From a virus: a stretch of DNA of 31,095 nt. A model generated the notes under the pieces. It saw only the letters and a program-made list of their open reading frames with translations, ran no database searches and had not been told where the DNA came from. Below, piece by piece: positions 1 through 31,095 of this stretch. Every line of letters starts with the position of its first letter. Positions within the stretch are counted from its first letter, which is position 1. The translations under genes and the position numbers were made by a program. The DNA lies in IMG/VR virus record IMGVR_UViG_3300024262_000160, positions 1-31,095 of that record, one strand, 5' to 3'.

Positions 1-284
1 AATCTATATTCAGCAATTACATCTTCAAAATCCTGATATACTACAGGTATTTTATCCATACCCAGACTTCTAAAAGCTAAATACCTTCCATGACCTGCTA
101 CGCATTTCTTGGAAAGATTAGAAATTATAATGGGTAGTCTAACTCCATTTTTCTTAATCAACTTAGCTAATAACTCTACCTGTTCTTTAGGGTGGTCGTT
201 TGTATTCATTTCATGTGGAACAAAATCATCGAAGTCTATTAGTGCATCATATTTGCAATAAATCTCTACTTCATTAATTTGCAT
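1..284 (-). CDS. ParB-like nuclease-domain protein, partial (C-terminus cut by window edge)
   Basis: The first 94 residues are present, read from an ATG at 284 with a good ribosome site (AAAGG, 6 nt upstream). Residues 31-44 (HPKEQVELLAKLIK), 50-54 (LPIII) and 64-70 (GHGRYLA) match the conserved blocks of the ParB/Sulfiredoxin-like N-terminal domain, in which the GHGR segment forms the nucleotide-binding site. Phages use such domains in DNA-modification or packaging-related proteins, often next to a methyltransferase or terminase gene; the partner here lies outside the window. The domain call is made from motifs; the biological role is not known. Confidence 0.82.
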   Translation of the reverse strand, partial: MQINEVEIYCKYDALIDFDDFVPHEMNTNDHPKEQVELLAKLIKKNGVRLPIIISNLSKKCVAGHGRYLAFRSLGMDKIPVVYQDFEDVIAEYR

Positions 285-357
285 AATTTACCTTTGAATA
301 GTTTAATTAGAAAAGAGTGAACCATCTTCCTTGATTAGTCCACCCCTCAAAGGAAAA

Positions 358-373
358 AGTGAATTCAATCACT
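358..373. repeat. Short inverted repeat in the 285-441 gap
   Basis: AGTGA at 358-362 and TCACT at 369-373 are perfect inverted arms around a 6-nt spacer. The 157-nt gap separates the 69-residue gene upstream from the ParB-like gene. No tRNA, ORF or U-tract terminator is visible in it. The repeat could be an operator or chance; the evidence is weak. Confidence 0.2.
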
Positions 374-441
374 AAGATTCAAATATATCTGCTAAATCTT
401 AACTAGTCCTAATAATGTAATTATTTGATTGAAATTGAGAG

Positions 442-651
442 TTAATTTAAAGAGCTATAATCAAGGGTATATTCAAAATCAAGGGATCTATAGAGTTCCA
501 GATTAGTCTCAAGAGTTTCCTCTAACATTCTGCGCTTTCTTTGAACATGTTTGGAAGTCAATCCCTCTAATTCCGAGATAAGATTTTTAATCTCGTTTAT
601 TCTATCTAAAACTAATTCACCAGGGTCAACCCGATCCTTTATATAATACAT
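442..651 (-). CDS. Small helical hypothetical protein (69 aa)
   Basis: ATG at 651; not recognised. The sequence is charged and strongly helical (residues 12-55 alternate Leu/Ile with Glu/Lys/Arg) and contains a basic patch, QRKRR, near residue 38. It has no Cys and no membrane segment. It lies in the early leftward block, with a 124-nt gap (652-775) before it that holds no gene. A small DNA- or protein-binding accessory protein is possible but unproven. Confidence 0.55.
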   Translation of the reverse strand: MYYIKDRVDPGELVLDRINEIKNLISELEGLTSKHVQRKRRMLEETLETNLELYRSLDFEYTLDYSSLN

Positions 652-775
652 ATCCTTTCCCTAGATAAGCTCTAAGAAAATTAGAACACGCTAAACCCTA
701 GCTTGTCCAGAATTAGCCAAAGTGAACAAGAAAAGACAAACCACATGAAAAGCTTCGCTACAATATCGAAGAAAT

Positions 776-1111
776 TCATTCCCATTCCTTGCAGTACCAA
801 TCGTGAAGCTCTTTACACTTGTGAGTATCTGCACCTGCTTTGAGTAGTAGTTCTTTTAGTTGCTCATTCTCCAAAACCAAATCTTGATTATGCTGAGCAA
901 GAGTATGGCTTGGGGTTATGTTGTCTATTTTGGTTTTAAGTTTTTCATTTTCTTTTTCAAGTTCTTTTATTTCATAATTTTTACTAGAAACTTCACACTC
1001 ATACCAACCATACATCCAATTGAAACCAGTTTTTATCCATTGCTTGTAACTCGTGTCACAAGAAACACTACAGGTATTCCATATATCTTTAAATAACTCT
1101 TCTTTTGTCAT
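776..1111 (-). CDS. Coiled-coil hypothetical protein (111 aa)
   Basis: ATG at 1111 overlaps the stop of the preceding gene as TAATG, with GGGGAAG just upstream, so the two are probably translationally coupled. The N-terminal third is aromatic-rich (W and Y around residues 24-37) with two Cys (14, 18). The middle (about 46-65 and 75-92) has Leu/Glu/Lys heptads typical of a coiled coil. The C-terminus is Cys- and Trp-containing (KCKELHDWYCKEWE). Proteins of this type are common as unassigned early genes in tailed phages; no function is assigned. Confidence 0.6.
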   Translation of the reverse strand: MTKEELFKDIWNTCSVSCDTSYKQWIKTGFNWMYGWYECEVSSKNYEIKELEKENEKLKTKIDNITPSHTLAQHNQDLVLENEQLKELLLKAGADTHKCKELHDWYCKEWE

Positions 1112-1281
1112 TACTTCCCCTCTATTTCTTCAAGCAACTTCCTATAACTCTTCAAATTCTCCTCAGCAGCTTTTTTTAATACTTCTATCTCTTTGTCCTT
1201 TTCCTGAATCAATCCAGTCTGGACATTAATGATCTGACCTAATTGTAATTTTGTTAACTCTTCTACGTTTGCTGTGTGCAT
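1111..1281 (-). CDS. Small coiled-coil hypothetical protein (56 aa)
   Basis: The open frame extends upstream to 1317, but the ATG at 1281 is preferred because AAGGGGG lies 5 nt before it. The same leader precedes the next gene upstream. The product starts MHTANVEELTKLQ and continues with a Gln/Glu/Lys-rich helix, probably a short coiled coil. It is coupled to the following gene by a TAATG overlap. It has no recognisable domain. Confidence 0.55.
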   Translation of the reverse strand: MHTANVEELTKLQLGQIINVQTGLIQEKDKEIEVLKKAAEENLKSYRKLLEEIEGK

Positions 1282-1291
1282 AAATCCCCCT

Positions 1292-1813
1292 TCATAAATC
1301 ATATTTCTCAGCCACATACTTTAATATATCTAATTGCACTTCTCTTTCAACAGCCCAATTAGCAGCCCACTCAGCAGCCCGATAAGCAGCACAATTAGCA
1401 GCCCGATCAGCAGCCCGATCAGCAGCCCGATTAGCAGCCCGATTAGCAGCCCAATCAGCAGCCCGATTAGCAGCCCAATAAGCAGCCCGATTAGCAGCCC
1501 GATTAGCAGCCCAATCAGCAGCCCGATTAGCAGCCCAATAAGCAGCCCAATAAGCAGACCAATAATCTTCTGATTTCAAAAGTTCTAAATCTCCAAACTC
1601 ATAAATTAAGAGAATAAAATTGAAATAGTCTGTAATCTCAGTGATACCACAATCTGTAACCGCCCTATCTGCGCAAAGAAAAGCAAATTCTCTCTGAGCT
1701 TTTTCTAGCTCTTTATTATCTTTAAAAAATACTTCAAACTTTTCATCTATTGGTACATTCTCAAGCTCTAAAAATTCCTGTAAATTAATTGAAACACCTT
1801 TATTAATTTTCAT
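1292..1813 (-). CDS. Protein with an 18-unit [RW]AAx repeat (173 aa)
   Basis: ATG at 1813 follows AAGGGGG. Residues 1-84 are an ordinary globular N-terminus (ending YEFGDLELLKSEDY). Residues 85-156 are eighteen successive four-residue units of form [RW]-A-A-[NDYE], and residues 157-173 form a charged C-terminal helix. Similar Ala-rich AAxx repeats occur in scattered phage and bacterial proteins, and some have been labelled Imm-5-like immunity proteins; that resemblance is from memory and not proof. The repeat should form a long helix or helical stack with alternating Arg and Trp on one face. Function unknown. Confidence 0.7.
   Translation of the reverse strand: MKINKGVSINLQEFLELENVPIDEKFEVFFKDNKELEKAQREFAFLCADRAVTDCGITEITDYFNFILLIYEFGDLELLKSEDYWSAYWAAYWAANRAADWAANRAANRAAYWAANRAADWAANRAANRAADRAADRAANCAAYRAAEWAANWAVEREVQLDILKYVAEKYDL
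1346..1561. repeat. 12-bp coding tandem repeat with a 60-bp higher-order period
   Basis: On the plus strand the unit reads approximately AGCAGCCCRATN, repeated about eighteen times. Within it a five-unit (60-bp) block occurs twice almost identically, so it grew at two scales. Each unit is four codons, so gain or loss of units keeps the frame. It codes for residues 85-156 of the protein above. Confidence 0.93.
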
Positions 1814-1823
1814 AATCCCCCTT

Positions 1824-2099
1824 TTATAACCAATTCCTATTTAACATCTCGTCCTTATATTTTCTTCTCTGCTCTGGTGATAAACATATCTCACCTTCAC
1901 AAATTGCTCTTGACCTTTGACATGGTTCGAACAATTCAATTCCTTCCTTCCTACATTCTCGTTTATAGGAGTAAGCGCTTCGTAAACTAATATCTAATAC
2001 CTCAGAGGTCTGTGACTTATGCCCATCTAACTCATTCCAAATTTTGGCGAAGTATTCAAGATGAACTCGCTTCATTGTTTTGTATTTTTGCTTGCTCAT
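1824..2099 (-). CDS. Fis-like helix-turn-helix protein (91 aa)
   Basis: The frame is open to a TTG at 2111, but the ATG at 2099 overlaps the previous stop as ATGA and is preferred. Residues about 14-45 (core: WNELDGHKSQTSEVLDISLR) resemble the C-terminal HTH of Fis/NtrC-type regulators, where a Trp-Asn-Gly-type helix is followed by a recognition helix starting LxISxRxxYxYKRE. A phage regulator or terminase-related DNA-binding role is possible. The rest (two Cys, CxGEICLSPEQRRKYKDE) is not recognised. Confidence 0.6.
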   Translation of the reverse strand: MSKQKYKTMKRVHLEYFAKIWNELDGHKSQTSEVLDISLRSAYSYKRECRKEGIELFEPCQRSRAICEGEICLSPEQRRKYKDEMLNRNWL

Positions 2100-2305
2100 A
2101 GGAGAGCACAACCTTTATCGCTAATCTCTTGCTTGAATTTATTCAACATCTTATTGGCCCTAACTAATTCGCTTCCTATGATGATGCAATTAACTGCGTC
2201 TTCATAAGAACCCATTAATCTGACTATTAACCCTTCTAGTTCTATAATCTTAATTTCTAGAGATGTTATTTCTTGGCTATTTAAAATATCATTATAGTAA
2301 TCCAT
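2096..2305 (-). CDS. Small helical hypothetical protein (69 aa)
   Basis: ATG at 2305 overlaps the preceding TAA as TAATG, and its own TGA overlaps the next ATG, so it sits in a coupled chain of three genes. The product is almost entirely helical with Leu/Ile heptads (residues 14-35) and ends CALL. No known domain is seen. Confidence 0.55.
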   Translation of the reverse strand: MDYYNDILNSQEITSLEIKIIELEGLIVRLMGSYEDAVNCIIIGSELVRANKMLNKFKQEISDKGCALL

Positions 2306-2601
2306 TAATCATTTTCCTTTTTTTGATAAGGTCTAACGCGCCACAAAGGACAAGTTATCGTATTGCACAGCGTGACTTCTTTTCTATCAAAACAACAACA
2401 GTCAATGCATTTAGCTTTTATTGCTTCGCTCCTACTGTGTTTTTCCCTATATATTTTGTAGAAAAGAATAGCCATTGAGTCAGGCACGTTTTTTAAGTAA
2501 GAAGAAATTCTACATGAGCTATTTGCTAGGAATGAAGAAATTAGAGCCTTTCTTGAAGCTATCTTGTCTAATCTATTTTGAGTGTTACTAAATTCTACCA
2601 A
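2305..2601 (-). CDS. Cys-rich (probable zinc-binding) phage protein (98 aa)
   Basis: The start is TTG at 2601, supported by GGGAG five nt upstream and by the absence of an early ATG. The C-terminal half holds C65, C68, C69, C70, C79 and C84 in the pattern CxDCCCxDRKEVxxC-x4-CPLWRxRPY. This pattern recurs in short phage proteins of unknown role and is likely a zinc site. The N-terminal half is helical and basic. It is the first gene of a three-gene coupled cluster with the putative Fis-like protein at its end, which hints at transcriptional control. Confidence 0.65.
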   Translation of the reverse strand: MVEFSNTQNRLDKIASRKALISSFLANSSCRISSYLKNVPDSMAILFYKIYREKHSRSEAIKAKCIDCCCFDRKEVTLCNTITCPLWRVRPYQKKEND

Positions 2602-2666
2602 TTTTACTCCCTATGGTTATTTGCTTGCGGTTGTATAACTACTAGCAAATAGAGATAAGAAAGTAC

Positions 2667-2704
2667 ATAGCATTATCTATACGCATAGTATTATTTATAC
2701 ACGC
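2667..2704. repeat. Imperfect direct repeat upstream of the Cys-rich gene
   Basis: ATAGCATTATCTATACGC (2667-2684) is followed directly by ATAGTATTATTTATACACGC (2685-2704). The 114-nt gap 2602-2715 contains no ORF. The repeat is very AT-rich and lies about 70-100 nt upstream of the TTG start of the leftward gene, so it may include -10-like elements or regulator sites. No clear -35 is visible. Confidence 0.5.
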
Positions 2705-2715
2705 AGTGTCTTAAA

Positions 2716-3066
2716 TCACTTCCCTATTCCCAAAGCGTCAACTATATCAATCTTGTTGCGATACACAATCTGTAACTCACCAGGTCCATAATGCTTCCAC
2801 AATCTTTTTTTGATATTGAAAACCGGAGCAGCAAAGCCTTTAACATCGATCCAAATCTTTTTGCCATTTTCTTCTATCAAAAAATCAGGCTTGAATAATA
2901 TTTTAGCTTTTGTCAGATACACTTTCGGTTGAAGCTCAAGTATTTTTATCCTGCCAGCTTTTTCTCTAATCTTAAGCTGCAAATAGAAAGCCGCTTCGAA
3001 CTTTGAATCGAATGTGTATCCATCAATTGTAGTTTTTTTGTTTTTATATTTGTTTGTTTTGAACAT
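2716..3066 (-). CDS. DUF1064-like PD-(D/E)XK nuclease (116 aa)
   Basis: The start of the protein (KYKNKKTTIDGYTFDSKFEA) matches the opening of the phage DUF1064 family. Candidate catalytic residues of the PD-(D/E)XK fold are E24, D61 (KPDF), D74 and K76 (IDVKG). Family members are about this length, and some are proposed to act as recombination or Holliday-junction nucleases. Placement downstream of the helicase and replisome organiser suits a role in DNA replication or recombination. The start overlaps the end of the preceding gene by 23 nt. Confidence 0.75.
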   Translation of the reverse strand: MFKTNKYKNKKTTIDGYTFDSKFEAAFYLQLKIREKAGRIKILELQPKVYLTKAKILFKPDFLIEENGKKIWIDVKGFAAPVFNIKKRLWKHYGPGELQIVYRNKIDIVDALGIGK

Positions 3067-3343
3067 TACTATCCTCTAGAAAACAATCATAATCCATACA
3101 CAGCGGTGTGATATCGTGTGCGGCCATTAAGATATTTAAGTCCGCTAGTCGCATCATTTCTGGGAATGATAATTCTTGTTTGTTAATTAAATTGCATAAC
3201 TTAAAATACTCATGGGATTCGTTTTGTGTATCTGCTGGTAACCCTTTAAATCTTTTCTGCTCAGATAATAAATGCTCAGCAGGTGATTCTATGTCCTGAT
3301 TTTGATAGTAAGTTTTTAGATCATCACAACTTGTCACGTGCAT
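3044..3343 (-). CDS. Hypothetical early protein (99 aa)
   Basis: The start ATG lies inside the last 20 nt of the helicase gene, and the end overlaps the nuclease gene by 23 nt, so translation is probably coupled on both sides. The product is acidic and helical with several Cys (residues 6, 50, 81, 86). No domain is recognised. Position between a helicase and a nuclease suggests a replication accessory role, by inference only. Confidence 0.6.
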   Translation of the reverse strand: MHVTSCDDLKTYYQNQDIESPAEHLLSEQKRFKGLPADTQNESHEYFKLCNLINKQELSFPEMMRLADLNILMAAHDITPLCMDYDCFLEDSNVQNKQI

Positions 3344-4142
3344 TGTTTGCCTCCTTGAAATCTTTAAAAGTTATTGGCATATCATAATCATATAAATTAG
3401 TTACCTTGCTATAATTAAGCCTAAATATCTTCTCTTCAGGGGCTTGTGACCTATGTTTGTTTATTCTTAAAGTCTGATAAAAATATCCAGACAAAATGAA
3501 TCTTTGAAGTATATATAAAAATTCACATATATTAGCTATAGATTTACTTCCACGAATATCATTTGGCTCTATTAAATCACGAGAGTTATCTGACACCTGA
3601 GAATTCGTATGGGCTATAACTAGTGATGCTAAATAATATTTTTGGGTTAAAGATTTTATTATTTTAGAAATCCTAAATTGCTCATCAGGTTTTTTATCGT
3701 TGTATATTGCACTTGTAGTTAAATTATCGAACACCAAGGCATGTATTTTATTTTCTTTAATTACATTTTCAATCGTTACAAAATAATCTTTTACGGTAGT
3801 AACATTTTCCTCCTGTTCACTGAAAATAAAAAGGTTGGGTTCTTTTAATTGCATGAACTCTGTTTTGCAAATATCCCCTTTCAAATCTTTTTTTGTTTCT
3901 TCTGAAAGAATTAGAAGTATGTTTTTAGTTGGATTATATTTTAAAAAATCAAGGATAATTGATCTCACTACGGTAGACTTTCCTCCTCCGGTGGTTCCGA
4001 TTAATAAATGAAGCTTCCCTTCCCTTAAACCTAGGTGTGCTCTTAAAAATTGGAAGCTGGATTTAAAAACTGTGCTGTTATTAGTTTTATTAAGTGTTTC
4101 AACTTCAGACTTTGATATTAGAAGTTTTCTAGTCGTTAGCAT
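3324..4142 (-). CDS. DnaB-type helicase ATPase domain protein (272 aa)
   Basis: RecA-fold ATPase with Walker A at residues 49-57 (GTTGGGKST), Walker B at about 135-140 (ALVFDN), a sensor segment SLVIAHTN (173-180), and a late basic segment (RINKHRS) where DnaB-family proteins carry the arginine finger. The DnaB N-terminal primase-interacting domain is absent, so this is a helicase-core-only protein, as in several phages where it works with a replisome organiser. AAGGA lies upstream of the ATG, which overlaps the end of the organiser gene by 14 nt. A helicase loader is the main alternative. Confidence 0.8.
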   Translation of the reverse strand: MLTTRKLLISKSEVETLNKTNNSTVFKSSFQFLRAHLGLREGKLHLLIGTTGGGKSTVVRSIILDFLKYNPTKNILLILSEETKKDLKGDICKTEFMQLKEPNLFIFSEQEENVTTVKDYFVTIENVIKENKIHALVFDNLTTSAIYNDKKPDEQFRISKIIKSLTQKYYLASLVIAHTNSQVSDNSRDLIEPNDIRGSKSIANICEFLYILQRFILSGYFYQTLRINKHRSQAPEEKIFRLNYSKVTNLYDYDMPITFKDFKEANNARDKL

Positions 4143-4860
4143 TGTATTCCTTTGGATCTATATCAGCTTTAGCTAATAATTTGTGGCATATTGCTAACCG
4201 CTCTGATTCATCTAAAATAGATTTTGATTCTATCCAGTCCTCATATTCGCCTGTAAAAGTTGAAAATAGTTTTATGTATTTCTGTTCTGTTTCTTCATCG
4301 GTGCAGTGGATATTATAATTTTTGACTGCCTTTAAAAAATCATCATATTTTTGTTGCGTAGTGATAATCTTTTTAAGACGCTCCATGCCTTTTTTCTTAC
4401 CCATTTTTCGCGGGTAGTTGTTATACAATGCATCAATATCAAAAACAATATCTGTATTTTTTTCTTTTCTTTTATTTTCTTTTATTTTCTTTTCTTTTCT
4501 TTTATTAGAGGTATTTGTTTCAATTTTGTTTGTGTATTTACCCAAATATTTCGATAAGTTAGGTATTTCGAAGTAAAAACTTTTTTGACGTTTTTCGAAA
4601 AATAGCAGACCAACAGCATGCATGACGCACGCTACTCGTTCGCTCTTTTTCAAATTAACACCCCATAAGTTTCGAATTATGGAATCATGGAACTCATAAT
4701 TATCCTGTAACTCATCGCAAGATGATTCACCGCATAGCTCTAATAATGAAAAAAAGTAGAAATAAAAACCGATGCCGATACTATCTCTAAATAACCTAAG
4801 TTTCATATCATTTCTTGCGAAAAAAGAGTGTCTAAAATAATTTTTTCTACCCGAGGCCAT
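4129..4860 (-). CDS. Replisome organiser / replication initiator-like protein (243 aa)
   Basis: The N-terminus (residues 8-40, FRHSFFARNDMKLRLF...GFYFYFFSLLEL) resembles the Lin1244/Lin1753-type winged-helix domain of phage replication proteins. A Lys-rich linker (about 115-135) follows. The C-terminal segment beginning YNNYPRKMGKKKGMERLKK (about 146) matches the helical domain often found at the end of phage O-like proteins. AAGGAG precedes the ATG. The next gene encodes a DnaB-type helicase, which suits an initiator that recruits the helicase to the origin. The linker DNA is an unusual polypurine tract. Confidence 0.72.
   Translation of the reverse strand: MASGRKNYFRHSFFARNDMKLRLFRDSIGIGFYFYFFSLLELCGESSCDELQDNYEFHDSIIRNLWGVNLKKSERVACVMHAVGLLFFEKRQKSFYFEIPNLSKYLGKYTNKIETNTSNKRKEKKIKENKRKEKNTDIVFDIDALYNNYPRKMGKKKGMERLKKIITTQQKYDDFLKAVKNYNIHCTDEETEQKYIKLFSTFTGEYEDWIESKSILDESERLAICHKLLAKADIDPKEYNAND
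4440..4602. other. Candidate replication origin inside the organiser gene
   Basis: From about 4457 to 4507 the plus strand is nearly pure pyrimidine (TTTTC/TTTTA runs), so the coding strand is polypurine. Next to it, an octamer TATTTCGA occurs at 4547-4554 and 4564-4571, and TTTTTCGA at 4591-4598, the last being part of the palindrome TTTTTCGAAAAA (4591-4602). Lambda-type phages carry the origin (iterons plus an AT-rich, strand-asymmetric tract) within the initiator gene. The layout here is similar, but the iterons are few and short. Confidence 0.35.
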
Positions 4861-4937
4861 TAATAAACTCCTTGTAATTCATACACAGAGCCTAGACATA
4901 TTAAATTTATGTGGTATCTTTTCGGCTCGGTTGAATG

Positions 4938-4988
4938 TGGGGTTACGCTATATTAAACTTTGTAAAAAGTAAAATTAACGTAGCCCCA
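4938..4988. repeat. 13-bp imperfect inverted repeat between ssb and the organiser gene
   Basis: TGGGGTTACGCTA (4938-4950) faces TAACGTAGCCCCA (4976-4988). As RNA the leftward transcript would form a 13-bp stem with one C-A mismatch and one G-U pair and a 25-nt AT-rich loop. There is no U tract after the stem, so it is not a standard terminator. It is the main feature of the 161-nt gap 4861-5021. Operator, origin element or mRNA-processing site are all possible. Confidence 0.6.
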
Positions 4989-5021
4989 TGTCTTCAAAAA
5001 ATAAACTACAATCTCTAAACC

Positions 5022-5420
5022 TTAGAAGGGAATTTCGTCGACTACGAATGAAGTATTAGGTTTATTTGATGATTGTTCATTTTTTGTAGAACTATTTTTA
5101 GCACCTAAATATAAAATTCTACTAGCTATAATCTTTGTAGTATATCTATCTTGTCCTTCTTTATCTTGCCATTTATCAGTTTTTAATTCGCCTTCTAAAT
5201 AAAGCTTATCACCCTTAGAACCATACTCAGAGGCAATGTCGGCAGTCTTATCCCAGCATTCTACTTTGTGCCACTCAGTTTGTTCTTTCTTGTCTCCCAT
5301 TTTACTTGTCCATTTCTTAGTCGTAGCAACTGATAGTGCACAAACTCTATTACCATTTACAGTTGTTTTAAGTTCTGGATCTTGTCCTAAATTTCCAATT
5401 AAAGTTACTTTGTTAAGCAT
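5022..5420 (-). CDS. ssb: Single-stranded DNA-binding protein (132 aa)
   Basis: A typical OB-fold SSB: MLNKVTLIGNLGQDPELK at the start, then the conserved TEWHKVECWDKTAD and GDKLYLEGEL segments, and a Ser/Asn/Lys-rich linker. It ends in the acidic tip VVDEIPF, which in the family docks partner proteins. It coats single-stranded DNA during phage replication and recombination. A strong GGAGG precedes the ATG, and the start overlaps the end of the Sak4-like ATPase gene by 8 nt. The pairing fits the known association of Sak4-type annealases with SSB. Confidence 0.95.
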   Translation of the reverse strand: MLNKVTLIGNLGQDPELKTTVNGNRVCALSVATTKKWTSKMGDKKEQTEWHKVECWDKTADIASEYGSKGDKLYLEGELKTDKWQDKEGQDRYTTKIIASRILYLGAKNSSTKNEQSSNKPNTSFVVDEIPF

Positions 5421-6270
5421 GATTTTCCTCCTGTATTTTGTTATTAACTTTTGTTAAAACTTTATATAAAATATCTTCTTTCTTATCGTTGCCATTTTGA
5501 TCAAGGAAATTACCTACTGATTCTGAATAATCATCAGGGCATGATTTAAGTTTTGCCTCAATCTCGGTTAGCAAATCTTTTAATGTATTATCTGCAGCAC
5601 CGCCACTTTGCCATGTCCTTAATTGCTCCCCATGCTCTTCTGTAATAAGAAATGTTTGATCAACAAATAAACCTGTTCTATCTTTAGATGTTTCAGCAGT
5701 ATGATTTAAAGCTACATCAAAAACAGTAGTAAATTCATAATCAACACCATCTCTCTGAATTGGGGCTAGACCTACTTTTCTTGGTGCTTGTTTACCTTTA
5801 GAATTAGCTTCAACGACATACTCTGTTTTGCTTCTCATAGTTGCAAAAACATTGATACCAGACTGCATGAGAGCGCCAATAAACTTATCTTGTTCCGGTG
5901 TAAACTCTCCCCAATTTGTGAATGAATTACCTCCGCGCATATCCTTTTTAGTCTTTCTATCAAGAATACCACCTTCACCATTCCATGCATGAGAGATAGA
6001 ATCTATTACTAGATTTTCATAACCAGCATCTACAGCAGCATTGATAGCTTCAATATATTTTGCTGTTGTAAAAGGTGGTCTAATTTCCGTTACATCGTAA
6101 TTAAACTTATCGGAGTAAAGAGAAGCACTCCCATTTTCTGTATCAATCACTGCAATCTTTCCACCAAAACCAGTAGCTAATCTAAGTGCTGAATAAGTTT
6201 TGCCTGATCCGGCCGGCCCACTAATGGCAATTTTTAACTTAACTTGTTTTCTTACTGCTTTCTTGAACAT
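5413..6270 (-). CDS. Sak4-like recombination ATPase (AAA_24 type, 285 aa)
   Basis: Walker A GPAGSGKT at residues 18-25, the phage AAA_24 hallmark VIDTENGSASLY (about 41-52), and Walker B NLVIDS (86-91) followed by SHAW identify a RecA-fold phage ATPase of the Sak4/Rad51-like group. These proteins promote single-strand annealing together with a phage SSB, which is encoded directly downstream. AAAGGAGG lies before the ATG, which sits 32 nt inside the regulator gene, so both are in one operon. The C-terminal 60 residues are a variable helical tail. Confidence 0.83.
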   Translation of the reverse strand: MFKKAVRKQVKLKIAISGPAGSGKTYSALRLATGFGGKIAVIDTENGSASLYSDKFNYDVTEIRPPFTTAKYIEAINAAVDAGYENLVIDSISHAWNGEGGILDRKTKKDMRGGNSFTNWGEFTPEQDKFIGALMQSGINVFATMRSKTEYVVEANSKGKQAPRKVGLAPIQRDGVDYEFTTVFDVALNHTAETSKDRTGLFVDQTFLITEEHGEQLRTWQSGGAADNTLKDLLTEIEAKLKSCPDDYSESVGNFLDQNGNDKKEDILYKVLTKVNNKIQEENHA

Positions 6271-6427
6271 TCAAAACCTCCTTTAGTTTCTTCTGTGCTT
6301 TTATGGGGATTCTTCCCCTAAGCACCCAATTTGATATTGTTGATCTACTTTCATAACCCATTAATTCCGCTAACTTAGCATGGGTATTTCCTGGTTGTCG
6401 TAACCATTTCACTAGTTTTCTTAACAT
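6239..6427 (-). CDS. Cro/CI-type HTH regulator (62 aa)
   Basis: A one-domain protein whose residues 13-38 (GNTHAKLAELMGYESRSTIS followed by NWVLRG) form a canonical helix-turn-helix with the recognition helix around ESRSTISNWV. GGAGG precedes the ATG. It is the first gene of the leftward early operon and lies next to the divergent control region containing a perfect 19-bp palindrome. A Cro-like or autoregulatory repressor is most likely; it lacks the cleavable C-terminal domain of CI. Confidence 0.82.
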   Translation of the reverse strand: MLRKLVKWLRQPGNTHAKLAELMGYESRSTISNWVLRGRIPIKAQKKLKEVLNVQESSKKTS

Positions 6428-6453
6428 ATATAACCTCCATATTTTTGACCAAA

Positions 6454-6483
6454 GTTATATTATTTTGTGTACATTGTACACAA
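6454..6483 (-). promoter_or_regulatory. Putative leftward early promoter
   Basis: On the minus strand TTGTGT (6483-6478) and TATAAC (6459-6454) are separated by 18 nt and would place transcription start about 20 nt before the regulator start codon. The -35 hexamer lies inside the palindrome, so a protein bound there would block it. A matching rightward promoter is less clear. Confidence 0.45.
6465..6483. promoter_or_regulatory. Perfect 19-bp palindrome, probable operator
   Basis: TTGTGTAC-ATT-GTACACAA: two perfect 8-bp arms around 3 nt, in the gap between the HTH regulator and the divergent plus-strand genes. Size and symmetry fit a dimeric HTH repressor. The likely ligand is the adjacent 62-residue regulator, by inference. 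Confidence 0.75.
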
Positions 6484-6494
6484 GTTAGATTAAA

Positions 6495-6515
6495 AAAGGT
6501 CACAGAAAGGTCACA
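6495..6515. repeat. 10-bp direct repeat in the control region
   Basis: AAAGGTCACA occurs at 6495-6504 and again at 6506-6515, an 11-bp period close to one helical turn, so two proteins would bind the same face. A GGTCAA core is also found on the opposite strand at 6445-6450. This may be a second regulator site, distinct from the palindrome. Confidence 0.6.
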
Positions 6516-6533
6516 AAAAAGGGTAGTTAATTC

Positions 6534-6716
6534 ATGGAAAAAAAGACCAAATTAAATGACATAAAACATACAATTAGATTCGCTCAAGACGAGCCCTGGG
6601 ATTGGGATATGCCTAAGGAAGGGCTTTATATTCCCGAGGATAAATATAAACTACCTAAGAGAGAGAAATATTTCATTGATAAGGCGCTTGTTGAAATCAA
6701 TGCTAAACTAAAATAA
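6534..6716 (+). CDS. Small hypothetical protein of the plus-strand island (60 aa)
   Basis: ATG at 6534 is the first start after the control region. The sequence is charged with an aromatic patch (EPWDWDMPKEGLYIPEDKY, about residues 20-38) and a Lys-rich end. No domain is known. The ribosome site is weak (GGG about 12 nt upstream). It is divergent from the HTH regulator, so probably controlled by the shared operator region. Confidence 0.55.
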   Translation: MEKKTKLNDIKHTIRFAQDEPWDWDMPKEGLYIPEDKYKLPKREKYFIDKALVEINAKLK

Positions 6717-6726
6717 GATATATTAT

Positions 6727-6924
6727 ATGGATAATGTATATCGAATCAATTCATTAGAGTTTGAAGACTGGTACAAGGCCCATTATTACTGTGAAGTGAA
6801 AGAAATCAAACTTAAAAACAACCTCTCCTGTTACAAGTGTGAAACCTGTAATGATCTATATTTTGATAGAGACCAATTTTGCGATAAATGCAAGCGTGAA
6901 TATGGCACTTGCTCATGTGATTAA
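6727..6924 (+). CDS. Cys-rich zinc-ribbon-like protein (65 aa)
   Basis: Eight Cys in 65 residues: C22, C35, C38, C41, C52, C55, C62 and C64, including CYKCETC and CDKC pairs spaced like a zinc ribbon, and a final CSCD. The N-terminus is aromatic (FEDWYKAHYYCE). Proteins like this can bind nucleic acid or RNA polymerase. The role here is unknown; position next to the repressor region suggests early or immunity-linked expression. Confidence 0.6.
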   Translation: MDNVYRINSLEFEDWYKAHYYCEVKEIKLKNNLSCYKCETCNDLYFDRDQFCDKCKREYGTCSCD

Positions 6925-7006
6925 TATTAAGATGTTCAAAAAGATACCTAAGTAATTTGCTTTAAATGACCCAAATATAATTTCAGTGTAAAATTAGACC
7001 ATCAGT

Positions 7007-7027
7007 TAATAACTAATAACTAATAAC
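7007..7027. repeat. Three perfect tandem copies of TAATAAC
   Basis: The 7-bp unit occurs at 7007-7013, 7014-7020 and 7021-7027, ending 14 nt before the ATG of the membrane peptide. The 117-nt gap 6925-7041 holds no other feature that I can see. Copy number could change by slippage. Confidence 0.85.
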
Positions 7028-7041
7028 TTGTGGTTTATATT

Positions 7042-7131
7042 ATGAAGAAAAAAAATACTGAATTATTCACAGATTTAATTACTACCAGTTTGGTACTAAT
7101 AACTATATTGATTATTTTTGCAGAATTATGA
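7042..7131 (+). CDS. 29-residue single-pass membrane peptide
   Basis: ATG at 7042 gives MKKKNTELFTDL followed by a hydrophobic stretch of about 14 residues (LVLITILIIFAEL at the end). The TGA overlaps the next ATG (ATGA at 7128-7131), which suggests a translated ORF coupled to the following gene. The start has only a weak ribosome site. Possible small holin-like, antiholin or superinfection-related peptide; no homology can be judged at this length. Confidence 0.45.
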   Translation: MKKKNTELFTDLITTSLVLITILIIFAEL

Positions 7132-7346
7132 ATGATAAAGACGACAATTTATTAGAATTTACTTTAACTCACTATGAGAATCCTTATTATAAAGATTCTG
7201 TAGAGGCAAGGCTTTGCCATCTATTAACCCTAGTAAGAGAACATGAACATTATCCTAATTATTTATCATTAGTGGAAATAAAACTAAGTGAAGCATTGTT
7301 TTGGTATGCTGAATATCTCGAAATGATTGATGAAGACAATGAATAA
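7128..7346 (+). CDS. Small acidic hypothetical protein (72 aa)
   Basis: ATG at 7128 is coupled by ATGA to the membrane peptide. The protein is acidic with a His/Tyr-rich centre (REHEHYPNYLSLVEIK) and an acidic end (EMIDEDNE). No domain recognised. Its stop is directly adjacent to the stop of the convergent late lipoprotein gene, with no terminator between. Confidence 0.55.
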   Translation: MNDKDDNLLEFTLTHYENPYYKDSVEARLCHLLTLVREHEHYPNYLSLVEIKLSEALFWYAEYLEMIDEDNE

Positions 7347-7628
7347 TTAGAAACAATAAGCTTCAGGCACAACTATAAATTGACCATACTCGAAAAATTT
7401 CCATTCTTTATTAATATCAATTTCAGTTATGGTGCATTTCCTATCTTCACCGGATTTCTTCTTACATTTTCTATGATAAATAATGCCTTCTTTCTCGCTG
7501 AAGTCATACCAAGTTTTATCTTTAGCTCTTGGTGGAGACTTCTTCGATAACCGTCCTAGAGAACAACTTGATAACACCATTCCAAACAAGAATATCATCA
7601 TGATCGCGGTCAGGTCTTGCTTTCTCAC
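7347..7628 (-). CDS. Lipoprotein, possible outer-membrane spanin subunit (93 aa)
   Basis: The GTG start at 7628 is backed by GAAGG six nt upstream. Residues 1-22 form a lipoprotein signal peptide: basic MRKQ, hydrophobic core, and lipobox LSSC with the lipidated Cys at 22. A short basic, Pro-containing linker (KKSPPRAK) follows, then a small beta-like domain with three further Cys. It begins inside the gene upstream (overlap of 107 nt in another frame) and is last in the lysis region, a layout like Rz1 genes. The overlapping partner lacks a membrane anchor, so the spanin idea is only partly supported. Confidence 0.68.
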   Translation of the reverse strand: MRKQDLTAIMMIFLFGMVLSSCSLGRLSKKSPPRAKDKTWYDFSEKEGIIYHRKCKKKSGEDRKCTITEIDINKEWKFFEYGQFIVVPEAYCF

Positions 7629-7752
7629 TTTCTACCTTCTTTATAAACTCTCGCAACTTATCGTAGCGATTATCATTGTGAGCTTTTAATGCCTCTCTTA
7701 AGACACCAGCAAACTCTTTACCAGCGCCTATAATAAGATTTGGATCTATCAT
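7522..7752 (-). CDS. Small charged hypothetical protein of the lysis region (76 aa)
   Basis: ATG at 7752 is immediately after the stop of the holin-like gene. Residues 1-25 (MIDPNLIIGAGKEFAGVLRE) are mildly hydrophobic but not a convincing membrane segment; residues 26-60 are highly charged helix. The last 35 codons overlap the lipoprotein gene in another frame. An inner-membrane spanin would be expected here by position but would need an N-terminal anchor that is not evident. Confidence 0.55.
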   Translation of the reverse strand: MIDPNLIIGAGKEFAGVLREALKAHNDNRYDKLREFIKKVESEKARPDRDHDDILVWNGVIKLFSRTVIEEVSTKS

Positions 7753-8019
7753 TTACTCTTCTTTTTTAGGTAGCTTAATTGATGCAAACCAATCGATAAA
7801 AAATACAACTGTTTTATATGCTTTATGCTCTAACATTTTAGCGTAAAATTCATCATCTTTTTGGCTAGGAGTAAGATCAACTACACCTTTAAAGATTGTC
7901 ATTAGCGGTTTGAAAAATAATCTGAAAGATCCCATGACTAGAAGTATAGTAAATAACCATGTGTATTGTGCTGCATATTGTACTAAGAATGGTTGAATAA
8001 ATGCCATTGCCGCTTCCAT
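7753..8019 (-). CDS. Holin-like membrane protein (88 aa)
   Basis: Residues about 18-38 (YTWLFTILLVMGSFRLFF) are a strong membrane segment, with a second weaker hydrophobic stretch around 70-80 (TVVFFIDWFASI) and a basic C-terminus (KLPKKEE). Size, charged tail and position between the peptidase and the lipoprotein genes suit a holin or lysis-linked membrane protein. A second in-frame ATG at residue 5 could give a two-start product, as in some holins. Function by context only. Confidence 0.6.
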   Translation of the reverse strand: MEAAMAFIQPFLVQYAAQYTWLFTILLVMGSFRLFFKPLMTIFKGVVDLTPSQKDDEFYAKMLEHKAYKTVVFFIDWFASIKLPKKEE

Positions 8020-8033
8020 AAAAAATTCCTTGG

Positions 8034-8453
8034 TTAATATTTAATTTTTATAGAGGCAATTAGGTCACCCCTGTTTGTTATAGGTTTAATTCTGACACGC
8101 GCATCGATTCTTGCCAAATCTTTTTTGCTCATAGTCAAGGAATTACGCCCAGCACCAGCAGCCTCAATCATGTATTTTTCATCTAAAGCTATCGCGACAT
8201 GCGTTAAGTGTTTATCACTTCCACCAAAAAATAATAAACAATCTGCTGATGGTTCACATGATTCAAATTTCTTACTTAGCGCCCAGTTATAAATCGTTTG
8301 AGCTGTCATATCAGGAAGGGTAACACCAACGTCATGCAAACTTTTTAGAACCAAACCTGAGCAATCTAACCCATCATAGTTGTTGCCTGCCCAGATATAC
8401 GGCGTGCCTATGTACTGAAATGCCATTAAGGATAATAGAGTTTTTAAAATCAT
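8034..8453 (-). CDS. NlpC/P60 cell-wall peptidase, likely endolysin (139 aa)
   Basis: The NlpC/P60 core is clear: YIGTPYIWAG (14-23), catalytic Cys31 in LDCSGLV, catalytic His85 in THVAIAL, and the third-position segment MIEAAGAG (95-102). Such enzymes cut peptide bonds in peptidoglycan stem peptides. At 139 residues it is a bare catalytic domain with no binding module. Position next to a holin-like gene supports an endolysin. A tail-associated peptidase is the alternative, since NlpC/P60 proteins also occur in tail tips, and the previous genes are structural. Confidence 0.85.
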   Translation of the reverse strand: MILKTLLSLMAFQYIGTPYIWAGNNYDGLDCSGLVLKSLHDVGVTLPDMTAQTIYNWALSKKFESCEPSADCLLFFGGSDKHLTHVAIALDEKYMIEAAGAGRNSLTMSKKDLARIDARVRIKPITNRGDLIASIKIKY

Positions 8454-8462
8454 ATAATTCCA

Positions 8463-8666
8463 TTAAACATTATTCTCGAATAATTGTACTATAGAATTTT
8501 TGGTAGCCACAAATGTTATGGTCTCACCTGCATCATAGAAATCTTTTATGACAACAAAACCTGTTGTATCGACACTATCTACTTCAGCATAAGAATTAGC
8601 GGGCACAACAAAATTAGATGAAAGACGAAATGTGCGCGTATTATAATCGCCATAACTGTCACTCAT
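8463..8666 (-). CDS. Small beta-rich virion-like protein (67 aa)
   Basis: ATG at 8666 overlaps the end of the previous gene by 4 nt. It contains FVVPANSYAEVD (about 19-30) and YDAGETITFVA (about 44-54), the same two motifs in the same order as in the two genes just upstream, so the three look like paralogues. The fold is probably a small beta-sandwich. Late-operon position suggests a virion or tail-tip accessory; no function is assigned. Confidence 0.6.
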   Translation of the reverse strand: MSDSYGDYNTRTFRLSSNFVVPANSYAEVDSVDTTGFVVIKDFYDAGETITFVATKNSIVQLFENNV

Positions 8667-8875
8667 GGTAAGTCATATTCCTTTACTATGTATGAAAGTC
8701 CGCCTACTGATGGAACGGTATCACCTGCTTTATATGCTACAGGATAAGTAAAATTTAAAAAAACTGGATTATTTTCTATGAAAAGCAAAACATACTTACC
8801 TGCTGAAACAACAAATGGAAGTGATGGTTTGTTAACTGTATCAGGGTTAATTGAAATATTTGCATATTGGCTCAT
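8663..8875 (-). CDS. Small beta-rich virion-like protein (70 aa)
   Basis: Overlaps both neighbours by 4 nt. It has FVVSAGKYVLLFI (about 21-33) and YKAGDTVPSV (about 48-57), matching the motif pair of the flanking small proteins. It probably belongs to the same beta-sandwich family. No signal peptide or Cys. Confidence 0.6.
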   Translation of the reverse strand: MSQYANISINPDTVNKPSLPFVVSAGKYVLLFIENNPVFLNFTYPVAYKAGDTVPSVGGLSYIVKEYDLP

Positions 8876-9267
8876 AGTGAATACTCTAAGACAACTGCAT
8901 CTAATTCAACGTCAGTTGTTCCACCAGTACCTGTGCCGACTGAATAGGAAATAGTATCACCTGCATACATAGGAACGCCTAAAGCTAAACTATCACTAAG
9001 CGTAGCGCCTCCGCTGTTGCCACTAACCGGATTCCATCTTTCAAAAAAATTACCAATATTGCCTTGAACTATTGCAGTACCTACTCCAAATGTGAATGTA
9101 ATTTTTGAAGCTACACCAGATGCAGGATTTCCTAATAATATCTCCTGAACATACACAACAGATCTTCTCCCTGCTGGGACAGTATAAGATGTTGCAGAGG
9201 ATGCTGGAGTCGTATCATTTACACTTATTTTTACTACGTTTATTATTTGGTCAACAAATGTTGTCAT
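8872..9267 (-). CDS. Beta-rich virion-like protein (131 aa)
   Basis: Contains YTVPAGRRSVVYVQE (about 28-42) and MYAGDTISYSVGTGTGG (about 100-116). This is the pattern of a small jelly-roll-like domain seen in phage tail and fibre accessories: a VPAG turn, a beta core, then AGDTIS. It overlaps the next gene by 4 nt. It is the longest of three related proteins here and could be the ancestral copy. Receptor-binding or tail-tip decoration is possible. Confidence 0.62.
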   Translation of the reverse strand: MTTFVDQIINVVKISVNDTTPASSATSYTVPAGRRSVVYVQEILLGNPASGVASKITFTFGVGTAIVQGNIGNFFERWNPVSGNSGGATLSDSLALGVPMYAGDTISYSVGTGTGGTTDVELDAVVLEYSL

Positions 9268-9270
9268 AAT

Positions 9271-9813
9271 TTATACCGTATATGGTCTATAGTGAATATT
9301 AATAGTCAAATCTCTAGCACTCAATGCATTACCGTCAACATCAATTCTTAAAGCATCGCCTTGGTTTAATAATCTATTGGCCGCAGATGCAAAAGTTGGC
9401 AGTGTAATACCTGTACCACCGCTTGAACTTACATCTAAATAATTTGTATAAAAAGAAATTCCATTAGCAGCTGCTGAAGTTATAGATAATTTTGTACTTA
9501 ATATCGTACCATTATCTGTCGAACCTGTGATTGAATGGATATCAACAGTAGTTGTACCACTCAACCCCGAAACTCTAATATATCCGCTTATTCCAACTAT
9601 TTCAGAATCCCAAATCAAACCTCGCGAACCATCTTCACCACCATTAAGCTTTCTAAATGCACCCAGAAACTTAAAATCAAAGGCCTTATTACTTCTCGCT
9701 GCAATTAGATTTGAGACAGCACCGACTCTTGTTAGCGTGGATTCTGATATAGAAGCATTGAAATTAACTTCTTCTTGCTGGATTATGTTTAATGCTTCCG
9801 CTATTTTTGTCAT
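9271..9813 (-). CDS. Putative tail-associated structural protein (180 aa)
   Basis: ATG at 9813, ten nt after the large tail protein ends. The N-terminus is helical (about 1-45). The rest is Gly/Ser/Thr-rich beta sequence, including a GVSGYIRVSGL-like stretch and a block on hydrogen-bonding strands up to NIHYRPYTV. The composition suits a tail or fibre protein. No named family recognised. Confidence 0.55.
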   Translation of the reverse strand: MTKIAEALNIIQQEEVNFNASISESTLTRVGAVSNLIAARSNKAFDFKFLGAFRKLNGGEDGSRGLIWDSEIVGISGYIRVSGLSGTTTVDIHSITGSTDNGTILSTKLSITSAAANGISFYTNYLDVSSSGGTGITLPTFASAANRLLNQGDALRIDVDGNALSARDLTINIHYRPYTV

Positions 9814-9822
9814 CGCATTCCT

Positions 9823-12267
9823 TTACAAATACAAATAAGGATCACCATTATCAGTGTAACCAATCCTATCTATTAAGTCAGTTCCTGTAGGAGTAAAACC
9901 CATATCCTCAACTGTAATAGATGTACCTGTTATGTCAATTATTTCTACTTCCCCTGAATCTTTCGTGAAATCTTCAGAATGAATCCTGATTACCATTTCT
10001 TCTAATAGTTCACTGGGATCAACAACCGTAAAAACTGTAGAGGAAATGCCTGCTAAAACAGTTAATTGCCTGTTGAATGATCCATGTATAGATTTAGTCA
10101 AACTATTAATGGATGAAGAAGACTCATCATAGTCAGAAGGCTCCACTATATAATCAACACCAGGCGCTAAGCTTAATGTATCTACGATCATAGTATTTAC
10201 TTGATCGTCTCTAAATCCTATAAAAGTTGTTTCTTCATTGTAAATGAAATCTTTTGAACGAACTCTAACTCTTTCACCAATAAGACGCTGCCATTTCTCA
10301 TTCTCTTCATCTAACAAACTAGTTGAATATGACCTTTTCAGTGGGATATTTGTAGTAGTAGCGCCTGTCGCTGTATCAGAGGCAGGTGCTATCACGATAT
10401 ATCTACCGTCAACATTATAGATTGAATTAACTAGAAGTAATTTAACTTCACCAGTTTTTAAGTTCATTTGACGGTTAAATATTTGCATAACCTTTGGTTC
10501 GAAGTTTCTGGTACCATTTTCTGTATTAGCTATATTTAAATTAGTTCCATCAAAAACAACAGCATCTCTAAGATCAAGGTTGAAACTATCCCTATAGTTA
10601 ACAAAAACCTCCATTGATTCAGCCCCAAATCTATATCTTTGAAGTAGCCTCTCGGAAATGCTTTGAATTAATGCTCTATTAGCAACTGTGTCTTTTAATC
10701 CAGGTGCTTCTATAGTCAGTACTTTATTTGGGACTTTAATTCTATTGGTAGAATCAGAACTCTGGGTTATTTCACCACCTAAAAACTTATCCTCTAATAC
10801 ATCAGGATTAAATTTATAAACAATCGCATTATAGAAGTGATCGTTTATGCTTCTTTTTAAAACTATGCTTTCAGGTCTTTCAATATTGGATGCATTCAAT
10901 ACAGGCGCTAGATTAGTTACTACAGGAGGCGCTAAAAATACTGCGCTAGTTCTACCTTTTCTAATAGTCGACAATATACCCGATGGAAATAATATTTTAC
11001 TTGATATGAAGTCTTCACCAGCTACAGTGTCTTTAACTAACAAATCATAATCGACAAAAAAACTTGAGTTAGTACTAGCTATAGATTGGAATTGTTTTAC
11101 ATCTATAAACTTTGGTTTTATTCCAAAGCCTGCAACAGCTCCACCACTAACAGGTAAAGTATTATATTGGGACTTAAAACTAGCTAAAGCAGTATTGCCA
11201 GTGTCAGTAACTAACGTACTCGTTACCAATATATAAGATCCCGAATCAGTAACACCAAAGCCTGAGATAACAGCATCTATTACATCATTAGAAGGATTAT
11301 CAGCACCAGTAATAGTTAAAGTATCACCTTCAGTTATTCCATACTCATCTTCTATGTTATTTATCCCTGGGAATAAAATAGAATTTTGTATAAATAATGA
11401 AGGCGTTAATTGGTTAAAGGCGCTAACACTCAAGCTATCTATATAAGTAGCTTCAGAGTTAGATAACATAAGTTTCAATGCCATACTTATTGGATTGCCA
11501 GTCAGCCTATAAAAGCTTTCTATTTCGTCATTGTCGCTATGGGATACGGCAGTAGTTCCAAGTGAACCCCTAATAACCGTGAAACTTGTAGCTCCAGGTA
11601 CAGCGGTTACCTCTAATAGTTCATCGCCTATTCTAATATAACTTTGAAGTATATCAACAGGTGGAATAAAATTAGTGGTTGAATCAACTACCACAGTAGT
11701 AACACTGCTATTTATTAATCCATTTAAAGCATTGTTGTATTTTATGAATATTTCATTTTGTCTAAACTTCTCAGGAGAGCTAATAGATAACTTAACTAAT
11801 CCAGCAGGAAAACTAATGTCATCTATAATACCTATAAATATTCGTGTAGCATCCTCTGGGAAAGCACCTCCTTGGAATGATATGTAAATTTGTGCTTCTC
11901 TTCCAAGCATATCGTCTACTATATTGCCTGGTCTAAACTTCTCAGATAATAAAGAATTTTTATCAATCAAATTCACTGAAAATCTACTAATAGCATTAGG
12001 TAGTCCATCTTCAATATTAACTTGTGAACTTATTTGAGTGGTGGTTCCTTCTAATGAAATATAATCAAGAGACTCATTAGCTGTTATTAAACCATCATAA
12101 GACAATCCAGGAGCATCGTAAAATAAACCTGTATCATATTTAGGTATGACTTTTACATCTACTGCACCAAAGCAATCAGTGAATCCGTCTATCTTTAGAA
12201 TAATCTGTTGTTGCAGATTTGTTCTTTTCGATAATGCCTTAGTAGTTTTAGTTATTTCTATGGCCAT
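9823..12267 (-). CDS. Large tail protein, probably tail-tip/hub (814 aa)
   Basis: The second-largest protein in the window. Around residues 215-245 it carries a segment of form IRIGDELLEVTAVPG followed by VIRGSLGTTAVSH, a recurrent domain of phage tail-tip proteins (DELLxV then RGxxGTxAxxH). The rest is beta-rich with repeated modules, and a VNYRDSFNLDLRDAVVFD block near the middle is typical of baseplate-hub folds. Gene order after tape measure and distal-tail genes supports a tail-tip role. The exact counterpart (gpJ- or Tal-like) cannot be fixed by eye. Confidence 0.68.
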   Translation of the reverse strand: MAIEITKTTKALSKRTNLQQQIILKIDGFTDCFGAVDVKVIPKYDTGLFYDAPGLSYDGLITANESLDYISLEGTTTQISSQVNIEDGLPNAISRFSVNLIDKNSLLSEKFRPGNIVDDMLGREAQIYISFQGGAFPEDATRIFIGIIDDISFPAGLVKLSISSPEKFRQNEIFIKYNNALNGLINSSVTTVVVDSTTNFIPPVDILQSYIRIGDELLEVTAVPGATSFTVIRGSLGTTAVSHSDNDEIESFYRLTGNPISMALKLMLSNSEATYIDSLSVSAFNQLTPSLFIQNSILFPGINNIEDEYGITEGDTLTITGADNPSNDVIDAVISGFGVTDSGSYILVTSTLVTDTGNTALASFKSQYNTLPVSGGAVAGFGIKPKFIDVKQFQSIASTNSSFFVDYDLLVKDTVAGEDFISSKILFPSGILSTIRKGRTSAVFLAPPVVTNLAPVLNASNIERPESIVLKRSINDHFYNAIVYKFNPDVLEDKFLGGEITQSSDSTNRIKVPNKVLTIEAPGLKDTVANRALIQSISERLLQRYRFGAESMEVFVNYRDSFNLDLRDAVVFDGTNLNIANTENGTRNFEPKVMQIFNRQMNLKTGEVKLLLVNSIYNVDGRYIVIAPASDTATGATTTNIPLKRSYSTSLLDEENEKWQRLIGERVRVRSKDFIYNEETTFIGFRDDQVNTMIVDTLSLAPGVDYIVEPSDYDESSSSINSLTKSIHGSFNRQLTVLAGISSTVFTVVDPSELLEEMVIRIHSEDFTKDSGEVEIIDITGTSITVEDMGFTPTGTDLIDRIGYTDNGDPYLYL

Positions 12268-12533
12268 TATTTAATCTTATTGAGGATAGCTTTTAAGTCA
12301 TGTTTAATTTCTTTTTGACCCTCTTTTAGGTATTCCATCTCTAATTTTAATAACTTTGTATCTTCATTTTTGGCAAACTTTTCTATGTTATTTTTCTTTT
12401 GATTAATTATCTTAGCTTCCACTATATCTATGACCTGTGCTTTAGTTGTAAATGATCCAAAATAAAAACATACTAATGCAGTAACAAGAGTTATTACAAC
12501 GCCAATTAATTTATCTTGAATCCTTGCTAACAT
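12267..12533 (-). CDS. Membrane-anchored coiled-coil protein (88 aa)
   Basis: A short basic N-terminus (MLARIQDK) precedes a strong membrane helix (residues 9-28, core GVVITLVTALVCFYFG). A long Lys/Glu-rich helical tail follows (about 35-88) with heptad leucines, likely a coiled coil. The topology resembles inner-membrane spanins and some holin-associated proteins, although it lies inside the tail genes, far from the lipoprotein. The stop overlaps the start of the large tail protein (1 nt). Role unknown. Confidence 0.62.
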   Translation of the reverse strand: MLARIQDKLIGVVITLVTALVCFYFGSFTTKAQVIDIVEAKIINQKKNNIEKFAKNEDTKLLKLEMEYLKEGQKEIKHDLKAILNKIK

Positions 12534-12535
12534 AA

Positions 12536-12937
12536 CTACTCCCTAATTACAGGCTCGTGAACAAGTAATGCAAAATTCAATTCTGCACAAGTATCATTTG
12601 CTTTATAAGCATAACCTTTTTCATCGAAGTAGCCCCTTAGTTTCTTGACACATTTATTTTCATTATGTCTTGCCATTGCCCTATCGTCTGCTAGCTTCTC
12701 ATGATACGAATACCTTTTAAGTTCAGAATTGTATTTCTGATTATCAACAAAACTTCTAAGGCTAGTACATTGCTCAGTCGTAAATTTCCCTGATGCACAA
12801 TCTGCCTCCATCTCAACACTAAAATCATTCGCTGCTTTTAATCTTTCCTCTGCAACAATATTCCCATCTACTTCTAATAGTGGACTCTTTGATGCAAATA
12901 CTGATGTGCTAATTAAAAATAAAACTAAAAATTTCAT
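12536..12937 (-). CDS. Secreted four-Cys hypothetical protein (133 aa)
   Basis: An N-terminal signal peptide is clear (MKFLVLFLISTSVFAS, cleavage likely after VFA). The mature part is helical, with a Cys pair in DCASGKFTTEQC, a third Cys in NKCVKK and a fourth in NDTCAEL, which could form two disulfides in the periplasm. It lies between the giant fibre and the membrane coiled-coil protein; the three form an exported cluster. Not recognised; may act on the host envelope during infection or lysis. Confidence 0.65.
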   Translation of the reverse strand: MKFLVLFLISTSVFASKSPLLEVDGNIVAEERLKAANDFSVEMEADCASGKFTTEQCTSLRSFVDNQKYNSELKRYSYHEKLADDRAMARHNENKCVKKLRGYFDEKGYAYKANDTCAELNFALLVHEPVIRE

Positions 12938-12951
12938 ATATCTTCCTTTGG

Positions 12952-15621
12952 TTAGTCTGCTAAATAAGACATTGTTGCTTTTGACCCTGCATTTACCCTT
13001 GCTGACGATCCCCCTGTTCCAGAATCTATATAAGTAAAATTTAAAGTACCATCAGCTTGCGCGTTGATAGAATAAATATTACCAGCAGCCGCAGCGTGAT
13101 AACTGTTTAATACAGATGCATTGGGACGCGCCCATACTGGTAAAAAACCTGATGCAGAAGATGCAGAAGACAAAGAAGCATGGGTTATTGTAGACTGCAC
13201 CTCAATAGTCACTTGTTTAAAAATCTTAACAATCCTTATTGACCCTCCGGTAAAATCACCAGTTGATGAAGTTGACAGAGTTACGTCTTGAATACCTATA
13301 CCAGCCCATTCAGCATCTGAACCCCTTTTAACTACCGTAAAATTAGAACTTATATCACCATTCGTTAATGCTAGAGGGCCACTTCCTGAAGTATGATAAA
13401 ATCCTATTGTAACGATATCGTTTTTATCTAGTTTTACATATTCGTCAATTACAAAATCTCTATTAGGTGATGCAAGCGTACCCTCTATTTTGTAATTTTT
13501 TCTTTCTACCTCTATATTGTTAACAAATATACTAATATTAAGACCATCAGCAGCGTCTAGGTCAATATCTGTTGAGTGAACTTTTGATTTAACATGATAT
13601 GTATCTGTTTTAGGCGATGTGAAATAGGTAGCACTTGTGTAAGTAGTACTTGAAGCAGCTCCAACATTTGTAAAATTGCCATCTATATCAAATCCCACAT
13701 AAGCTGTATTAAACCCAATATGGTACTGAGTAGAAGCCGACATCGAAGTAGTAGCATTATTTACCGCTTTACTTATATTAACTGAAGTTGTTGGAGTAAT
13801 TACGTTTGTGTTTGCGGAAGTCCAACCTACAATCGGTACTGTGAATTTAAACACCACGCCCATTCCTGCACCTGAAACACCATCACCAGCAGTTTTCTGC
13901 ATAATACCATTCGATGTGGCAATTTTAGAAACAAAGAGAGAATTTTGGTCAACAGCATCACTAAACATAATATTTGTAACTCCTGCATCATAATAGGCGA
14001 CTGATGTTGCTACCCTTGAATATGTCCCTAATATATTTTGGCTACCGCCAGATATTTTAGAGATATCTATTAAATACCCCACCGGTAGCTCTATCGAAGC
14101 TCCAGGAGACGATGAAGGAGTTCCTACAATAAAAGAACCCTCTACTTCCATAGAATCGCCTACTCTTCTCCACTTACCAAGTGCTGTTGTAATTGTACCG
14201 AACTGAGTAGCTGTCGGCGTGTACGAAATCCAGTCTGTATCTTCACTTAATTCAGCAGTACTAAACTTAGGCTCTCCTATATGACAATTATCAAGATTAA
14301 TAGTTCCAGCAGAGGCAGATTTAACTCTTAAACAAATATCTGCGCCAGTTGCTACAGTATCCCTTTCATAAACATATTTCCAACCGCTGCCACCAACATA
14401 TGAAGTATTGCAAGCATTATCAGTAGTGCCATTATTCGCGCATAGTTCAACATCATTTAAAGATGAGTTTATATAACAACCTACTTCATATCTCCGCCCT
14501 TCCCATTCTGTTGAAGTAAAGCAAGATTTTATGTCGATAGTCGTACCTGACGTAACATCAAGTGAATTAGCACCGTTTTTAAATACCACTGCATCTTGAG
14601 TAATAGATCCTACTGTCGAAGTAAATTCAGTAACACCTGTTTCAAAGCCTGCGTCAGTTAAGAAATTATCCAGATCACCTGCACCACCGCCACCTGCACC
14701 AGCACCTACTTCCACTAAAGCACTATCTACAACTTGATAAAGTTTTTTAGTATCTGTAGCAAAACATAATTGTCCATTCGTAGCTGTTGCTGCATAGGTA
14801 ACTAGGTTAGCATCGGTATCTTGTTTTACATCTGATCTAACTGGTACTTGCATAGACATGCCGGAGCCACTACCTCCAGATATTATTTTATTAGTTAATG
14901 TTTGAGAATCTGTTGTTCCTACTACTGAACCAGTTACGCCATGTACACCACTTGAAGGATTATCAACTTCTGTACCGTGAGTTAGCCCTGAAATAGTATT
15001 AGATCCCCCTGCGATTGTTTTATTAGTCAATGTTTGAATATCGCTTGTACCGACTACTGAACCAACGACACCGTGAACACCGCTCGATGGATTGTCTACT
15101 TCCGTGCCGTGCAATAATCCCGAAATAGTATTAGACCCAGCAGTAATTGTTGCACCAGTAATAGCGTTAGCATCTGTTACAGTTATTCCACTTTCTTGTA
15201 TTTGATCGGCCCCAACAGTGTCAGATCGTATTAATCTATTGTCGTTAGAAGCTGTAAAGTCATACGAGGTAGGTTTAACTACCCAGCTAAGTATTCCTGC
15301 ACCGTCAGTTTCTAATATTTGAGTCGCTGTACCATCAGTATCAGGGAGTACAAGAACATAATTAGAAGGAATTGTCGCAGGAGCTTTAATAGAGGCATAT
15401 TCACCTCCTGAAGAATCATTAAATCTAATTTCCTGTTGAGTTAAAATGTTCAAATAGCCATCTAGCTCAACATAATTAGCAGGCTTAAGCTCGATTTCAG
15501 TTGAGCTATTTATTATTTTATTGGTAGATCCAAATTGAGCGCGCGCCTTACCGTGATACGAAACCACAGTTAGCACTATAAAGAATGTGATTAAATATAA
15601 TAGAGTTTCTATTTTTCTCAT
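12952..15621 (-). CDS. Giant fibre-like protein with Sec signal peptide (889 aa)
   Basis: The ATG overlaps the previous stop (ATGA). Residues 1-28 form an unusual N-terminus for a tail fibre: basic MRKIE, a hydrophobic core (LLYLITFFIVLTVVSY) and a classic AxA site (KARA before Q29). The body has a 44-residue tandem repeat (162-249), TLTNK-type motifs common in phage fibres, and a Gly-rich hinge near 310. A late C1q/TNF-like jelly-roll region (about 645-770) and a C-terminal beta-rich tip follow. Receptor binding is the likely role; the exported N-terminus is the oddity. Confidence 0.72.
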   Translation of the reverse strand: MRKIETLLYLITFFIVLTVVSYHGKARAQFGSTNKIINSSTEIELKPANYVELDGYLNILTQQEIRFNDSSGGEYASIKAPATIPSNYVLVLPDTDGTATQILETDGAGILSWVVKPTSYDFTASNDNRLIRSDTVGADQIQESGITVTDANAITGATITAGSNTISGLLHGTEVDNPSSGVHGVVGSVVGTSDIQTLTNKTIAGGSNTISGLTHGTEVDNPSSGVHGVTGSVVGTTDSQTLTNKIISGGSGSGMSMQVPVRSDVKQDTDANLVTYAATATNGQLCFATDTKKLYQVVDSALVEVGAGAGGGGAGDLDNFLTDAGFETGVTEFTSTVGSITQDAVVFKNGANSLDVTSGTTIDIKSCFTSTEWEGRRYEVGCYINSSLNDVELCANNGTTDNACNTSYVGGSGWKYVYERDTVATGADICLRVKSASAGTINLDNCHIGEPKFSTAELSEDTDWISYTPTATQFGTITTALGKWRRVGDSMEVEGSFIVGTPSSSPGASIELPVGYLIDISKISGGSQNILGTYSRVATSVAYYDAGVTNIMFSDAVDQNSLFVSKIATSNGIMQKTAGDGVSGAGMGVVFKFTVPIVGWTSANTNVITPTTSVNISKAVNNATTSMSASTQYHIGFNTAYVGFDIDGNFTNVGAASSTTYTSATYFTSPKTDTYHVKSKVHSTDIDLDAADGLNISIFVNNIEVERKNYKIEGTLASPNRDFVIDEYVKLDKNDIVTIGFYHTSGSGPLALTNGDISSNFTVVKRGSDAEWAGIGIQDVTLSTSSTGDFTGGSIRIVKIFKQVTIEVQSTITHASLSSASSASGFLPVWARPNASVLNSYHAAAAGNIYSINAQADGTLNFTYIDSGTGGSSARVNAGSKATMSYLAD
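14875..15138. repeat. 132-bp coding tandem repeat in the fibre gene
   Basis: Two 132-bp copies (15007-15138 and 14875-15006) encode 44-residue units. Each starts GSNTISGL and contains HGTEVDNPSSGVHGV and a QTLTNK motif. The protein copies are nearly identical while the DNA differs at many third positions, so the duplication is not recent or was recoded. Confidence 0.85.
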
Positions 15622-16127
15622 GAGTTTCTATTCCTTTCTAGCCAATAGCTTACTGCGCTAATTGTTACTCTCATATATGTTATACAATTGAATTTACCTA
15701 AAGCTGAATCACCATTCTGGACAGCACCGTTTGCTGCAATGTTATTTTTCATTGTAACTTTCTGAGAGTCATTCGTGCCAATAACTGTAACAATAGTTCC
15801 ATCTAAAAAAGAACCAGCGTTTTCTGCTAGAAATGGAGTCGAACTAGCATCTACATTTCCAGCATCCCCGACCACTAATATTAAATGATTCTTGATCCTC
15901 TCATCTATAGTTATTTGTCCCGAAGCAGTTATAGTTTGTACTGCTCGAAAGATTGTAGACTCTTGGTTGATTACTTTTTGTACATTGCTTATTGACGCTA
16001 TCGATTCTGCATCGATGTTAGCTAAATCTATTTTACCGACGACTGTATTTCCAGATGTATCAGTCTTCGAAACGAAAGCAGCATTAGTATTTGCCGATGA
16101 TAAATTTGACCCAAAAGCTACACTCAT
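15618..16127 (-). CDS. Putative tail-tip/fibre-base protein (169 aa)
   Basis: Starts at the stop of the previous gene and ends inside the fibre start. The N-terminal half is helical, with an AVQTITASGQITID transition. The C-terminal half has the pattern GTIVTVIGTNDSQKVTMKNN and ends YWLERNRN, a cap often seen at the end of beta-helical or fibre domains. It probably attaches or caps the fibre. No specific family named. Confidence 0.55.
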   Translation of the reverse strand: MSVAFGSNLSSANTNAAFVSKTDTSGNTVVGKIDLANIDAESIASISNVQKVINQESTIFRAVQTITASGQITIDERIKNHLILVVGDAGNVDASSTPFLAENAGSFLDGTIVTVIGTNDSQKVTMKNNIAANGAVQNGDSALGKFNCITYMRVTISAVSYWLERNRNS

Positions 16128-16900
16128 TATACCACCCTATACGTAAGTTTTCCTGTCTCGTAATATTCTGCTAACCCCATGCTAAATAATTCCTTAAGTT
16201 CATAATCAACGCCATCACTAGATTGGGGAGTGTTCAATAGTATTAGCTTCTCGAAAGTCCCAGGAGTAGCTACGTCTTCCATAAACTCAACAGGTTTTAT
16301 ATCTGTAATAAAATTCATAAAGTCCCTAGCATTCTGAACGCCTGTAGGATTATTTGTAATCACATCAGAATCAGCGCCTTGGTCTACATCAGTAATAAAA
16401 GTAATATTCATTCTTACTTCACTTACTGAACCATAGCTAACTACTTCCACTTTCCCACTAGCTGATTCTTTTCTAGTGCTAGATGTTTTCTTTCTATTAT
16501 TTATACTAGGGAGATAATCTTTCAAATAGAATTGAGGTATATATTCTGACCCTGTAGCCACTCCAGAATAAGTTGTTAGCCCTGTTACGTCAGCACCTGT
16601 AAAGCCAGCAGCACTATAAACAGAAGTGTCAGAATTAGTTCCACTTGTTATCAATAAATCAAACGTGCCAGGAGCACTTATAGTTATAATTCTAGTTGAT
16701 CGATCTACTGTTACTGTATAAGTCTGAGTGCCGACAGCGTTTATTGCTGCACCTACTTCAGCAGTAAATTCAGACATACTGAAATCACCTATATTTAATG
16801 TACCAGTTAACTCTCCAGCACCTTCATTGAAATCTATTTTAGAATTAGAACTCGTAATTGAATAACCGAAATAGAATTTAGCTTTAGTTTTTAATCCCAT
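16127..16900 (-). CDS. Distal-tail-like protein (257 aa)
   Basis: The first 110 residues contain DFNEGAGELTGTLNIGDFS, an AINAVGTQTYTVTVD segment and RIITISAPGTFDLL, a module found repeatedly in phage tail proteins. The C-terminus has IKPVEFMEDVATPGTFEKL and ends YYETGKLTYRVV, recalling a second common segment of the same kind. Position right after the tape measure suits a distal-tail or tail-tip initiator. It is only the adaptor domain; no enzymatic domain is seen. Confidence 0.65.
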   Translation of the reverse strand: MGLKTKAKFYFGYSITSSNSKIDFNEGAGELTGTLNIGDFSMSEFTAEVGAAINAVGTQTYTVTVDRSTRIITISAPGTFDLLITSGTNSDTSVYSAAGFTGADVTGLTTYSGVATGSEYIPQFYLKDYLPSINNRKKTSSTRKESASGKVEVVSYGSVSEVRMNITFITDVDQGADSDVITNNPTGVQNARDFMNFITDIKPVEFMEDVATPGTFEKLILLNTPQSSDGVDYELKELFSMGLAEYYETGKLTYRVV

Positions 16901-18756
16901 TATGCAGTTCCTTTCAGTACTAGCCCTTCATTATCAAAGCCTGCATTTAATAAATCTGCTAATCTTCTTGGCGTATCTTGAGAATCTAAGATATCTCCGT
17001 TTACATTTAGTGTTACCATAGTCTGAGGTTTGGTCTCCTCAGTTTCTCCCAACGGTAGATCACTTGAGAAACCAGTTTCACCACCACCACCACCACCTGC
17101 GCCACCGCCAGCAGTGGCACCGCCACCACCAACAACTGCGCCAAGTGCTCCACCGAAAGCTGCGAGAGCAGCACCTGCACCTATCAATGGACCGCCAACA
17201 GCAGGTCCACCAAGCAATGGATTAAATGAAATTGCAATACCCTCTAATATAAATCTAGTTCCTAATTGTATTGCAGCTTGTCCTATAGAGGCAGCGAACG
17301 CTTTACCAAAAGCCTCTATAGCATTCTCGCCTTTAGCTAAAGCAGCACCCATTGCAGCGAAACCACCGCCAACGCCTTTGCCTATTCCTTGAACAGCATT
17401 ATTTTTAATTGATGTTGTTACTTTTGCCCAGTCTATTGCAAACTTGTTCCCCTCTGCTCTAGCACTATTTAATTTCACGCCAAATAAGGTTAGGCTATCC
17501 AACGCTTGTTGATCTACTGGACTTAACTTAGGTACTTCAGCTAAAGCAGGTGTAGCTATCCCATCAGTGGGGACGGTCGGTTTTGTAGCACTAGCTATCT
17601 GAGAAGCAAGCACAGATACTTTATCTCTAAAACCTTCAAGTACTGCTATTCTTTTTGCTACTTCTGCTGATTCTAAATCTGTATTTTTCTTAGTTGCATC
17701 TATAGCTATTGCTAATTGATCCGCTTTTTGCTTAGCGAGTTGCATTGTTATTTTATCGCCATTTTCAATTGACATTCTTCTGGCTTCTTCCATTTGTGCG
17801 TTCAAATCACCCACGATAGAAGCATTAACTATCTTTTTAACAGCAGCGTCTAACTTTAGTATTGCCTCTAAAGAAAACAAAACACCTTGTGCCATAAGTG
17901 AAGATGCCTGTATTACCAAATTGAAACCATCAGTTGCTAAACTAACTAATACTGTATTGTTATCTTTTACAAATGTTATTAATTCACGGAAACCATTGCC
18001 CAGTGCTTTTATACTAGCAATCACTTGAGGATTTTTAGTAATTAGGAAACCAATCTCTTCTAATAAATCACCAAAGGTATTTTCTAGCTGTGCCGTAGCA
18101 CCTGAAAATGTATTAAGCTGTGCTAGTGCAGCACCACCGAATTGCTTGTTTAATGACTTGATTGTATTTTTTAGAGTCTCAGCATTATCAGCACCACGTT
18201 TTACTATTACACCATACCTACTAAAAGAACCTATTTCCCCAGCAGCTGCCTTACCAACTAATGTTATCGCAGCTCTCAAATCAATATTAAGTGCAGCTGC
18301 CATATCAGCGGATGCTTGTGTTGCTTCCTTTAATCCATCTACTGAAAGATTACCTAGAGATTGTAATAGCGCAGCGTTTTGTAAAATAACTTCATCGCCA
18401 AATTTAGATGTTTGCTGCAATTGGGATGCGAAAGATTGAAAATTTTGACTTGCTGCTTGTGTGAACTTACCACTAATCTTTAGTGCACTATTTAAAGAGT
18501 TGATAGCATCTTCTTGTTGTGCAGCTGCCTGAATAACTCTTCTTGCAGCAAAAGCAGCAACAAAAGCAGCTCCTAGTGCAACAACTTTTTTAGTAGCACT
18601 AGATAAACCTCTATCTAAGGTTCCACTAACATTTTTAGAGAATGACTTCCCTAACTTATTAGAAGCTTTAACCCCTGATGCTGTTATATTTTTGAAAGAG
18701 TTTCCAATACTCTTGTCATCAAGATTGACAAGTAATGTGATTTTATCCGACGCCAT
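16900..18756 (-). CDS. Tail tape-measure protein (618 aa)
   Basis: The frame opens with TTG at 18759, but the ATG at 18756 is the likely start. Long helical sequence with hydrophobic stretches near residues 57-80 and near 540-565, and Ala-rich helices (QEDAINSLNSALKISGKFTQ region, a typical tape-measure segment). The end has a Gly-rich tract (about 565-590). By the usual rule of roughly 1.5 Å per residue, the tail would be about 90-95 nm. It overlaps the end of the tail chaperone GT frame by 14 nt and precedes the distal-tail gene, as in most siphoviruses. Confidence 0.9.
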   Translation of the reverse strand: MASDKITLLVNLDDKSIGNSFKNITASGVKASNKLGKSFSKNVSGTLDRGLSSATKKVVALGAAFVAAFAARRVIQAAAQQEDAINSLNSALKISGKFTQAASQNFQSFASQLQQTSKFGDEVILQNAALLQSLGNLSVDGLKEATQASADMAAALNIDLRAAITLVGKAAAGEIGSFSRYGVIVKRGADNAETLKNTIKSLNKQFGGAALAQLNTFSGATAQLENTFGDLLEEIGFLITKNPQVIASIKALGNGFRELITFVKDNNTVLVSLATDGFNLVIQASSLMAQGVLFSLEAILKLDAAVKKIVNASIVGDLNAQMEEARRMSIENGDKITMQLAKQKADQLAIAIDATKKNTDLESAEVAKRIAVLEGFRDKVSVLASQIASATKPTVPTDGIATPALAEVPKLSPVDQQALDSLTLFGVKLNSARAEGNKFAIDWAKVTTSIKNNAVQGIGKGVGGGFAAMGAALAKGENAIEAFGKAFAASIGQAAIQLGTRFILEGIAISFNPLLGGPAVGGPLIGAGAALAAFGGALGAVVGGGGATAGGGAGGGGGGETGFSSDLPLGETEETKPQTMVTLNVNGDILDSQDTPRRLADLLNAGFDNEGLVLKGTA

Positions 18757-19302
18757 CAATACCGCCTAATGACTTCATAGCTTCTGCTAAGCTTAATTTT
18801 CTTGTTTCTAATGTTATATTGGATAGTTTATTTAGATTCTTTAACATCTTTCTTTTATCGCGTTGCTTATGCTTATCAAAACATGCCACATCTAAAAGAC
18901 TTAACTTTTCTCTGGCCTTAATAGTCTCCATAGATTTTCTATACATGCCCCACCTTACTGAATCTAAATTATCTAACTCTATTTCACTAAGGGAATAAAA
19001 CCTTTTAAGCTGCGCTCTATCTAGCTCAGCATTATCTAGTTTTTTTTAGCACCCACAAAATCCATGATCTTTTGAATATGGTCAAACTCTAGTTCCTTAT
19101 AAACATTTTCAGGGCATCCCATATATTCAAACATCTCCACATTAGATTTTGCAAGACCTTCGCTTTCGTTCTTTTCAGATAACTCAGTTACTCTTTTTCC
19201 CCAATCGACTAAATAAGTTTGGGATGGGCAAGTGCAAATGTAATCCTTACCTTCCCAACGAATCTTAAATTGTGTCCTTGTTTCAAAATCAAATTCTTTC
19301 AT
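18743..19302 (-). CDS. Tail assembly chaperone fusion GT (-1 frameshift product, 186 aa)
   Basis: Translation from 19302 slips back by one base on A AAA AAC at 19045-19039 and continues in the -1 frame. It reads KKLDNAELDRAQLKRF and so on to the stop at 18743, giving 88 residues of G plus 98 of T. The -1 frame is open across the gap, and its later part is the stretch after the ATG at 18946 (MYRKSMETIKAREKLSLL). Lambda gpG/gpGT and most siphoviruses use this layout; the fusion loads tube subunits onto the tape measure. The T part is basic, as in the family. Confidence 0.88.
19036..19302 (-). CDS. Tail assembly chaperone G-like protein (88 aa)
   Basis: A short acidic helical protein between the tail tube and tape measure, the normal place of the G chaperone. 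The sequence has KIRWEGKDYICTCPSQT and WGKRVTELSE, and ends GAKKN at the slippery run, directly before TAG. Its ATG overlaps the stop of the tube gene by one base. The unshifted product is the major form; the -1 frameshift yields GT. Confidence 0.85.
   Translation of the reverse strand: MKEFDFETRTQFKIRWEGKDYICTCPSQTYLVDWGKRVTELSEKNESEGLAKSNVEMFEYMGCPENVYKELEFDHIQKIMDFVGAKKN
19039..19045 (-). promoter_or_regulatory. Slippery heptamer A AAA AAC for -1 frameshifting
   Basis: On the minus strand the run reads GCT AAA AAA AAC TAG. A AAA AAC (19045-19039) is a strong -1 heptamer placed immediately before the G stop codon, the same arrangement as in other gpG/gpGT genes. After the slip the new frame is open for 98 codons to 18743. 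No downstream pseudoknot was worked out. Confidence 0.88.
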
Positions 19303-20210
19303 TATACAAGCATTCCTTTGTCCGCTTTACCGAACGCAGCTAAAGATACCTCAGAAGGTCTATTGCCATCTCTGTATGCACTAAAATCTAACTCTAATAC
19401 TTGTAAGTCAGAACCGGAAAAATTAAGTCCTGTTAAGTCAGGCTTCGCTCTCCATACTGACCATGCATTAGTCAAATCAGTTTCACCTGATGGTCTAAGC
19501 ATTAACTCTTTTGAGAGAGCTTTCATATTTGTAAATCTTTTTGATTCTCCAACACCTGTAACAATATCTGCACCTACAGTTAGATTATCACCAGCAACGT
19601 CTCCCAATGTTTTTTGGAATAAAGTAGCAATGACTTCTTTAGCAGGTACACTCACAGAAATATTATTTCCGTTTTGGATTTGGTCAAGAAGGGTTTCACC
19701 TAGTTGAGATGCAGTTACATCTACAAAAGAAAATTCAGGAGAAAGACTAACATCATCAGTTGCCCCGAATGAAAATTTATCTCCTACTACTTGATTTAGA
19801 AAAGTAAAACCTGTTGCCACACTTCCATCTACAGCTGCCGTAACAGTTCCCATAGATCCTGCTTCAACAAATAAATCAGCGCTTGAAACGCAGTTAGAAA
19901 ATCTACCAGCATTAGCAGTTAATGCAGTGTCAGCAGCGCTTGCTACACCAGCAGCGGATAAGCCAGTCACAGCTCCAGCGTCAATCAATGTTCTACCATC
20001 GGCCGCAGGTGCACCACCAAAATGTAGGCGATAAAGTGATAATGTTCCGTCGATGTCAGTTGAATCAAAGTCAAAGTATGTACCTAACAAACTATCAGCT
20101 ACATCAGCTACAGTAGTCACCTTGTCTTTGTTTCTTAGTCCATAGAAAACGTCTACAGGTCTAAGAGTAATGTTGGCTTCATTAATGTTGTTGTTACTTC
20201 CAGCACCCAT
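19302..20210 (-). CDS. Major tail tube protein (302 aa)
   Basis: Starts MGAGSNNNINEANITLRPVD, a common beginning for siphovirus tube subunits (NIN-x-AN-x-TL-x-PVDV). It is Gly/Ala/Thr/Val-rich and beta-rich, and lies before the G/GT chaperone pair and after the tail-completion genes. The size is in the upper range, so an extra immunoglobulin-like or surface domain may be included (residues about 80-150). It is distinct from the capsid by context. Confidence 0.78.
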   Translation of the reverse strand: MGAGSNNNINEANITLRPVDVFYGLRNKDKVTTVADVADSLLGTYFDFDSTDIDGTLSLYRLHFGGAPAADGRTLIDAGAVTGLSAAGVASAADTALTANAGRFSNCVSSADLFVEAGSMGTVTAAVDGSVATGFTFLNQVVGDKFSFGATDDVSLSPEFSFVDVTASQLGETLLDQIQNGNNISVSVPAKEVIATLFQKTLGDVAGDNLTVGADIVTGVGESKRFTNMKALSKELMLRPSGETDLTNAWSVWRAKPDLTGLNFSGSDLQVLELDFSAYRDGNRPSEVSLAAFGKADKGMLV

Positions 20211-20227
20211 TTTTCAATCTCCTATGG

Positions 20228-20650
20228 TTAACAAAAGCTTATAGCTCTTTCAAAGTTAAGGGTTATAGTTATTTTCACTACCCTCTGATTCAATTCTAAA
20301 TCTTCAGGCGTAAAGCTTACAGGTAAAGCTCTATAAAAGTTAGTGTTCGCTTTAACACTTACAATATTAGCAATTTTATCTCTAATAGCAATCGCATTAT
20401 CGAATACTATATCGTAATCCTCGACTATATCCCTAAACACTTTCTTGTATAGCTCTATACTGATTGGAAATATTTCTAAGTTATGATTTCCGGTAGGTAT
20501 TAAATCTGTTGCTAGGAATATAATTTTGTATCCAAATTCTAATTCATTCTCATTTAAGTCTATCGTCCCAAAGGGATCGTCTAGCTGTTTTAAATCTGCA
20601 TTCACAGATGATATTTGTCCTTTTATGTAGTTTCTAGTCTCGGTTATCAT
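20228..20650 (-). CDS. Probable tail terminator / tail completion protein (140 aa)
   Basis: Starts 4 nt before the end of the preceding gene (overlap). Small alpha/beta protein with FVRDIVEDYDIVFD-like helices, placed directly before the tail tube gene, the usual place for a gpU-like terminator. No hallmark motif is readable by eye, so the call rests on size and gene order. Confidence 0.55.
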   Translation of the reverse strand: MITETRNYIKGQISSVNADLKQLDDPFGTIDLNENELEFGYKIIFLATDLIPTGNHNLEIFPISIELYKKVFRDIVEDYDIVFDNAIAIRDKIANIVSVKANTNFYRALPVSFTPEDLELNQRVVKITITLNFERAISFC

Positions 20651-21333
20651 CTTCTAAGAAGTCTTCCCGTTTGAAGGTTAATATTAACTGAATCTTGTTC
20701 GCTATCTGCGTTTTCATCTAGCCTAATAACTACGCTCGTTTCAGTCTGCCCTGCCAAACCTGCATAATGGTTTGCTTTGCTTGTAAACACATCATTAGGT
20801 TCTATCCTAAGGCTTTCAAAGATAATCTGTAGAGTCAAGTAAGTACTCCATTGTTTAATCTCTTCTAACCCTAGTATTTCTTCCTTAGGTAATTTAGTTC
20901 CATCTGTTTTAAACAGCCGTCTTCTATCTAAACTATCCATAATTCTTTTTTGAGATTGCCTGTGTTTATCAAGGAAACTATTTCTTCCTTTTCTAATATA
21001 GTTTAAGATATCATCTTCTATTTCCACCAAATCAGAATCATTAGAAAACAATCTATCTGTAGCAGAAGAAATAACACTTATAGTCTTTGTAAATACAGAA
21101 GGGGCTCCATCGGTAGTTATCTCAAGCTCTACTGTCTCGGTAGCTTCTGACGAATAACTCCAGTCTAAATACTTATTGCTAGTAACATCTATGAAAGAAT
21201 CAGTAGCGCTAGGTTTAATTCTCATTAATGTAATAGCAGCTTCATCTACGGTAATAAAGCTATCCAAACCGTTTAGCCTAGTCTTATCGTTTTCTTGTAT
21301 AGTTGATTCTAACTGTAGCTTTCCAAAAATCAT
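20647..21333 (-). CDS. Probable head-tail connector / head completion protein (228 aa)
   Basis: Contains a beta-rich N-terminal domain (about 1-105) and a helical middle with RKGRNSFLDKHRQSQKRIMD and a Lys/Arg-rich segment. A C-terminal region (about 165-228) with YLTLQIIFESL and an acidic beta tail follows. Position before the tail terminator and after the decoration genes suits an adaptor or stopper. It is larger than the classical 100-residue connectors, so it may be two domains fused. Confidence 0.5.
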   Translation of the reverse strand: MIFGKLQLESTIQENDKTRLNGLDSFITVDEAAITLMRIKPSATDSFIDVTSNKYLDWSYSSEATETVELEITTDGAPSVFTKTISVISSATDRLFSNDSDLVEIEDDILNYIRKGRNSFLDKHRQSQKRIMDSLDRRRLFKTDGTKLPKEEILGLEEIKQWSTYLTLQIIFESLRIEPNDVFTSKANHYAGLAGQTETSVVIRLDENADSEQDSVNINLQTGRLLRR

Positions 21334-21551
21334 TATTGCCTACCTTCATCTTCTTCTATTGATTCATTGCAATGATCATATTCTATTTTACCTAGCATTT
21401 TGCATAAGAATATCTCTAATTTCTTTGCCTTGTTATCTCTTACTCTTTTTCCCATTCTACTGCTTAAAGTTTCATCTGGATAACCAGCAAAAATACAATT
21501 AACAAATTGATCAATTCCTATAAGTATATTCCAGAAATATCGTTTCACCAA
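21333..21551 (-). CDS. Conserved small phage protein with GYPDETLSSR motif (72 aa)
   Basis: Residues 10-33 read IGIDQFVNCIFAGYPDETLS and go on to SRMGKRVRDNKAK, and near residue 58 EYDHCNESI. This is the pattern of a widespread small protein found in many proviruses (LDQ...GGxPDETLSxR...HC). Function is unknown in the family. It sits between two virion genes, with both ends overlapping by a few bases, so it is certainly part of the late operon. Confidence 0.65.
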   Translation of the reverse strand: MVKRYFWNILIGIDQFVNCIFAGYPDETLSSRMGKRVRDNKAKKLEIFLCKMLGKIEYDHCNESIEEDEGRQ

Positions 21552-21982
21552 TCTTCACCTTCTTCAGCTATAGAAGTGTTTATTTCTATTTGATCTATAT
21601 AAGTAAAAAGATTAACGCAGAAATTAACCGCGCTAGTAGCATGTTTATTATCATAAGAGAATTTAAGCCTTACCCCAACTGTCAAATCAGCAGGGAATAA
21701 AACTATTCTTTCAGGACTATTAGGAAATACATTCCAAGACTTTCCATACTTCTTATATCTCTTCCATACAGGCGTCTCTATTGAACCTATATTATATTCT
21801 GAGGATAAGGATATGTTATCACCTATGTTAGAATCCCACGCATAAAGCTCAATTCCATTAAACATATATTGGCCATCTATCTCAAAATAATGATCGCTAA
21901 CAATATTAGCAGTAGCGCTAAAGACGCCAATACCTTGAAGTCTTGCATCTAAACTTGGAGTTTCCGAATTGTACATTGCCAT
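21545..21982 (-). CDS. Virion-associated hypothetical protein (145 aa)
   Basis: Beta-rich sequence, including DHYFEIDGQYMFNGIEL and FPADLTVGVRLKFSYDNKHA, ending in an acidic tail (AEEGEDW). Single-base and 7-base overlaps with both neighbours place it in the late operon. A decoration or minor head protein is possible; no family recognised. Confidence 0.52.
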   Translation of the reverse strand: MAMYNSETPSLDARLQGIGVFSATANIVSDHYFEIDGQYMFNGIELYAWDSNIGDNISLSSEYNIGSIETPVWKRYKKYGKSWNVFPNSPERIVLFPADLTVGVRLKFSYDNKHATSAVNFCVNLFTYIDQIEINTSIAEEGEDW

Positions 21983-23289
21983 TAAATATATTCCTTTCTT
22001 TTATGAGTGAATAATACTTTGGCAGTGGAGCTAATTGTTTGCACTTCCACTAACAAGATATCTGGTACTCCATCTATATCGAGTCCCAGGAATAAGTCAG
22101 ACTTAAATGATTCAGAATGACTAAATTTACCGACGCTAGCATATTCAGAATCTAATAAATGACCTCCGCTATAAGATGTCAGCGATGTCAATCTCTGAGC
22201 AATACTATTTGGTTGGTCTGCCCAGACTCCACCAACAACTGTCGGGTTAAATAGGAATCTATAAATAATTTCCGAGTTACCTGATGTTGCCAGAATATTA
22301 AACACAGAACTTTTTATTGATGAATAAGGCGTTGCAGGATTTATTCTAATAGCAAATAAATGCATAGGAGTGGTGGTTATCTTAACTGTAACAAGCCCAG
22401 AATCCAATGCCCTTCCATTCGCTTCTTCAGTCGAACCACCTTCACTTATAACAGTTCCGCAGGTTAGTGTTAAACTACTAGCGCCCGCTGCCGTACCAGT
22501 ATTCTCAATCTCCGCCCTTATCGGGAGTTGACCACTTTGAGAATAAGGAACAGTTATTACGTTAGAATAGTTTTCTTGGTGAACATATATGATTTCATTG
22601 CTTATAATTATGCCCCATCTCACAACATTAGAGCCTAACCAAGAATAATCTATAATAAAAAGTTGTTGCTTAGTGGGATCAAGCAATACACCTGATGTAT
22701 TACTTAAATCAGCAGATCCATCTAGCGTATCTAAATTCCAATTGGATTGATTAATTTGTTGGTCAACTACTGAACCTGATGTTTTTGATCTTCTAACAAC
22801 TCTTACTGTTAATCCATCGATCTCAAAGAATACTCCATTGTTAGCGTCAAATGCGCCTATTCTTTTTCTTGTGTTGGTCTGAGTACCATGGAAATTACCT
22901 GTTAAATATATTAGCTGAGACTTTCCTTTAATGTATTCAACCCTTCTCCTAGTCTGAGCAATTGCCTTATCACCACTAGCTGTAGTGACTTCCAGTTTAT
23001 GAGAAATAGTATTAGCGTCATGGGAATGAGTCGCTGCACCAGTGTTTTTAAAAGACCAATATAGATCAACATCATGGTTATATTTAAACTCGTAATCAAA
23101 CAAAGTAGTAGGACTTGAAACTCTTAATCTATGGAACGCATCTCTCGATTCGTTTGATAGTGCTACAGGTACGCCCGAATAGGAAGGGTTTTCTATATTC
23201 ACCTTCATTGCATCAGCTACATTACCTATCGCTGTGCCATCTGTTCCACCTAGCGGTGTTGTTCTTGATGTTGCTTTACTAACTACCAT
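21982..23289 (-). CDS. Large virion protein of the head region (435 aa)
   Basis: Residues about 48-66 (RDAFHRLRVSSPTTLFDYE) match a recurrent opening of large structural proteins of many marine and environmental phages (aFxRLRVSxPxTLFD). The rest is beta-rich with Gly/Thr turns. It is encoded between capsid and connector genes, so a large head decoration or head-fibre protein is likely. No enzymatic motif. The starting ATG overlaps the stop of the preceding gene by one base. Confidence 0.6.
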   Translation of the reverse strand: MVVSKATSRTTPLGGTDGTAIGNVADAMKVNIENPSYSGVPVALSNESRDAFHRLRVSSPTTLFDYEFKYNHDVDLYWSFKNTGAATHSHDANTISHKLEVTTASGDKAIAQTRRRVEYIKGKSQLIYLTGNFHGTQTNTRKRIGAFDANNGVFFEIDGLTVRVVRRSKTSGSVVDQQINQSNWNLDTLDGSADLSNTSGVLLDPTKQQLFIIDYSWLGSNVVRWGIIISNEIIYVHQENYSNVITVPYSQSGQLPIRAEIENTGTAAGASSLTLTCGTVISEGGSTEEANGRALDSGLVTVKITTTPMHLFAIRINPATPYSSIKSSVFNILATSGNSEIIYRFLFNPTVVGGVWADQPNSIAQRLTSLTSYSGGHLLDSEYASVGKFSHSESFKSDLFLGLDIDGVPDILLVEVQTISSTAKVLFTHKRKEYI

Positions 23290-23684
23290 TAAGAAAACTC
23301 CTGTATGGTGACCGTTGCTGTACCTGCTTTGGTTATTAAATATACATTTATATTATCTCCAATTTGTAACTCTACTAACTCATCTTTGATAATAACTATA
23401 CCAGTGGTGTCGGCAACGCCTGTCGTACCGTAATAAACATCTTCACCACCTCTATTATAGATAACTACAGATTTGCGATTGGTTAGATTAGAAGCACCGA
23501 CAGCAGCAATATCCTCAGTTGTGGTTATCGTCTTATTACCATCAATAAATAATTGGTTTGCGAATGAGGATATTTTTATTTCTCTCTCATTCGTTATACC
23601 AACTGTATTTCCTGTAACTTCATCGACCAATACTACAATTGTATTATCTAAGCTCGATGTATTATTAGAATCAGTTATTGGCAT
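23289..23684 (-). CDS. Decoration-like protein, family copy 1 (131 aa)
   Basis: The C-terminal half reads VVIYNRGGEDVYYG, then GIVIIKDELVELQIGDNINV and YLITKAGTATVTIQEFS. The motif order (xNxGxxDxYxG ... GxxLxxG ... NVxxITxxGTxxxxxxEF) is shared with the 193-residue gene two places upstream and, more weakly, with the 132-residue gene. This domain type is common in small phage virion proteins. Probably decorates the capsid or forms a head fibre. Confidence 0.6.
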   Translation of the reverse strand: MPITDSNNTSSLDNTIVVLVDEVTGNTVGITNEREIKISSFANQLFIDGNKTITTTEDIAAVGASNLTNRKSVVIYNRGGEDVYYGTTGVADTTGIVIIKDELVELQIGDNINVYLITKAGTATVTIQEFS

Positions 23685-23685
23685 T

Positions 23686-23916
23686 TTACTTCCCTATCTT
23701 ATTTTTCTTCTTAGAAGGTAAAGGTGCTTCTGTAATTTTAACGCTTAATAGTTTACCTTCTTCTTTAGAAAGCTTTTCTATCTTAAATTCTAGCTCATCA
23801 AACCATTTGAAAAGGACACCGACTATAGAGCCGGCATCCCCTTTAATGCTGTATTCACCAGAAAAGATTACTCTCTTAAATGCTTTGTACTTTTTTACGT
23901 CTTCACTAGTGAACAT
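23686..23916 (-). CDS. Small charged hypothetical protein (76 aa)
   Basis: Begins MFTSEDVKKYKAFKRV and contains a long Lys/Glu-rich helix (FDELEFKIEKLSKEEGKL) and a basic tail ending KKKNKIGK. It lies between two paralogous virion genes. No domain is recognised; a minor head or assembly protein is possible. Confidence 0.5.
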   Translation of the reverse strand: MFTSEDVKKYKAFKRVIFSGEYSIKGDAGSIVGVLFKWFDELEFKIEKLSKEEGKLLSVKITEAPLPSKKKNKIGK

Positions 23917-23926
23917 GTTTTAATCC

Positions 23927-24508
23927 TTAGTTAGCAAATTCTGCAACTCTTAAGTTAGATGTACCTGATGCTGTGATTGCCCATACGTTGGCATTTTCAC
24001 CGAAAAGAAATTCACCTGAACTACCTTTAGGAAGTTTAACCCCTGTAGCAATTGTAACAGTGTTATCTTCACCGATGTAACAATCTTGTGAGCCTAGATT
24101 TTGAATAAGCATATTCAATCTTCCAGACAATGGTGTAGCTGCAATCTCACCGACAACAGATGTCGCACTGGTAACTGAAGTCTTCCAAACATCAAAAGCG
24201 TTTGTAAGAGTCAATGCATTGATTGAACCATCTGCGTTGATAGCAAGAAAATCTGTGCCATCTCCAATTTTAACAGAATCAGAAGCATGAGTTAAATCTC
24301 TTATGTCTAAATCTGTTGCTGATACGGAAAGCGCAACTCCACCGTCATCAACTGTTACTGATCCACCACCGTCATCAACAGTGATAGAGTTGCCGCCATC
24401 ATTGAAAGATAAGTGACCTGAACCATCGATCAAAAGATCGTTTGTTCCATCGCTCACCTTGATCGAATGAAATGCTGCCTGAATGTCGTCTAATGTAATC
24501 CCTGACAT
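23927..24508 (-). CDS. Decoration-like protein with VDDGG repeats, family copy 2 (193 aa)
   Basis: The N-terminal half has Gly/Asp-rich tandem repeats: LSFNDGGNSITVDDGG, VTVDDGG twice, a beta-strand-turn pattern that would form an extended fibre. The C-terminal half (about 128-193) carries the family domain: LIQNLGSQDCYIGEDN, GVKLPKGSSGEFLFG, ANVWAITASGTSNLRVAEF. The combination of a repeat stalk and a conserved head or tail domain suits a virion appendage. It is a paralogue of the 131-residue gene downstream. Confidence 0.62.
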   Translation of the reverse strand: MSGITLDDIQAAFHSIKVSDGTNDLLIDGSGHLSFNDGGNSITVDDGGGSVTVDDGGVALSVSATDLDIRDLTHASDSVKIGDGTDFLAINADGSINALTLTNAFDVWKTSVTSATSVVGEIAATPLSGRLNMLIQNLGSQDCYIGEDNTVTIATGVKLPKGSSGEFLFGENANVWAITASGTSNLRVAEFAN

Positions 24509-24517
24509 GTTGTCTCC

Positions 24518-24916
24518 TTACGTCCACTCGAGTATTTCTATAATTTGGGACGCTTTGTTAGTCTGTAAGTATAGCGTTGTCGAAGAAAGTTTCAAGTCCT
24601 CCAATGATAAGACCGAACCATTTGGTACAGTCATAAACTTGGTACCACTCTCTGTAGACACAAATGCAATTTGCATTTTAGCATTACCCCTAACTTTAAT
24701 TAATAATTGTTTAACATTCGCACTTAATACTTGCGAAACTTCTGTATCAGCGACAGGGGCTGATAAGTTATATATTTTAGGTATGGCAGCAGGGTTAGAG
24801 GTTACATTTAGCGTCTCACCTGACTCTTGGCATATTGTAGTGTTAACTGCCGTTTCACCATTACATTCTTTAAATTTTGTATATTCTCTATCGTCTATAG
24901 ATTTACTAAGAGACAT
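24518..24916 (-). CDS. Decoration-like protein, family copy 3 (132 aa)
   Basis: Starts MSLSKSIDDREYTKFKECN. The final 60 residues have the family layout in weaker form: QLLIKVRGNAKMQIAFVS, MTVPNGSVLSLEDL, TLYLQTNKASQIIEILEWT. Beta-rich throughout. Probably the third member of the same small virion family. The GGGGG before the start overlaps the end of the previous gene. Confidence 0.55.
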   Translation of the reverse strand: MSLSKSIDDREYTKFKECNGETAVNTTICQESGETLNVTSNPAAIPKIYNLSAPVADTEVSQVLSANVKQLLIKVRGNAKMQIAFVSTESGTKFMTVPNGSVLSLEDLKLSSTTLYLQTNKASQIIEILEWT

Positions 24917-25106
24917 CTTCGCCCCCTTTCAATTCTTCATCTTTTAATGGGTCAATATAATACCAGCAAAACCAGTTGCCATCTGCAAACTGAAAATGAG
25001 AATAAACAAACGTAACTCTATGTTTAGCGTTGTTTCTAATCATTAAGCGACGAAGCCCCATAGGGGACTCCGCCTTTAAGAAATTAGGTATCTCACCTGC
25101 CTTCAA
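24906..25106 (-). CDS. Small hypothetical protein downstream of capsid (66 aa)
   Basis: The frame opens with TTG at 25106 (MKAGEIPNFLKAESP). An alternative ATG at 25061, giving 51 residues, has GGAG six nt upstream and may be the true start. The C-terminal part is aromatic (FVYSHFQFADGNWFCWYYIDP). A CCCCTATGGGG palindrome spans that internal ATG and might fold over it. Function unknown. Confidence 0.5.
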   Translation of the reverse strand: MKAGEIPNFLKAESPMGLRRLMIRNNAKHRVTFVYSHFQFADGNWFCWYYIDPLKDEELKGGEDVS

Positions 25107-25111
25107 TTTAA

Positions 25112-25957
25112 TTAATCTCTAAGTACTGCTACTAGTGGAGAATTACCTGCACCAGCGGATAGTTCACCTACTTGCATAGGAGCATGTCCCCAAAGATGAT
25201 CGACAACTACTTTCTTAGCGTCAGTACCATATTGGATATCATTTTCCTCTTGCATATTAGTATTTCTTTGAGAAGCATAAGCATAACCATCTTTATCTAA
25301 ACAAATTACTTGTTGAGTTCCTAGAAGGTTATCGATAACTACTGGAACACCGTAAAGTTTTCCAATAACTCCTGAGCTTAGTGCAGTCTCTTGAGCACCA
25401 TAAGAATCACTTCTGATAAAATCAGCGATTCCTAATAGTACAGACTCTTGGTCGCAAGAAACAAGATAAACCATTTGGTCAAGATTACCCTCATTACAAA
25501 GAACGTATTCTCTTAGGTCTAGCATATTTTGTTTAGTAACATCAGCAGGAATACCTGCATTAATAGAAAGACCACCCGCAGCTGCGACGCCTGTATAGAT
25601 TGCACTAGAAACAAATCGACCAACAGAACCAGCAGCGCGTTTAGCAGCTTCCATTCTAAATTCGATGCTTGATTGTGTTTCATCAGCTTTATCTTCGATC
25701 CACATAACCCCTGTATTTTGGTTAAGGTTTAATGCATCTACTGCATCTGTAAGAGTTGATTCACCAAAAGCAGCACCAAAAGCTCTATTAGCAGCTGTGA
25801 AGCTTGATAGTCTTGGAACTGAAATAGTTTTAGAACCCTTAGCGGCAAAAGGTGATAAGTCTTTTAGAAAAGGTAAAACTTTAATTTTAGCTTGAAGTTC
25901 TCTTTGAACCATAGCGATGATTAGGTCATTTTTAGTATTTGGTAATGTCTGTGCCAT
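25112..25957 (-). CDS. Major capsid protein (281 aa)
   Basis: Follows the scaffold gene directly (AAGGAAG precedes the ATG). The sequence has the HK97-fold capsid layout: a helical N-arm (1-40), SKTISVPRLSSF and a VMWIEDKADETQSSIEFRMEA spine-helix region, a P-loop-like GLSINAG turn, VVIDNLLGTQQVICLDKDGY near 200-220, and VDHLWGHAPMQVGE. Size fits an unprocessed short HK97-type protein with a separate scaffold. It is the best candidate for the shell subunit; no competing candidate exists. Confidence 0.82.
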   Translation of the reverse strand: MAQTLPNTKNDLIIAMVQRELQAKIKVLPFLKDLSPFAAKGSKTISVPRLSSFTAANRAFGAAFGESTLTDAVDALNLNQNTGVMWIEDKADETQSSIEFRMEAAKRAAGSVGRFVSSAIYTGVAAAGGLSINAGIPADVTKQNMLDLREYVLCNEGNLDQMVYLVSCDQESVLLGIADFIRSDSYGAQETALSSGVIGKLYGVPVVIDNLLGTQQVICLDKDGYAYASQRNTNMQEENDIQYGTDAKKVVVDHLWGHAPMQVGELSAGAGNSPLVAVLRD

Positions 25958-25960
25958 TAT

Positions 25961-26572
25961 TTAACTTCCTTGTGAGTGAGCTTGCCTTATAGCATTCTCT
26001 AATTCAGCATTGCTCATTTTATTAATAGTTTTAGGTAAAGCAACGATAGGCTTTTCCACAGGATCGGCATCAGTAACGTTTGCTTTGTTTTTTCTAAAGA
26101 GAAAATCATTTTCCTTCTTACCCTCGTTAACTAAATATTCAACATCTCTACTAGAAACATTGTAGTTAGAGTCTATTTCAAGACCTCTGATTTTCTCACT
26201 ATCAAGCAATCTAAGAAGCTTATCGGGATTAACACAGCCAAGCTCTAAAGCTTTAGTTTTAACTGCTGATTCAACTTTACTCATTATGTAAGCCTCGTCT
26301 CTTTTTGCAATTTGGCCCTTCAACTCGCCTACTTCACCTTTCAAGGATAAAATAACTTCCTCGTATTGACCTTTAGATTGCAAATCCCTTTGCTCATAAT
26401 CCCTAAGCTTGTTTTCTAGCTGAGTATTTCTCTCATCACGAGATTTCTTCTCACCTAGTAACTTCTTATAAGTTTCATAAGCTACAGTATCTTTTTTTGC
26501 TTGGTTTACTTCAGGTTCGTCACGGACTGCTGATTCCTGAATGCCCACTGGGTCTTGACTTGTTTCTTCCAT
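25961..26572 (-). CDS. Scaffolding protein (203 aa)
   Basis: An acidic N-terminus (EETSQDPVGIQESAVRDEPE), a long Glu/Lys coiled coil (about 30-90, ERNTQLENKLRDYEQRDLQ) and an Ala/Ser-rich C-terminal helix (ELENAIRQAHSQGS) are typical of phage scaffolds. It sits just before the capsid gene, 3 nt from its start. It directs capsid assembly and is removed on maturation. No serine-protease motif is seen, so it is not a protease fusion. Confidence 0.82.
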   Translation of the reverse strand: MEETSQDPVGIQESAVRDEPEVNQAKKDTVAYETYKKLLGEKKSRDERNTQLENKLRDYEQRDLQSKGQYEEVILSLKGEVGELKGQIAKRDEAYIMSKVESAVKTKALELGCVNPDKLLRLLDSEKIRGLEIDSNYNVSSRDVEYLVNEGKKENDFLFRKNKANVTDADPVEKPIVALPKTINKMSNAELENAIRQAHSQGS

Positions 26573-26602
26573 ACTAATTAATCTCCCTTAAAATTACAAC
26601 AC

Positions 26603-27106
26603 TTAGATTTTTCTAAGTCTTTTCTCTAATTTCTCAACTAACTTATTAATAAATTTATTTGAAACATTTAGCACTGGGAAGCCTAAATCTTCTAAATGCT
26701 CTACTATTTCCTTTCTTGATTTACGCGAACCTTTGGTTTTCTTCTTACTGCCCTTATAACCAGGATGATTGCCTTTAATATCTATTGTTAGTATGCCTGT
26801 AGACTTATTGAATCGGCTGAATAGCCCCTCTAATAAACTACCTGTTAATGTTAAATTAGATTTATCTGATGAGTATTCGCTGTGAGTAGAATTATTCCTA
26901 GCTATATATTTTCTATGTTCAATAGTTGACGGTTGTAGTTTCTTATAATTCTTGCCTGTTTTAGGATTCTTTTTATCTCTAATAGAATCTTCCAAATCTC
27001 TTGCAGCGTCTTTATATATGTTACTATCAGCTATAGCGTCGTTTAATTTCTTCGTTATAGAAGCTGCTGCTTTCTTCACTCCTAGAATGCTAAATTTAAC
27101 TACCAA
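26603..27106 (-). CDS. Phage virion-morphogenesis-like protein (167 aa)
   Basis: The TTG start at 27106 is supported by GGGAG six nt upstream, and no earlier ATG fits. Residues 49-90 (KNPKTGKNYKKLQPSTIEHR and SNLTLTGSLLEGL) match the conserved part of the tail-completion/virion-morphogenesis family (PSTxxRK, LTLTGxLxxxl). The C-terminus is basic. A similar but distinct protein is encoded by the gene before it. Position next to portal is earlier than usual for this type. Confidence 0.65.
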   Translation of the reverse strand: MVVKFSILGVKKAAASITKKLNDAIADSNIYKDAARDLEDSIRDKKNPKTGKNYKKLQPSTIEHRKYIARNNSTHSEYSSDKSNLTLTGSLLEGLFSRFNKSTGILTIDIKGNHPGYKGSKKKTKGSRKSRKEIVEHLEDLGFPVLNVSNKFINKLVEKLEKRLRKI

Positions 27107-27593
27107 CTCTTACTCCCTTCAACCCGCCTACCTCATCCAGCAGCTCTCCCAGTGTTTTCTTCTCTTCGGGAGTGATTGATTTTGCAATCTCTGTGGCATC
27201 TTCTTCATGCAGACCAAAGAAAATTCTTTCGGGTAAAGTATCTCCTGTATTATGGTTAAAAGCTTTTTTAGTATCGACACCTTCACCTACTATAATCTTA
27301 ACAAGATTCTTCTTAATGTTCTTACCGTCTATTGATTCAAGCATGTGTTGCGTCAGTGTCATATTAACATCACCCCTGCCAACACCTTTAGCTTTCGCAT
27401 ATGCTTTAGAATACTTAGTGAATTTACGTTTATCTATATCCTTACCCGATTGGGTACGCTCAACCATAACCTGTAGCGCTCTATCTACAAATTCTTTTTT
27501 CTCTTTATCAGTTGGCTCTCTACCTAATAGTTCTTTTAGGTTAAAGGTTTGGCTAACTTCACTGAGTTTGTATTTCGGGTCTTTGAATGTCAT
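27096..27593 (-). CDS. HK97-gp10/virion-morphogenesis-like protein (165 aa)
   Basis: The ATG lies 35 nt inside the portal gene. Residues 58-90 (FTKYSKAYAKAKG and VNMTLTQHMLESI) resemble the YSxxYAxxKG...LTxxMLxSI pattern of head-tail joining or virion-morphogenesis proteins. The C-terminal half includes EKKTLGELLDEVGGLKGVRV. With its neighbour it forms a pair of related morphogenesis genes. A tail-completion role is probable. Confidence 0.6.
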   Translation of the reverse strand: MTFKDPKYKLSEVSQTFNLKELLGREPTDKEKKEFVDRALQVMVERTQSGKDIDKRKFTKYSKAYAKAKGVGRGDVNMTLTQHMLESIDGKNIKKNLVKIIVGEGVDTKKAFNHNTGDTLPERIFFGLHEEDATEIAKSITPEEKKTLGELLDEVGGLKGVRVGS

Positions 27594-29145
27594 CTAATAA
27601 GCCTTCATCAGAATCTATTTGTTTGACTAACTCTCTAGCATCTTCATCCGAGATACCTTTACGTTTAGCAAGAGCTTTTACTCTGCTTGTTAAACCTAGC
27701 TCCATCTCTACCTTGATTTCTTCTAGTTGTTCTTTATTCGACCTAACTTCTTCAGGTTTATTAAATTCTACTGATTCAGTCATGACTTCTAAATTGCCAG
27801 TAGGAATATATTTAGAATCTAATACACCATCAGCATTTTTAGCTACCTCTATCCAGCCCTTAATTATCTCAAACTTATCCGCTTCAACATCTTTATAAAC
27901 ATCAAAATCTTCCTGCGAAGCATTGAATGTTTCAAATATAGATAAGAATCTTTCAAAGCCTGAACTATATCGATCACTATTAGGAGACATAGTTACTTCA
28001 CTAGAATCAACATCTCTACTAGAAAGATATAGTGCTAAGAATGCCTCTATAAATTCTTTAGCGCCTGCCATGTCTGGGCTAGGGTTAGCATATGAGAAAT
28101 CCATATTGATTTCATTGCCTTGCTCATCAGTTTGGTTAATAAGCTTTAGTATCATATGGGAGCCTATTTTAACTTCTTGAGCTAATAGGTTTGCTGGCCC
28201 TTTAATAATTGCTTGAGCTTTGGATTGCATATGATTAGTATCAGCATAGTCAGAAAATGCCGCATTGAAATCAATAGTAAAATCTGTTACTGAGTGATGT
28301 TTCCTAATAAAATAAGTAAAGTCTTTATCAAATACCACATCGATGAAAGGCATCTTGCCAGTTAATTTAATAAATTCCGATGATACTTCATCTAACAATT
28401 CTGCTGTAGGGTTAAGAATAAATAAGCCTGTACTGGGAATAAATACTCTACCTAGTCCGTCCATTAGAAAATTAGATTCAGTTTCCAAATCCCATACTAC
28501 AAATCTATTCATCATAGCTTTATAGTCATCTTCATCAGCTATAGCATCGTTTGTGAAGTCTCTTGTGCCTCTGTTAGTCTGACTGTTTCCTTTATAACCT
28601 GTGGCATTTTCAGTTGTCTCAGCGCCTTCTGTATCCACTGTTTCTCTGTCATTAACAGAAAGAATAATAGTTTTAGCTTCCTCGGGATCATTATCCATTG
28701 GGATAACATCATATTGATGAAGCTTCAATGACTTCATCACTAGCTTGCCACGCTTAGGTAGTATTTGAATTAAGTTTTGATTTTGATATTTATATGCATG
28801 GTTAGAAGCTCTAAGCTTTCTATTGAATTTTCCATCCTTATGAATAAGATCGAAAATCCCTGCGTCCCCTTCAGTAACTTCTTGATAATTTCTTTTAGGT
28901 TCTCTCTTATAAACTACAGCAGTTTTCTGCACAATCTTATTAGCAATATTAATTGATGCTACTTTAGGCATCTCTTGAACAGTTGAAATATCGAAGTGAC
29001 CTGCTAACTTCTCAGCTACATATTGCTCGTAATCATCAGACATGACTCTATATTGTTTCCAAGATTTATCTTTACGATATTTGTTCTCGCCCTTTTTAAT
29101 TTCTTCAATTATTTGTTTTCTGAAATTGGGATTAAACATACTCAT
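27559..29145 (-). CDS. Portal protein (528 aa)
   Basis: Begins one base after the terminase stop. The N-terminal region (VMSDDYEQYVAEKLAGHFDI, then NIANKIVQKTAVVYKREPKR) matches the wing/clip region of phage portals of the SPP1/HK97 type, in which NIxxxIVxxxxxYxxxxP is a shared feature. Size is typical (450-550). A central segment (residues about 240-330, beta) and a helical end with ELVKQIDSDEGLLDDI follow. As the head vertex ring it contacts the terminase motor encoded before it. Confidence 0.83.
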   Translation of the reverse strand: MSMFNPNFRKQIIEEIKKGENKYRKDKSWKQYRVMSDDYEQYVAEKLAGHFDISTVQEMPKVASINIANKIVQKTAVVYKREPKRNYQEVTEGDAGIFDLIHKDGKFNRKLRASNHAYKYQNQNLIQILPKRGKLVMKSLKLHQYDVIPMDNDPEEAKTIILSVNDRETVDTEGAETTENATGYKGNSQTNRGTRDFTNDAIADEDDYKAMMNRFVVWDLETESNFLMDGLGRVFIPSTGLFILNPTAELLDEVSSEFIKLTGKMPFIDVVFDKDFTYFIRKHHSVTDFTIDFNAAFSDYADTNHMQSKAQAIIKGPANLLAQEVKIGSHMILKLINQTDEQGNEINMDFSYANPSPDMAGAKEFIEAFLALYLSSRDVDSSEVTMSPNSDRYSSGFERFLSIFETFNASQEDFDVYKDVEADKFEIIKGWIEVAKNADGVLDSKYIPTGNLEVMTESVEFNKPEEVRSNKEQLEEIKVEMELGLTSRVKALAKRKGISDEDARELVKQIDSDEGLLDDIQRPEIQTQ

Positions 29146-29146
29146 T

Positions 29147-30434
29147 TTATCTACCTCTTCTTTGAAACAATGGCATATCTGGAATAGTTGCAGTTAATCC
29201 GTTGTCTAGCGCCCAACATAAGTAACCTAAACAATCTGATATATGAGTAAGCATAGCATTCTCACCTTTTTGGTCAAGCTTGTTATCTTTCCATGCTACT
29301 TTCTCTAAATCATTGATAAGCTTTCTGCACTTCGGATCAATTATAATTCTACCAGCTTTCAATAGTCTATTAATATTATTAACCCGATCATTAACAAAAG
29401 GATTTGTCACGCCTTTAATAGTGAATCCAGCATCTTTTATTATTTGGAAGTCTGTAAAGCCCGAAGTCTTTCTATTTTTGCCTGTGCTATCTGGATATAC
29501 ATAACCACCAGCATATCCGCGTTTAGATAGTTCACTCATCATTTTAGGTGTATCACTATTTTCTTGATAAACTTCATCAAATATATGAAAGCAGTTATTA
29601 ACCATTGAGCATTGAATAGATGTCATTGGATGAACATTAAAATCCATTCCTATTAAAACACTGCCAGGCATTCTTTTAACTGACTTAACGTGAATATCTC
29701 TATCGAACTCATAGTAGACTTGGCCATCATCAGCATCGCTATATAAGCCTAGCAGGAATCTCTCTCTTTTATCCTCAGGCATTTCTTCTAATATCTGTAA
29801 ATAATCCTCATCAATATTCTCTAGGTTATCCATAGGATTCATTCGTATCGAAACATAGTCTTTTCTATTAACGGGTTTTTCTTTTTCTGGGTCGAAATGT
29901 CTTTCCCATAGCCAATATGCCCAATGGATTTTTGTTGCAGGATTCTGATCATAATAAAATTTATTCTTTAATGAGTTCTTTTCAGCTAATCTAGTCTTAG
30001 CAGTGTTGATCGCATGATAACTAATCTCTGAACACTCATTGAAATATATAGTTGAATACTCTTGACCTAATATTTTCTCTACTCTTTCTTTATCATCTAA
30101 ACCACCTATCCATATCTTAGACTTATTAGGTAGAGTTATAAAAAAGTCTGATCTATTCCATTTAATAGGTAAGTCAGGAAAGCAAAGATTGAGGACATCA
30201 GGCAATGTCTTTAACCATATAGATTTTTTAGCAGCATTGAATTTACTTCTTAATATACAATGAGTACTTTCAACTTTAGCAGCCCTAACTATAATTGCAT
30301 AAATAGCGATAAAGGTTTTTCCAGAACGAGAGTCAAGACCCACCGTATAGCATGACGTTCTTCGCGCCAGATGCTAACAGTGAGATAGCCTCCTTCTGTT
30401 TTAATGTTTTGTTAAATGGCTCTGGACTAGACAT
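29147..30434 (-). CDS. terL: Terminase large subunit, interrupted in its P-loop by 7 nt
   Basis: ATG at 30434 gives 33 residues (MSSPEPFNKTLKQK... NVMLYGGS) and then TGA at 30335-30333. The rest of the motor is read in the +1 frame from there to 29147. Skipping 7 nt gives a 426-residue protein with Walker A GGSRSGKT (31-38), an IYFNE Walker-B-like segment, and nuclease motifs GMDFNVHP, VYPDS and HISDCLGY. The first part is normal for a terminase N-terminus, so a GTG at 30343 is unlikely as the true start. The disruption may be bypassed, inactivating or an assembly fault; see the separate entry. Confidence 0.8.
30329..30338 (-). other. Candidate ribosomal bypass site (UCU-UGA-C-UCU) in terL
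   Basis: On the minus strand 30338-30329 reads TCT TGA C TCT: a Ser codon, an immediate stop, one base, the same Ser codon, then CGT TCT GGA AAA ACC (RSGKT). A jump from the first UCU to the second skips 7 nt (TGACTCT) and restores YGGSRSGKT exactly. A +1 slip instead gives GGSDSRSGKT, which breaks the GxxxxGKT spacing. Bypass, mutation or assembly error cannot be told apart from one sequence. Confidence 0.45.
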
Positions 30435-30963
30435 TCTTCCAGCTTCTTCCTGTTTTTATATTACATATAGTTGAGTGGTTAACTCCAAAATCATTTGCTA
30501 TAGATAGTTGAGTATCTCCCTTAAACAGTCTTTCTTTAATAATTAAAACTTTATCACTATTTAATATGGCCATAGGGTGGTCATTCCCTTTTCGATATTT
30601 AATTAAGTTATTATCCACAGCATGAATATGGTTTTCTCTGTTTGTAGCCCATTCTAAATTATTTACATTGTTGTCTGTTTTTATACCATTCTTGTGATTA
30701 ACTTGCTTTTTATTGTGCTTATTAACTATAAACGCTCTAGCTACTAATCTGTGGACTTTTATAGTCATACCTATTTTGTTCACACTAAGCCGCATTCTTG
30801 CATAACCTTTTTTGTCTAAACAATTAGTCATAATCTTTTCTTTTATAGGCAGAGGGTATCCATGTTTTCTGTCAATCACTCTGGCCAATGATTTAACTCT
30901 GCCTAGATTAGACACTTCGTAAAAACCCTTTATCTCTGGCAAAGTTTTCCAAATTTCAATCAT
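30427..30963 (-). CDS. HNH homing endonuclease with NUMOD4 domain (178 aa)
   Basis: Residues 4-28 (IWKTLPEIKGFYEVSNLGRV) are a NUMOD4 segment. HNH catalytic residues appear as H71 (VHR), H90/N92 (NHKNG) and N102 (NNLEW), and residues 131-176 form an HTH DNA-binding tail (TQLSIANDFGVNHSTICNIK). It is free-standing between terS and terL: its ATG overlaps the terS stop (ATGA), and its last codons overlap the terL start by 8 nt. It is therefore a clean insertion rather than part of an intron. It probably cuts an uninterrupted terminase allele to spread. Confidence 0.9.
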   Translation of the reverse strand: MIEIWKTLPEIKGFYEVSNLGRVKSLARVIDRKHGYPLPIKEKIMTNCLDKKGYARMRLSVNKIGMTIKVHRLVARAFIVNKHNKKQVNHKNGIKTDNNVNNLEWATNRENHIHAVDNNLIKYRKGNDHPMAILNSDKVLIIKERLFKGDTQLSIANDFGVNHSTICNIKTGRSWKNV

Positions 30964-31094
30964 AAATCAACATCCTGCTTATCAATCTTAATACTAATAT
31001 CCCCAGAATGTTCCACATCTTTTTTCTCACCATAGATTTTATGAAAGCGAGTTTTGAGAGCAAAGATTAAACATGCAGTATCAGACTTTCTTGG
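30960..31094 (-). CDS. terS: Terminase small subunit, partial (N-terminus cut by window edge)
   Basis: The last 44 codons are visible. CLIFALKTRFHKIYGEKKDV is the hallmark C-terminal segment of phage small terminases (xLIFxLKxRxPxxYGxxxxVEHSG), followed by EHSGDISIKIDKQ and the stop. The TGA overlaps the HNH start. It recognises the packaging site; the HTH domain lies outside the window. Confidence 0.8.
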   Translation of the reverse strand, partial: PRKSDTACLIFALKTRFHKIYGEKKDVEHSGDISIKIDKQDVDL

Positions 31095-31095
31095 A

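Follow-up and report, generated by a model that had tools for sequence, protein, structure and literature searches.

How does a virus make its terminase when the Walker A loop of the only terL gene found is cut by a stop codon? The window examined here comprises positions 1 to 31,095 of virus record IMGVR_UViG_3300024262_000160, and the interrupted gene lies on its minus strand, downstream of a homing endonuclease gene (Table 1). We present evidence that the interruption is a real and recurrent feature of a terL family. We consider it likely that TerL is made by a programmed stop-hop of 6 or 7 nt whose site is carried in a mobile HNH cassette.

The interrupted terL gene

From its ATG (30434-30432, minus strand), terL begins MSSPEPFNKTLKQKEAISLLASGAKNVMLYGGS and runs into UCU-UGA-C-UCU, the single C being at position 30332. 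The codons CGT TCT GGA AAA ACC (RSGKT) follow, within a frame that stays open without interruption over 394 residues from the second UCU and matches Pfam Terminase_3 (2.9e-15), Terminase_6C (2.3e-8) and Terminase_6N (4.1e-8). The preliminary description, made from this sequence alone, had placed a stop between two UCU codons in the P-loop and had noted that a hop restores the motif while a +1 shift adds two residues. Reading of the frames bears it out on both counts, since skipping 7 nt yields GGSRSGKT and a +1 shift yields GGSDSRSGKT. Sixteen other loci are broken at this very place, and we therefore reject a chance origin. A second intact terL, proposed there as evidence to look for against recoding, was sought; none besides the interrupted gene turned up in the window's record, and the records of five further insert-bearing viruses likewise gave no second terL of the family. 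No tRNA genes were found in the window. Upstream, the stop codon of a gene in the terS position overlaps the HNH start; in relatives, the same kind of ending comes before terL or HNH.

Table 1. Features around the interrupted terL gene, in window coordinates
Feature	Position	Strand	Details
terL first reading frame	30333..30434	-	33 residues ending YGGS, then UGA stop
Candidate take-off codon UCU (Ser)	30336..30338	-	UCN at take-off in 16/16 inserted lineages
UGA stop, immediately 3' of take-off codon	30333..30335	-	Read from sequence
Extra 7 nt TGACTCT (equivalent placements possible)	30329..30335	-	Missing in uninserted relatives
Candidate landing codon UCU	30329..30331	-	UCN at landing in 15/16 inserted lineages; L026 has UUU
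Second terL frame (from SRSGKT), coding for the ATPase motor and nuclease domains	29147..30331	-	Pfam matches
RNA hairpin	30322..30398	-	-32.0 kcal/mol, dinucleotide z -4.63
NUMOD4 + HNH_3 homing endonuclease gene, 178 aa	30427..30963	-	Pfam, PHROG
3' end of gene in terS position, cut by window end	30960..31095	-	Sequence; ends KKDVEHSGDISIKIDKQDVDL

Recurrence and selection in the terL family

A second-frame search of viral contigs returned 54 loci, and further scans brought the family to about 107. The insert is present in 17 of these (16 lineages), always at one and the same position in the Walker A loop, with about 10 changes of insert state on the terL tree. What had been described as a single 7-nt case is therefore one of 17, most of which have a 6-nt in-frame layout, TCN-TAA/TAG/TGA-TCN (14 loci: L004, L009, L016, L017, L018, L019, L020, L024, L026, L032, L044, L058, L063 and L118), while the 7-nt form, TCY-TGA-C/A-TCN, occurs in the window, in L002, which shares its TGAC, and in L064. 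All three stops are used. Related terL genes, suggested earlier as a comparison, do without the extra nucleotides, and the loop is uninterrupted in every uninserted member of the family with the sole exception of L190.

When the whole collection was scanned for the 6-nt form (GGN-GGN-TCN-stop-TCN, then GKT), 14 stretches matched, 12 belonging to this terL family and two being chance, and when further P-loop contexts were scanned in the viral collection, every new match was due to chance. Cultured phages (INPHARED) include no close relatives, the best identity being about 30-32%, and the insert-bearing loci are all from uncultured viruses, except for L118 in a Bdellovibrionales bin.

The inserted lineages are down to 60-75% identity and have kept intact ORFs of about 390 aa as well as the exact place of the insert. 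Their second frame is open in all loci but L118 (that of L026 ends at the contig edge), and the N-terminal residues are broadly common with those of uninserted TerL. In the comparison of L016 with L017, both inserted and differing by 15% in DNA, dN/dS was 0.20 before the stop and 0.06 after it. The two frames jointly encode one conserved protein and each is intact and selected; the relaxed selection and further breaks of a pseudogene are not the pattern seen here (dN/dS 0.06-0.2).

A pseudogenising insertion and an assembly fault had both been raised in the preliminary description, and we set them aside because the insert recurs in 17 loci with downstream ORFs that are unbroken and held by purifying selection. 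An error in assembly or sequencing is scarcely credible: the window itself was judged from its assembled sequence, but an insert at this point is also carried by 16 loci that come from many different metagenomes and, in one case, from a bacterial bin, and one of the 16 has the same TGAC. A scar of homing or repair that inactivates terL, leaving genomes that are defective or helper-dependent and sequences that are transient, would agree with the link to HNH genes and with the patchy distribution on the tree. We nevertheless hold it to be very unlikely, given the divergence of lineages with intact ORFs, the low dN/dS before and after the stop, the retention of a clade of inserted alleles and the conservation of the insert's place and of its serine codons.

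Serine codons and the proposed stop-hop

The candidate take-off codon stands beside the stop in the inserted lineages, and a landing codon that the same tRNA could read follows in all of them but that of L026 (Table 1). AGY occurs at neither position, whereas it encodes the same serine in 14/73 uninserted relatives (Fisher p=0.009 for rows that are not independent). The two codons lie within the UCN box in 15/16 lineages but are identical in only 5/16, third-base mismatches being common. Of the matched-codon bypass proposed in the preliminary description, the short bypass stands as the best-supported reading and the match holds at the level of the UCN box; exact codon identity and the view of a single 7-nt case do not hold. 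GGG was the first Gly codon in 7/16 inserted against 6/75 uninserted alleles.

In the proposed mechanism, the ribosome would read 33 codons to YGGS and stall there, peptidyl-tRNA(Ser) being paired with UCU while UGA occupies the A site. This tRNA would then release, the mRNA would slide forward by 7 nt (6 nt in most relatives), and the tRNA would re-pair with the second UCN codon, so that reading would resume at CGU and give GGSRSGKT with normal Walker A spacing. The codon-stop-codon layout within nine nucleotides is found in 14 loci, and the window has one extra base. We favour a UCN-to-UCN hop because it is the sole route that restores the conserved loop length in the 6-nt and the 7-nt class alike. 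As hops in engineered systems tend to be inefficient, little TerL may be made; TerL is required in few copies, however, and an inefficient hop may therefore suffice.

Recoding without a hop would need readthrough in the 6-nt class and an RF2-like +1 frameshift at UCY-UGA-M in the 7-nt class. UCU UGA C in the window does resemble the prfB frameshift site, with its sense codon, UGA, C and G-rich sequence just 5' (here GGUGGG), and the +1 shift stays open in 3/3 7-nt alleles (SDS, SDS, SES). Both events would lengthen the loop by two residues, to GGS-X-S-RSGKT, a length seen in no uninserted relative, the broken L190 apart. Two separate mechanisms would moreover be required, L004, L018 and L058 use UAA, as a rule the least leaky stop, and UCN on both sides of the stop would be left unexplained. 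Nor is anti-Shine-Dalgarno pairing just 5' of the take-off codon stronger in inserted than in uninserted alleles (p=0.94). Taken singly, readthrough was rejected for the 7-nt alleles, including the window, which are out of frame with the downstream ORF, and a frameshift of the prfB kind was rejected for the loop length it gives and since it cannot serve the 6-nt alleles. We regard recoding without a hop as unlikely.

An RNA hairpin at the site

The site lies in the 3' arm of a hairpin that none of 200 shuffles equalled in stability; its z against synonymous shuffles is about -5. In its core stem, positions 30384-30372 pair with 30352-30339; the 5' arm lies in the K-Q-K-E-A-I-S-L codons, and the 3' arm contains GGU GGG together with the insert and landing codon. 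Across the family, the mean synonymous-shuffle z was -2.7 in inserted alleles (n=16) against -0.65 in uninserted ones (n=75; p=1.3e-5), and it was near 0 in 11 windows placed downstream.

Inserted alleles have in common AAGGAGGCT, at a fixed place 17-20 codons 5' of the take-off codon, and AGGAGG itself is present in 9/16 of them against 2/75 uninserted alleles. In many alleles AAGGAGGCT pairs with the stop and landing region, and the codons after the motif pair with GGN GGN. A main role as a Shine-Dalgarno sequence was rejected, as no start codon stands at a fixed distance and the motif forms the 5' pairing arm of the hairpin. RNAalifold on a plain MAFFT alignment of the alleles gave no consensus structure, since the pairing register shifts between lineages; the loop varies among them as well.

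The hairpin probably assists the hop: once re-formed behind the ribosome, it would make a forward slide more favourable than a backward one, a role that we infer by analogy and in which it could act like the 5' stem-loop of T4 gene 60. It could also stimulate readthrough or frameshifting. Inserted alleles with an HNH gene have a mean z of -3.6, those without one -1.5 (p=0.075 against uninserted alleles), and the hairpin is absent in L016 and L026. Since it is weak where HNH is missing, its role may belong with the cassette and not with decoding.

The hairpin also bears on whether the 6-7 nt are removed before translation, either at the DNA level or from the RNA, by cutting and ligation that the hairpin directs. 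In several alleles the fold puts the insert near an internal loop, as such a removal would have it, but neither pairing register nor loop is constant, and we know of no phage or bacterial RNA-removal system that excises 6-7 nt. We judge removal to be highly improbable.

A homing endonuclease gene beside terL

The gene upstream of terL, a feature unstressed in the preliminary description, encodes an HNH endonuclease (Pfam NUMOD4 7.7e-15 and HNH_3 6.7e-8; PHROG_59 HNH endonuclease 1.1e-47), and in the window its stop overlaps the first terL codons. An HNH gene adjoins terL in 9/16 inserted against 4/67 uninserted lineages (Fisher p=1.7e-5). When the tree was reduced to independent pairs, the link ran in one direction, about 4 to 0, and with a median p of 0.125 is not significant alone. 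In inserted alleles the HNH ORF ends 67-98 nt upstream of the landing codon. The proteins do not form one subfamily (32-61% identity, that of L004 being unrelated to the others).

In three pairs of close relatives, one with and one without the insert, the N30/C200 identities were 0.54/0.88, 0.58/0.85 and 0.68/0.84, whereas pairs of the same state with like C identity were 87-100% identical before the insert. The jump in identity is located at the insert in all three pairs. This exchange of terL exactly up to the insert looks like a homing-type signature, the pattern expected if conversion took place around a P-loop cut, and the HNH enzyme would be the one to make it. The arrangement is that of an intronless homing cassette, with an HNH gene beside an interrupted site and mostly missing in uninserted relatives. 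The putative cleavage site in uninserted terL would coincide with the position of the insert, which would protect its carrier and spread by homing together with the HNH gene and the first terL codons. The insert may also outlast the loss of the HNH gene; L016 has the insert without HNH and L017 has it with HNH.

On the whole, we lean towards a natural stop-hop family in which UCN-stop(-N)-UCN is skipped in Walker A with the aid of a hairpin and in which the insert would serve as a mobile HNH protection mark in at least 16 lineages, making it the first natural in-frame bypass element and smaller than any other known.

HNH-like genes or matches were also seen near the uninserted terL of L085, L089, L106 and L068; these may cut at another place or represent an earlier stage. 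Uninserted L084 combines a strong hairpin (z about -3) with an HNH match lying further upstream, and could have lost the insert.

Comparison with known systems

To our knowledge, efficient programmed bypassing on bacterial ribosomes has for decades had essentially one example, T4 gene 60. Like terL, that gene is an important phage gene with a take-off codon directly before a stop and tens of codons after the start, a matching landing codon, a 5' RNA structure, an HNH gene upstream and an insert that is missing in relatives. The differences are also clear. The terL insert is 6-7 nt and mostly in frame, against 50 nt in T4; its codons are serine UCN rather than glycine GGA; its hairpin lies 5' with the site held in the 3' arm; and it sits in a Walker A motif in many lineages rather than in a topoisomerase in one. 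Bypassing of the gene 60 kind also has a nascent-peptide signal. In T4, the 5' stem-loop is thought to favour forward movement by refolding behind the ribosome (PMC5009743; PMC11194080), the gene adjoins the defective HNH gene mobA (PMC3014915), and the 50-nt insert may have protected against the nuclease (PMC5009743).

Synthetic constructs have shown that 9-nt stop-hops yielding one residue work, and a 2016 review listed in-frame stop hopping as without known natural occurrences (PMC5009743). As far as they are described there, the E. coli +6 stop-hops (Weiss et al. 1987, cited in PMC5009743) resemble the terL site in that matched codons flank a stop and nine nucleotides give one amino acid, but they were reporter constructs, whereas terL is a natural sequence in which third-base mismatches are common. 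Short gene inserts that are skipped in translation and thought to be mobile also occur in Magnusiomyces capitatus mitochondria, with 81 inserts in 12 genes, mitochondrial ribosomes and relaxed decoding, in contrast to one site in one gene family here. Streptomyces phage Hau3, likened by description, has a suspected short bypass in a terminase gene (PMC5009743); it is tied to a UUA codon and host decoding, while the terL site is tied to a stop and an HNH gene.

Our search of a limited collection of papers found none that joins terminase, bypassing and homing in such a manner. Natural short stop-hops were anticipated from engineered constructs, and the terL hop, which the sequence data suggest, would be the first known natural jump this short. 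The family offers about 16 natural variants of a minimal site, with three stops, several Ser codon pairs, 6 or 7 nt, and HNH present or missing, and with this set, rules for take-off, landing and the hairpin can be tested directly. The family also suggests a general way in which a homing endonuclease may settle beside an essential gene with neither intron nor intein, by means of a tiny insert skipped in translation. Gene callers will miss or mis-start each insert-bearing terL.

Other observations in the family

L190 (IMGVR_UViG_3300020045_011719, about 1983-2003) has its P-loop broken by one surplus base near the stop-hop site, which is either an error or another recoded allele. In L118 (JAGRAG010000058.1), a further frame break lies near residue 301; the presence of this insert-bearing terL in a Bdellovibrionales bin may indicate the host group. 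Two family terL genes, L003 and L071, lie on IMGVR_UViG_3300025652_000060 (65 kb), perhaps two joined viruses. Finally, L009 contains at about 984-1275 a highly repetitive stretch, either a tandem repeat gene or an array, in which all three frames are open and are respectively Gly/Ser/Trp-rich, Gly/Gln-rich and Arg/Val-rich.
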